Shown here one piece after another: positions 1-45,328 of a stretch of 45,328 nucleotides of DNA (position 1 is the first letter of the stretch; every line of letters starts with the position of its first letter). The DNA lies in NCBI RefSeq assembly GCF_030532915.1, contig NZ_JAUNKD010000022.1, positions 1 through 45,328 of the forward strand, written 5' to 3'. The stretch is from Capnocytophaga sp. GTDB taxonomy: Bacteria; Bacteroidota; Bacteroidia; Flavobacteriales; Flavobacteriaceae. Under the pieces are notes generated by a model. The model was given only the letters and a program-made list of their open reading frames with translations. It was not told the origin of the DNA and did not search any database. A program made the translations under genes and the position numbers.

Positions 1-150
1 GTAGTTTTCATTGCTTTTTCTATCTCAATTGGAATTGCAAATATATTATTTTTTTGTATATAAGCTAAAACTTTAACAAAATAATTTTTCTGCCGTTACT
101 TTGTTTTTGAAAATTTTGACCTGAAAAATTAATTTGAAGAGCTAAGATGC
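1..150. other. Left-edge intergenic sequence
   Basis: AT-rich stretch before the stop codon of the first minus-strand gene. I see no convincing reading frame, RNA gene or hairpin terminator here. It may be the downstream region of the DUF445 gene or the flank of a gene outside the window. Confidence 0.4.
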
Positions 151-1389
151 TCAAAAAAATTGGGTCAGCACATAGATTAAAAGTCCCACCAATCCGCCAA
201 CCAACGTACCGTTGATGCGGATAAATTGCAGGTCTTTACCTACTTCGAGCTCTAATTTTTGGCTCAATTCACGCCCTTGCCAATTCCCTACGGTACGGCT
301 TATGAGTCCGCCAACTTCATTTTTGTTTTTTATAATGAATTGATACAGCGTTTTTTGAGTCCACCCGTTGAGTTGGTTTTGTAACTTGGTGTCGGTTTGC
401 AGTTGCGTGGCAAATCGTGAAATATTTTGTTTGAAATAGGTTTTCAAAACCGAATTTTCAGCGGGTTTGAGCAAATCGTCCGAAATGCTTTTTTTGATAT
501 ATTGCCACAAGGTATCGGAATATTTTTGGAAATTTTCAGACTGCAACAGATTGGCTTTTAAAGCATTCATTTTATCTTGCCAATGAGGTTTGCTTTTCAA
601 ATCCGCAGCAAACTTTAAAAGCTCGGTTTCAATTTCTTGACGCACAGGATGTTCTTTATTTTCGGTAATTTCATTCATATAAGCAGCCAAACCGTTTGTG
701 ATTTTTTCTGCCAAAATTTTATCCACAAAATCAGGAATGAAAAAGGCGCTTTCCTGTGAAATCCGTTTGTGAATAAAGTCTTTATTTTCTAAAATATACG
801 TTTCAATTTTTAAGGAAATAAAATCAATGATGTTGTGATGTTCTTTTTCTTTTAATAAATATTCTAAAATATTACTTGTTAGTTCATTAAGGTTTATTTC
901 TTCAAGTAATGATTTAGCTTTTTCCGTGATAAAAAGCGAAATTTTTGTATCGTCAATATTTTGAATTATTTCTTGAAGTTTTACTTGAAAGTTGTTTGTT
1001 AAATTATTGATGTTCTTCTCTTTATTAATCCAGTTGGCGATAAAATCGGATACATTTATATTTTGAACATACGGACGAATATTTTCGGGTTTTAAAAAGT
1101 TTTCCACCACGAAATTCCCCAAATTATCCCCGATGTCTTTCTTGCGGTTTTCAATCAAGTTCGTATGCGGAATGGGCAACCCCAAAGGCTTGTGAAACAG
1201 CGCCGTTACGGCAAACCAATCAGCCAAAGCGCCTACCATTGCGGCTTCGGCAAAGGCTTTGATATAACCGGTTAGTTGCCATTCGGGTACTTTTTTTTGT
1301 AAGATAACCATCACGACATATAGCAGGGTCATCAGCAAAAACAAGGCTGTGGCTATGCGTTTGTGAAAACGTAGTTTTTTTTCTTTCAT
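151..1389 (-). CDS. DUF445 family membrane protein
   Basis: A 412-residue protein with two N-terminal membrane segments (about residues 12-30 and 42-65), a long charged alpha-helical middle part, and a last hydrophobic segment at the C terminus (about 392-411). The motif ADWFAVTALFHKPLGLPIPHTNLI after the second segment is typical of DUF445 (YjiN-like) proteins, whose biochemical function is unknown. The length suits the family. It starts just past the glmS terminator and is separated from glmS by 73 bases, so it is probably transcribed on its own. The family assignment is firm; no function can be given. Confidence 0.85.
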   Translation of the reverse strand: MKEKKLRFHKRIATALFLLMTLLYVVMVILQKKVPEWQLTGYIKAFAEAAMVGALADWFAVTALFHKPLGLPIPHTNLIENRKKDIGDNLGNFVVENFLKPENIRPYVQNINVSDFIANWINKEKNINNLTNNFQVKLQEIIQNIDDTKISLFITEKAKSLLEEINLNELTSNILEYLLKEKEHHNIIDFISLKIETYILENKDFIHKRISQESAFFIPDFVDKILAEKITNGLAAYMNEITENKEHPVRQEIETELLKFAADLKSKPHWQDKMNALKANLLQSENFQKYSDTLWQYIKKSISDDLLKPAENSVLKTYFKQNISRFATQLQTDTKLQNQLNGWTQKTLYQFIIKNKNEVGGLISRTVGNWQGRELSQKLELEVGKDLQFIRINGTLVGGLVGLLIYVLTQFF

Positions 1390-1404
1390 TTACCAATAAT
1401 AAAA

Positions 1405-1446
1405 AAGAAATCAGCAGTTTAGTAGAATCATCTAAACTACTGATTT
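1405..1446 (-). terminator. Hairpin terminator downstream of glmS
   Basis: AAATCAG and AGTTTAG (1408-1422, with one intervening base) pair with CTAAACT and CTGATTT (1432-1446) around a 9-base loop. On the minus strand the hairpin runs into a T-rich stretch, so it would end glmS transcription before the DUF445 gene. Confidence 0.6.
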
Positions 1447-1462
1447 TCTATAAATTATAAAT

Positions 1463-3304
1463 CTATTCAACCGTTACGGATTTTGCCAAATTTCGGGGTT
1501 GATCCACGTTACATCCTCGTTTTACGGCGATGTAGTAGGAGAGGAGCTGCAACGGAACCGAAGCCAACATAGGCGAAAGTGCTTCGCTAACTTCCGGAAT
1601 TTCAATCACGTGGTCGGCAATGGCTGCCATTTGTGTATCGCCTTGCGTAACCACGGCTATAATTTTTCCTTTGCGCGATTTAATTTCCTGTGCATTTGAA
1701 ACGATTTTGTCATAATGCCCTTTGAGAGGCGCAATGAAAATCACGGGCATATTTTCATCAATCAACGCTATGGGACCGTGTTTCATTTCGGCAGCCGGAT
1801 AGCCTTCGGCGTGAATGTACGATATTTCTTTGAGTTTCAATGCTCCTTCCAATGCCGTTGGGAAATTAAACCCGCGCCCTAAATAAAGGCAATTAGCCGC
1901 ATTTTTGTAATTTTCAGCAATTGTTATGGCTGTTTGGTGCGTATTTTTGAGCGTTTTTTCAATCAAACTCGGAATATTTGCCAAATCGTGCGTCAAACTT
2001 TGGTAAGTTTGTTTGTCAATCGTTCCTTTTCGTTGCCCCAGATGCAAGGCAATGAGTGTCAATACGGTTAATTGAGTGGTAAATGCTTTGGTTGAAGCTA
2101 CTCCGATTTCAGGACCTGCGTGAGTGTAAGTCCCTGAATGTGTGATTCGTGCAATGGAAGAACCCACCACATTACAAATTCCGTAAATAAAAGCTCCTTT
2201 TTCTTTGGCGAGTTTCAAAGCTGCCAACGTATCGGCGGTTTCACCTGATTGTGAGATAGCTATGACGATATCATCTTTACGGATTATCGGATTTCGATAC
2301 CGAAATTCCGAAGCATATTCCACCTCTACGGGAATTCGGGCAAACTCCTCAAACAAATATTCGCCTACCAACCCCGCGTGCCACGACGTTCCGCAAGCGA
2401 CAATGATGATGCGTTGTGCGTTTAAAAACGTATCGATATGATTATCAACGCCTGACAGTTTTGTTGAACAATCATCAAGCAAACGACCGCGCATCGTATC
2501 TTGAACCGATTTGGGTTGCTCAAAAATTTCTTTAAGCATAAAATGGTCGTATCCGCCTTTTTCAATGGCTTCCAAACTGATTTTCAATTCTTGCATCAGT
2601 GGCGTAACCTGCTCATTTGTAATGATTTTACGAACGTTCAACGGTTTATCCAATCGGATAGTAGCCATCTCACCGTCTTCCAAATAGAGTGCGTTTTTGG
2701 TATATTCTACAAAAGGCGAAGCATCAGAAGCGATAAAATATTCATTCTCACCAATGCCAATCACAAGCGGACTACCCAAACGCGCCACCACGATTTCTTC
2801 CGGACGACCTTCTTCCATAACCGCAATGGCATACGCACCAACCACTTCGTTTAAGGCGTGCCTCACGGCGGTTTCTAATGATGCGTTTTCTTTCTCTTTG
2901 AAATATTCGATGAAATTCACCAAAACTTCGGTGTCAGTATCCGATGTAAAGGTAAATCCTTCTTGAATTAACCGCTGTTTGATGCTGTCGTAATTTTCAA
3001 TGATTCCGTTGTGGATAATGGCAATTTTGCCCGAATTGGACAAATGCGGATGTGAATTTACGTCATTCGGAACACCGTGCGTTGCCCAACGCGTATGCCC
3101 CATTCCACAACCGAAAGAAGGCACTTTATCGCCCGCTTTCTTTTCCAAATCAGAGACTTTTCCTTTGGTTTTTACATTGAAAAATTGGTCGGCATTCAAA
3201 ACAAAGCCGGCACTGTCATAACCGCGATATTCCAATCGCTTCAACCCGTCAATCACAACGGGAAAGGCAGCCCTGCTGCCCAAGTAACCTACGATTCCAC
3301 ACAT
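1463..3304 (-). CDS. glmS: Glutamine--fructose-6-phosphate aminotransferase (isomerizing)
   Basis: 613 residues, the normal length. GlmS converts fructose-6-phosphate and glutamine to glucosamine-6-phosphate, the first step towards UDP-GlcNAc for peptidoglycan and LPS. The protein begins MCGIVGYLG, so the catalytic N-terminal Cys2 of the glutaminase domain (about 2-220) is present. Two SIS sugar-isomerase domains follow, with CGTSWHAG near residue 305 and SQSGETADT further on, and the C terminus ends in the family's PRNLAKSVTVE. It lies 85 bases downstream of coaD on the same strand. I saw no glmS ribozyme-like leader and no clear TAnnTTTG box in that gap. Confidence 0.98.
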   Translation of the reverse strand: MCGIVGYLGSRAAFPVVIDGLKRLEYRGYDSAGFVLNADQFFNVKTKGKVSDLEKKAGDKVPSFGCGMGHTRWATHGVPNDVNSHPHLSNSGKIAIIHNGIIENYDSIKQRLIQEGFTFTSDTDTEVLVNFIEYFKEKENASLETAVRHALNEVVGAYAIAVMEEGRPEEIVVARLGSPLVIGIGENEYFIASDASPFVEYTKNALYLEDGEMATIRLDKPLNVRKIITNEQVTPLMQELKISLEAIEKGGYDHFMLKEIFEQPKSVQDTMRGRLLDDCSTKLSGVDNHIDTFLNAQRIIIVACGTSWHAGLVGEYLFEEFARIPVEVEYASEFRYRNPIIRKDDIVIAISQSGETADTLAALKLAKEKGAFIYGICNVVGSSIARITHSGTYTHAGPEIGVASTKAFTTQLTVLTLIALHLGQRKGTIDKQTYQSLTHDLANIPSLIEKTLKNTHQTAITIAENYKNAANCLYLGRGFNFPTALEGALKLKEISYIHAEGYPAAEMKHGPIALIDENMPVIFIAPLKGHYDKIVSNAQEIKSRKGKIIAVVTQGDTQMAAIADHVIEIPEVSEALSPMLASVPLQLLSYYIAVKRGCNVDQPRNLAKSVTVE

Positions 3305-3389
3305 AATTTTTGATTTTAATGTTTTATTTTATTATTTATCAATGAGTTATAAAACAACTCAAATTCACAAAGTTTTTTCAATAGGTAAT

Positions 3390-3851
3390 TTATATTTTTT
3401 CAATTCGGACGCTTTTAGGCACTAAAACGGTGTAATCGCCGTTGTTTCGGATAACGTCGCGTACGATGGACGATGATATGAACGATGTGCCGGCAGCTGT
3501 CAATAAAAAAACGGTTTCGATTTTTGAAAGCGTTCGGTTGGTATGCGCAATAGCTTTTTCAAACTCAAAATCAGCCGGATTTCGAAGCCCCCGCAAGATG
3601 AATTGCGCATCAATTTCTTTACAATAATCCACCGTAAGCCCTTGATAAGTAGTTACTTTTACCTTGGGTTCATCGGCAAAGGCTTTTTCAATAAATTTTT
3701 TGCGTTCTTCAACCGAAAACATATAATTTTTGTCGTTATTCACCCCGATGGCAACCACAATTTCATCAAACAAATCCAATGCGCGATGAATAATGTCATA
3801 ATGCCCCAGCGTAATAGGGTCAAACGACCCCGGAAATAATGCTCTTTTCAT
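3390..3851 (-). CDS. coaD: Phosphopantetheine adenylyltransferase
   Basis: 153 residues, standard for CoaD, which transfers AMP from ATP to 4'-phosphopantetheine in the penultimate step of coenzyme A synthesis. The nucleotidyltransferase signature is at the N terminus: PGSFDPITLGHYDII, with the T/HxGH motif as TLGH. The C-terminal ISSSIVRDVIRNNGD segment matches the family's conserved SSxxVR motif. The start is 14 bases after the ddl stop, so ddl-coaD form a transcription unit. Confidence 0.97.
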   Translation of the reverse strand: MKRALFPGSFDPITLGHYDIIHRALDLFDEIVVAIGVNNDKNYMFSVEERKKFIEKAFADEPKVKVTTYQGLTVDYCKEIDAQFILRGLRNPADFEFEKAIAHTNRTLSKIETVFLLTAAGTSFISSSIVRDVIRNNGDYTVLVPKSVRIEKI

Positions 3852-3865
3852 TTGTGCTGTGTGTT

Positions 3866-4846
3866 TTATCGTTGAAAAGCAAGCTCAATTTCAGAATCTA
3901 ATAAATCCGAAAACTGCCAACCTTTGTGAACCACCTGTTGCGGAAAAATGCTTTGCGGTGAAAGCCCCGGATTGGTGTTTATTTCAATAAAATACGGAAT
4001 TTCGTCCATTACAATGTAATCAATCCGCGAGAAACCACTCATATTCAACGCTTCATAAATTTTCACGGAAGTTTGGTTAATCCGTTGCTCAATGGCAGGG
4101 GAGAGGCTTGCCGGAGTGATTTCCTTTGATTTTCCTTCGTATTTAGCCTGATAATCAAAGAAATCGTTTTCCGAAATAATTTCGGTATGCCCCACAACAG
4201 TCGTTTTTCCGTTAAATTTAAAAACGCCCACCGAAATTTCACGTCCGTTTAAAAACGATTCGATTAAAATTTCGGTATCTACCTCAAAGGCAGTCCGTAA
4301 GGCTTGGTCAAATTCTGATGCGTGGTTTACTTTTGAAACCCCCAAACTGCTTCCTGAGCGATTGGCTTTTACAAACAACGGAAGCCCTAATTTTTGGATA
4401 ACTTCTTCTTTATTAATGGTTTCGTTTTTTGAAGCGTACACCGATTCGGCTTTTTTTATTCCGAATTTTGCCAATACCGAAAGCGTATCGCGTTTGTTGA
4501 ATGTCAATGCCGATTGATAGAAATCACAACCCGTAAACGGAATTTGGAGCAGTTTCCAATAGGCTTGTAGCTGTCCGTCTTCACCCGGCGTTCCGTGTAT
4601 GGTATTGACAATCACGTCAAAAGTAATTTTTTGATTATTTTTCTGCACGGAAAAATCGCCTTTTTGAATCGGGAATTTGGTATCGTTTTCAACCAAAAAC
4701 CAGCCTTCGGGCAGAATATGAACCTCAAAAATATCGTATTTTTGGGGGGCTAAACTATCTAAAATGAGCTGACCACTTCGTAAGGAAACCTCCCGTTCCC
4801 CTGAATATCCGCCCATAACAACAGCTACTTTTTTCTTCATTTTCAA
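3866..4846 (-). CDS. ddl: D-alanine--D-alanine ligase
   Basis: 326-residue ATP-grasp enzyme that joins two D-alanines for the peptidoglycan stem peptide. Visible motifs are GGYSGEREVSLRSG (N-terminal substrate-binding domain), HGTPGEDGQLQ, the ATP-binding loop NRSGSSLGVSKV near residues 163-174, and the metal-binding EINTNPGLS near the C terminus. It is the first gene of the ddl-coaD unit. A -7 box (TACTTTTG) and a perfect hairpin lie between the gene and the M48 terminator. With glmS, murB and two L,D-transpeptidases in the same window it fits a cell-wall theme, though these genes are not in one operon. Confidence 0.97.
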   Translation of the reverse strand: MKMKKKVAVVMGGYSGEREVSLRSGQLILDSLAPQKYDIFEVHILPEGWFLVENDTKFPIQKGDFSVQKNNQKITFDVIVNTIHGTPGEDGQLQAYWKLLQIPFTGCDFYQSALTFNKRDTLSVLAKFGIKKAESVYASKNETINKEEVIQKLGLPLFVKANRSGSSLGVSKVNHASEFDQALRTAFEVDTEILIESFLNGREISVGVFKFNGKTTVVGHTEIISENDFFDYQAKYEGKSKEITPASLSPAIEQRINQTSVKIYEALNMSGFSRIDYIVMDEIPYFIEINTNPGLSPQSIFPQQVVHKGWQFSDLLDSEIELAFQR

Positions 4847-4870
4847 ATAATTATAAACTCAAAACAATAA

Positions 4871-4891
4871 ATCACAACACAATGTTGTGAT
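4871..4891 (-). promoter_or_regulatory. 9-bp hairpin or operator at the 5' end of the ddl mRNA
   Basis: ATCACAACA and TGTTGTGAT form a perfect 9-bp inverted repeat with a 3-base spacer. It lies about 10 bases downstream of the predicted -7 box (4902-4909) and 25 bases upstream of the ddl start. It could be a 5' stabilising stem-loop or a dimeric repressor site over the transcription start. The role is inferred. Confidence 0.4.
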
Positions 4892-4901
4892 TTGCACGAG
4901 C

Positions 4902-4909
4902 CAAAAGTA
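4902..4909 (-). promoter_or_regulatory. Bacteroidetes -7 box for ddl-coaD
   Basis: On the minus strand this reads TACTTTTG, an exact TAnnTTTG match, about 55 bases upstream of the ddl start. No good TTTG -33 element was seen at the usual distance. Confidence 0.5.
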
Positions 4910-4973
4910 CTATTTTTTTACTTAAAGAAAAGTTAAAAGATAATTTTTTTAAATATACCTTTAATTTAAAATA

Positions 4974-5006
4974 AAAAAGTGCCTATAAAAATAGTAGGCA
5001 CTTTTT
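4974..5006 (-). terminator. Terminator downstream of the M48 protease gene
   Basis: AAAAAGTGCCTA (4974-4985) and TAGGCACTTTTT (4995-5006) make a perfect 12-bp stem with a 9-base loop, ending in a T run on the minus strand. It lies 28 bases past the stop codon of the M48 gene. Confidence 0.8.
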
Positions 5007-5033
5007 GATGATTTTTCTGATGTTTTTTATTGA

Positions 5034-5846
5034 TTACCTAAAACTTGTTACACCAAATTTGGCGGCTTCGGCTTTTGCCTGTGGCACCATTCGTTGTAGG
5101 TTGGCGATACGTGAGGCGTTTGAAGGGTGGGTGCTGAGCAACTCAGGTGTTGAATTGCCACTCAACGCCTGCATACGTTCCCAAAGTTTGGGTGCTTCTT
5201 CCGGATTGTAACCGGCAATAGCCATCAAACGAATTCCGATTTCATCGGCTTCGGTTTCGTGTGAACGGCTGAAAGGCAACATTCCCGCCATGTTGGTTGT
5301 CAGTCCGTAAGCCATATTAAATTCATTGGTGTAATTTTTGTATTTGCTGTTTTGAAGCGCCACGTTACCAACAATGGCTCCTAATTGCTGAATGGTACCC
5401 GCACTCATACGTTGCGCCCCGTGGTCAGCCAAAGCGTGAGCCACTTCGTGCCCCATCACCACTGCCATACCGGCTTCATTTTGTGTAACGGGCAATATTC
5501 CGGTGTAAAAAACGATTCCGCCACCGGGCATACACCACGCATTAACTTGCTTATTATCAACTAAATTATATTCCCATTTGTAATCTTTCAGGTAATCTTT
5601 ATATCCGTTGGTATCGAGCCATAATTTAGCGGCTTTGGCGATGCGTTCGCCCACCCGTTTTACCATTTCGGCTTCGGGCGTTCCTTTAATTACCTTATTT
5701 TCCTTTAAAAAAGAAGAATACTGATTGAACGCCATCGGGAACAACGTGCTGTTGGGCGTGAAATTAAGCGTGCTTTTCCCCGTAAAAGGATTGGTTTTAC
5801 ACGAAAAAATAACTAACAAAAAAATAATCAAGCTTATTTTTCTCAT
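5034..5846 (-). CDS. M48 family zinc metalloprotease, lipoprotein
   Basis: I place the start at 5846 (MRKISLIIFLL), not at an upstream ATG at 5927, because this gives a clean lipoprotein signal ending LVIFSC and lets the -7 box at 5861-5868 lie upstream. The 270-residue protein carries the zinc motif HEVAHALADHG and a downstream ETEADEIGI glutamate motif, the metal ligands of M48 (Oma1/LoiP-like) peptidases. These lipid-anchored periplasmic proteases are generally linked to envelope quality control; the substrate is not known here. It is monocistronic, with its own -7 box and terminator. Confidence 0.9.
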   Translation of the reverse strand: MRKISLIIFLLVIFSCKTNPFTGKSTLNFTPNSTLFPMAFNQYSSFLKENKVIKGTPEAEMVKRVGERIAKAAKLWLDTNGYKDYLKDYKWEYNLVDNKQVNAWCMPGGGIVFYTGILPVTQNEAGMAVVMGHEVAHALADHGAQRMSAGTIQQLGAIVGNVALQNSKYKNYTNEFNMAYGLTTNMAGMLPFSRSHETEADEIGIRLMAIAGYNPEEAPKLWERMQALSGNSTPELLSTHPSNASRIANLQRMVPQAKAEAAKFGVTSFR

Positions 5847-5860
5847 AATTTTTTTTTTTG

Positions 5861-5868
5861 CAAAAATA
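5861..5868 (-). promoter_or_regulatory. -7 box for the M48 lipoprotein gene
   Basis: Reads TATTTTTG on the minus strand, matching TAnnTTTG, 14 bases upstream of the chosen ATG at 5846. It lies inside the N-terminal extension that an upstream start would need, which supports the shorter start. No clear -33 element. Confidence 0.4.
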
Positions 5869-5904
5869 CTAATTAATTTGAATTTCATACTAAAAAAACA
5901 AAAA

Positions 5905-5950
5905 ATAAAAGTCGAAAGTTTGAACATTCAGTACAACTTCCGACTTTTAT
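5905..5950 (-). terminator. Terminator downstream of grpE-dnaJ
   Basis: ATAAAAGTCG plus AAGTT (5905-5920, one mismatch) pairs with AACTT plus CGACTTTTAT (5935-5950). The minus-strand transcript leaves the stem in a T run, 18 bases after the dnaJ stop. Confidence 0.7.
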
Positions 5951-5968
5951 CACCAAAATTTAATTATT

Positions 5969-7087
5969 TTATGAAAACATTTCTCTTACTTTTTCAAAAA
6001 AGGATTTGTCCGATTTTTGCGGTTGTGGTTTGAAATCGGCATCGTTTAGCATTTCTCTGAAAAATTCTTTTTGTTTTTCGGAAAGATTTTTGGGCGTCCA
6101 TACATTTACGTGAACGATTAAATCACCTGAACCATAACCATTTAAACTCGGAACGCCTTTTCCTTTTAATCGGAGAATTTTTCCTGATTGAATGCCTTCT
6201 TCCAACTTAATGCGCACTTTGCCCGTTGCAGTTTCTATTTCTTTTGAAGCACCTAAAACGGCTTCTGAAAAGCTGATATACAGGTCGTAATGCAAATTTT
6301 CGCCTTCACGTTTAAGTGTTTCGTGTTCTTGCTCTTCAATTACTACGAGCAAATCACCCGCAATGCTATTTTTTCCGGGGGCTTCGTTACCTTTTCCGCT
6401 GACTTGCAGTTGCATACCTTCCATAATTCCTGCCGGAATTTTTACCGAAATGGTTTCTTCAACCACTTTTAAACCTTGATTATCAGCCTCTTCCGGGCGA
6501 TGGTCAATGATTTGTCCGCTTCCTGAACAAGCCGAACAAGTGCTTGCGGTTTGCATCACGCCCAGCGGAGTGTTAATCTGGCGAACCACTTGTCCGCGCC
6601 CGTTACAGGTGGGGCAACTTTTGTAGGTAACGCCTTCGGCTTGTACTTTTCGTTTTACTTTTAGTTTCTTTTCTGTTCCTTTAACAACGTCTTCCAATGA
6701 AACTTTCAGGCGTACTCGCAAATTTTCACCTCGCAGGCGCGTTTGTTGGTGACTGCCGCCACCAAAACCGCCAAAACCTGAAAAACCGGAAAAATGCCCA
6801 CCGAAAATATCACCGAAATGCGAGAAAATATCCTCCATTGTGGAGTGGTATCCGTGTCCGCCGTTATCAAAAGCAGCGTGCCCAAATCGGTCATACTGAG
6901 CACGTTTGTTTTCATCGCTCAGCACTTCATAGGCTTCGGCAGCCAGTTTGAAGTTTTCTTCGGCTTGCTTGTCACCCGGATTTTTGTCAGGGTGGTATTT
7001 TATGGCTTGTTGTCGGTACGCTTTTTTAATTTCGGCTGCGGTTGCCGTTTTTGGAACTCCTAATATTTCGTAATAATCTTTTTTCAT
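5969..7087 (-). CDS. dnaJ: Chaperone protein DnaJ
   Basis: 372 residues. DnaJ is the J-domain co-chaperone that stimulates DnaK ATPase and delivers unfolded clients. The J domain has its HPD motif at residues 32-34 and is followed by a Gly/Phe-rich linker (about 88-112). Only two CxxCxGxG motifs are present (Cys158/161 and Cys184/187) instead of the canonical four, so only one zinc centre can form. The two substrate-binding beta domains and the C-terminal dimer segment follow. It lies 10 bases after grpE, in the order grpE-dnaJ. Confidence 0.97.
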
Positions 7088-7097
7088 TGAAAATAAC

Positions 7098-7646
7098 TTA
7101 CTGTCCTACAACTACTTTGGGGTAGCGAATAATTCTATCGGCTAATTTGTAGCCTTTTTCAACCACGTCAATAATTTTCCCTTTCAACTCATCGGAAGGT
7201 GCCGGAATTTGTGTGATTGCCTCGTGGATTTCGCTGTCAAAAGCATCGCCCGAAGCGGCTTCGACTTTTTCCAAACCTTTTGATTTCAAGGTGTTCATCA
7301 ATTTGTTGTAAATGAGTTCAACGCCTTTAACCAAATTTTCGTCGCCCGATTTTGAAATTTCAACCAAAGCCCGATCAAAATCATCAACGATTGGCAACAT
7401 TGCTGACAAAATGTCTTGCCCGGCGGTTTTGAACAACTCCATACGCTCTTTTGAAGTGCGTTTTTTGTAGTTTTCAAACTCGGCAAAGAGGCGTAAAAAC
7501 TTATCTTTTTCTTTTGCCAATTCTTCCTCTAAATTATTTTGAGGATTTTCGTTGGTTTCTTTATTTTCGGATTCAAGCATAACTTCTTCTTTTTGAAGCT
7601 CTTCGGTTGTATCAAAAGTTTCGTCTATATTTTTTTTTGTACTCAT
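7098..7646 (-). CDS. grpE: Nucleotide exchange factor GrpE
   Basis: I use the ATG at 7646 ([12 protein letters not shown]), giving 182 residues. An upstream ATG at 7700 would add 18 residues unlike the family. GrpE releases ADP from DnaK. The acidic N terminus leads into a long helix ([23 protein letters not shown]) forming the dimer stalk, followed by the beta-domain with HEAITQIP and the usual C-terminal [16 protein letters not shown]. It is the upstream gene of the grpE-dnaJ unit. No clear promoter box or CIRCE-like inverted repeat was found upstream. Confidence 0.96.
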
Positions 7647-7732
7647 AATCAAAATAATTAAATTAAAAAATCGCCTTATACACAGAGAAAACTGTGCCAT
7701 TTTTGCAATTTATGTCAATCTGGCAGTTGAGA

Positions 7733-8224
7733 TTACTCTAAATAAGCCGTGTAATTTCCGTCATCAAACGCCACGCAAACGTGTTCTTGCAATGAGGTTG
7801 AGAGCGAAATACCTTTAAAATCAGCCTTTACCGGAAAATTTTTATGATTTCGGTTTACTAAAACGGCTGTTGTTAATTTCTTTAACGGAACTTCTAAAAA
7901 ATGTTTTACGCCGTAGATGAGCGTTAAGCCTGAATTTAACACATCATCTACCAAAACAACGGTTTTATTTTCGTAATCTGTTGTTTTTATTGAAGTTGTT
8001 ACGGTTTCCAACGGATTTTTTTTGTTGATGTTTACCTTGCATAAAACCACCTCAATGGGACAAATTTCATCGAGCACGGCTTTTAATTTTTCGGCAAAAA
8101 GATAACCGTTGCCTTGAATTCCGGCTAAAATAATTTGAGCTTCATCAGCATTGGTTTCGTAAATCTGATAAGCTATTCGCTTGATTTTATGTTGAATATC
8201 TTGATGATTTAATATTAGCGTCAT
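7733..8224 (-). CDS. Phosphoribosyltransferase family protein (PyrR/Hpt-like)
   Basis: 163-residue type I phosphoribosyltransferase. The PRPP-binding loop VVLVDDVLNSGLT is at about residues 89-101, and GIQGNGYLFAEKL near 35-47 fits the pyrophosphate loop. Its size and architecture resemble PyrR or hypoxanthine phosphoribosyltransferases; the exact base or regulatory role cannot be settled from the sequence. It is a single gene with a -7 box 25 bases upstream, 86 bases before the grpE start. Confidence 0.85.
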   Translation of the reverse strand: MTLILNHQDIQHKIKRIAYQIYETNADEAQIILAGIQGNGYLFAEKLKAVLDEICPIEVVLCKVNINKKNPLETVTTSIKTTDYENKTVVLVDDVLNSGLTLIYGVKHFLEVPLKKLTTAVLVNRNHKNFPVKADFKGISLSTSLQEHVCVAFDDGNYTAYLE

Positions 8225-8248
8225 CGTTTTTTATGTTAAAATTCGGCT

Positions 8249-8256
8249 CAAAGATA
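8249..8256 (-). promoter_or_regulatory. -7 box for the phosphoribosyltransferase gene
   Basis: Minus-strand TATCTTTG, an exact TAnnTTTG match, 25 bases upstream of the ATG. No -33 element at normal spacing. Confidence 0.45.
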
Positions 8257-8309
8257 CAAAAAAGCATCACAAAATCGTAAAAAAAACGAATTATATCAAA
8301 TTTTATTCG

Positions 8310-8317
8310 TACCTTTG
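8310..8317 (+). promoter_or_regulatory. -7 box for the SLC13-type permease gene
   Basis: TACCTTTG, matching TAnnTTTG, 33 bases before the ATG at 8350. A TTG start at 8332 would lie almost at the expected transcription start, which favours the ATG. Confidence 0.5.
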
Positions 8318-8349
8318 AGAACTCGAAAAAATTGAAAACAGCAACGGAT

Positions 8350-10209
8350 ATGTACATAACGCTTAGCATTCTTTTAGTTTCGGCAGTGTTGTTTATGAGC
8401 GGTAAAATTCGCTCTGATTTAGTGGCTTTATGCTCGTTGGTTTGCTTGATTATTTTTGGTATTCTCACCCCCGAAGAGGCGCTTTCAGGCTTTTCTAACT
8501 CGGTGGTAATTATGATGATAGGGCTTTTTATTGTAGGAGGTGCTATTTTTCAAACAGGGCTTGCCAAAATGATTAGCAGTAAAATTCTTCAATTGGCGGG
8601 CGATAGTGAAATCAAACTTTTAATTTTGTTGATGCTCGTAACTTCGCTCATCGGGGCGTTTGTGAGCAATACTGGAACGGTGGCGTTGATGTTGCCCATT
8701 GTGGTAAGTATGGCGATGAGTTCCAACATCAATACGAGTCGTTTATTAATGCCGATGGCTTTTGCCAGCAGTATGGGTGGTATGATGACATTAATCGGTA
8801 CACCTCCGAATTTAGTTATTGACGGCGTGCTTATAAAAGGTGGCTATCAACAACTTACGTTTTTTTCGTTTACACCCGTAGGCATTGTTTGTTTGGTGGT
8901 TGGTGTATTGTTTTTGATTCCCGCCAGTAAATTTTTACTTACAAAAAAAGAAAAATCAGCTTCTGAAAATCGAAAAAAAGGCAAATCACTACACGATTTG
9001 GTCAATGAATATCAGCTTTCTAAAAACTTATACCGAATACAAATCCGGAAAAATTCTCCGTTTGAAGGCAAAACTATTAAAGATATCGGCGTTTATGAAA
9101 AATACCAAATTTCGGTATTGGAAATTAGGCGTAAATCGCTCACTAACAATCCGTTTTTTAAAACCGGAAATCAAGAAGTGGTAAATGCCGAAACCACTGT
9201 TTTTGAGGGCGATATTTTGTACTTGCGCGGTGAATTTGAAAACGTTCAAAAAATGGTTTCAGAAAACGAATTGCTGTTGTTAGACACGCATCAAACCGAA
9301 GAAAAACAATCAGATGTGCTTAATTTTCAAGAAATTGGAATTGCCGAAGTGTTGATTATGCCGGCTTCAAAACTTGTAAATCTCCCCATAAAAGCCTCAA
9401 AACTCAGAGAACATTTCGGATTAAATATTTTAGGAATACAACGCAAAGACACCTATATATTACAACATCTGAAAGACGAAAAAATGCACTCGGGCGACAT
9501 TTTATTAGTGCAAGGAACGTGGCAACACATTGCCCAATTGGATGCCGAACGCAGTCAGTTAGTAGTTTTGGGGCAACCGATGACCGAAGCCTCAAAAGTA
9601 ACACTGACGCATAAAGCCCCCATTGCCGCTCTTATAATGGTAGCGATGGTTGGCGCGATGATGTTTGATTTTATCCCGATAGCTCCGGTAACGGCTGTGT
9701 TGATTGCCTCGCTGTTGATGGTGCTATCAGGAGCTTTACGCAATGTGGAATCGGCTTATAAAACCATCAATTGGGAAAGTGTCGTGCTGATTGCCGCTAT
9801 GCTTCCGATGGCTCTGGCGCTTGAAAAAACAGGTGTTTCTCAATTGGTATCCAATACGTTAGTGAATAATTTGGGGCAACGAAGCCCTTATATACTTCTG
9901 GCAGGGATTTACTTTACCACCTCACTGATGACAATGTTTATCAGCAATACGGCAACGGCGGTGTTGTTAGCTCCGATTGCTTTTCAATCGGCAGTTTCAC
10001 TGGGACTGAATCCGCAAGCCTTTTTGTTTGCCGTAGCTGTGGGGGCGAGTATGTGCTTTGCCTCTCCGTTTTCAACCCCGCCCAATGCACTGGTAATGTC
10101 CGCTGGACGCTATACGTTTATGGATTACGTGCGGGTGGGGCTTCCGTTGCAAATCTTGATGGGGCTTGTAATGATTTTTGTTCTTCCTTTATTATTTCCT
10201 TTTAAATAA
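8350..10209 (+). CDS. SLC13 family permease with two TrkA-C domains
   Basis: About 619 residues from the ATG at 8350 (MYITLSILLVSAVLF); an in-frame TTG lies at 8332. The N-terminal half-transporter (about residues 1-195) has several membrane helices and conserved SNTGTVALMLP and IGTPPNLVI segments. Two soluble TrkA-C (RCK-C) domains follow at about 205-385, and the second transporter half includes SNTATAVLLAPIA and ASPFSTPPNALVMSAGRY. SLC13/DASS proteins take up sulfate, dicarboxylates or similar anions with sodium; the TrkA-C domains suggest gating by a small ligand. The substrate is unknown. The bcp gene follows after 20 bases, so the two may be cotranscribed. Confidence 0.88.
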   Translation: MYITLSILLVSAVLFMSGKIRSDLVALCSLVCLIIFGILTPEEALSGFSNSVVIMMIGLFIVGGAIFQTGLAKMISSKILQLAGDSEIKLLILLMLVTSLIGAFVSNTGTVALMLPIVVSMAMSSNINTSRLLMPMAFASSMGGMMTLIGTPPNLVIDGVLIKGGYQQLTFFSFTPVGIVCLVVGVLFLIPASKFLLTKKEKSASENRKKGKSLHDLVNEYQLSKNLYRIQIRKNSPFEGKTIKDIGVYEKYQISVLEIRRKSLTNNPFFKTGNQEVVNAETTVFEGDILYLRGEFENVQKMVSENELLLLDTHQTEEKQSDVLNFQEIGIAEVLIMPASKLVNLPIKASKLREHFGLNILGIQRKDTYILQHLKDEKMHSGDILLVQGTWQHIAQLDAERSQLVVLGQPMTEASKVTLTHKAPIAALIMVAMVGAMMFDFIPIAPVTAVLIASLLMVLSGALRNVESAYKTINWESVVLIAAMLPMALALEKTGVSQLVSNTLVNNLGQRSPYILLAGIYFTTSLMTMFISNTATAVLLAPIAFQSAVSLGLNPQAFLFAVAVGASMCFASPFSTPPNALVMSAGRYTFMDYVRVGLPLQILMGLVMIFVLPLLFPFK

Positions 10210-10229
10210 TTAATAATCAAATAAATAAT

Positions 10230-10688
10230 ATGCTAAAAATAGGCGACCAAGTAACCGACTTTTCATCAACCGACCAAAACGGAAAAACGTTAAAACTTTC
10301 GGATTTTCAAGGAAAGAAACTGATTATTTTTTTCTATCCGAAAGCAAGCACGCCGGGCTGTACAACACAGGCTTGTAATTTGCGTGACGGCTATCAACTT
10401 TTAAAGGAAAAAGGGTACGAAATTATGGGAATTAGTGCCGATTCGGTAAGTAAACAGACCAATTTCACGACTAAAAACAATCTTCCTTTTGTGTTACTCG
10501 CTGATGAAAATAAAGAAATTATCAAACTATTTGGCGTTTGGGGTGAAAAAAAATTTATGGGAAAAATCTTTGACGGAATCCACCGAACCACCTTTATTTT
10601 AGATGAAAATCACGTCATTACCCACGTTATACATAAAGTCAAAACCAAAGAACATACCCGGCAAATTCTGGAAATTATTGACAATTAA
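10230..10688 (+). CDS. bcp: Thiol peroxidase of the Bcp/PrxQ type
   Basis: 152-residue peroxiredoxin that reduces hydrogen peroxide and organic hydroperoxides. The active site reads KASTPGCTTQACNLRD: the peroxidatic Cys is in PGCT and a second Cys lies five residues later, the resolving position of many Bcp proteins. The C-terminal VITHVIHKVKTKEHTRQIL is typical of the family. It begins 20 bases after the permease gene. The assignment to AhpC/TSA family, Bcp class, is firm. Confidence 0.95.
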   Translation: MLKIGDQVTDFSSTDQNGKTLKLSDFQGKKLIIFFYPKASTPGCTTQACNLRDGYQLLKEKGYEIMGISADSVSKQTNFTTKNNLPFVLLADENKEIIKLFGVWGEKKFMGKIFDGIHRTTFILDENHVITHVIHKVKTKEHTRQILEIIDN

Positions 10689-10810
10689 AAAATGTGAAAA
10701 ATTGTTATTTTTTTTATAGTGAGTTAAATAAATACTAAATTTAATAGTAATAATTTGGATTTTAGACTTGTAATGTATACATTAGCCGACTAAATTAAAA
10801 TACATAAAAT

Positions 10811-11539
10811 ATGAGAAGAACTATTAATTATGTAGTAATGCTGCTATTAGTGGTGACTACAATTGGTTGTGAGAAAGACAAACAAACAGAAAGTCTTAAA
10901 GTTAGTGTTACTAACTTAGAGGTTGAAGCAGATGACAAAGCAACCTTTGAGATTATTTCTGGAAGTGGTAATTATTCAGTAACTGTTACGGATACAAAAA
11001 TAGCGACCGCTACTTTTTCAGAAACGACTGTTACCGTAAACGGGATTAAAGAGGGCGAAACAACAGTAATTGTTCTTGACAAAATAAGTCATCAACAGGT
11101 AGTTGTAAAAGTAAAAATACATCCATATATCCCTCTTTTCATTGATCCGATACCTGTATCTACTTCAAACGAATTTGTTAATAGTTACAGGCATACGGGG
11201 GGTGAAATTATAGTTAAAAATGCTATGGAAGAGCTTTACAGACCATATTCTATTTGTATTTTTAATAAAGGTACTGAAAAAGAATATCAATATTCTCACT
11301 ATCAAGGAGGTAATGCATACAGATCATACGTCATCCTATCAGTTTCTTTGAATTCTTATTATACTTTGGCGTCTATAACCAAGTGGTTAGAAAAAAAATA
11401 TACTCTTTTAAAAAGTTCTGATACAACAAATTTTTATCGAGTAAAAGACACTACTTTGCTAATTGAAGCAATACTTTCTTACAAAAAGGAAAATAATTCA
11501 GTAATTATCGAATTTCAGGTACCGTCTTATCCATTTTAA
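10811..11539 (+). CDS. Lipoprotein with N-terminal Ig-like (Big_2-type) domain
   Basis: 242 residues. The signal peptide ends VVTTIGC and is followed by EKDK, a charged stretch similar to the lipoprotein export signals reported for Capnocytophaga surface lipoproteins, so surface exposure is possible. Residues about 28-105 look like a bacterial Ig-like domain (ISGSGNYSVTVTD, then VTVNGIKEGETTVIVLD). The C-terminal part is not recognised. The first 75 or so mature residues are almost identical to the next gene, at DNA level too. The gene is more AT-rich than its housekeeping neighbours, which suggests transfer. No function can be assigned. Confidence 0.75.
   Translation: MRRTINYVVMLLLVVTTIGCEKDKQTESLKVSVTNLEVEADDKATFEIISGSGNYSVTVTDTKIATATFSETTVTVNGIKEGETTVIVLDKISHQQVVVKVKIHPYIPLFIDPIPVSTSNEFVNSYRHTGGEIIVKNAMEELYRPYSICIFNKGTEKEYQYSHYQGGNAYRSYVILSVSLNSYYTLASITKWLEKKYTLLKSSDTTNFYRVKDTTLLIEAILSYKKENNSVIIEFQVPSYPF
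10866..11060 (+). repeat. Direct repeat copy A, lipoprotein N-terminal cassette
   Basis: About 195 bp, nearly identical to 11604-11798 at a constant offset of 738 bases. It covers the lipobox region and most of the Ig-like domain. The flanking signal-peptide and C-terminal coding sequences differ between the two genes. Confidence 0.9.
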
Positions 11540-11554
11540 TAAAAATAAAAAGAG

Positions 11555-12829
11555 ATGCTTTTACGCACAATACTTCTAGCAGTAGTGGCAACAGTGCTCG
11601 TAAGTTGTGAGCAAGACAAACAAACAGAAAGTCTTAAAGTTAGTGTTACTAACTTAGAGGTTGAAGCAGATGACAAAGCAACCTTTGAGATTATTTCTGG
11701 AAGTGGTAATTATTCAGTAGCTGTTACGGATACAAAAATAGCGACCACTACTTTTTCAAAAACGACTGTTACCGTAAAAGGGATTAAAGAGGGAAAAAGT
11801 TCAGTTATAGTATTTGACAAGAATACGAATGAGCAGGCAATTGTTGAAGTTGATATAACTAAACTAATTCCAAGAATGACTTTTACAACCACTGAGCCCA
11901 TAGGAAATACGTTAACATTAGGACTTTTTGGTTCCGAATACGAGGGGGGAGAGCTTCCTAATAATGTTTGGATTGACATCAATAACAATGGTATAAAAGA
12001 AAAAGGGGAAGACTTATCAGAAATTCAAAGGGAATATGAACATGACTTAGGATATGTTCTCGTAGACTATCCCAGAACTCATATTTACGCTTTTAAATTA
12101 GTATCACAAACGGTTACCATCTATGGAGATGTGGTTCATTTGGATTTTTTAAATTTAAGTGAAATTACAAAGCCTTATCATGAAAAAGGAGGCCCTACTA
12201 TGACCTCTGGTTCTGTATACAAAAAAAAACCTACAAAACTTACCTCATTAGAAGTTAGAAAGAATAAAAAACTTAAAGTACTCCGATGTGGCTTAACAGG
12301 AATCTCTACCTTAAATGTAAAAGGAATGAGATTATTGCTGTTAGATTGTTCAAAAAATAACTTAAAATCACTAAATGTTAGTGGTTCAAGCATTTCTGTT
12401 TTACGTTGTTCTGATAATCAATTAACATCGTTGAAGTTAGGTCACGTAGAAAAACTTAATTGTAACAACAACCAGTTAACTGATTTAGGTAATTTAGGGT
12501 CAGTAAAAAGTCTGTTGTGCAGAAACAACCAACTAACATCTTTGGATTTCAAAGGTAGTTCTATTGAATATTTAGATTGTACTGAAAATAAAATAAATGC
12601 AGAGGCTATGACTAATTTGATTAATAGTTTACCTTTGGGAAAAATTGAGTATGAAAGAGTTGGATTGGACGGACTACTTTATCCTATACAAAGCACTATC
12701 GTCACAAATTCCAATTCGCCTACTGAAAAAAATCAAATTACGTCAGAAAATATTGCAACTTTGAAAAAGAAACAGTGGAGAGTAGATTGGATTGACTATA
12801 CCGATGGTGAGAAATTTAAGGAATATTAG
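11555..12829 (+). CDS. Lipoprotein with Ig-like domain and leucine-rich repeats
   Basis: 424 residues starting 15 bases after its paralogue. The lipobox is TVLVSC followed by EQDKQ. The Ig-like N-terminal domain is nearly identical to the previous gene. After a middle region (about 110-215) there are at least five short leucine-rich repeats of the form LxCxxNxLTSLxL (for example LDCSKNNLKSL, LRCSDNQLTSL, LNCNNNQLTDL, LLCRNNQLTSL, LDCTENKI), like those in Bacteroidetes surface proteins. Such repeats commonly bind protein ligands; the ligand is unknown. A strong terminator follows, so the two lipoproteins probably form one unit. Confidence 0.8.
   Translation: MLLRTILLAVVATVLVSCEQDKQTESLKVSVTNLEVEADDKATFEIISGSGNYSVAVTDTKIATTTFSKTTVTVKGIKEGKSSVIVFDKNTNEQAIVEVDITKLIPRMTFTTTEPIGNTLTLGLFGSEYEGGELPNNVWIDINNNGIKEKGEDLSEIQREYEHDLGYVLVDYPRTHIYAFKLVSQTVTIYGDVVHLDFLNLSEITKPYHEKGGPTMTSGSVYKKKPTKLTSLEVRKNKKLKVLRCGLTGISTLNVKGMRLLLLDCSKNNLKSLNVSGSSISVLRCSDNQLTSLKLGHVEKLNCNNNQLTDLGNLGSVKSLLCRNNQLTSLDFKGSSIEYLDCTENKINAEAMTNLINSLPLGKIEYERVGLDGLLYPIQSTIVTNSNSPTEKNQITSENIATLKKKQWRVDWIDYTDGEKFKEY
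11604..11798 (+). repeat. Direct repeat copy B, lipoprotein N-terminal cassette
   Basis: Second copy of the 195-bp cassette at 10866-11060, with about a dozen substitutions, most of them near the 3' end. Confidence 0.9.
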
Positions 12830-12855
12830 TAACTAATTCCCTTCAATTTTACAAA

Positions 12856-12894
12856 CAAAAAATCTTGGTTTTTTCAAGATTTTTTGTTTTTTTT
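12856..12894 (+). terminator. Terminator after the lipoprotein pair
   Basis: CAAAAAATCTTG (12856-12867) and CAAGATTTTTTG (12875-12886) form a perfect 12-bp stem with a 7-base loop, followed by a T tract, 27 bases past the stop codon. Confidence 0.85.
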
Positions 12895-12917
12895 GTGGTT
12901 TCAAAATCCGTAATTTT

Positions 12918-15167
12918 ATGAGAACAATTTTTTTTATTTTACTTATAGGTCTGATTTCGTGTAACGATTCAAAAACTACTGAAAATCAGATTAAAAAAAC
13001 CGAAAACCTAATCGATTTTGTCAATCCGTTTATAGGCACGGACGGTCCCGGTAACACTTTCCCCGGTGCAACGCTTCCTTTCGGAATGGTGCAGCTCAGC
13101 CCCGATATCGGCATTCCCGGCTGGGACAGAATCGCGGGATATTTCTATCAAGACAGCATCATTTCGGGATTTTCGCACACCCACCTTTCGGGCACCGGAG
13201 CGGGCGACCTTTACGATATTTTGGTAATGCCCACCAACAGCCGATTCAGTGAACGCATCGCCGAGAATTCCTACAAGCCTTTTTCAAAATTCAGTCACGA
13301 AAACGAAACGGCTACGGCGGGTTATTACAGCGTTGATTTGCAAAGCTTTAACATCAAAGCCGAACTCACTGCCACCGAGCGGGTCGGTATTCATCGGTAC
13401 ACGTTTCCCGAAGATAGAAACACCAAAATCAATGTAGATTTAGGATTTTCAATGAATTGGGATGCTCCCACCGATACGCATATAAACGTAGTAAGCAACT
13501 CAAAAATAGAAGGTTACCGAAAATCAACGGGTTGGGCAAAAGACCAGCGGATTTATTTCGTGATGGAATTTTCAAAACCTTTTTCTGCCTACCTTCTTTT
13601 TAATGACGAAAAAGAAACCACCAATCCCACCAGCGGAAAAAACACACGTATTGAACTAATATACAGCACCCAAGAAAACGAACAAATCGTCGTAAAAACA
13701 GCCTTATCAACCGCCAATTTGGCAGGAGCTTACGCTTCAATGCAAACCGAAACGGACGATTTTGATTTCGACAAATATCGCAATCGAGCCAAAAATAGCT
13801 GGGAAAACGAATTACAAAAAATCAAAATCACAACCAACGACACGAACAAAAAAACGATTTTTTACACCGCTTTCTATCAATCGATGCTGTGTCCCACCTT
13901 GCTTAGCGACCCCAATAAAAACTACAAAAGTGCTGACAATCAGGTGAAAAATTCCGGAAAATTTCATCGTTACGATACCTTTTCTCTTTGGGATACGTTT
14001 CGGGCTACGCACCCGCTTTTTACCATCACACAACCCGAACGCACCAACGATTTTATTCATTCTCTTTTGGGACATTACCAAGAAACCGGCAGACTTCCCG
14101 TGTGGTCAATGCAAGGAAATGAAACCAATATGATGATTGGCTATCACGCTGTTCCTGTGGTAGTTGATGCGTATTTTAAAGGCTTCTCGATGGACTCGGA
14201 ATTGGCGTACCGAGCCTGCAAAGAAAGTGCGATGGTTGATGAACGTCAAATTGATTTGTACAAAAAATTCGGTTATGTACCTACCGATGAACATCACGAA
14301 AATTGGTCGGTTTCAAAAACAGTGGAATATGCGTACGGCGATTGGTGTATCGCAATGTTTGCCAAGGCGTTAGGAAAAACAGCCGATTATGAATATTTTT
14401 TGAAACGCAGCGAAAATTGGAAAAATCATTACGATGAAAAATCGACTTTTTTACGTCCGAAAGATAAAAACGGAAAATTCGTAAGTCCTTTTATTCCAAA
14501 GGAATACACACCTTATTTCTGTGAAAGCAATGCGTGGCATTATTTCTGGTTCGTACCTCAAAACATTCCGAATTTGGTAAAAACCACCGGCGGCAACGAG
14601 CGTTTTGAACAGAAATTGGATTCGATGTTCAGTTATTATCCGCTTCCCGAAGATAAACTCCCGATTTTCAGCACCGGAATGATTGGGCAATACGCACACG
14701 GAAACGAACCGAGCCACCACGTGGGATATTTGTACAATTACGTTCAAAAACCTTCCAAAACGCAAGAAATCATACGCCAAATCCTTAAAAGTCAATACAA
14801 AAACCAACCCGATGGACATTGCGGAAATGAAGATTGCGGACAAATGTCGGCTTGGTTCGTGCTGTCGTCATTGGGTTTTTATCCGGTGAATCCGGCACAG
14901 GGCGTCTATCTATTTGGAACTCCGTATGTTGAAGAAGCAGAAATTCAACTTCCTGAAAACAAAACTTTTAAGATAAAAGCCCGTAATTTTTCGGACAAAA
15001 ATAAGTATATCAAATCGATTTCTTTAAACGGAAAATCATATAAAAAGCTGTATATCAGTCATAAAGATATCATCAACGGAGGCAAACTTATTTTTGAAAT
15101 GAGCGACACGCCCAACGACCAAGAACTCGGAACGTACGCCCTTCCGCAAGTAGATAAAATCTATTAA
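12918..15167 (+). CDS. GH92 family alpha-mannosidase, lipoprotein
   Basis: 749 residues, normal for GH92, a calcium-dependent family of exo-alpha-mannosidases, often alpha-1,2-specific, that trim high-mannose N-glycans. The lipoprotein signal ends LIGLISC, placing it in the outer membrane or periplasm. Diagnostic segments are VNPFIGTDGPGNTFPGATLP at the mature N terminus, ESNAWHYFWFVPQ near residue 536 (with the candidate acid Glu) and GNEDCGQMSAWFVLSSLGFYPV near 634-655 (with acidic residues at the catalytic base position). No SusC/SusD pair lies beside it, so it may act as a free-standing glycan-trimming enzyme. Confidence 0.95.
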   Translation: MRTIFFILLIGLISCNDSKTTENQIKKTENLIDFVNPFIGTDGPGNTFPGATLPFGMVQLSPDIGIPGWDRIAGYFYQDSIISGFSHTHLSGTGAGDLYDILVMPTNSRFSERIAENSYKPFSKFSHENETATAGYYSVDLQSFNIKAELTATERVGIHRYTFPEDRNTKINVDLGFSMNWDAPTDTHINVVSNSKIEGYRKSTGWAKDQRIYFVMEFSKPFSAYLLFNDEKETTNPTSGKNTRIELIYSTQENEQIVVKTALSTANLAGAYASMQTETDDFDFDKYRNRAKNSWENELQKIKITTNDTNKKTIFYTAFYQSMLCPTLLSDPNKNYKSADNQVKNSGKFHRYDTFSLWDTFRATHPLFTITQPERTNDFIHSLLGHYQETGRLPVWSMQGNETNMMIGYHAVPVVVDAYFKGFSMDSELAYRACKESAMVDERQIDLYKKFGYVPTDEHHENWSVSKTVEYAYGDWCIAMFAKALGKTADYEYFLKRSENWKNHYDEKSTFLRPKDKNGKFVSPFIPKEYTPYFCESNAWHYFWFVPQNIPNLVKTTGGNERFEQKLDSMFSYYPLPEDKLPIFSTGMIGQYAHGNEPSHHVGYLYNYVQKPSKTQEIIRQILKSQYKNQPDGHCGNEDCGQMSAWFVLSSLGFYPVNPAQGVYLFGTPYVEEAEIQLPENKTFKIKARNFSDKNKYIKSISLNGKSYKKLYISHKDIINGGKLIFEMSDTPNDQELGTYALPQVDKIY

Positions 15168-15213
15168 AAGGGCGTTTTGTGCAAACTCTTTTCCATTTTT
15201 GCTTAAAAAGAAT

Positions 15214-15221
15214 TATCTTTG
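15214..15221 (+). promoter_or_regulatory. -7 box for der
   Basis: TATCTTTG, an exact TAnnTTTG match, 19 bases upstream of the der ATG. No -33 element at the usual spacing. Confidence 0.5.
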
Positions 15222-15240
15222 CCCACAAAATTAAGAAAAT

Positions 15241-16548
15241 ATGAGCGCTATTGTTGCTATTGTAGGTCGCCCAAATGTGGGAAAATCGACCTTTTTTAAC
15301 CGATTGATAAAACGCCGTGAGGCGATTGTTGATTCCGTGAGTGGCGTTACCCGCGACCGACACTATGGGAAAACTGACTGGAACGGCGTGGAATTTTCCG
15401 TTATTGATACGGGAGGATACGTTATCGGGAGTGACGATACTTTTGAAAAAGAGATAGATAAGCAAGTAAATTTAGCCATTGATGAAGCCGATGCCATTAT
15501 TTTTATGGTAAACGTTGAAGATGGCGTTACGGGTATGGACGAAACCGTAGCCGACTTGCTTCGTCGTGCCAAAAAACCGATTTTCGTGGCGGTTAATAAA
15601 GTGGATAGCAACAATCGTCTTGCCGATGCCAATGAGTTCTATGCCTTTGGTTTTGAGAATCTTTACACGCTTTCGAGCATCAACGGAAGCGGAAGCGGTG
15701 AACTTTTGGACGATTTGGTAAAAGCCCTTCCGGAGCGTGAAAATCAAACAAATGATGACGAGTTGCCTCGTTTTGCGGTGGTAGGTCGCCCCAATACCGG
15801 AAAATCGTCATTCATCAATGCCCTTATCGGGGAAGACAGATATATCGTTACTGATATTGCCGGAACCACGCGTGATGCAATCGACACCAAATACAACCGC
15901 TTCGGATTTGAATTCAATTTGGTAGACACAGCCGGAATCCGCCGAAAATCAAAAGTGAAGGAAGATTTGGAATTTTACTCAGTAATGCGTTCAATCAGAG
16001 CCATTGAGCATTCCGATGTTTGTATTTTGATGATTGACGCCACCCGCGGATTTGAAGGGCAAGACAGCAACATTTTTTGGCTGGCAGAACGCAACCGCAA
16101 AGGCATTGTTATTCTGGTGAATAAGTGGGATTTGGTTGAAAAAAATAACAACACCACTAAGGAATACGAAGCGATTATCCGCAAGGAAATTGCTCCATTT
16201 ACCGATGTCCCCATTATTTTTGTGTCAGCATTGACCAAACAACGTATTTACAAAGCCATTGAAACAGCGGTTGAAGTTTACAAAAATCGTTCAAAACGTA
16301 TCCCGACACACAAACTCAATGAGGTGATGTTGCCCATTATTGAGAATTATCCGCCACCGGCTATCAAAGGTAAGTACATCAAAATCAAGTACTGTACGCA
16401 ATTACCTACGCCAATGCCGCAGTTTGTGTTTTTTGCCAATTTACCGCAATACGTAAAAGACCCGTATCGCCGTTTTGTGGAAAATAAATTGCGTGAAAAC
16501 TTTGATTTTAACGGTGTTCCGATTGATGTGTATTTTAGGCAAAAGTAA
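15241..16548 (+). CDS. der: Ribosome biogenesis GTPase Der
   Basis: 435 residues with two tandem GTPase domains followed by a KH-like domain, the arrangement unique to Der/EngA, which acts in 50S subunit maturation. First domain: GRPNVGKST at about residues 8-16, DTGG near 59, NKVD near 119. Second domain: GRPNTGKSS near 181-189, DTAG near 230, NKWD near 295. The KH-like C-terminal domain covers about 350-435. It is preceded by its own -7 box and is not obviously linked to the toxin-antitoxin pair downstream. Confidence 0.98.
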
Positions 16549-16562
16549 TATCCAAATTGTTG

Positions 16563-16576
16563 CAATTTTAAAATTG
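16563..16576. promoter_or_regulatory. Possible operator of the YoeB-type toxin-antitoxin operon
   Basis: CAATTTTAAAATTG is a perfect 14-bp palindrome 58 bases upstream of the antitoxin start. Type II antitoxins commonly repress their own operon by binding palindromes near the promoter. This one is very AT-rich and could be chance. Confidence 0.25.
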
Positions 16577-16634
16577 GAAAATTATAAGAAAAACATTTAA
16601 AGTTTAAAATCATTCAAATTTAAAAAATAACACA

Positions 16635-16847
16635 ATGAGAACAATAAAACTGCAAAACGATATTACGCCAAAGCAATACAAAATGGTAGTTAATCTGTTA
16701 AAAGCCGTGAATATAAAAGTAAAAAAACAGAAAAAAGACGATACCAAAATGAGTAAGGAAGCCTTTTTTGCCAAGATTGATAAAGCAAGAAAACAGGAAG
16801 GAAAAACAATGAGTATCGAAAGTTTTGAAGCACGTTTTTTGAAATAA
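16635..16847 (+). CDS. Probable antitoxin partner of the YoeB-type toxin
   Basis: 70-residue basic protein (MRTIKLQNDITPKQYKMVVN...) lying 6 bases before a YoeB-type toxin. It does not look like the Phd/YefM antitoxins that usually pair with YoeB. It resembles short Bacteroidetes proteins found beside Txe/YoeB toxins, some annotated as DUF2683, but I am unsure of that family name. The N-terminal half probably folds as an alpha/beta dimerisation unit, and the C-terminal half (KEAFFAKIDKARKQ..., SIESFEARFLK) is helical and would wrap the toxin. The small orphan antitoxin at 29406 has a similar layout. Confidence 0.65.
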   Translation: MRTIKLQNDITPKQYKMVVNLLKAVNIKVKKQKKDDTKMSKEAFFAKIDKARKQEGKTMSIESFEARFLK

Positions 16848-16853
16848 CTAACA

Positions 16854-17135
16854 ATGGAAGAATATTCACTGCAAGAAACAGAGGAATTTATAGAAGATAT
16901 TAACAAACATCTGAAATCGGGACAAAAGAAAAACGTTCAAAAAGTAGGCTTGTTTTTAAAGGAGTTAGTTACAAATCCAACCACAGGAACAGGGCAAGTT
17001 GAGCCTTTAAAAGGTTATGGAGACCGCTCTGTATGGTCTCGGCGGATTGATAAAAAACACCGCCTTGTTTATGAAATTTTTCAAGATGAGAAAATAGTTA
17101 AGTTATTAAGTGCCTATGGGCATTATGACGAATAA
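16854..17135 (+). CDS. Txe/YoeB family mRNA-interferase toxin
   Basis: 93 residues, matching the YoeB length. YoeB toxins cleave mRNA in the ribosomal A site. The core features are all visible: VEPLKGYG (with the catalytic Glu), WSRRIDKKHRLVYEI (with the catalytic Arg) and a C-terminal GHYDE holding the His-Tyr pair. The toxin should therefore be active. It begins 6 bases after the antitoxin stop, so the two genes form one operon. rsmD follows 35 bases later, which may place rsmD partly under read-through from this operon. Confidence 0.9.
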   Translation: MEEYSLQETEEFIEDINKHLKSGQKKNVQKVGLFLKELVTNPTTGTGQVEPLKGYGDRSVWSRRIDKKHRLVYEIFQDEKIVKLLSAYGHYDE

Positions 17136-17170
17136 ATTAAATCAAGAAATTATAAAATAAATCACCTTAA

Positions 17171-17725
17171 ATGCGTATCATTTCAGGAAAGAATAAAGGG
17201 AAACATTTGATTGCTCCGGCAAAATTGCCCGTGCGTCCCACAACCGATTTTGCCAAAGAAGCCCTGTTCAATATTTTGAACAATCATTATTATTTTGATG
17301 AAATTTCGGTACTTGACCTGTTTTCAGGCACCGGAAACATCAGCTATGAGTTTGCCAGTCGCGGTTGTGAAAATATAATTTCGGTTGATAATCACAAAGG
17401 TTGCGTGCAATTTATCACAAAAACGGCTCAGGAGTTGGATTATTCAATAATAGCCCTAAAATCAGATGTTTATGATTATCTGAAACGAACCACTCAAAAA
17501 TTTGACGTTATTTTTGCCGACCCGCCCTATGATTTTACACAAGAAAAATTCACTGAAATCATCCGATTGGTTTTTGAAAATGAATTACTTACGGAAGAAG
17601 GCGTTCTCATTATCGAACATTCAAAACACACGGCGTTAGATGAAAATATTTATTTTTCATACGACAAGAAGTACGGCGGTAATATGTTTAGCTTTTTTGA
17701 ATTAAACAATTCTGAAAATCAATAA
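17171..17725 (+). CDS. rsmD: RsmD family 16S rRNA (guanine-N2) methyltransferase
   Basis: 184 residues. RsmD methylates G966 of 16S rRNA (E. coli numbering) using SAM. The N-terminal MRIISGKNKGKHL and RPTTDFAKEALFNIL are typical of the family. SAM-binding motif I is VLDLFSGTGNISYEFASRG (about 56-74), and motif IV is FADPPYDF (about 115-122). It ends at a bidirectional terminator shared with the convergent glutamate dehydrogenase gene. Confidence 0.93.
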   Translation: MRIISGKNKGKHLIAPAKLPVRPTTDFAKEALFNILNNHYYFDEISVLDLFSGTGNISYEFASRGCENIISVDNHKGCVQFITKTAQELDYSIIALKSDVYDYLKRTTQKFDVIFADPPYDFTQEKFTEIIRLVFENELLTEEGVLIIEHSKHTALDENIYFSYDKKYGGNMFSFFELNNSENQ

Positions 17726-17731
17726 AATATA

Positions 17732-17768
17732 AACAAAAAAGTTGCTCAAATTGAGCAACTTTTTTGTT
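17732..17768. terminator. Bidirectional terminator between rsmD and gdhA
   Basis: AACAAAAAAGTTGCTCAA (17732-17749) and TTGAGCAACTTTTTTGTT (17751-17768) are perfect inverted repeats. The A tract on one side and T tract on the other make it work in both directions between these convergent genes. Confidence 0.92.
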
Positions 17769-17783
17769 ATGAAAAAATTCCCA

Positions 17784-19067
17784 TTATGGAAATACGCCTC
17801 GTTCTTTGTATACTTGTTCAATTCGTTCCAAAGCAACGATATAGGCTGCCGTTCTGTAATCAGCATTGTAACGCTCGGCACACGAAACTACCGAGTCAAA
17901 GGCTACTTCAATTTTCTGGCGCAGTTTGGTAAGCACTTCTTCAATTTCCCAAATTTCAGCGCGCTTGTTTTGAAGCCATTCAAAGTAAGACCCGATTACG
18001 CCACCGCTATTGCACAGAATATCAGGAATAATGTTGATACCTTTTTTCAAAAGCACCTCTTCTGCCGCTGCATCGGTTGGACCGTTAGCTCCTTCGGCGA
18101 TGAGCGTTGCCTTGATGTCATTCACGTTGTCAGTGGTAATTTGATTGCCCAAAGCCGCCGGAACTAATAAGTAACAATCTGTTTTCCAGAATTCTGCATT
18201 GTCAATACTTTTAGCTTTGCCATAACCGCCCACGCCTCCTTTGCTTGTTTTGGTGTAAGCCAATAATTCTTCCGGATTGATGCCTTCCGCATTGGAAATT
18301 GACCCCGTATGGTCTTGAACAGCAATGAGTTTCGCTCCTAACTTATTAAGGAAATGCGCCGTCCAGTACCCGACATTTCCAAATCCTTGAACAATGTAGG
18401 TTTTTCCTTTTAAATCAACGTTGTTTTTCTTTGCCCACTTTTCGATTGAAACCACAACACCGTAGCCGGTAGCTCTGTCACGCCCTTGCAATCCGCCTGA
18501 AAGTACGGGTTTTCCGGTAACAACGTGTAAATTCACCGAACGATTGGCCGGCGATTTTGCAGAAGCATATGTATCTGAAATCCAAGCCATTATTTGTGCG
18601 TTTGTATTTACATCCGGTGCCGGAATGTCATAGTCAGGACCGATATTGTCTCCTAACGCATACGTGAAACGACGTGTGATTCGTTCCAGTTCGTTTTTTG
18701 AATATTTTGACGGGTCAATCTGTATTCCACCTTTTCCGCCACCATACGGAAGTCCTGCAATGGCTGTTTTCCACGTCATCCAAGTGGCTAAGGCTCTGGC
18801 AGCATCAATGTCCACCGTTGGGTGATAACGCAACCCGCCCTTGTAAGGACCCAAAGCGTTATTGTGCTGCACGCGATAACCGGTAAAAACCTCAATGGAA
18901 CCGTCGTCCATTTTTACAGGGAAATGCACCACGATTTCATTTTGTGTGGTAGCTAAAATTTTGCGAACGCCTGCATCTAAATTCATTTTGTCAGCCGCTT
19001 TATTGAACTCGTGCATTACGTTTTCATACATACCCGTTCTTTTTTTCTGTTCTGAATTGTTGCTCAT
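17784..19067 (-). CDS. gdhA: Glu/Leu/Phe/Val dehydrogenase (glutamate dehydrogenase)
   Basis: I choose the ATG at 19067 (MSNNSEQKKRTGMYENV), giving 427 residues, the normal size of a hexameric catabolic-type enzyme; an ATG at 19124 would add an odd hydrophobic stretch. The enzyme interconverts glutamate and 2-oxoglutarate plus ammonia. Conserved segments are KTAIAGLPYGGGKGGIQIDP (with the substrate-binding and catalytic Lys), the Asp-containing PAPDVNTNAQIMAW, and the Rossmann GFGNVGYWTAHFL. Leucine dehydrogenase is less likely given the length. It has a long AT-rich upstream region with no obvious -7 box. Confidence 0.93.
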   Translation of the reverse strand: MSNNSEQKKRTGMYENVMHEFNKAADKMNLDAGVRKILATTQNEIVVHFPVKMDDGSIEVFTGYRVQHNNALGPYKGGLRYHPTVDIDAARALATWMTWKTAIAGLPYGGGKGGIQIDPSKYSKNELERITRRFTYALGDNIGPDYDIPAPDVNTNAQIMAWISDTYASAKSPANRSVNLHVVTGKPVLSGGLQGRDRATGYGVVVSIEKWAKKNNVDLKGKTYIVQGFGNVGYWTAHFLNKLGAKLIAVQDHTGSISNAEGINPEELLAYTKTSKGGVGGYGKAKSIDNAEFWKTDCYLLVPAALGNQITTDNVNDIKATLIAEGANGPTDAAAEEVLLKKGINIIPDILCNSGGVIGSYFEWLQNKRAEIWEIEEVLTKLRQKIEVAFDSVVSCAERYNADYRTAAYIVALERIEQVYKERGVFP

Positions 19068-19408
19068 ATTTGTGAATATAATAAAAATATGGGTAAAAGT
19101 ATGTATTAAAATTGATATATCCAAAATTTATGCTAAACTTTTTTTTCATATTCGTAAAAATTAATCGGTATTCATCAGATTGTCAGTTGATTATATTTTT
19201 GTTTATTCGAAGTAAATCGAAAATAAATATATTGAAAACGAAGTGTTTTTACGAGTTATTTTTTTATTTTCGAAAAGAAATAACGCCTCGTGAATAGAAA
19301 TAATTTATTTTTTTGCAAAATTTTATGACTTGGGAAGTACAATTTGGTATAGATTTTGCGGTTATTCTCTTATAAAAGAATAATTATATAACTAATAACA
19401 AATTGAAT
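19068..19408. promoter_or_regulatory. Divergent intergenic region between gdhA and the DUF4136 gene
   Basis: 341 very AT-rich bases that must hold promoters for both genes. I found no exact TAnnTTTG on either strand; TACAATTTG and TAGATTTTG near 19338-19360 are near-matches with three bases between TA and TTTG. An inverted repeat TTATTCT/AGAATAA (19362-19368 and 19377-19383) lies just before the DUF4136 gene. No credible reading frame was seen. Confidence 0.4.
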
Positions 19409-19954
19409 ATGAAAAATTTAGCATCTTTTATCGCACTTGTATCGGTTGCCTTATTTTCTGTTTCGTGCGCAACTGTTTCGGTAGCAGTAGATTATGACCG
19501 TCAAGCGGATTTTTCTACCTACAAATCGTATGCCTTTTTTAAGGAAGGACTTGATCGCGTTCCCATTTCGGACTTGGACAAAAAACGTATTTTGCGTGCC
19601 ATCGAGCAAAATTTAAACGCAAAAGAAATGAATTTATCCGAAAATCCTGATTTTTTGGTAAGTATTTTCACCAAAGAACGTGAAAATATCAATGTTTACA
19701 ACAATAATTTTCATTATCACCCGTACTACTGGGGTTGGGGATTTGGCTGGGGACCTTTCTATGGCGGAAATTACTATAACGTGAGTTCAAACACCGAAGG
19801 AACGCTTTACATTGAGCTTATTGATGCCAAAAGCAAAGAATTGGTCTGGCAAGGAAAGGGTACAGGATATATTCCTCAAAATGTGAATAATAAGGAAGAA
19901 GCGATTGCCAATTTTGTAAATAAAATATTAGAAAAATACCCGCCTATGAAATAA
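19409..19954 (+). CDS. DUF4136 domain lipoprotein
   Basis: 181 residues from the ATG at 19409 (MKNLASFIALVSVALFSVSC); a TTG six bases upstream is in frame but less likely. The lipobox is LFSVSC. The mature part starts with VDYDRQADFSTYKSYAFF, the hallmark of DUF4136, and contains an aromatic Gly/Trp/Tyr-rich stretch (about 110-130) before the conserved ELVWQGKGTG. The function of the family is unknown; it is a common outer-membrane-associated lipoprotein in Bacteroidetes. A terminator follows directly. Confidence 0.88.
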   Translation: MKNLASFIALVSVALFSVSCATVSVAVDYDRQADFSTYKSYAFFKEGLDRVPISDLDKKRILRAIEQNLNAKEMNLSENPDFLVSIFTKERENINVYNNNFHYHPYYWGWGFGWGPFYGGNYYNVSSNTEGTLYIELIDAKSKELVWQGKGTGYIPQNVNNKEEAIANFVNKILEKYPPMK

Positions 19955-19976
19955 TTTATGTCATATTTAATTTAGA

Positions 19977-20015
19977 AAAATGAGGCAGTTTGAACGTTTC
20001 AAATTGCCTCATTTT
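19977..20015 (+). terminator. Terminator after the DUF4136 gene
   Basis: AAAATGAGGCAGTTTGAA (19977-19994) pairs with TTCAAATTGCCTCATTTT (19998-20015) over 18 bp with one G-U pair and a 3-base loop. The T-rich side follows the stem on the plus strand. Confidence 0.8.
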
Positions 20016-20084
20016 GTTCGATTACACAACACTAATTTTTGTGATAAATAGGCAAAATAACGAGGAAAATCTCAAATTTATTAC

Positions 20085-20092
20085 TACTTTTG
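20085..20092 (+). promoter_or_regulatory. -7 box for the MMPL transporter gene
   Basis: TACTTTTG, an exact TAnnTTTG match, 31 bases upstream of the ATG at 20124. No clear -33 element. Confidence 0.5.
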
Positions 20093-20123
20093 CACTCATT
20101 TTAAGATTTAAAGAAAAAGACTA

Positions 20124-22526
20124 ATGATAAAATGGTTTAAAGCGGCATTTTGGACAACCATTGCTCGTTTGATACTGCGAAACAGAATTACGATTCTCAC
20201 CTCTATAATACTGATTACCATCTTTTTGGCAATTCAATGGAAAAATATTCGCTTCACGTTTACCGAAGCAAATATGTTGCCTAATGACCACCCCGTGAAT
20301 TTGGAATACAGGGAATTTCTTTCCCAATTTGGCGAGGAAGGGAACCTGATTTTACTTGCCATTAAAGACAAAAATGTTTTCACGCCCGAAGTGCTTAATA
20401 AATGGAATGACCTGAGCCGAAAGCTCAACGATTTTCACGAAATTAAGGCCGTTATTTCGGTTGAAAACCTTCCCGTTTTAGTAAAAGACACCGCCTCAGA
20501 ACGTTTCGTTACACATTCACTTCTGAAGGGAAAAATCGAAACCCAACAACAAGCGGACAGCCTCCAAAATGTGCTTGCCGAAAAACTTCCGTTTTATGAA
20601 GGATTGATATACAACAAAGAAACACAAACCTTGCAAACGTTGGTGTATATGGATAAAAAAATCATCAACACCAAAGCACGTAAGGAGTTTATTATCAATG
20701 AGTTTATCCCAATAATCAAACGTTTTGAGCAACAAACAAGCCTAAAAGTTCACACTTCGGGAATGCCTTATATTCGTACGTTGAGTGCACAGAGCATCAT
20801 TGACGAAATCGGGTTGTTCATCGGGGCGGCATTGTTTGTTACTTCGCTGATTTTCTTTTTGTTCTTCCGTTCGTTTCGGGCGATGTTCATCTCAATGACG
20901 GTGGTTTCCGTGGGTGTGATGTGGACTTTCGGTTTTCTTGGTTTGTTCGGTTATGAAATTACGATTTTAACGGGACTCATTCCGCCGTTGGTTATTGTAA
21001 TCGGAATTCCGAATTGTATCTTCTTGATTAACAAATATCAACAAGAAATTAACAAACACGGCAATCAAGCCAAATCACTGCAACGCGTTATCCGAAACAT
21101 CGGGAACGTAACGCTTCTGACCAATTTGACCACCTCCATCGGGTTTGCCACGTTTATTTTCACGGCAAGCGATTTGCTGAAAGAATTCGGTATAATTGCC
21201 TCAGTCAGCGTAATTTCCATATTTTTCTTATCACTGCTCATCATTCCGATTATTTACAGTTTTATGCGGATTCCGAAAGCCAAACATTTGCGTCATTTGC
21301 AACGTAATTGGATTGGCGGACTCATTCGCTGGCTTGAAAATACGGTAAAACACCATCGGTTTGCGGTATTTTCGGTGGCGATTGCAATGCTCGTGGCAAG
21401 CATCATCGGGATTTATAAAATTAAAATTTCCGGAAGTTTGATTGAAGATATGCCTAAATCGGCGGCTTTTTTTGATGATATTCTCTTTTTTGAAAAGGAA
21501 TTCGGAGGCATTATGCCATTGGAAATCACCGTTAATACCAAACAGAAAAACGGCGTGATGCGTCTGCCGAATCTCAAACGTTTGGAAACGCTTTGTGAAC
21601 ATATTGATGAGATTCCTGAAATTTCAAAACCAATTTCTGTTTTAGATTTGGTAAAATACGCAAAACAAACCTATTACAACGGAAATCCGGATTATTTTGC
21701 CCTGCCAACGGCTCAGGAACAGAACTTTATAATGAGTTATGTTCGCAATTCAAAAGGAAACGCCCAAATGCTTTCGGCTTACGTGGATTCACTGGGACAA
21801 ACGGCTCGGATTACGACTTTTATGAAGGACATCGGCACAGAAAAAAAGATGCAGGAAATCGAGGAGAGCATTTACACCAAGGCTCGGAAGTTATTCCCCG
21901 AAGATAAATACGAAGTTAAAATAACCGGCAAGGCATTTTTATTTTCAAAAGGAACTACTTACTTGGTTACCAATCTTATATACTCGTTATCGTTGGCTAT
22001 TTTTTTGATTGCTTTGATAATGTCGTATATGTTCCGTTCGTTTAAAATGATTTTGGTTTCATTAGTACCGAATTTGCTTCCGCTGTTGATAACCGCCGGA
22101 ATGATGGGCTTTTTGGGCATTCCGCTTAAACCTTCTACCATATTGGTTTTCAGCATTGCATTCGGAATTTCGGTGGACGATACGATTCACTTTTTGGCAA
22201 AATACCGACAGGAATTGGTTGCCCGCAAATGGAAAATCAGTAAATCGGTATACGCCGCTTTGCGCGAAACGGGTGTGAGTATGTTTTACACTTCAATGGT
22301 GTTATTCTTCGGATTTTCAGTGTTTTTACTCTCAGGATTTGGCGGTACGAAAGCCCTCGGTGGGTTGGTTTCCGTAACACTTCTTTTTGCGATGGCTACC
22401 AATTTATTACTTTTGCCGAGCCTGCTTTTGAGCTTGGACAGAAGCATCGCCAACAAAGAAACGCTGAAAGAACCTCAGATTGAAATATTCCCTGATGAGG
22501 AAGAAGAGGATGAAAAAGTGCGCTAA
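20124..22526 (+). CDS. MMPL/RND family transporter
   Basis: 800 residues with the duplicated RND layout: a first membrane helix (about 22-38), a large periplasmic loop (40-225), five helices (about 230-395), another helix near 412-432, a second periplasmic loop (435-620) and five more helices (about 625-785). FGISVDDTIHFLAKYRQE near residue 690 is the family's conserved proton-relay segment in the second half. MMPL proteins of this kind export lipids or hydrophobic compounds across the inner membrane. No fusion or outer-membrane partner lies next to it. The acidic tail (DEEEEDE) is unremarkable. The substrate is unknown. Confidence 0.9.
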   Translation: MIKWFKAAFWTTIARLILRNRITILTSIILITIFLAIQWKNIRFTFTEANMLPNDHPVNLEYREFLSQFGEEGNLILLAIKDKNVFTPEVLNKWNDLSRKLNDFHEIKAVISVENLPVLVKDTASERFVTHSLLKGKIETQQQADSLQNVLAEKLPFYEGLIYNKETQTLQTLVYMDKKIINTKARKEFIINEFIPIIKRFEQQTSLKVHTSGMPYIRTLSAQSIIDEIGLFIGAALFVTSLIFFLFFRSFRAMFISMTVVSVGVMWTFGFLGLFGYEITILTGLIPPLVIVIGIPNCIFLINKYQQEINKHGNQAKSLQRVIRNIGNVTLLTNLTTSIGFATFIFTASDLLKEFGIIASVSVISIFFLSLLIIPIIYSFMRIPKAKHLRHLQRNWIGGLIRWLENTVKHHRFAVFSVAIAMLVASIIGIYKIKISGSLIEDMPKSAAFFDDILFFEKEFGGIMPLEITVNTKQKNGVMRLPNLKRLETLCEHIDEIPEISKPISVLDLVKYAKQTYYNGNPDYFALPTAQEQNFIMSYVRNSKGNAQMLSAYVDSLGQTARITTFMKDIGTEKKMQEIEESIYTKARKLFPEDKYEVKITGKAFLFSKGTTYLVTNLIYSLSLAIFLIALIMSYMFRSFKMILVSLVPNLLPLLITAGMMGFLGIPLKPSTILVFSIAFGISVDDTIHFLAKYRQELVARKWKISKSVYAALRETGVSMFYTSMVLFFGFSVFLLSGFGGTKALGGLVSVTLLFAMATNLLLLPSLLLSLDRSIANKETLKEPQIEIFPDEEEEDEKVR

Positions 22527-22572
22527 AACCTTTCATTTTTATTGCCGAAAACTGTTAAAAAAGCATTTCTTG

Positions 22573-22603
22573 TTTGGTTTTTCGTATTCTTTTGTTACCT
22601 TTG
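22573..22603 (+). promoter_or_regulatory. Promoter of the DUF4199 gene
   Basis: TTTG (22573-22576), a 19-base spacer and TACCTTTG (22596-22603), a full Bacteroidetes sigma-ABfr-type promoter 28 bases before the ATG. Confidence 0.75.
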
Positions 22604-22631
22604 GCGGGTAATCAAAATTTAATATACCGGT

Positions 22632-23168
22632 ATGAAAACAAATGCAATAAACAGCAAGAGCATTATGCTCAAAAACGGATTGTATTACGGATTGGCCCTC
22701 ATTGCCGTATCAGTGGTGGTGTATGCAATGGGCTTAACGTTCAGTGGCGATACTGCCGTTGGGCTTAGTGTAACAGTATTGAGCTTTTTGGTAATGATTC
22801 TTTTCGTGATTTTGGGAATTAACCAATATAAATCAGTTAATTCGGGTTATATCACGCTGGGTCAGGCATTTAAAATAGGTGTCGGAGTGGTGCTTGTGGG
22901 GGCTCTTGTCTCCGGAGTTTACAATCTTATTTTTATGACCCTTATCGAACCGGATTTTACCGAAAAAATGCTGAATCTGCAACGGGAAAAAATGGCTGAA
23001 TCGGGCAACTTAACCTCCCAACAAATCGACCAATCCGTTGAAATGATGCGCAAATTTATGTCGCCTTTATCTTCGTTTTTAATGTCAATAGGCGGAACGT
23101 TATTTTTCGGTTTTATTATTTCATTAATTGCCGGCGCCGTGATGCAAAAGAAAGAACAATCCTTTTGA
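22632..23168 (+). CDS. DUF4199 membrane protein
   Basis: 178 residues with four predicted membrane segments (about 16-36, 43-62, 81-103 and 145-170). The arrangement, with a conserved SGYITLGQAFKIG loop between helices 2 and 3 and an amphipathic cytoplasmic or periplasmic stretch (residues 105-142), matches DUF4199, a Bacteroidetes family of unknown function. It has its own promoter and no operon partner. Confidence 0.87.
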   Translation: MKTNAINSKSIMLKNGLYYGLALIAVSVVVYAMGLTFSGDTAVGLSVTVLSFLVMILFVILGINQYKSVNSGYITLGQAFKIGVGVVLVGALVSGVYNLIFMTLIEPDFTEKMLNLQREKMAESGNLTSQQIDQSVEMMRKFMSPLSSFLMSIGGTLFFGFIISLIAGAVMQKKEQSF

Positions 23169-23517
23169 TTAATAGGCTTTCATTCAGCTATAAATTTAAA
23201 ATATCCCTTTGTTAGAGTATGTCTTTGGCAAAGGGTTTACTCATTATGATGAAACGATATACAACTGCTACCGACAGTAATTTTCCGGTATGAGCTATGT
23301 AGATTTTGTTTTATTTCGTTCTTTTCTGTTGCATTACCTACATAATTACAAAAAACTTCAAGCATTTCATCAAGATGAATGTGCATTTTTGTGCGCTTGG
23401 CGCTTCACTGGTAAAAAAGATTTCGGTATTTAAAAGCCGTTACACATAAAAATAAATGGTGCGTTTTGTCATTCAACTTTTTTTCATACCTTTGTCCATT
23501 CTAAATTTGATAAAAAA
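23169..23517. other. 349-base gap between DUF4199 and ffh
   Basis: Contains CCCTTTG/CAAAGGG (23205-23211 and 23229-23235), a weak stem that may end the DUF4199 transcript, and the ffh promoter at the right end. A 47-codon frame (23290-23433, MSYVDFVLF...KKDFGI) is overlapped in another frame by a short MMKRYTTATDSN peptide. These could be remnants of one decayed gene, but I do not recognise either. I saw no SRP RNA-like hairpin. Confidence 0.4.
23465..23494 (+). promoter_or_regulatory. Promoter of ffh
   Basis: TTTG (23465-23468), an 18-base spacer and TACCTTTG (23487-23494), 23 bases before the ATG: a full Bacteroidetes-type promoter. Confidence 0.78.
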
Positions 23518-24849
23518 ATGTTTGATAATTTAAGCGATAAGTTAGAAAAAGCCCTGCATAACCTCAAAGGGCACGGAAAAATTACCGAAATTAACGTTGC
23601 CGAAACACTCAAAGAAGTACGTCGTGCCTTACTTGATGCCGACGTAAACTACAAAATAGCCAAAGACTTTACCAGCAAAGTAAAAGAAAAAGCACTCGGG
23701 CAAAGCGTGCTTACCACCTTGCAACCCGGTCAGTTGATGGTCAAAATCGTTAAGGACGAACTCACCGAACTAATGGGGGGCGATGCCTCGGGGGTGAATC
23801 TCTCGGGCAATCCGTCGGTTATTTTGATGTCGGGCTTGCAGGGTTCGGGAAAGACAACTTTTTCGGGCAAACTGGCTAACTTCCTTAAAAAGAAAAAAAA
23901 TAAAAAACCATTACTCGTAGCGTGCGACGTGTACCGACCCGCAGCCATCGACCAGCTTCACATTGTGGGCGAACAGGTGGGCGTGGAGGTCTTTTCCGAC
24001 AAGGGAAATAACAACCCCGTAGACATCGCCCAAAAGGGAATACAGCACGCCAAATCAAACGGTTACAACGTGGTGATTGTCGATACGGCGGGGCGTTTGG
24101 CCGTTGATGAGCAGATGATGAACGAGATATCGAACATCCACAAAGCCATCAATCCGCAAGAAACCCTTTTCGTGGTTGATGCAATGACCGGGCAAGATGC
24201 CGTGAACACCGCCAAAGCCTTTAACGATGTGCTTAATTTTGACGGAGTTATCCTCACGAAATTGGACGGGGATACCCGCGGCGGGGCTGCCATCACCATT
24301 AAATCGGTGGTGAACAAACCCATTAAATTCATCGGTACGGGCGAAAAGATGGACGCCATCGATATTTTCTATCCCGAGCGTATGGCCGACCGTATTTTAG
24401 GGATGGGCGATGTGGTATCGCTCGTGGAACGCGCTCAGGAACAGTTCGATGAAGAGCAAGCCCGCAAGTTACACAAAAAAATTGCCAAAAACCAATTCGG
24501 CTTTGATGATTTCTTGGAGCAAATCCAGCAAATCAAACGAATGGGAAGTATGAAAGACCTGCTCGGGATGCTTCCCGGTGTGGGCAAAGCCGTGAAAGAC
24601 CTCGACATTAACGACGACGCTTTCAAACACATCGAAGCCATTATCTACTCGATGACCCCCAAAGAACGCAGTACGCCTGCCATTATCGATATGAATCGCA
24701 AAAAACGAATCGCCAAAGGTAGCGGTCGTGACATTCAGGAGGTGAATCAATTAATGAAGCAGTTCGACCAGATGAGCAAAATGATGAAGATGATGCAGGG
24801 CGGCGGCGGCAAAAAAATGATGCAAATGATGCAGGGAATGCGTAGGTAA
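23518..24849 (+). CDS. ffh: Signal recognition particle protein Ffh
   Basis: 443 residues. Ffh binds the SRP RNA and signal sequences of nascent membrane proteins and docks with FtsY. The N domain (about 1-85) precedes the GTPase domain with GLQGSGKTT near 107-115, DTAGRL near 188 and TKLDGDTRGG near 247-256. The M domain (about 300-443) is methionine-rich and ends QMSKMMKMMQGGGGKKMMQ. Length and domain order are standard. It has a strong promoter of its own. The sequence after it marks the start of the accessory region. Confidence 0.98.
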   Translation: MFDNLSDKLEKALHNLKGHGKITEINVAETLKEVRRALLDADVNYKIAKDFTSKVKEKALGQSVLTTLQPGQLMVKIVKDELTELMGGDASGVNLSGNPSVILMSGLQGSGKTTFSGKLANFLKKKKNKKPLLVACDVYRPAAIDQLHIVGEQVGVEVFSDKGNNNPVDIAQKGIQHAKSNGYNVVIVDTAGRLAVDEQMMNEISNIHKAINPQETLFVVDAMTGQDAVNTAKAFNDVLNFDGVILTKLDGDTRGGAAITIKSVVNKPIKFIGTGEKMDAIDIFYPERMADRILGMGDVVSLVERAQEQFDEEQARKLHKKIAKNQFGFDDFLEQIQQIKRMGSMKDLLGMLPGVGKAVKDLDINDDAFKHIEAIIYSMTPKERSTPAIIDMNRKKRIAKGSGRDIQEVNQLMKQFDQMSKMMKMMQGGGGKKMMQMMQGMRR

Positions 24850-24888
24850 TCGCCTCCAAACAATCCGTTTAAGTAAAACATTAAAATT

Positions 24889-25137
24889 GTGGCTAAGAAT
24901 ATTTCAATAGTGCTTGAAGATTATTTCAGTGCGTATGTCAATGCACAGATAGAGTCGGGAAAATTCGCTTCGGCAAGTGAAGTCGTGCGGGCTGCCTTGC
25001 AATTATTTGAGTATGAAGAAGCCAAAAAAAACGCACTTGTTGCTGAACTCAAAAAGGGAGAGGCATCGGGCTTTGTGGCGGACTTTAATCGGGAAACGTT
25101 TTTGAAAGAGCTTCACAATAAACATATTACAAAGTAA
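24889..25137 (+). CDS. ParD-type antitoxin
   Basis: 82 residues starting with GTG at 24889; no in-frame ATG gives the expected N terminus, which reads MAKNISIVLEDYFSAYVNAQIESG. This ribbon-helix-helix start, followed by KFASASEVVRAALQLFE, is characteristic of ParD/CopG antitoxins. The acidic and basic helical tail would cover the toxin. Its stop codon overlaps the toxin start by one base (TAATG), a typical translationally coupled toxin-antitoxin arrangement. It begins 39 bases after ffh. Confidence 0.9.
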   Translation: MAKNISIVLEDYFSAYVNAQIESGKFASASEVVRAALQLFEYEEAKKNALVAELKKGEASGFVADFNRETFLKELHNKHITK

Positions 25138-25439
25138 TGGATTACAAAATAAGCCGAGAAGCTCAAAACGATATGGAGCACATTTGGCTTTATACGCTCA
25201 AAACTTGGTCTGCCAAGCAAGCCGACCTTTATTATAATTTGCTAATTGATGCCATCGAGGATTTGGCACAAAATCCCTCGCAGGGAATTGATTACAATCG
25301 TGTTCGTGAAGGATATTATAAGGCTAAAATGAAATCGCATTTTATCTTTTACAGAATAAAAGAAGATGAAAATTGCATTGAAATTATCCGAATTCTTCAT
25401 CAACGTATGGATATTGACACACATTTGCGTAGCGAATAG
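25137..25439 (+). CDS. ParE family toxin
   Basis: 100 residues of the RelE/ParE superfamily. MDYKISREAQNDMEHIWLYTLKTW and the C-terminal HFIFYRIKEDENCIEIIRILHQRMDI are classic ParE features. ParE toxins inhibit DNA gyrase. The gene is intact and coupled to its parD-type antitoxin by a 1-base overlap. The last codons sit in a palindromic stretch (ATTTGCGTAGCGAAT, 25424-25438) that falls at nearly the right spacing to be the first, degenerate unit of the array immediately downstream. Confidence 0.92.
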   Translation: MDYKISREAQNDMEHIWLYTLKTWSAKQADLYYNLLIDAIEDLAQNPSQGIDYNRVREGYYKAKMKSHFIFYRIKEDENCIEIIRILHQRMDIDTHLRSE

Positions 25440-25936
25440 CCCAAAAAGGAATAAAATTGCGTCGTTCACCAAAACGAATTTGCTCAAAACACCCCAATTT
25501 AGTTCATTCGTCGAGGCGAATTTGACAAAAATGCAGATTTTTAACCAATTCGTGCCGACGAATTTCATAAACAGGCTAAATTTTGATGCGTTCGTCGCGA
25601 CGAATTACTCAAAATAACAAAAAAACAAGCAATTCGTTAAGGCGAATTTGACAAATAAAACATAGGGAGCCAATTCGTCGAGACGAATTCGGCAGGGAGA
25701 AAAAATAGAGCAAATTCGTCTCGACGAATTTTGTAAAATAAAAATGAACAGGCAATTCGTGTTAATGAATTGGATAATCTCATAAAGGTTTACATAATTC
25801 GTACTGATTTTTTAGTAAATTTTTCTGTTTAGGGGATTATTCGTCCTGTTTATTCTTGTAATTCGGATAAAATATTTGGTTTTATTCCTGCCGAAATTGA
25901 AAATTCGTCCGAAAAGGAACTTTATAAGGAACAAAA
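25440..25936. other. 497-base gap after parE
   Basis: The gap is nearly filled by the palindrome array. The remaining 25856-25936 holds half-site remnants (AATTCGG at 25860, AATTCGTC at 25902) and the leader of the DUF2750-like gene. An open frame through the array (about 25366-25617) encodes a 14-residue periodic peptide with FVxTN motifs, but it begins inside parE in another frame and is probably a by-product of the 42-base repeat. Confidence 0.6.
25463..25855 (+). repeat. Array of 18-bp palindromes at 41-42-bp spacing
   Basis: Ten units start at 25463, 25505, 25547, 25589, 25631, 25672, 25713, 25754, 25796 and 25838, so spacing is 42 or 41 throughout. The consensus is AATTCGTC-NN-GACGAATT. 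Units at 25672 and 25713 are perfect and are exact reverse complements of each other; units 1, 9 and 10 are degenerate. The 23-24-base linkers share little. In units 2-8 five pairings are G-U on the plus strand and none is A-C, which hints at plus-strand RNA hairpins. Weaker half-units continue at about 21-base steps to 25910. No known element is recognised, and no cas genes are present. Confidence 0.85.
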
Positions 25937-26401
25937 ATGCTAATAGACTCAAAAATAATAGAAGAGCGATACGAACGCTTTGTGGAAAAAGTGGTTGAAA
26001 CAGGCGTTGTTTACACATTGAAAGACAAAAAAGGCGTTGCCGTTTGTCCGTCAAATCACTTTTTTTACGACGAAGCGGAAGAAGAGGCGTGTCCGACACT
26101 GCTTTTTTGGAGCGAGGAGAAGCGTGCCCAACTTTGCCAAGCGGAAGAATGGGCAAAGCATCGTGTTGAGCAAATTCCGTTGGCTGAATTTATGGAACTT
26201 TGGTGCTTAGGGATGTATGATGACGGCGTAGTGGTCGGGCTTGATTTTGACCATAATTTATTTGGTTATGAACAACTTCCGATTGATTTAGTAACAGATT
26301 TAATTCGCCAAGCAGAAGCTGCCAAAACCCGATTTTCGTTCAGAAATTTTAAATCGCTTGCTGACTTAAAAACCTATTTGGAAGAAATTGAAGAGGAATA
26401 G
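25937..26401 (+). CDS. DUF2750-like protein, copy 1
   Basis: 154-residue acidic, probably cytosolic protein without signal or membrane segments. The pattern ERFVEKVVETGVVYTLKDKKGVAVCPS ... LLFWSEEKRAQLC ... IPLAEFMELWCLGMYDDGVVVGLDF resembles DUF2750, a small family of unknown function. It is a clear paralogue of the gene at 27321 (shared VAVCPSN, FWS, EFWCLGMYEDGV and the C-terminal FKNF.SL..LK.YLE). The tandem copies flank the DUF6934-like cassette, suggesting that the two paralogues were once adjacent. The function cannot be stated. Confidence 0.7.
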   Translation: MLIDSKIIEERYERFVEKVVETGVVYTLKDKKGVAVCPSNHFFYDEAEEEACPTLLFWSEEKRAQLCQAEEWAKHRVEQIPLAEFMELWCLGMYDDGVVVGLDFDHNLFGYEQLPIDLVTDLIRQAEAAKTRFSFRNFKSLADLKTYLEEIEEE

Positions 26402-26474
26402 GCGATTTATTTTGAAAAGCGATACAATCGTGAAGACGAAAGAGCAAATTGTTCGGCTTATTTGACAAAAAAGA

Positions 26475-26578
26475 AGAAAAATGCACACATTTATTCATAA
26501 AATACTAGCAACCCAAAAGGTTTTTTACCTGAAAAACAAAAAGGAGGTGGCGGTTTGCCCGTCTAACACTTTTTTTAT
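26475..26578 (+). repeat. Direct repeat, left copy, around the cassette
   Basis: 104 bp, identical to 27315-27418 except for two G/A differences (26546 and 26561), at a constant offset of 840 bases. It covers the start codon and first 32 codons of the second DUF2750-like gene. Confidence 0.95.
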
Positions 26579-26582
26579 ATAA
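26481..26582 (+). pseudogene. Truncated 5' fragment of the second DUF2750-like gene
   Basis: 33 codons (MHTFIHKILATQK...VAVCPSNTFFI) identical in protein sequence to the start of the gene at 27321, then a TAA immediately after the repeat ends. It looks like the left half of a gene split by insertion of the cassette, whose 5' end has been duplicated on the right. Confidence 0.9.
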
Positions 26583-26622
26583 AGAGAAATATAAAAAATC
26601 ATATCAAAACAATTATTTAACA

Positions 26623-27063
26623 ATGTATTTGCCTAAATATGCCCTAAGTGCCAGCGAAAAAATGATGACCTTTGAGTTCACAAGTGAAGGAACGAAAGGA
26701 GCTATTCGAAAATTGGTCAAATATCAAGAAACAAATCTAAAAGATTTATACAATTTAGCGTTTGGTGATAAAAATATTCAAACGGGTGATATTGATGATA
26801 CAGTTATTTCAAACAATGGTGATAGTGAAAAAGTTTTAGCAACTGTTGTGGCGACACTTTATGCCTTTACAGATAAATATCCGCACGTTTGGGTCTATGC
26901 AACAGGAAGTACCAAAGCAAGAACAAGGCTTTACCGAATGGGAATAACCAAGTTTTTAGATGATGTAAAAAACGATTTTGAAATTTATGGAGAATTAGAA
27001 AATGAATGGGATATTTTTAAAGTCGGGGTTGAATATGAAGGTTTTTTAGTGAAACGAAAATGA
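26623..27063 (+). CDS. DUF6934-like protein
   Basis: 146 residues (MYLPKYALSASEKMMTFEF...). The conserved run YNLAFGD, GDIDDTVISNNGDSEKVLATVVATLYAF, YPHVWVYATGSTKARTRLYRMGI and NYEGF-like VEYEGFLVKRK corresponds to what I know as the DUF6934 family, small Bacteroidetes proteins of unknown function usually paired with a short gene. No signal peptide or membrane helix is present. It overlaps the next, 57-codon gene by four bases (ATGA), so the two are translationally coupled. The tight pair between direct repeats suggests a mobile two-gene module, possibly toxin-antitoxin-like; that is inference. Confidence 0.75.
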   Translation: MYLPKYALSASEKMMTFEFTSEGTKGAIRKLVKYQETNLKDLYNLAFGDKNIQTGDIDDTVISNNGDSEKVLATVVATLYAFTDKYPHVWVYATGSTKARTRLYRMGITKFLDDVKNDFEIYGELENEWDIFKVGVEYEGFLVKRK

Positions 27064-27233
27064 ATATGATTATGAAAATTGAAAAAGAATTAAAACAACG
27101 AAAAATACCGATTGTTGCTATTAACAAATCGCTGAATACGTTAGATGAGAAAATTATATTCCCTGACAAACTGGATAAAGCCAACCAAATGTTGAAGCGT
27201 ATCGGCTTGCCAAAAGTTAAAACGGTAAAGTAG
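27060..27233 (+). CDS. Small 57-residue protein coupled to the DUF6934-like gene
   Basis: Starts at the ATG of an ATGA overlap with the preceding stop codon and encodes MNMIMKIEKELKQRKIPIVAINKSLNTLDEKIIFPDKLDKANQMLKRIGLPKVKTVK-type sequence: a basic, helical protein with no known motif (internal ATG codons at residues 3 and 5 are alternative starts). It is too short for many gene callers. The overlap and its position inside the same repeat-flanked cassette argue that it is real and works with the DUF6934-like protein. Confidence 0.7.
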   Translation: MNMIMKIEKELKQRKIPIVAINKSLNTLDEKIIFPDKLDKANQMLKRIGLPKVKTVK

Positions 27234-27314
27234 CTTTTTGCCATACAACACATTCACAATATGTTATTCTTTTTGCTGAATGACGTTTCGCAATTAAATA
27301 GCAAGTAATTTGAG

Positions 27315-27418
27315 AGAAAAATGCACACATTTATTCATAAAATACTAGCAACCCAAAAGGTTTTTTACCTGAAAAACAAAAAGGAAGTGGCGGTTTGCCC
27401 ATCTAACACTTTTTTTAT
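27315..27418 (+). repeat. Direct repeat, right copy, around the cassette
   Basis: Partner of 26475-26578. Recombination between the copies would remove exactly 840 bases, including both cassette genes, and leave one intact DUF2750-like gene. Confidence 0.95.
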
Positions 27419-27743
27419 TGAAGAAACGGGACAGCCCATTTCGGTTTTTCCGTTTTGGTCTGACAAAAAGACCGCCGAAAGCTGTATGAAAGAGGAGTGG
27501 CAACACTATGCAGTGGACGAAATCACGCTGACGGACTTTATGGAGTTCTGGTGCCTCGGAATGTATGAAGACGGCGTGGCGGCGGGTATTGATTTTGACG
27601 AAAATTTGTGCGGAGAAGAGCAAATCCCTACCGAGCTGTTGCTCAAAATTATTGACGAAGCCGAGAAATCAGACACCAAACTGATTTTTAAGAACTTCGT
27701 ATCGCTCAAACAGCTGAAAAATTATTTAGAAACGGACGAATAA
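27321..27743 (+). CDS. DUF2750-like protein, copy 2
   Basis: 140 residues, paralogous to the protein at 25937. The shared core is VAVCPSN, PFWSDKKTAESCMKEEW, ITLTDFMEFWCLGMYEDGVAAGIDFDENL and the C-terminal FKNFVSLKQLKNYLE. It lacks the first 17 or so residues of copy 1. Its first 98 bases lie in the right direct repeat, so its reading frame was restored after the cassette inserted, but its upstream region is now that of the cassette. Function unknown. folD follows 33 bases later. Confidence 0.72.
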   Translation: MHTFIHKILATQKVFYLKNKKEVAVCPSNTFFIEETGQPISVFPFWSDKKTAESCMKEEWQHYAVDEITLTDFMEFWCLGMYEDGVAAGIDFDENLCGEEQIPTELLLKIIDEAEKSDTKLIFKNFVSLKQLKNYLETDE

Positions 27744-27776
27744 TCCCACAAAACTGACAACAAAAAAATAAGAAAT

Positions 27777-28667
27777 ATGAGACTATTAGACGGAAAAAAA
27801 ACATCCGAGCAAATCAAACAAGAAATTGCCGAAGAAGTAAAACAAATTAAAGCCAAAAACGGAAAAGTACCTCACTTGGCAGCCGTTTTGGTGGGCAACG
27901 ACGGAGCCAGTTTAACCTACGTGGGCAGCAAGGTAAGAGCCTGTCAGCAAGTAGGTTTTGATTCCACCTTGGTAGAGCTTCCTGCTGACATCAGCGAGGC
28001 GGAACTGCTCAAAAAAATTGACGAACTCAACCACGATGAAGCCATCGACGGATACATCGTGCAGTTACCGCTCCCGAAACATATTGACAGTCAGAAGGTT
28101 TTATTAGCCGTTCACCCCGACAAAGACGTGGACGGGTTTCATCCTGCCAATTTCGGGAAAATAGCCCTTGATATGGAGGCTTTTATCCCCGCTACGCCCT
28201 TCGGAATTATGGAACTTTTAAAACGCCACAACGTCGAGACCAAAGGCAAGCACGTGGTGGTGGTGGGTCGCTCGCACATTGTGGGTCGCCCGATGAGTAT
28301 TTTGCTGAGCCAGAAAGGAAATCCGGGCAACGCTACCGTAACCCTTACGCATAGCTATACGCCTAATCTTAAAGAGATTACCTGTCAGGCTGACATTATC
28401 ATTATGGCGTTGGGAATTCCTGAATTTTTAAAAGCTGATATGGTTAAGGAAGGCGTAACGGTGGTTGATGTGGGCATTACGCGTCTAAGAGACGAAAATG
28501 CACCGAAAGGCTACCGAATTGTAGGTGATGTTGATTTTGAGCAGGTTAAAGAAAAAGCGGATTACATCACGCCCGTTCCCGGAGGTGTTGGCCCGATGAC
28601 TATTGCGATGCTCTTGAAAAACACGCTTTTAGCAAGAAAATGGAAAGCTGAAAAAGGAATCAATTAA
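27777..28667 (+). CDS. folD: Bifunctional methylenetetrahydrofolate dehydrogenase/cyclohydrolase
   Basis: 296 residues, the normal length. FolD oxidises 5,10-methylene-THF to methenyl-THF and hydrolyses it to 10-formyl-THF, feeding purine and formyl-Met synthesis. Visible features are [13 protein letters not shown] with the catalytic Lys, [12 protein letters not shown], the signature [11 protein letters not shown], the Rossmann [17 protein letters not shown], and the C-terminal [15 protein letters not shown]. It is a core gene placed inside the accessory region, 33 bases after copy 2 of the DUF2750-like gene, so cotranscription is possible. Confidence 0.98.
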
Positions 28668-28713
28668 TGATATGTGGCAACACATTTTGAAATAAAAAAA
28701 CGCCTCTTTTAAA

Positions 28714-28773
28714 GCAAAATTAATGGAAATCAATCGATTAATTTGAATTAATTATTGATTTCCATTGTTTTGC
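28714..28773. repeat. 60-bp nested inverted repeat downstream of folD
   Basis: The outer GCAAAA/TTTTGC, a perfect 13-bp AATGGAAATCAAT/ATTGATTTCCATT (28722-28734 and 28754-28766) and an inner ATTAATT/AATTAAT fold into one long hairpin. There is no T tract right after it on either strand. It may act as a terminator or RNA end for folD, or be a small REP-like element. Confidence 0.7.
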
Positions 28774-28818
28774 ACGATTTTCGGAGGGCATACACAATAA
28801 ATAAGAAAAAGAATAAAA

Positions 28819-29328
28819 ATGATATATAAATTTAGAGTTATACTTGATGTTAAGGAAGATGTTTTCCGCGACATTGCCATCGAAGGCGAAGCCACTTTGG
28901 AAGATTTTCACAACGTGATTGTGCAATCGTTCGGGTTTGAGGGTAGTGAAATGGCGTCGTTTTACCTCACTGATGACGATTGGAATCAGGGCGAGGAAAT
29001 TACGCTTTTTGACCTCTCGGAAAGCGGTGAAATTCGGTTGATGGAAGAGACTTCCATTGATTCGGTGGTAAGAGAAGAAGAACCTAAGTTGCTGTATGTG
29101 TACGACTTCTTCTCGATGTGGACGTTCTTCGTGGAGCTTGTGGAAATTGCCGATACGGAAGATACCACGGCGTATCCGTCTTTGCTTTTTGCACACGGTT
29201 CCATTCCTGCCGAAGCCCCCGAAAAATCGTTCATCGCCGATGATTTCAACGAATTTGAAGACGAATTCAATGATTTTGATATGGACGACGAAGATTACGA
29301 TAATTTCAGAGAAGAGGATTATTATTAA
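28819..29328 (+). CDS. Plasmid pRiA4b ORF-3-like protein (IS1096 TnpR-like family)
   Basis: 169 residues. The start MIYKFRVILDVKEDVFRDIAIEGEATLEDFHNVI and the central LYVYDFFSMWTFFVELVEI match the family named after pRiA4b ORF-3, also listed as IS1096 passenger TnpR-like, whose molecular role is not established. The C terminus is very acidic (about residues 135-169, rich in Asp, Glu, Phe and Tyr). No transposase or terminal inverted repeats are nearby, so it is a stand-alone gene here rather than part of an insertion sequence. Confidence 0.85.
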   Translation: MIYKFRVILDVKEDVFRDIAIEGEATLEDFHNVIVQSFGFEGSEMASFYLTDDDWNQGEEITLFDLSESGEIRLMEETSIDSVVREEEPKLLYVYDFFSMWTFFVELVEIADTEDTTAYPSLLFAHGSIPAEAPEKSFIADDFNEFEDEFNDFDMDDEDYDNFREEDYY

Positions 29329-29382
29329 TCGTTTTTTTGTGGGATTAGACTAAAAAACTCATTTTCCGTAAAAAAGAATCGT

Positions 29383-29390
29383 TATCTTTG
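29383..29390 (+). promoter_or_regulatory. -7 box for the orphan antitoxin gene
   Basis: TATCTTTG, exact TAnnTTTG, 15 bases before the ATG at 29406. A TTG in frame at 29388 lies inside this box and cannot be the start if the box is used. Confidence 0.55.
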
Positions 29391-29405
29391 CAAAAAAATA
29401 AAGTT

Positions 29406-29615
29406 ATGAATGCAATTCCTTTAAAGAGAAATTTAAGTTTCAGAGAATATCAATTAGCCGTTAAAGCATTGGAAGATATTGGTATTGAAGTAGCTGAACC
29501 TCAATCTGTTTCTGAAATAACGGAAGAAGACGTTCGTTGTATTGAATTGGCTCGGCAAGACATTAAAGAGAAAAAATTGAAAAATAACGAACAAGTTTTT
29601 CAGGAAGCAAAATAA
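29406..29615 (+). CDS. Small antitoxin-like protein, partner of a frameshifted toxin
   Basis: 69 residues from the ATG at 29406 (MNAIPLKRNLSFREYQLAVKALEDIGIEVAEPQ...). Like the protein at 16635 it has a short N-terminal segment with a YxxxVxxLxxxxI pattern and then an acidic helical tail (EEDVRCIELARQDIKEKKLKNNEQ). It lies 4 bases upstream of a broken RelE/ParE toxin gene, which is the main reason for calling it an antitoxin. A -7 box directly upstream suggests that it is still expressed. The family is not securely recognised. Confidence 0.65.
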   Translation: MNAIPLKRNLSFREYQLAVKALEDIGIEVAEPQSVSEITEEDVRCIELARQDIKEKKLKNNEQVFQEAK

Positions 29616-29619
29616 TATT

Positions 29620-29909
29620 ATGAAAGTTATTTGGTCAAATAGGGCTGAATTTGAGTTTAAGGAAACTCTCAAATATTGGGTAATTCTTAATAAATCAGCA
29701 ATTTATTATGAAAAAATATACAACGAAACTGAAAAACAATCCGAGAAGTAGAAGAAAATCCGTATTTTTTAGCTCAGTATATTGAAAAGTTGGATGCATA
29801 TCGAAAAATATTTTTTAAAGGTAAGTTTTCAATTTTTTATGAGATAAAAGACGATGAAATTTATATTTTACGATTCCGAAGTAACGTTCAAGAACCATTA
29901 CATTTATAA
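29620..29909 (+). pseudogene. Frameshifted RelE/ParE family toxin
   Basis: The first frame encodes MKVIWSNRAEFEFKETLKYW...YNETEKQSEK and stops at TAG after 43 codons. From the A run at 29732-29736 the next frame continues the family's C-terminal half without interruption: TIREVEENPYFLAQYIEKL, then FSIFYEIKDDEIYILRFR, ending at 29909. Adding one A to the run would restore a protein of about 96 residues. The toxin is therefore probably inactive, unless ribosomal slippage on the A run or a sequencing error is involved. nucleoid-protein gene ndpA-like follows after 6 bases. Confidence 0.88.
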
Positions 29910-29915
29910 TAAAAA

Positions 29916-30974
29916 ATGCTAAATCTTTACACCACACATATTGATAGTTTATCTATCCATCGTATTGGAAATCAGAGTAAAAGCGAGCCTTTGTTTTTGT
30001 CACAACAGCCTTATTCGCTCAACGACGAAATCGTAGGATTACTCAAAGAATATTTCTTTAAACCTTTCCGTGAGAAGGAAGAAAATTACTTCCGATTTTC
30101 ACACGATGCCGACGTGGAGTTTAACGAACTCTATCAGTTGGTTTCCGAAATTTTTGAGAATGAAAACAACATTCATTCCGTTTCCAAAAAAATAGCACAA
30201 CATCTTTATAATCAGTCCAATCACCCGCATATCAAAAGCGGAGAATTGTACGTTACGTTGTTGCACGACATCTATTTGGACAATGAAAAAGTTACCGCCG
30301 TGGGGATTTTCAAATCAGAAATGAAACACAGTTTTCTGCAATTTGAGGAAAACCAAAATCAGCTGGACATTATCATTCAAGAAGGCGTGAACATTCACAA
30401 ACTCGACAAGGGTTGTATCATCTTCAACGTCAATAAGGAAGACGGATACAAACTGCTTTCGGTGGACAGCAATCGATACGACACCAAATATTGGTTGGAG
30501 AATTTCTTGGGCGTAGATGCCTTAATCGACGAGAACTTTTACACTAAAAAATACCTGAAATTCAGTCAAGATTTTGCCAAAGACGTGATTCTTCCTGCCG
30601 AAGATAAAAAGCAAGAAGTGATGTTTATGAATCGGGCTATCAATTATTTTGCCAAGAACGATGAGTTCGAGGAAACGGCGTTTATGAACGAAGTAATTGA
30701 TAATCCGGAACTTATACCCGAATTTAAACATTACAAAGTAGAGAAAGGACCCAAATATCAAATCGAAGACGTTTCAAACTTCCAGATTGCCAACAAAGCG
30801 GTTTCGGACGCTCGTAAAAAAATCAAAAACGTGATTGATTTGGATACGAATATTCAAATCCGAATGGATTTCGTAAATCCGGAATCGGCTGAAAAGTTCA
30901 TCGAAAAAGGCTGGGACGAAGAAAAACAAATGTACTACTATTTGGTGTACTTCAATCGGGAACAGAAAAATTAA
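29916..30974 (+). CDS. Nucleoid-associated protein, NdpA/YejK family
   Basis: 352 residues. The start (LNLYTTHIDSLSIHRIGNQ) and the sequence around GELYVTLLHDIYLDNEKVTAVGIFKSE and DKGCIIFN are typical of Bacteroidetes members of the YejK/NdpA family, which bind the nucleoid by an incompletely understood mechanism. A C-terminal region (KVEKGPKYQIEDVSNFQIANKAV ... RMDFVNPESAEKFIEKGWDEEKQMYYYLVYFN) is also typical. It starts 6 bases after the broken toxin, so it may be read from the same promoter. A bidirectional terminator separates it from metK. Confidence 0.87.
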   Translation: MLNLYTTHIDSLSIHRIGNQSKSEPLFLSQQPYSLNDEIVGLLKEYFFKPFREKEENYFRFSHDADVEFNELYQLVSEIFENENNIHSVSKKIAQHLYNQSNHPHIKSGELYVTLLHDIYLDNEKVTAVGIFKSEMKHSFLQFEENQNQLDIIIQEGVNIHKLDKGCIIFNVNKEDGYKLLSVDSNRYDTKYWLENFLGVDALIDENFYTKKYLKFSQDFAKDVILPAEDKKQEVMFMNRAINYFAKNDEFEETAFMNEVIDNPELIPEFKHYKVEKGPKYQIEDVSNFQIANKAVSDARKKIKNVIDLDTNIQIRMDFVNPESAEKFIEKGWDEEKQMYYYLVYFNREQKN

Positions 30975-30988
30975 GTATTTGATTTTTA

Positions 30989-31028
30989 AATAAATATACC
31001 CCAATGAAATCATTGGGGTATATTTATT
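30989..31028. terminator. Bidirectional terminator between the NdpA-like gene and metK
   Basis: AATAAATATACCCCAATG (30989-31006) and CATTGGGGTATATTTATT (31011-31028) form an 18-bp perfect stem with an AAAT loop, 15 bases past each stop codon of the convergent genes. Confidence 0.88.
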
Positions 31029-31043
31029 ATAACACATTTGCAA

Positions 31044-32294
31044 TTATAAATTAAATGCTTTTTTTATGGTATCCACAAAATCTAATTTTTCCCACGTAAA
31101 TAACTCTACCTCAATGGTTTTTGTTTCATTGTAAGGCGAAGTAAAAACTTTGGTTACGGTTTGTGGCGTGCGTCCCATATGTCCGTAAGCGGCTGTTTCA
31201 CTGTAAATCGGGTTGCGAAGTTTAAGTCGCTGTTCGATGTCATACGGGCGTAATTTAAAAATTTCTTGAACTTTTTTGGCAATTTCGCCGTCGGTAAGGT
31301 TCACTTTTGACGTTCCGTATGTATTGACATACAGCCCCGTAGGTTCGGCAACCCCGATGGCATAACTCACTTGCACCAAAATTTCATCGGCAACTCCGGC
31401 GGCTACCATATTTTTGGCAACGTGTCGCATTGCGTACGCGGCACTTCTGTCCACCTTGCTGGGGTCTTTACCTGAAAAAGCGCCTCCACCGTGCGCTCCT
31501 TTTCCGCCGTAAGTGTCCACGATAATTTTTCTTCCCGTGAGCCCCGTATCGCCGTGTGGCCCGCCAATAACGAAAATTCCCGTCGGGTTGATGTGATAAA
31601 TAATGTTATCATCAAAGAAAGGAGCGTACTGCGGATATTTTTTAACAACCCTTGGAATTAAGATAGTTACAATATCGTGTTTGATTTTTTGTAACATTTT
31701 TTCTTCCGAATCGAAATCATCGTGCTGAGTTGAAATTACAATCGTATTGATGCGAATAGGTTTGTTATCATCGCTGTATTCCAACGTAACTTGACTTTTT
31801 GCGTCGGGGCGAAGGTAGGTAATTTCCTTATTTTCACGACGTAATTCGGCTAATTCTTTCAACAAAGCGTGCGACAGATCCAGTGCCAAAGGCATATAAT
31901 TTTCGGTTTCGTTTACCGCATAACCGAACATCATTCCTTGGTCGCCGGCACCTTGCTCTTCCGGATTGCCTCGTTCAACACCTTGGTTGATGTCGGGCGA
32001 CTGCTCGTGAATGGCTGAAAGGATTCCGCAAGAATTTGCTTCAAACATATATTCGCTTTTGGTGTAACCGATTTTACGAATTACGTTGCGTGCAATTTGC
32101 TGAACGTCAATGTACGTGTTTGATTTCACTTCGCCTGCCAAAACCACTTGCCCTGTGGTTACGAGCGTTTCACAAGCCACTTTTGAACTTGGGTCGAAGG
32201 CTAAGAAGTTGTCAATCAGTGCGTCACTGATTTGGTCGGCAATTTTGTCAGGATGCCCTTCTGATACGGATTCTGATGTAAATAAATATCCCAT
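31044..32294 (-). CDS. metK: S-adenosylmethionine synthetase
   Basis: 416 residues. MetK makes SAM from methionine and ATP as a homotetramer. Motifs include [18 protein letters not shown] (N-terminal ATP and Mg site), the loop [43 protein letters not shown], and a C-terminal AYGHMGR. It is a single minus-strand gene between a bidirectional terminator and a long leader containing a SAM-II riboswitch, so SAM should repress its own synthesis. Confidence 0.98.
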
Positions 32295-32380
32295 TTCTAT
32301 AAAATTATTTTTTAGAAAGGAAGATTTTGATGCTGTGTGCCATTAAAGTAAAAGCAGAAACATTATTAAAATAATGTAAA

Positions 32381-32447
32381 TCACTGTTTTAGCATTTTTT
32401 TGGAAGTTCCAAAAAGAGGTTGCAATCAGTCCAAATCTTTCCTCTTG
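32381..32447 (-). promoter_or_regulatory. SAM-II riboswitch upstream of metK
   Basis: On the minus strand: stem AAGAGG (32441-32446) with CCTCTT (32414-32419), enclosing GATTTGGACTGATTGCA; then a small hairpin TTTTTGG/CCAAAAA, then ATGCTAAAACAGTGA. The loop ACTG pairs with the downstream CAGT (32383-32386) to make the H-type pseudoknot. GATTTG, TGATTGCA and GCTAAAA correspond to the conserved SAM-II (SAM-alpha) core. It ends 86 bases before the metK ATG, and its promoter box is 15 bases upstream. Binding of SAM should lower metK expression. Confidence 0.9.
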
Positions 32448-32461
32448 TTAGTAATCGGCTG

Positions 32462-32469
32462 CAAAGGTA
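32462..32469 (-). promoter_or_regulatory. -7 box of the metK leader
   Basis: Minus-strand TACCTTTG, placed so that transcription would begin just before the riboswitch. A TTTG lies 24 bases further upstream, slightly longer than usual. Confidence 0.6.
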
Positions 32470-32509
32470 CGAAAACAACAAGAAATAGAAAAACAAAATC
32501 CTGAAAAAA

Positions 32510-33043
32510 TTATAACCCAATGATAATCCCTACGTTAGGTACAAATCCTGTTGAAAAAATACTTTTATCCTTGTTATACAGCACATTATATGAAAATCCT
32601 AATTGCAGATACGAGTTTCCGCCCAAATATTGCATATAACCGCCCCCCACATACAACGCATTTTCATTCACCTTAAACGTATTTCCGCTTCGCTTGTGCT
32701 TTTGCGATACGAAATAATGTTCAAATGAGGAACTTACATAAAAATTCCGTTGAATGTAATAGTTGATTGAAGGACCAAATCCGAAAAGGTTATTTCTGTA
32801 AAATTCAGTGTTTTGCAAGGTGTAATTCACACTCATAGCGGCTTCTAAATTTTCAGTAATTTTATAACCTACCCGTGGTGTTAGTAAAAAACCCCAACCG
32901 TAACTTCCTCCTGAAATACCGATATTTCCGCCAAACGTCCAACGATTCGGAACCGGCGCATTAGGTGCCAAAACGTTGCCTTGTTGAGCGAATGACCACG
33001 CACAAATTGAACATAAAATAAATGTTAAAAAAATCTTTTTCAT
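32510..33043 (-). CDS. Outer membrane beta-barrel-like protein
   Basis: 177 residues with a signal peptide (MKKIFLTFILCSICAWSFA, cleavage before QQGN). The mature part alternates short aromatic-ended strands (GGNIGISGG, WGFLLTPRVGYKI, EAAMSVNYTLQ, NYYIQRNFYVSSSFEHYFVS, LQLGFSYNVLY, VPNVGIIIGL) as in a small eight-stranded outer-membrane barrel. It ends in a hydrophobic residue, as such barrels do. The specific function is unknown. It has its own -7 box and is not linked to metK. Confidence 0.8.
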   Translation of the reverse strand: MKKIFLTFILCSICAWSFAQQGNVLAPNAPVPNRWTFGGNIGISGGSYGWGFLLTPRVGYKITENLEAAMSVNYTLQNTEFYRNNLFGFGPSINYYIQRNFYVSSSFEHYFVSQKHKRSGNTFKVNENALYVGGGYMQYLGGNSYLQLGFSYNVLYNKDKSIFSTGFVPNVGIIIGL

Positions 33044-33062
33044 AAACTACCAATTTTTAGGG

Positions 33063-33070
33063 CAAATGTA
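33063..33070 (-). promoter_or_regulatory. -7 box for the outer-membrane protein gene
   Basis: Minus-strand TACATTTG, matching TAnnTTTG, 20 bases upstream of the ATG. No -33 element at normal spacing. Confidence 0.4.
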
Positions 33071-33142
33071 ATAAAAAAAGGTAACACGGCGTTTTTTTAA
33101 TCCTTAACTAAATGTTAATTAACATTTTTTTTGGGCAAAATT

Positions 33143-33174
33143 TTTGTCTATTAAATTATATAAGCATAGCTTTG
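33143..33174 (+). promoter_or_regulatory. Promoter of the YkuD_2-type gene
   Basis: TTTG (33143-33146), a 20-base spacer and TAGCTTTG (33167-33174), a full Bacteroidetes-type promoter 44 bases before the ATG. Confidence 0.7.
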
Positions 33175-33218
33175 CAACTCATTTCGCATATTACCATTGA
33201 ATCCAAACTAATTGATTT

Positions 33219-33989
33219 ATGAACAAAGTATTTTTTCGCATTGCTTGTTTGTTTTTTTTGCTGATTTCAGCCCAACTATCAAAAGCAGAAAACGTTACTA
33301 CTGATGCTGCCAAAGATTCGGTACGCACAAAAGAGTATGTTTCATTGGCGTTAAAGAAAATGGAAACAAGCATCAGAGATGTTTACGATGAAATTGGGGG
33401 AGAAGAAAACAACTTAAATTTTGAGGCTTTCCGATATGCTTACATTGGGTATCAATCACTTCGCAAACAACAACGCTTGAATGAAAAAGAAATTTTTTCG
33501 ATTATCGATTTTTCAAAAGATTGCGATACAAAACGATTTTACACCATTGATTTAGAAAATAAACGAATCATTTATCACACCTATGTAGCGCACGGAAAGA
33601 AAAGTGGCGAGAAAACGGCAACTTCTTTTTCAAACGTTAAAGAATCAAACAAAAGCAGTCTTGGTTTTTACATCACAGGTGATACATATATGGGAAGTAA
33701 GGGATTCAGTTTGAGGCTTCACGGCGATGAAAAAGGATATAACAGCAATATGGCTGAACGCGGTGTGGTTATTCACACAGCCGACTATGCAAGTGAAGAT
33801 TACATAAAACGAAACGGGCGTATGGGGCGTAGTTTGGGTTGTCCGGTGCTTCCGAAAGATATTTACAAAGAAGTTATTCAAACAATTAAAGACAAAACAA
33901 TGATTTTTGCTTACTACAATCACCCTAAATATTTGAGTACTTCTAAATATCTGAATGTATTGAAATTAATCGAACTTTCGGTTTTCTAA
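33219..33989 (+). CDS. Secreted murein L,D-transpeptidase-like protein (YkuD_2)
   Basis: 256 residues with a signal peptide (MNKVFFRIACLFFLLISAQLSKA). The catalytic-type region reads YTIDLENKRIIYHTYVAHGKKSG, then FSLRLHGDE, VVIHTADYA and finally GRSLGCPVLP with the candidate nucleophile Cys near residue 207, preceded by the His in VIHTADYA. This is the YkuD_2 variant of the L,D-transpeptidase fold, common in Bacteroidetes. It should act on periplasmic peptidoglycan, but transpeptidase activity is inferred. It converges with another L,D-transpeptidase. Confidence 0.88.
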   Translation: MNKVFFRIACLFFLLISAQLSKAENVTTDAAKDSVRTKEYVSLALKKMETSIRDVYDEIGGEENNLNFEAFRYAYIGYQSLRKQQRLNEKEIFSIIDFSKDCDTKRFYTIDLENKRIIYHTYVAHGKKSGEKTATSFSNVKESNKSSLGFYITGDTYMGSKGFSLRLHGDEKGYNSNMAERGVVIHTADYASEDYIKRNGRMGRSLGCPVLPKDIYKEVIQTIKDKTMIFAYYNHPKYLSTSKYLNVLKLIELSVF

Positions 33990-34005
33990 ATGTTTCATAA
34001 ATTTG

Positions 34006-34040
34006 AAAAGCCTAAACACCAGTGGCGTTTAGGCTTTTTT
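34006..34040. terminator. Bidirectional terminator between two L,D-transpeptidase genes
   Basis: AAAAGCCTAAAC and CC (34006-34020) pair with GG and GTTTAGGCTTTT (34024-34038) across an AGT loop, with one A-C mismatch. A tracts and T tracts flank the stem, suiting the two convergent genes. Confidence 0.85.
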
Positions 34041-34042
34041 GT

Positions 34043-35728
34043 TTACTCATAGCGTTTCAATTCTTTAAGTTGCTCTTGGTCAAAGCCATAGATATCATTC
34101 TTAATAATGAGTTTGTCATTTTCATCAACCCAAGCCGTAATGTAGAGAATATTGACCAAATATTTTGTTTTCAGAGCAATACGGCGTTGGTTACGCCCTG
34201 ATTGCATTGCTTCTTCCACTTTTTCACGCGTCCAATCACCCTCTTGATTTTTTAGAAGTAAATAGGCGAGTTCCACGGGTTGTTCCACACGCACGCAACC
34301 GTGACTCAGTGCACGATTTTCCCTTGCAAAGAGGCGGGGCGAGGGCGTGTCGTGCAGATAAATACTCATATCGTTGGTTAAAATAAACTTTACCAATCCC
34401 AAAGAATTTCGTGCCGAAGGAGCTTCTACAAACCTGAATGTCCGTTTTTTAATGTCGGGGCTTGACCAATCCACCGTTTTCGGGTCGATTTTTTTGCCGT
34501 TTTCATAAAGCGTATAACCTCGTTTTTGGTATTTCTCGGGGTCGGATTGAGCAACCATCTGCGGAATCATTTCATTTTTTATGATGCTTTGCGGAACCGT
34601 CCACGTAGGGCGAAATTCAACATATTTAAGCGTATCCACAAAAACGGGAGTTGCCGTATATTCCCTGCCTACAATCACATTCATTTGGTGAATTACCGAA
34701 TCTTTATGATATACAAACAATTTAAAATCAGGGATATTCACGATGATGTAATCATCTCCTAAATTATTGTTTAACAGCCTGATACGTTCCATATTAAGCC
34801 GAAGCAATTCCCGTTGTTGTGAAACGTTCATATTTACGTAATAAAGCGTTGATTTTCCGGGAATTCCGTCGGGGTACAAACCGTTATCTTTTTGAAAATG
34901 CATCAAAGCCTTCAACAATGAGTTATCTACTTGATTTTCTGACTTTTCGGCTATTGCTTCATATCCTTTTTTCAGCAAATTATAACGCAAATCACCCACC
35001 GATTTATCTTTGTAGCCCATCAAAAATTCTTTGGCATTTTCAATCACAACATTGCGTAAAGTATCGTCAGGCTTGTTTTTCAACGATTTATATTTTTCAC
35101 TCATTCGCTGATAAAGTGTGTGTTGCGGATGCAGCACGTCCATTATTTCAGATAAATTTTCATCATCTTTCATTTTCAAAAGAATTTCCACATCATCTCG
35201 ATTTTTTTTCGAGCGCCTCCAAATGTGTTTGCCGTGTGCCAATTTTTTGATACGCCCGCTTTCTAAATGTCTGGTTAATAGCAAAAAAGAAGCCGTAATT
35301 TCTTTATCCAATTTTTCAATGGCCGGCAAAGTAGGGGAGGAGGCATAAAGTGAATCTACCTGATTTTTAAGCGATTGATAACGATACGTTTGCGGATTTA
35401 GTCCGTAGTTTTCTGAATTTTCCAAAACGTTCATATAATCATAAAACAATTTCGTTGCTTTGCGCTCATACAACCAACGCGTTTGAAAATTGTTTTGTTT
35501 GTAAAAACTTTTCGTTTCGGAAATAATCGTTTTTCGGAATACCGAATCTACGATAATTATCTGATTAAAAGACTTTTGTGTGGTATCTGAAATAGAAATC
35601 GTTCGGAAATTTTCATACGTTTCTCTTGATTTTATTTCCTCAACCAACTGCTCAGGACTGCCGGTATTTTTACAACTTTGGAAAGCAATCCCTACCAAAA
35701 GGACAAAAAAATACTTTTTTGAGTTCAT
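34043..35728 (-). CDS. L,D-transpeptidase of the YcbB/LdtD type, lipoprotein
   Basis: 561 residues from the ATG at 35728 (MNSKKYFFVLLVGIAFQSC), chosen because it yields a lipoprotein signal; an ATG at 35758 would add 10 residues. An all-helical N-terminal scaffold (about 60-240) is followed by a peptidoglycan-binding-like region (LMHFQKDNGLYPDGIPGKSTLYYVN) and the YkuD catalytic domain with YLHDTPSPRLF and SHGCVRV (nucleophile Cys near residue 477). YcbB-type enzymes make 3-3 meso-DAP cross-links, bypassing D,D-transpeptidases. All key residues are present. Confidence 0.92.
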   Translation of the reverse strand: MNSKKYFFVLLVGIAFQSCKNTGSPEQLVEEIKSRETYENFRTISISDTTQKSFNQIIIVDSVFRKTIISETKSFYKQNNFQTRWLYERKATKLFYDYMNVLENSENYGLNPQTYRYQSLKNQVDSLYASSPTLPAIEKLDKEITASFLLLTRHLESGRIKKLAHGKHIWRRSKKNRDDVEILLKMKDDENLSEIMDVLHPQHTLYQRMSEKYKSLKNKPDDTLRNVVIENAKEFLMGYKDKSVGDLRYNLLKKGYEAIAEKSENQVDNSLLKALMHFQKDNGLYPDGIPGKSTLYYVNMNVSQQRELLRLNMERIRLLNNNLGDDYIIVNIPDFKLFVYHKDSVIHQMNVIVGREYTATPVFVDTLKYVEFRPTWTVPQSIIKNEMIPQMVAQSDPEKYQKRGYTLYENGKKIDPKTVDWSSPDIKKRTFRFVEAPSARNSLGLVKFILTNDMSIYLHDTPSPRLFARENRALSHGCVRVEQPVELAYLLLKNQEGDWTREKVEEAMQSGRNQRRIALKTKYLVNILYITAWVDENDKLIIKNDIYGFDQEQLKELKRYE

Positions 35729-35784
35729 TAACTTGAGTTTCGTAATATAATTATGCATAATTGATTATTTTTTCAATAGAAATA

Positions 35785-37200
35785 CTAAAAAAATTCGTTT
35801 TCATTAAAAAATTGTACTGTTTTTTGAATATTTTTCTTTAAAATAGACTCATTTTCGTTGTTTAGGTTTAAAAATTGCATATATTCTTTGATAATATCCG
35901 ATTCAAAAGTGATTTTTTCTTCCGAAATAAGCAACGTTGCCACAAGAAGTTCTATGGCTAAAATCTGTTCAATATTTTTAATCACTTGACTGCATTTTAC
36001 AGCAGAACTGCCTCCCATTCCTTTAATATCCGTCATTTTTTCACTAAAAATAGGACTTTCAACACTCACAGGAACAGATAATCGTTTATTTTCAGCCAAA
36101 ATTCCTTCGGTGATTCGCTGAAAAACGGATAAATCCAGTAAAACCCTTGCATTTTTAGCCATTTTTTCATTATTTAAGGCTGAAATAAGGTAAAATATAC
36201 GTCGTTCTGAAATATTTCCGAGACTTGTCAGCGCAATTGAAAGAAAATCCAAACCTAATGACAGTGGCAAGGTATGCGAATTTCCGCCCGTGATTACTTG
36301 TTTTAAGTGCGGAAACACCAAAAAATTATCGGTTGTTGAATTTACTTCGGTTTTGATAATGCGCCGAACGTATGAAATCGTATCCTTCACTGCCCCGTGA
36401 ACTTGCGGAATGGCGCAAAAAGCCTCCGGCGCGCAACAAGATGCGTTTTTATCAAAATATTTTTGTAATCGATTGTTTTTTATGATTTTAGATAATTGTT
36501 CGGCAGTTTGTATTTGTCCTTTGTGTGGACGAACCACTTGCACTTGCTCTGAAAAATAAAGCGGATTTGTACCGAAAACCTGCACGGAAATAGACGACAC
36601 AAAATCTGATACTTTGTTTATTTTCAGCGATTTAATTAAATTAAAAACACCATAAGCCGTAGTGAGTTGTGTACCGCCGAGCAAGGCTTCGGCTTCTTTA
36701 TCCTTCATTTTCAGCGGCTTCCAACCGAATTTACTTTCCAATTCACAAGCCGAAAACACTTTTTTGTCAATTCGTACTTCGCCCTCACCAATGAGCGGTA
36801 ACGCCAAGTGTGCCAATGCAATACGGTCATCAGGAGCATCTTGTGAATACACCACCGGCAAAACATCATTATTATAAAAATCCAAAAAACGTTCAATAAT
36901 TTCCAACCGAACGCCACTAAATCCGTAACAAAGCGATTGTATTTTTAAGAACAACATCAATTTCACTATCGTGTCAGGCACGGGATTACCAATGCCACAG
37001 GCATACGATTTTAATAAATTATGCTGATTTTCAGAAGCAAAATCAGTTCCCGTTCGGGTTAAAATTTCATCATTTAAAAAAGAACTGCACCTTTTGGCGT
37101 TCAAAATAGCTTCTTCCGATAATTTTAGTTTTATATCATTGACTATCAGTGCTTCAATATGTTCTAGCACCAATGTTTCATTTGATATGTAATGAATCAT
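35785..37200 (-). CDS. Histidine/aromatic ammonia-lyase family protein lacking the catalytic MIO motif
   Basis: 471 residues, slightly shorter than HutH (about 500). The fold is unmistakable: FLKIQSLCYGFSGVRLEIIERFLDFYNNDVLPVVYSQ, LPLIGEGEV, IPQVHGAVKDTISYVRRIIKTEVNSTTDN and GGNSHTLPLSLGLDFLSIAL. But the MIO-forming GxxGASGDLAPLAH region is DAPDDRIALAH (Ala-Pro-Asp at 122-124), the YGINTGFG loop with the catalytic Tyr is missing (about residues 50-54), LLNGTQ is LLGGTQ (173-178) and the YSLR segment before PQVHGA is EAFCA. It cannot use the known mechanism, yet the frame is intact and a full promoter precedes it. Role unknown; a regulatory or binding pseudoenzyme is possible. Confidence 0.85.
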   Translation of the reverse strand: MIHYISNETLVLEHIEALIVNDIKLKLSEEAILNAKRCSSFLNDEILTRTGTDFASENQHNLLKSYACGIGNPVPDTIVKLMLFLKIQSLCYGFSGVRLEIIERFLDFYNNDVLPVVYSQDAPDDRIALAHLALPLIGEGEVRIDKKVFSACELESKFGWKPLKMKDKEAEALLGGTQLTTAYGVFNLIKSLKINKVSDFVSSISVQVFGTNPLYFSEQVQVVRPHKGQIQTAEQLSKIIKNNRLQKYFDKNASCCAPEAFCAIPQVHGAVKDTISYVRRIIKTEVNSTTDNFLVFPHLKQVITGGNSHTLPLSLGLDFLSIALTSLGNISERRIFYLISALNNEKMAKNARVLLDLSVFQRITEGILAENKRLSVPVSVESPIFSEKMTDIKGMGGSSAVKCSQVIKNIEQILAIELLVATLLISEEKITFESDIIKEYMQFLNLNNENESILKKNIQKTVQFFNENEFF

Positions 37201-37219
37201 AATTTCGTTGTTTGAATTA

Positions 37220-37250
37220 CAAAGATATGAAAAAAATGAAAAATACCAAA
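37220..37250 (-). promoter_or_regulatory. Promoter of the ammonia-lyase-like gene
   Basis: Minus strand: TTTG (37250-37247), a 19-base spacer and TATCTTTG (37227-37220), 20 bases upstream of the ATG. Both elements and spacing fit the Bacteroidetes consensus. Confidence 0.72.
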
Positions 37251-37299
37251 TGATTTACCGAGTTTTAGCCAATACAAACCTCGTTGTTTTCAAACGAAA

Positions 37300-37331
37300 T
37301 TGTTTTTTTTCGGTAAAAAATCATATATTTG
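37300..37331 (+). promoter_or_regulatory. Promoter of the Atg22/UMF1-type transporter gene
   Basis: TTG (37300-37302), a 21-base spacer and TATATTTG (37324-37331), 30 bases before the ATG at 37361. It supports the shorter start over an ATG at 37208. Confidence 0.65.
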
Positions 37332-37360
37332 CTCCACCAAACCAGAAATTAACCTTTAAA

Positions 37361-38731
37361 ATGGCGCATTTTCCGCGTGGACATAAAAAACTGCTACGAG
37401 CTTGGATTTTTTACGATTGGGCAAACTCGGTGTACAGTTTAACGATTGTTTCGGCTGTTTTCCCGATTTTTTACGGACTTTTATTCAAAATAGCCGGCAT
37501 CACGCACATTCATCTTTTTGGCATTGAGTTCAAAAACACGGCGGTTATCGCTTTTGTTACGGCATTGGCTTTTTTGGCAGTGGTAATTCTTGCTCCTATT
37601 TTAAGCGGAATAGCTGATTATCTGGGTAATAAAAAAACTTTTATGAAGTTTTTTTGTTATTTGGGTGCCATTTCGTGCATCGGGTTGTATTGGTTTTCGT
37701 TGGAAAATATATACGTCGGGCTTTTGGCATATTTTGGCGGAGTTGTTGGTTTTTGGGGGAGCATCGTGTTTTACAACTCATATCTTCCGGATGTGGCGCT
37801 ACCCGAACAATATGATGATGTCAGCGCTAAGGGATTCATAATGGGATATTTAGGCTGTACATTGCTTTTGATTTTCAATTTAGCGATGGTGATGTATCCG
37901 TCGTATTTCGGTATCGGAGGCGATGAAGTGGCGGCAACGCAAAAAGCAATGCGAATTTCATTTGTAACCGTCGGGATTTGGTGGATTGCGTTTAGCCAAT
38001 ATTCATTTTGGTATCTCCCGAAATTTGAAAAAGAACGCGGAAAAATCACAAAATCAATCGTATTTAACGGACATAAAGAACTGCGTGAAGTCTGGAAAAA
38101 ACTCAAAAACTCAAACCGATTGAAAGCCTATTTGTTTGCCTTTTTTGTTTACAGTATGGGAGTGCAAACCGTAATGCTTGTGGCAGCTTATTTTGGCGAA
38201 CAAGAAGTGCAATGGAAAACCGATGATGAAAAAACTATTGGACTGATAGTAAGCATTTTAATCATTCAATTGGTTGCCATACTCGGCGCCAAACTCACTG
38301 TTTTGTGTGTCAAAAAAATAGGAAAAATTCCGGTACTTATCGTTTTAAATTGCATTTGGATAAGTATCTGTATTATAGCCTATTTCGTGATTTTCCCGAC
38401 GCATTTTTACATCACGGCGGTGCTTGTTGGGCTGGTAATGGGCGGCATTCAAACGCTTTCGCGTTCCACCTACTCGGCATACCTTCCCGAAACCAAAGAC
38501 ACGACCTCTTTTTTCAGTTTTTATGACGTGACCGAAAAAATTGGCATTATTATTGGTATGGGAATATATGGTATCATCGACCAACTGACAAACAGTATGC
38601 GAAATTCGGTTGTTTTTTTGATTTTTTTCTTTGCGGCAGGCGTTTTTTTACTCATTAAAGTATTGAAATTAGAGCGTTTGCATAAAAAAAATCAAGAATT
38701 ACAAACTGAACATAACAATCATTCCGTTTAA
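37361..38731 (+). CDS. MFS transporter, Atg22/UMF1 family
   Basis: 456 residues from the ATG at 37361; the upstream in-frame ATG at 37208 would put 51 non-membrane residues before the conserved start and would overlap the divergent promoter region. The N-terminal AWIFYDWANSVYSLTIVSAVFP is the hallmark of the Atg22/UMF1 group, and about twelve membrane helices follow. GGIQTLSRSTYSAYLPETKDTTSFFSFYDVTEKIGIIIG near residues 363-401 is another conserved block. Substrate unknown; relatives export amino acids or are uncharacterised. The next gene begins 21 bases later, probably in the same transcript. Confidence 0.88.
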   Translation: MAHFPRGHKKLLRAWIFYDWANSVYSLTIVSAVFPIFYGLLFKIAGITHIHLFGIEFKNTAVIAFVTALAFLAVVILAPILSGIADYLGNKKTFMKFFCYLGAISCIGLYWFSLENIYVGLLAYFGGVVGFWGSIVFYNSYLPDVALPEQYDDVSAKGFIMGYLGCTLLLIFNLAMVMYPSYFGIGGDEVAATQKAMRISFVTVGIWWIAFSQYSFWYLPKFEKERGKITKSIVFNGHKELREVWKKLKNSNRLKAYLFAFFVYSMGVQTVMLVAAYFGEQEVQWKTDDEKTIGLIVSILIIQLVAILGAKLTVLCVKKIGKIPVLIVLNCIWISICIIAYFVIFPTHFYITAVLVGLVMGGIQTLSRSTYSAYLPETKDTTSFFSFYDVTEKIGIIIGMGIYGIIDQLTNSMRNSVVFLIFFFAAGVFLLIKVLKLERLHKKNQELQTEHNNHSV

Positions 38732-38752
38732 AATTTTGAACATTTCAGTAGT

Positions 38753-39424
38753 ATGAAAAAAATATTTTTTACTTTATTTTTCGGATTTTTTGCCACTATG
38801 ATGGTTTTTGCACAGCCTTTTGAAACCTCCAAAAGGAAAATTCCGGTGGTTGTTCCGCTTGAAGAGGCACCCGAAACTGAAATACCTGAAAATTCGTTTT
38901 CAACGCCGTTTTCCATTAAAAAAGACGAAGCCAAACCTTTGTTAAAATTACCCGAAAAAGAAATTAATTTTACCGGAAAAAGCAATTTAGTACGCCGAAA
39001 AGTGGATTTTAAACCCAATTACGGTGTGCTGAACGACCATAAACGTGAAGATTACGACGCCCCAAAAGGGAATCAGTTTTTTGGTGATTTTGCAAGTGAT
39101 GGCGGCTATGTGAATGTGTACTGTCGCGACCATCAAGCCATTGACGGCGACCGAGTTAGCATTTTAATAAACGGAAAAGTGGAAGTGCAAGATGTTTTTT
39201 TAACGGGCGAATATCGGGGCTTTCAAATCATACTCAAACCGGGATTTAATAACATAGAATTTTTAGCGCTAAACCAAGGAGAATCCGGTCCTAACACAGC
39301 CGATTTCAAGGTTTTAGATGATAAAGGTAGGGTCATCGCCCAAAATCAATGGAATTTGGCGACAGGCTCAAAAGCACAGTTTGTAATCGTTAAAAATGTT
39401 CAAAATCAAGAAGAACAAAAATAA
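38753..39424 (+). CDS. Secreted protein of an uncharacterised flavobacterial family
   Basis: 223 residues with a signal peptide (MKKIFFTLFFGFFATMMVFA, cleavage before QPFE). The N-terminal mature part is a Pro/Lys/Glu-rich linker (20-95); the C-terminal half is a compact beta domain with VNVYCRDHQAIDGDRVSILINGK, GFQIILKPGFNNIEFLALNQGESGPNTADFKV and NQWNLATGSKAQFVIVKN. This domain recurs in secreted flavobacterial proteins whose function I do not know. It is probably cotranscribed with the upstream transporter and ends at a terminator. Confidence 0.72.
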   Translation: MKKIFFTLFFGFFATMMVFAQPFETSKRKIPVVVPLEEAPETEIPENSFSTPFSIKKDEAKPLLKLPEKEINFTGKSNLVRRKVDFKPNYGVLNDHKREDYDAPKGNQFFGDFASDGGYVNVYCRDHQAIDGDRVSILINGKVEVQDVFLTGEYRGFQIILKPGFNNIEFLALNQGESGPNTADFKVLDDKGRVIAQNQWNLATGSKAQFVIVKNVQNQEEQK

Positions 39425-39450
39425 TTTTTGAATTTTTTCTAACAGAAGTA

Positions 39451-39494
39451 AAACTCTCTTTATCAGAAGATTCGTTTTTTGATAAAGAGAATTT
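39451..39494. terminator. Terminator between the secreted protein gene and murB
   Basis: TCTCTTTATCA (39455-39465) and TGATAAAGAGA (39480-39490) form an 11-bp stem with a 14-base loop, flanked by AAA on the left and ATTT on the right. It lies between convergent genes and may serve both. Confidence 0.65.
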
Positions 39495-39497
39495 ATT

Positions 39498-40481
39498 TTA
39501 AAAAATATTTACTTCAAATTCCAAATCGATGCCAAATTTTTCTTTTACTGTATTTCGCACAAAATGAGCCACTTCAAGGATTTCTAATCCGGTAGCCTTG
39601 CCGTAATTTACCAAAACGAGTGCTTGTTTTTCGTGTACGCCGGCGTCGTCTTTTCGGTAGCCTTTTAGTCCGCAAGTGTCAATGAGCCAACCCGCCGGAA
39701 TTTTTACAAATTCTTGATTTACTTCATAAAAAGGCATTTGTGGAAATTGCTGTTTAACTTTTTCAAAATCAGCTTGTTTTACAATCGGATTTTTAAAAAA
39801 ACTACCGCTGTTGCCTATTTTTTTAGGGTCGGGGAGTTTGCTTTCTCGGATAGAAATAACGGCTTGCGAAACATCGGAAGGAGTGGGATTTGTAATTCCT
39901 TTTTCGGATAAAACTTTCTGAATATCACCATATTCGGTTCGTAAAATATGATTTTTTTTGGTGAGTTTAAACGTTACCGAAGTGATGATGTAATTTTTTT
40001 TTTCTTCGTTTTTAAAAACCGATTCGCGATAGGCAAACTTACAATCTTGATTGGTAAATGCTCGTTTTATATGTGTTTGGATGTCAACGGCTTCACAATT
40101 TTCCATAACATCTTTAATTTCAACACCGTAAGCCCCGATATTTTGCACGGGAGCGGTTCCTACGTTTCCGGGAATGAGGGATAAATTTTCAAGTCCGCCC
40201 CAACCGTTTTCCAACGTAAAAAGCACAAAATCGTGCCAATTTTCGCCCGCCATTGCCTTAACCCACACAAAATCATCCGTTTGCCTTTCAACAGAAATTC
40301 CTTTAAGCCGAATATGAAACACCGGTTTTTCGATATTTTTGGTCAAAAGCATATTGCTTCCGCCGCCCAAAACAAACGGATTCGGATATTTTTTTAACGC
40401 CTGCACCAAATCGTTTTCCGAAAGAATCTCTATGTATGTATCAGCTTGAATATCAATTCCAAAAGTGTTGTGTATTTTCAT
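39498..40481 (-). CDS. murB: UDP-N-acetylenolpyruvoylglucosamine reductase
   Basis: 327 residues. MurB reduces UDP-GlcNAc-enolpyruvate to UDP-MurNAc with NADPH and FAD, the second committed step of peptidoglycan synthesis. FAD-binding motifs are VLGGGSNMLLTKN near residue 38-50 and GLENLSLIPGNVGTAPVQNIGAYGVEI near 95-121; SGSFFKNPIV holds the catalytic Ser; PAGWLIDTCGLKGYR is the conserved C-terminal segment. A possible -7 box is about 80 bases upstream. Confidence 0.97.
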   Translation of the reverse strand: MKIHNTFGIDIQADTYIEILSENDLVQALKKYPNPFVLGGGSNMLLTKNIEKPVFHIRLKGISVERQTDDFVWVKAMAGENWHDFVLFTLENGWGGLENLSLIPGNVGTAPVQNIGAYGVEIKDVMENCEAVDIQTHIKRAFTNQDCKFAYRESVFKNEEKKNYIITSVTFKLTKKNHILRTEYGDIQKVLSEKGITNPTPSDVSQAVISIRESKLPDPKKIGNSGSFFKNPIVKQADFEKVKQQFPQMPFYEVNQEFVKIPAGWLIDTCGLKGYRKDDAGVHEKQALVLVNYGKATGLEILEVAHFVRNTVKEKFGIDLEFEVNIF

Positions 40482-40562
40482 AAAACATTCTTTTTCATAT
40501 GTAAAACTACATCTGTTTTTTACTCAATTATTATTAATATTACAAAATTGTATAATTCCCCG

Positions 40563-40596
40563 CAAATATACGATGATTGAAGAAATTACGCCACAA
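40563..40596 (-). promoter_or_regulatory. Possible promoter of murB
   Basis: Minus strand: TTG (40596-40594), a 23-base spacer and TATATTTG (40570-40563), about 80 bases upstream of the murB ATG. The spacer is at the long end of the accepted range. Confidence 0.45.
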
Positions 40597-40704
40597 TTTG
40601 CGGGCAAGAATACAAAAAAATAAACCGTTACTTTTTAATTTTCTGATATACAATTGTTTTTCTGAAAATTGCAACTCACTTTTTGGAATGATTTTTTTTG
40701 AAAC

Positions 40705-40734
40705 TTGTTACTTCAAAAAAAATGCTTACTTTTG
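40705..40734 (+). promoter_or_regulatory. Promoter of ybaB-parAB
   Basis: TTG (40705-40707), a 19-base spacer and TACTTTTG (40727-40734), 23 bases before the ATG of the YbaB-type gene. Confidence 0.7.
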
Positions 40735-40757
40735 TCCACACGAAAAATTAAGCAGAT

Positions 40758-41072
40758 ATGTTTGGAGACCTTATGGGAATGATGGGGAAACTCAAAGAAA
40801 CCCAACAAAAAATAGAAGATACAAAACAGCGTTTAAACCACGTTTTGATTGACGAAACATCGCCTAACGGAGCAGTGAAAGTAACCGTGACAGCAAATCG
40901 TGAAATAAAATCCATCGAAATTGATGAAAAATTGCTTTCTGATAAGGAAGAATTAGAGGATTATTTGGTACTGACCTTAAACAAAGCCATTGCAAAAGCT
41001 ACGCAAATCAATGAAAATGAGTTAGCTGCCGTAGCCAAAGAAGGTATGCCGAACATTCCCGGACTTTTTTAA
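40758..41072 (+). CDS. YbaB/EbfC family nucleoid-associated protein
   Basis: 104 residues, typical of YbaB/EbfC, small dimeric proteins that bind DNA and associate with the nucleoid. It starts [26 protein letters not shown] (N-terminal helix), followed by the beta sheet with [23 protein letters not shown] and a C-terminal helix. It is the first gene of a plus-strand run with parA (49 bases later) and parB, under a well-formed promoter. Confidence 0.92.
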
Positions 41073-41121
41073 AAAATAAAAACAATCGCACCTCGTATAT
41101 AATTAATAAAATAGGAAACTT

Positions 41122-41889
41122 ATGGGCAAAATCATTGCTGTTGCAAATCAAAAAGGCGGAGTAGGGAAGACCACCACTTCGGTTAATTTAGCCGCTTCAT
41201 TGGGCGTACTGGAAAAAAAAGTATTGCTCATTGACGCTGACCCTCAGGCAAATGCAACCTCCGGCTTGGGCATTGATGTCGAGTCTGTTGAACACGGAAC
41301 ATATGAACTTTTAGAGCATACGGTTGATATTACCGATATGATTATCAAAACCGATTCTCCTAATTTGGATTTAATCGCCGCTCATATTGATTTGGTAGCC
41401 ATTGAGATAGAACTGGTTGATAAAGAGCAACGTGAGTTTATGCTTAAAAAAGCGTTGGAACCCATTAAAGACCAATATGATTACATCTTGATTGATTGTG
41501 CACCGTCATTGGGGCTTATCACGTTAAATGCCTTAACGGCAGCCAATTCGGTTATTATCCCGATTCAATGCGAGTATTTTGCACTTGAAGGATTGGGCAA
41601 ATTGCTCAACACGGTAAAACAAGTTCAAAAAGTTTTCAACCCGAATTTGGACATTGAAGGATTGTTACTGACGATGTACGATGCACGCCTTCGCCTTTCA
41701 AATCAAGTAGTTGAAGAGGTTCAGAAGCATTTCAGCGATATGGTTTTCAAAACGATTATCCAGCGTAACGTGCGTTTGAGCGAGGCTCCGAGCTTCGGCG
41801 AAACCATTATTAATTACGATGCCACCAGTAAAGGGGCTACCAACCACATCAATTTGGCACAAGAAATTATCGATAAAAATAAAGTTTAA
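41122..41889 (+). CDS. parA: Chromosome-partitioning ATPase ParA (Soj)
   Basis: 255 residues. A deviant Walker A motif, KGGVGKTTT, at about residues 11-19 begins the protein (MGKIIAVANQKGGVGKTT), followed by LLIDADPQANATSGLG, YILIDCAPSLGLITLNAL and QCEYFALEGL, typical of chromosomal ParA/Soj proteins. ParA forms ATP-dependent gradients on the nucleoid that move ParB-parS complexes. parB starts 8 bases after the stop. The chromosomal setting suggests a core segregation role rather than a plasmid remnant. Confidence 0.96.
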   Translation: MGKIIAVANQKGGVGKTTTSVNLAASLGVLEKKVLLIDADPQANATSGLGIDVESVEHGTYELLEHTVDITDMIIKTDSPNLDLIAAHIDLVAIEIELVDKEQREFMLKKALEPIKDQYDYILIDCAPSLGLITLNALTAANSVIIPIQCEYFALEGLGKLLNTVKQVQKVFNPNLDIEGLLLTMYDARLRLSNQVVEEVQKHFSDMVFKTIIQRNVRLSEAPSFGETIINYDATSKGATNHINLAQEIIDKNKV

Positions 41890-41897
41890 AAACATAA

Positions 41898-42833
41898 ATG
41901 GCAAAAGCGTTTAAAAAACAAGCCTTGGGGCGGGGAGTTTCGGCTATTTTCGGGAATAATCCGGAGAATGACATCAATTCGGTCAATGACAAAAATGCCG
42001 AAAAGGTTGTTGGCAATATCATTGAGCTGGAACTTGACTCCATTGAAGTAAATCCGTTTCAGCCCCGAACTTCATTTAATGAAGACGAACTAAAAGGATT
42101 GGCGTCATCCATTGAAGAATTGGGCGTTATCCAACCCATTACCGTACGCAAAATCGGGTTCAATAAATTTGAATTGATTTCGGGCGAACGCCGTTTCCGT
42201 GCATCGAAATTGGCGGGACTTAAAACCGTTCCTGCGTATATTCGTATTGCCGATGACAACGAGTCGCTCACGATGGCTTTGGTGGAAAACATTCAGCGTC
42301 AGGACTTAGACCCCATCGAAATCGCCCTTTCATACCAACGCCTTATTGAAGAAATAAACCTCACGCAAGACCAAATGAGTAAGCGTGTGGGCAAAAAACG
42401 CTCCACAATCACCAACTATTTGCGATTGTTGAAGTTAGCTCCCGTAATCCAAACCGGAATCCGTGACGGATTCATCACAATGGGGCACGGACGGGCAATC
42501 ATCGCCATTGAAGATTCGGAACAGCAAGTGGATATTTATCAGCGTATTATATCTGAAAACTTGTCCGTTCGCGATACCGAAGAATTGGTGCGCGACATTC
42601 AAAATCCGCAGGCGGTTGTACAAAACCCGACCGTAACGCCTGAAATCGGGAAGAAATCGAATGAAAATTTCACATCTGCTTATATTCAAGAAAATGTGGA
42701 AAACCTAAATCGGTTCTTCGGAGCAAAAGTTTCCGTGAAAGTCGCCAAAAACGGAAAAGGAACGCTTACCATTCCGTTTTCATCGGAAGAAGATTTTAAA
42801 CGCATTCAACGATTGTTACAACAAGATGTTTAA
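41898..42833 (+). CDS. parB: Chromosome-partitioning protein ParB
   Basis: 311 residues. The CTPase/N-terminal domain has IEVNPFQPRTSFNEDEL, then ELISGERRFRASKLAGL (box II, GERRFR at 96-101) and ALVENIQRQDLDPIE. The HTH parS-binding region is LTQDQMSKRVGKKRSTITNYLRLLKL (about 154-179), and the C terminus has the dimerisation domain. The stop overlaps the start of the DUF5683 gene by 8 bases. I did not find a TGTTTCACGTGAAACA-like parS site in the window by eye. Confidence 0.96.
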   Translation: MAKAFKKQALGRGVSAIFGNNPENDINSVNDKNAEKVVGNIIELELDSIEVNPFQPRTSFNEDELKGLASSIEELGVIQPITVRKIGFNKFELISGERRFRASKLAGLKTVPAYIRIADDNESLTMALVENIQRQDLDPIEIALSYQRLIEEINLTQDQMSKRVGKKRSTITNYLRLLKLAPVIQTGIRDGFITMGHGRAIIAIEDSEQQVDIYQRIISENLSVRDTEELVRDIQNPQAVVQNPTVTPEIGKKSNENFTSAYIQENVENLNRFFGAKVSVKVAKNGKGTLTIPFSSEEDFKRIQRLLQQDV

Positions 42834-43434
42834 ATCGGTTGTTTTCATACTGGCCTGCTTGCTGAACCTGTGTTATTTATACGGGCAGGAAGAGGCACGC
42901 ACCGATACTTTGCACGTGAAAACAACGGAAGGCAAAACTGCCGAACCGCAAAAAATCACTTGGAATACCGACCCGCTCTCACCGGCAAGAGCGGCTTTCT
43001 ATTCGGCAATTTTACCCGGACTGGGGCAGGCTTACAACAAAAGTTACTGGAAAATTCCGCTAGTGTACGGTGCTATCGGTACGGGGATTTACTTTTACGT
43101 TCGCAACACAAAAGAACTCAATCGATACCAAACCGCCTACAAACGCAGGCTTTCGGGCTTTACCGATGACGAATTTTACGGCAACCGCAGTGACGGGCAA
43201 CCGCGTTTAAGCACCGACGGACTTCAACGGGCGCAACAGTTTTACCGCCGAAATCAAGAGCTTTCCCTACTGATAACCGTAGGTTTATACGCCTTAAACA
43301 TCATCGAAGCCAACGTAGATGCGCATCTGAAACAGTTCAACGTGGACGAGCGTCTCTCGGTCGAGCCTTTTTTTAACAGCAACGAAATGAACGCCGCACC
43401 GCAGTTCGGTATTTCAATGCGATACAGGTTTTAG
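42826..43434 (+). CDS. DUF5683 family membrane-associated protein
   Basis: 202 residues with a signal-like N terminus (MFKSVVFILACLLNLCYLYG). The core WNTDPLSPARAAFYSAILPGLGQAYNKSYWKIPLVYGAIGTGIYFYVRNTKELNRYQTAYKRR is diagnostic for DUF5683, which commonly follows parAB in flavobacteria; its function is unknown. Two hydrophobic segments lie at about 52-70 and 77-93, and a third near 150-165. Its start overlaps parB, implying translational coupling. Confidence 0.9.
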   Translation: MFKSVVFILACLLNLCYLYGQEEARTDTLHVKTTEGKTAEPQKITWNTDPLSPARAAFYSAILPGLGQAYNKSYWKIPLVYGAIGTGIYFYVRNTKELNRYQTAYKRRLSGFTDDEFYGNRSDGQPRLSTDGLQRAQQFYRRNQELSLLITVGLYALNIIEANVDAHLKQFNVDERLSVEPFFNSNEMNAAPQFGISMRYRF

Positions 43435-43486
43435 TAAACCGCACCGCAATATTAGTCAAAACAGACAGCTAATCAGTACAATAGAA

Positions 43487-45133
43487 ATGAGACCCATAGC
43501 CTTACTTATCGTTTTTTTAATCGCTTTTATGCGAATATCTGCTCAGAATAACGAGCCGAAAGTAAAGCGTATTGAAATCATTTACGGCGGGGAGTTCACC
43601 ATCGACAATGTAAAATACCCCGGCGCCACCATCTTTAAAACAGATGGGAAAAAAGTACAGTTCCGTCACCAAGGGCTGGACGTTTGGTGTGATTTGGCGG
43701 TGCTGTACGAAGAAAAAAACGAAGTCATCGCACACGGTGATGTTTTGGTACAGCAGGGCGATACCTTGCAGATGAACAGCCAGTACATTTCGTATAACGG
43801 AAACCTCAAAACCGCCATTGCCAAAGAGAGCGTGGTGCTGCGCAACGAAACGATGACCCTCGAAACCGAAGAACTTTTTTTAGACCGAAACACCCAAGAA
43901 GCCTACTATAACAATTTCGGAAAAATCACCGACGTTGAAAACGAACTTACCAGCAAAACCGGAAAATACTTCATCGAAAAGAAAAAAAATCAGTTTACCA
44001 ATTCGGTAAAGATTGTTAATAAAGATTTTGTGGTGGACTCGCAAGTGCTTGATTATTATCACCCGACGGGCAACGCTTACTTCTATGGAGCAACGACCAT
44101 CACGGGGAAAGATTACAAAGTATACTGCGAACGCGGTTTCTACGACACCCGCCAAGAAGAGGGCTACTTCAAGAAAAACGCCGTCATTGATTACGACCTG
44201 AAAACCCTCAAAGGCGATAGCCTCTATTTTGACAAAAAGCGAAATTTTGCATCGGGGACTAACAATATCGTCGTTATCGATACCGTAAATCAAACCATCG
44301 TGAAGGGACATTACGGCGAAATCCACAAAGCCAGAGACTCGATGTTCATCACCAAAAAGCCCGTCATCATATCACTCGTTGAGAAGGATTCAATGTATAT
44401 GCACGGAAAGAAAATACTCGTTACGGGCAAGGAAAAGAGCCGCGTGATACGTGTGTACCCCGATGCGCGCATTTTTAAATCGGATATGCAGGCAAAATGT
44501 GATTCCATTCATTCCGTCGAGCTAAACGGACTTACCCAGCTCATCGGCAAGCCCGTAGTTTGGACGGGGGAGAGCCAAATGACCGGCGACAGTATCCATC
44601 TGATAGCCAATACCAAAACCGAACAGCTCGACTCGCTCAAAGTGTTTCACAATGCCTTGGTAGTGGAAAAAGATACACTGGGCGACGGTTACAATCAAGT
44701 AAAAGGAAAAACACTTTACGGCAAGTTCAAGAAAAATCAGCTTAAACAAATCGATTTTATGCAAAATACCGAATCGATTTATTATGTATACAACGATAAA
44801 AACGAGCGTATCGGCATTAATAAGCTCACGTGTAGCCACATAAAATTGTATCTGGACGACAAGCAACAAGTGGAGCAGGTGGTTTTCATCACCCAACCGT
44901 CGGGAAATTTATATCCGGAAGACAAACTCGACAAAAACGACCGCAAGTTTCGGGAATTTATCTGGCGGGGCGATGAACGTATCCACAGCAAAGACGAAAT
45001 TTTTAGTGAGGAAGAAAAAAATCAACCGCTGATAAAAATCCAAGAACCCAATACGCCCGAAGAAAACGATTTGGAAGAGGCAAAACGAAATGCCCAACAA
45101 GCCGAAGAAAAATCCACCACGGAAGAATTATAA
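43487..45133 (+). CDS. OstA-like (LptA/LptD N-domain) periplasmic protein
   Basis: 548 residues with a signal peptide (MRPIALLIVFLIAFMRISA, cleavage before QNNE). The repeated short beta strands of the OstA/LptA-type beta-jellyroll are visible: VIAHGDVLVQQGDTLQMNSQYISYNG, VLRNETMTLETEELFLDRNTQEAYYNNFG, and later DYDLKTLKGDSLYFDKKRNFASG. In flavobacteria this gene is placed with LPS transport (Lpt) functions. The C terminus (about 510-548) is a Glu/Gln-rich acidic tail. It begins 52 bases after the DUF5683 gene, so it may be in the same operon. The exact role is inferred from the fold. Confidence 0.87.
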   Translation: MRPIALLIVFLIAFMRISAQNNEPKVKRIEIIYGGEFTIDNVKYPGATIFKTDGKKVQFRHQGLDVWCDLAVLYEEKNEVIAHGDVLVQQGDTLQMNSQYISYNGNLKTAIAKESVVLRNETMTLETEELFLDRNTQEAYYNNFGKITDVENELTSKTGKYFIEKKKNQFTNSVKIVNKDFVVDSQVLDYYHPTGNAYFYGATTITGKDYKVYCERGFYDTRQEEGYFKKNAVIDYDLKTLKGDSLYFDKKRNFASGTNNIVVIDTVNQTIVKGHYGEIHKARDSMFITKKPVIISLVEKDSMYMHGKKILVTGKEKSRVIRVYPDARIFKSDMQAKCDSIHSVELNGLTQLIGKPVVWTGESQMTGDSIHLIANTKTEQLDSLKVFHNALVVEKDTLGDGYNQVKGKTLYGKFKKNQLKQIDFMQNTESIYYVYNDKNERIGINKLTCSHIKLYLDDKQQVEQVVFITQPSGNLYPEDKLDKNDRKFREFIWRGDERIHSKDEIFSEEEKNQPLIKIQEPNTPEENDLEEAKRNAQQAEEKSTTEEL

Positions 45134-45328
45134 CTTCACGTACGGGCATATTACACCTACCCACTATTTATCCAAAAACGTACTAAAAAACCTTTGTCAA
45201 AGTTTTAGAACTTTGACAAAGATTGACGTGCGGGTGAAAAATTTTTCGCCTACATAATTAAAATGCAATCGGGGGCAGGCGTATGCAATACGCCCCTACA
45301 ACGGGAACGCCACTCGTACGGGCGTATT
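45134..45328. repeat. Right-edge palindromic repeat element
   Basis: No credible gene in the last 195 bases. They hold a 13-bp perfect hairpin CTTTGTCAAAGTT/AACTTTGACAAAG (45192-45221), followed on the minus strand by a T run, so it could be a minus-strand terminator. A palindrome GGCGTATGCAATACGCC (45278-45294) follows, and related CGTACGGGC(A/G)TATT sequences lie at about 45139-45152 and at the window end. GGGCGTATTGCATACGCC-type repeats recur in Bacteroidetes genomes; the element continues beyond the window. Confidence 0.55.

Follow-up and report, generated by a model that had tools for sequence, protein, structure and literature searches.

Phased palindromes downstream of parDE in a Capnocytophaga genome: one of three sister arrays among intergenic repeats that favour a 21/42-bp step

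The array and its genes

The window, the whole stretch of 45,328 nucleotides of Capnocytophaga sp. DNA that was analysed, carries a row of short palindromes in the gap between a ParDE-type toxin-antitoxin gene pair and a DUF2750 gene. The array is non-coding DNA. It has two sister copies in the genome and belongs to a larger group of intergenic arrays that favour a step of 21 or 42 bp. The features of the locus are listed below.

24889..25137, + strand: ParD-type antitoxin gene, 5′ of the array (PF03693, E 1.6e-24)
25137..25439, + strand: ParE-type toxin gene, ending 23 bases before unit 1 (PF05016, E 1.7e-20)
25463..25855, no strand assigned: array of ten 18-bp palindromes, consensus AATTCGTCNNGACGAATT, from pattern matching and alignment with two sister arrays
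25505..25771, no strand assigned: core units 2-8, each with ≤3 mismatches to AATTCGTCNNGACGAATT; units 6 and 7 are perfect
25631..25753, no strand assigned: units 5-7, with three 41-bp steps; 41 bp is also found in both sister arrays
25731..25753, + strand: linker of unit 7, ttgtaaaataaaaatgaacaggc, more conserved than any other linker
25814..25837, + strand: linker of unit 9, its start agta.atttttct common to all three arrays
25937..26401, + strand: DUF2750 gene, 3′ of the array

The ten palindromes and the step series given in the initial annotation were confirmed by consensus matching and alignment. Units begin at 25463, 25505, 25547, 25589, 25631, 25672, 25713, 25754, 25796 and 25838, with steps of 42, 42, 42, 42, 41, 41, 41, 42 and 42 bp. 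At ≤3 mismatches, AATTCGTCNNGACGAATT has 7 matches in the window against 0.51 expected, and none of 100 shuffles gave 7. The outer units are weak by themselves, with units 1 (25463) and 9 (25796) agreeing with the consensus at 11 of 16 positions and unit 10 (25838) at 10 of 16. Units 1 and 9 are backed by the sister array near mdh (13/16 and 14/16), and unit 9 also by the one near ybeY (15/16). Unit 10 stays below 10/16 in the mdh array and reaches 13/16 in the ybeY array. Tandem Repeats Finder did not report the array when run on the window, and an ungapped repeat search recovered 7 of the units.

In the relative with the most similar ffh (G009), the DUF2750 gene directly follows ffh, and neither parDE nor the array is present. 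The two Ffh proteins are 98% identical, and 96 of 176 fourfold sites differ between the genes. Among 20 ffh loci, each covering at most 1.5 kb past the gene, ParD and ParE matched the window's own locus only. Further downstream in the window, the second DUF2750 gene has its first 100 or so bases repeated in a near-identical copy, seen by eye (26480-26580 and 27321-27420) and located before a DUF6934 gene; the arrangement looks as if the DUF6934 gene had been inserted with partial duplication of the second DUF2750 gene.

Sister arrays

The AATTCGTCNNGACGAATT pattern occurs, at ≤3 mismatches, at 48 places in the 2.66-Mb genome, with clusters in the window and on contigs C64, C73 and C33 and scattered single copies. 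The C64 array (L011:4942-5358) lies downstream of mdh and before a gene for a 224-aa protein, and the C73 array (L012:4961-5377) lies between ybeY and bioB, these gene names coming from a reading of the proteins by eye rather than from a library search. The C33 cluster, a candidate fourth array, was set aside as not independent: 644 bp of it (L013:157-800) are 100% identical to C73 (L012), and it is probably a redundant contig end. A run of 100 N lies inside the C73 array, and this and the 644-bp identity indicate assembly trouble or masking.

All nine steps of the mdh array are identical to those of the window array, and the ybeY array has the window's steps from unit 2 on, the place of unit 1 being taken by a long hairpin. 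Both sister arrays are prolonged on the 5′ side by CTTTGnCAAAGTT...AACTTTGnCAAAG hairpins at steps of 84 or 126 bp. A multiple alignment of the three arrays has no gap across units 2-9. Over these units, the window array and the mdh copy are identical at 115 of 144 palindrome positions (80%) and 92 of 189 linker positions (49%), and the window array and the ybeY copy at 108/144 (75%) and 91/189 (48%). The two sisters are closer to one another, with 120/144 (83%) and 148/189 (78%). Inside a single array, the mean identity between palindromes is 76-82%.

The description of the linkers as hardly conserved holds within the window array, where linkers of different units are 39% identical, but not between arrays. 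There, linkers of the window and its sisters share 48-49% at equal unit number, against 26-42% at shifted registers (27-42% for window and mdh copy), and homology is therefore register-specific. For the linker of unit 7, identity is 19/23 in both window comparisons and 20/23 between the sisters. The initial annotation also suggested that selection acts on the palindrome and the phase. Equal steps combined with diverged linkers uphold a constraint on spacing, but between the two sisters the palindromes are barely better kept than the linkers. Inversions of the centre dinucleotide between sister units (AA/TT, GA/TC) were striking by eye but were discarded, a hand calculation having attributed much of the effect to base composition.

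Of the 189 linker positions, 97 differ between the window and the mdh copy (uncorrected), with no length change in the 8 units compared. In non-coding DNA of related-genome pairs, drawn from G009, G003, G008, G005 and G006, all of species other than that of the window, indels and substitutions numbered 8/60, 20/110 and 18/116, and a fourth pair gave 1/4 over 22 bases only. At the lowest ratio, 8/60, approximately 13 indels would be expected from 97 linker differences, and none is seen. A gapped aligner raises the identity, introducing 10 gap positions between window and mdh copy and 28 between window and ybeY copy. As the gapped window-mdh alignment is slightly better, compensating indels inside linkers are possible.

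Strand and folding

The proposal of a plus-strand RNA relied on imperfect pairs in units 2-8, of which five are G-U and none is A-C. This count is literally correct but depends on the choice of units, as adding unit 1 brings in three A-C pairs against one G-U pair. For units 1-9, the G-U/A-C counts are 7/3 in the window, 3/4 in the mdh copy and 5/8 in the ybeY copy (3/5 when unit 1 of the latter, a hairpin of another kind, is left out). Ten additional units on the 5′ side, many of them near-copies of one another, give 1/14 and lean to the minus strand. The total over the units counted is 16 G-U against 29 A-C, and there is no consistent strand bias. With A-C pairs equalling or exceeding G-U pairs in the sister arrays, and with both strands folding about equally well against shuffles (z of -5.0 and -4.6), the G-U argument was rejected. 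The plus-strand fold consists mostly of pairing between distant units and not of a row of hairpins. No terminator-like site was scored within the window array, and an Rfam scan returned no family at gathering score, the listed matches being far below it.

Spacing of repeats in non-coding DNA

Self-matches were examined in a 1.19-Mb sample of the genome that is not random, because its contigs were picked for carrying a palindrome or hairpin match and then largely fetched. Among 406 non-coding segments, the top self-match lags were 42, 168, 84, 126, 252, 294, 210, 21, 63 and 273, all of them multiples of 21. The best repeat modulus between 15 and 59, computed for 319 segments that are mostly whole contigs, was 42 (excess z 10.8), followed by 21 (8.1) and then 28 (1.9). 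The peak is one base sharp, with z of 13.0 at 42 compared with 3.6 at 41 and 2.2 at 43. Lags at odd multiples of 10.5 bp (31/32, 52/53, 73/74 and 94/95) carry no signal, and the rule is therefore one of 42 bp with 21 and 63 bp rather than one of single helical turns. At lags of 105, 147 and 189 bp the signal is weak (z 1.9, -0.3 and 1.4).

The preference was also seen gap by gap. Among 327 intergenic gaps of at least 150 bp in this sample, 53 were repeat-like (z ≥5.5). In 35 of the 53 the best lag was exactly divisible by 21, where approximately 2.6 such gaps were expected, and in 42 it lay within one base of a multiple; the window array, with a best lag of 41, counts among the 42 and not the 35. 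The nominal P for multiples of 21, which ignores shared descent, is 6e-33. Other divisors were rarer, with 18 in 6 gaps, 22 in 5, 24 in 3, 25 in 1, and 17, 19, 20 and 23 in none. Divergent gaps make up 3 of the 53 repeat-like gaps as against 75 of 327 overall, with orientation taken from a rough ORF call that mislabelled the window array itself as divergent.

A set of 44 segments was clustered. It consisted of the 42, with two neighbours merged, plus L069, L074 and the start of L134, three manual additions that likewise fall on multiples of 21. At a loose BLAST threshold they formed 12 groups, the largest of 33, or 16 groups, the largest of 24, when links through the dispersed hairpin and REP words were ignored. 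Eleven of the 44 have no link to any other segment, and 9 of these 11 are on exact multiples of 21, all 44 having been preselected as no more than 1 base away from a multiple of 21.

Coding DNA also has raised lags (12, 21, 33, 42 and 84), and coding lags of this kind probably reflect helix heptads. A coding origin of the 21-bp step was rejected, as no reading frame would survive the 41-bp steps of the window family. Intrinsic curvature was likewise rejected: A-tract power, assessed in ten arrays by a comparison that had no shuffled control, had its maximum at a period other than 10.5 bp in every one.

In scans for phased palindromes, a first small scan of the genome's own loci had no peak at 42, and a second found six groups at 42 and 0-8 at other periods, with no clear preference. 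Over 0.95 Mb the leading periods were 42 (10 groups), 41 (8) and 63 (7), with others at 0-5. Over 1.23 Mb, among 36 groups that include the redundant C33, they were 42 (7) and 21 and 63 (4 each), with others at 1-2.

Other repeats in the genome

Arrays built on different palindromes, AAGAATGCAnGCATTCTT and TTGATGTACCTCAA, have the same 42-bp step. L135 has 11 units, all of 42 bp, in which AAGAATGCAnGCATTCTT alternates with a long hairpin, and L125 has approximately 8 units of 42 bp with TTGATGTACCTCAA (by eye). The step is 126 bp in L074, which has three different palindromes (by eye), and 63 bp in L134. Many arrays lack clear palindromes and consist of degenerate direct repeats of 21 bp, and some hairpins are reduced to one arm (L070). 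Three large arrays, at L104:6018-6712, L105:5502-6384 and L108:13690-14249, mix palindromes of the GGGCGAATTGCAATTCGCCC and GGGCGTATTGCATACGCCC types.

The CTTTGnCAAAG hairpin, CTTTGnCAAAGTn(4-10)ACTTTGnCAAAG, has 95 copies in this genome compared with 0-33 in 19 other genomes of the genus. Loci carrying it are L069, L074, L070, L135, L134, L142 and L143 (contigs C22, C76, C17, C35, C51 and C32). Its copies are several times in tandem at 63, 84, 105, 126 or 147 bp, and other adjacent copies are 167, 250, 263, 330 or 417 bp apart. GTAG-tagged REP words number 43 in the 1.19 Mb, and such palindromes form phased arrays too. The genome has one RAYT-like Y1_Tnp gene, L132:3951-4478 (C24:37208-37441); among the 19 other genomes of the genus, only G016 has one.

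Relatives and other genomes

Out of 100 genomes, only that of the window has the exact palindrome-pair pattern; the 99 relatives without it include 19 members of the genus. The pattern had no place in viral contigs, and the mdh-side array had no match in a plasmid collection. In a BLAST search of this array against 20 genomes of the genus, the matches listed outside its own genome cover the hairpin part only. A pattern scan of genome contigs gave two places, both unrelated and discarded: one in an archaeal MAG (two units), the other a short tandem repeat in a Bacteroidales MAG.

No phased palindromes were found 3′ of mdh or bioB in ten relatives, within 1.3 kb downstream and at periods of 21, 41, 42 and 63, in regions where gene order also differs from that of the window genome. 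Two other arrays were compared with the orthologous gaps of G003, where the gaps are free of repeats and measure 56 bp against 519 bp and 136 bp against 338 bp; the comparison was limited to 12 pairs of gaps, of which two involve an array of the window genome. Since arrays are absent at the matching sites of the relatives checked, they are either lineage-specific gains or have been lost elsewhere.

Phased palindrome groups number 20 per Mb in the window genome, 30 in G018, 10 each in G012 and G017, and 5 in G015. Density in G018 exceeds that in the window genome, so density alone is not special and the self-match lag is what distinguishes the latter. Best periods of 41, 42, 42 and 83 were found for 4 of the 11 groups in the control genomes, and some of these resemble ordinary AT-rich or coding DNA. 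Lags in relatives were assessed on samples of 80 or 200 kb each. G017, another species of the genus, follows the rule clearly, with moduli 42 and 21 at 5.3 and 4.8 and the next at 1.2, and G015 has modulus 21. The rule is weak in G003, and in G004 the top lag is 21 (z 3.1) without a clear modulus. G018 and G012 are led by 11, 22 and 33, and G011 by 11 and 22 with 21 also raised; the lead of 11/22 bp in these samples (L152-L161, L172-L181 and L204-L207) possibly represents a different base step. Lag scans gave nothing clear in G002 and G014, and 26 segments from 100 kb of E. coli had no 21/42 signal. Individual arrays in relatives include a 41-bp direct tandem repeat of approximately 3.7 copies with one palindrome per unit in G015 (L085:5437-5590), and a long degenerate 21-bp array around CAATATTTTTGATTCCAAAAG in G017 (L191:18337-18936). 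A literature search on Capnocytophaga repeats, helical-turn tandem repeats, interspersed palindromes and sopC-like arrays found no such rule in titles or abstracts, subscription journals being mostly outside its reach.

Interpretation

Unit length is kept, palindromes are better conserved than linkers in both window comparisons, and no strand is consistently preferred, which fits an element acting at the level of DNA with dimers every four turns. The best reading of the array, adopted tentatively and at less than even confidence, is a phase-locked DNA scaffold for a putative dimeric protein. A dimeric DNA-binding protein is predicted to occupy each palindrome. Successive dimers would then be set on one face of the helix by the fixed step, 21 or 42 bp being two or four helical turns. 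Dimers on the same face could stack, bridge or wrap, much as at centromere-like sites or sites that organise the nucleoid. Arrays with other palindromes but an equal step, and the rarity of divergent gaps among the repeat-like ones, also speak for this reading. The case for helix face alone is weakened because odd multiples of 10.5 bp are empty, A-tracts lack a dominant 10.5-bp period and palindrome-free arrays exist. Also against the scaffold, arrays are missing at matching places in the relatives checked, palindromes are hardly above linkers between the two sisters (83% versus 78%), some hairpins are down to one arm, and phased palindromes are no commoner here than in G018.

A neutral or selfish intergenic satellite without cellular function is nearly as likely as the scaffold. 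Tandem duplication with a 21-bp base step would build higher-order repeats of 42, 63, 84, 126 and 168 bp, and hairpin-templated repair of arms would keep the palindromes. Lags at multiples of a base unit are what higher-order duplication predicts, and the apparent lineage specificity of the arrays, the expansion of the CTTTGnCAAAG hairpin relative to the other 19 genomes, the many plain degenerate direct repeats and the lack of signal at odd helical multiples all agree with it. Common descent may also explain part of the 21-bp agreement, with 33 of the 44 clustered segments, or 24 when hairpin and REP links are ignored, in one group. What a satellite does not explain is the missing indels, unit length having stayed constant though linkers are about half substituted, and we know of no mutational process with a 21-bp quantum. 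The unlinked segments on exact multiples of 21 (9 of 11) also count against it, but come from the set preselected near such multiples.

The remaining explanations are less probable. A transcribed RNA, in which hairpins lined up at the 3′ ends of mRNAs would block exonucleases or read-through, is unlikely; it is favoured by folds that beat shuffles on both strands, by the position of all three arrays downstream of a + strand gene and by long hairpins followed by T-runs in the 5′ part of two of the three. Yet G-U pairs are not in overall excess on the plus strand, the window array has no terminator-like site and no Rfam match at gathering score, its fold joins mostly distant units, and a row of hairpins would need no exact step of 41-42 bp. 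Mobilisation of REP-like elements by the genome's RAYT-type transposase is very unlikely. The single Y1_Tnp gene (C24:37208), rare in the genus, and the common GTAG-tagged words would suit it, but outside its stem the window palindrome is free of unpaired GTAG or CGTC tags, its CGTC being part of the paired stem, and none of the listed palindrome places is on C24, where only short chance words, and no window-type palindromes flanking the gene, were met near the transposase (L132). That the array is an operator of the adjoining ParDE module, as the 23-base distance from the end of parE to unit 1 could suggest, is hardly credible: it sits downstream of parDE and not at the promoter, and no parDE was recognised by eye in the ORF lists for the surroundings of the sister arrays. 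For the latter reason ParD, put forward in the initial annotation as a protein that might bind the array, is also an unlikely partner.

The phase-locked scaffold also has a wider form, which we regard as rather unlikely. Many arrays, some of them unrelated, would form a distributed and sequence-flexible scaffold in which selection against indels keeps the exact 21/42 phase, in at least one other species of the genus as well, and a putative chromosome-organising protein would read every two or four turns. Intergenic repeats of bacteria are usually viewed as REPs, terminators or loosely spaced mobile debris. If true, a 21/42-bp rule with length kept during sequence drift would be a structural constraint on non-coding DNA of a kind that methods based on sequence conservation may miss.

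Comparison with known systems

The initial annotation knew of no named element with this layout, which is not quite right. The F-plasmid centromere sopC reportedly comprises 12 units of 43 bp with one inverted repeat per unit, and the window array, with 10 units, resembles it in having tandem units of 40-45 bp that each carry a short inverted repeat. The two differ in setting, as sopC sits on a plasmid beside sopAB and is the binding site of SopB, whereas here there are three copies on genome contigs with variable linkers. No ParB/SopB was found in the eight window neighbours scanned, and SopA/SopB-type partition genes were not seen among the sister-array ORFs read by eye.

CRISPR arrays combine a palindromic repeat with spacers of uniform length, as does the window array. 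Here, however, the repeats vary (76-82% identity) where those of CRISPR are near-identical, the linkers are homologous between arrays (48-78% at equal unit number) where CRISPR spacers are unrelated, and no cas genes were found among the eight neighbouring window proteins scanned.

STAR elements of Staphylococcus aureus consist of a 14-bp direct-repeat motif, T(G/A/T)TGTTG(G/T)GGCCC(C/A), in tandem repeats of approximately 50 nt, often with near-identical spacers within a locus (PMC3532100). They share with the present arrays intergenic, GC-richer motifs in repeated units, locus-specific spacers and uneven expansion between species (PMC3532100), but the part of that source used here describes no fixed helical step for them. 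At ≤3 mismatches, the STAR motif has 8 places in the window against 25 expected, none of them in the array.

REP palindromes of the GTAG and CGTC families have an unpaired tag at one end of a stem-loop (PMC3733652). The likeness lies in short intergenic palindromes that are often 3′ of genes and clustered, in a genome with a RAYT-like gene (PMC3733652). The window palindrome differs from the REPs described there in being without an unpaired tag and CCA-like tail, and in recurring once per 41-42 bp in a fixed phase.
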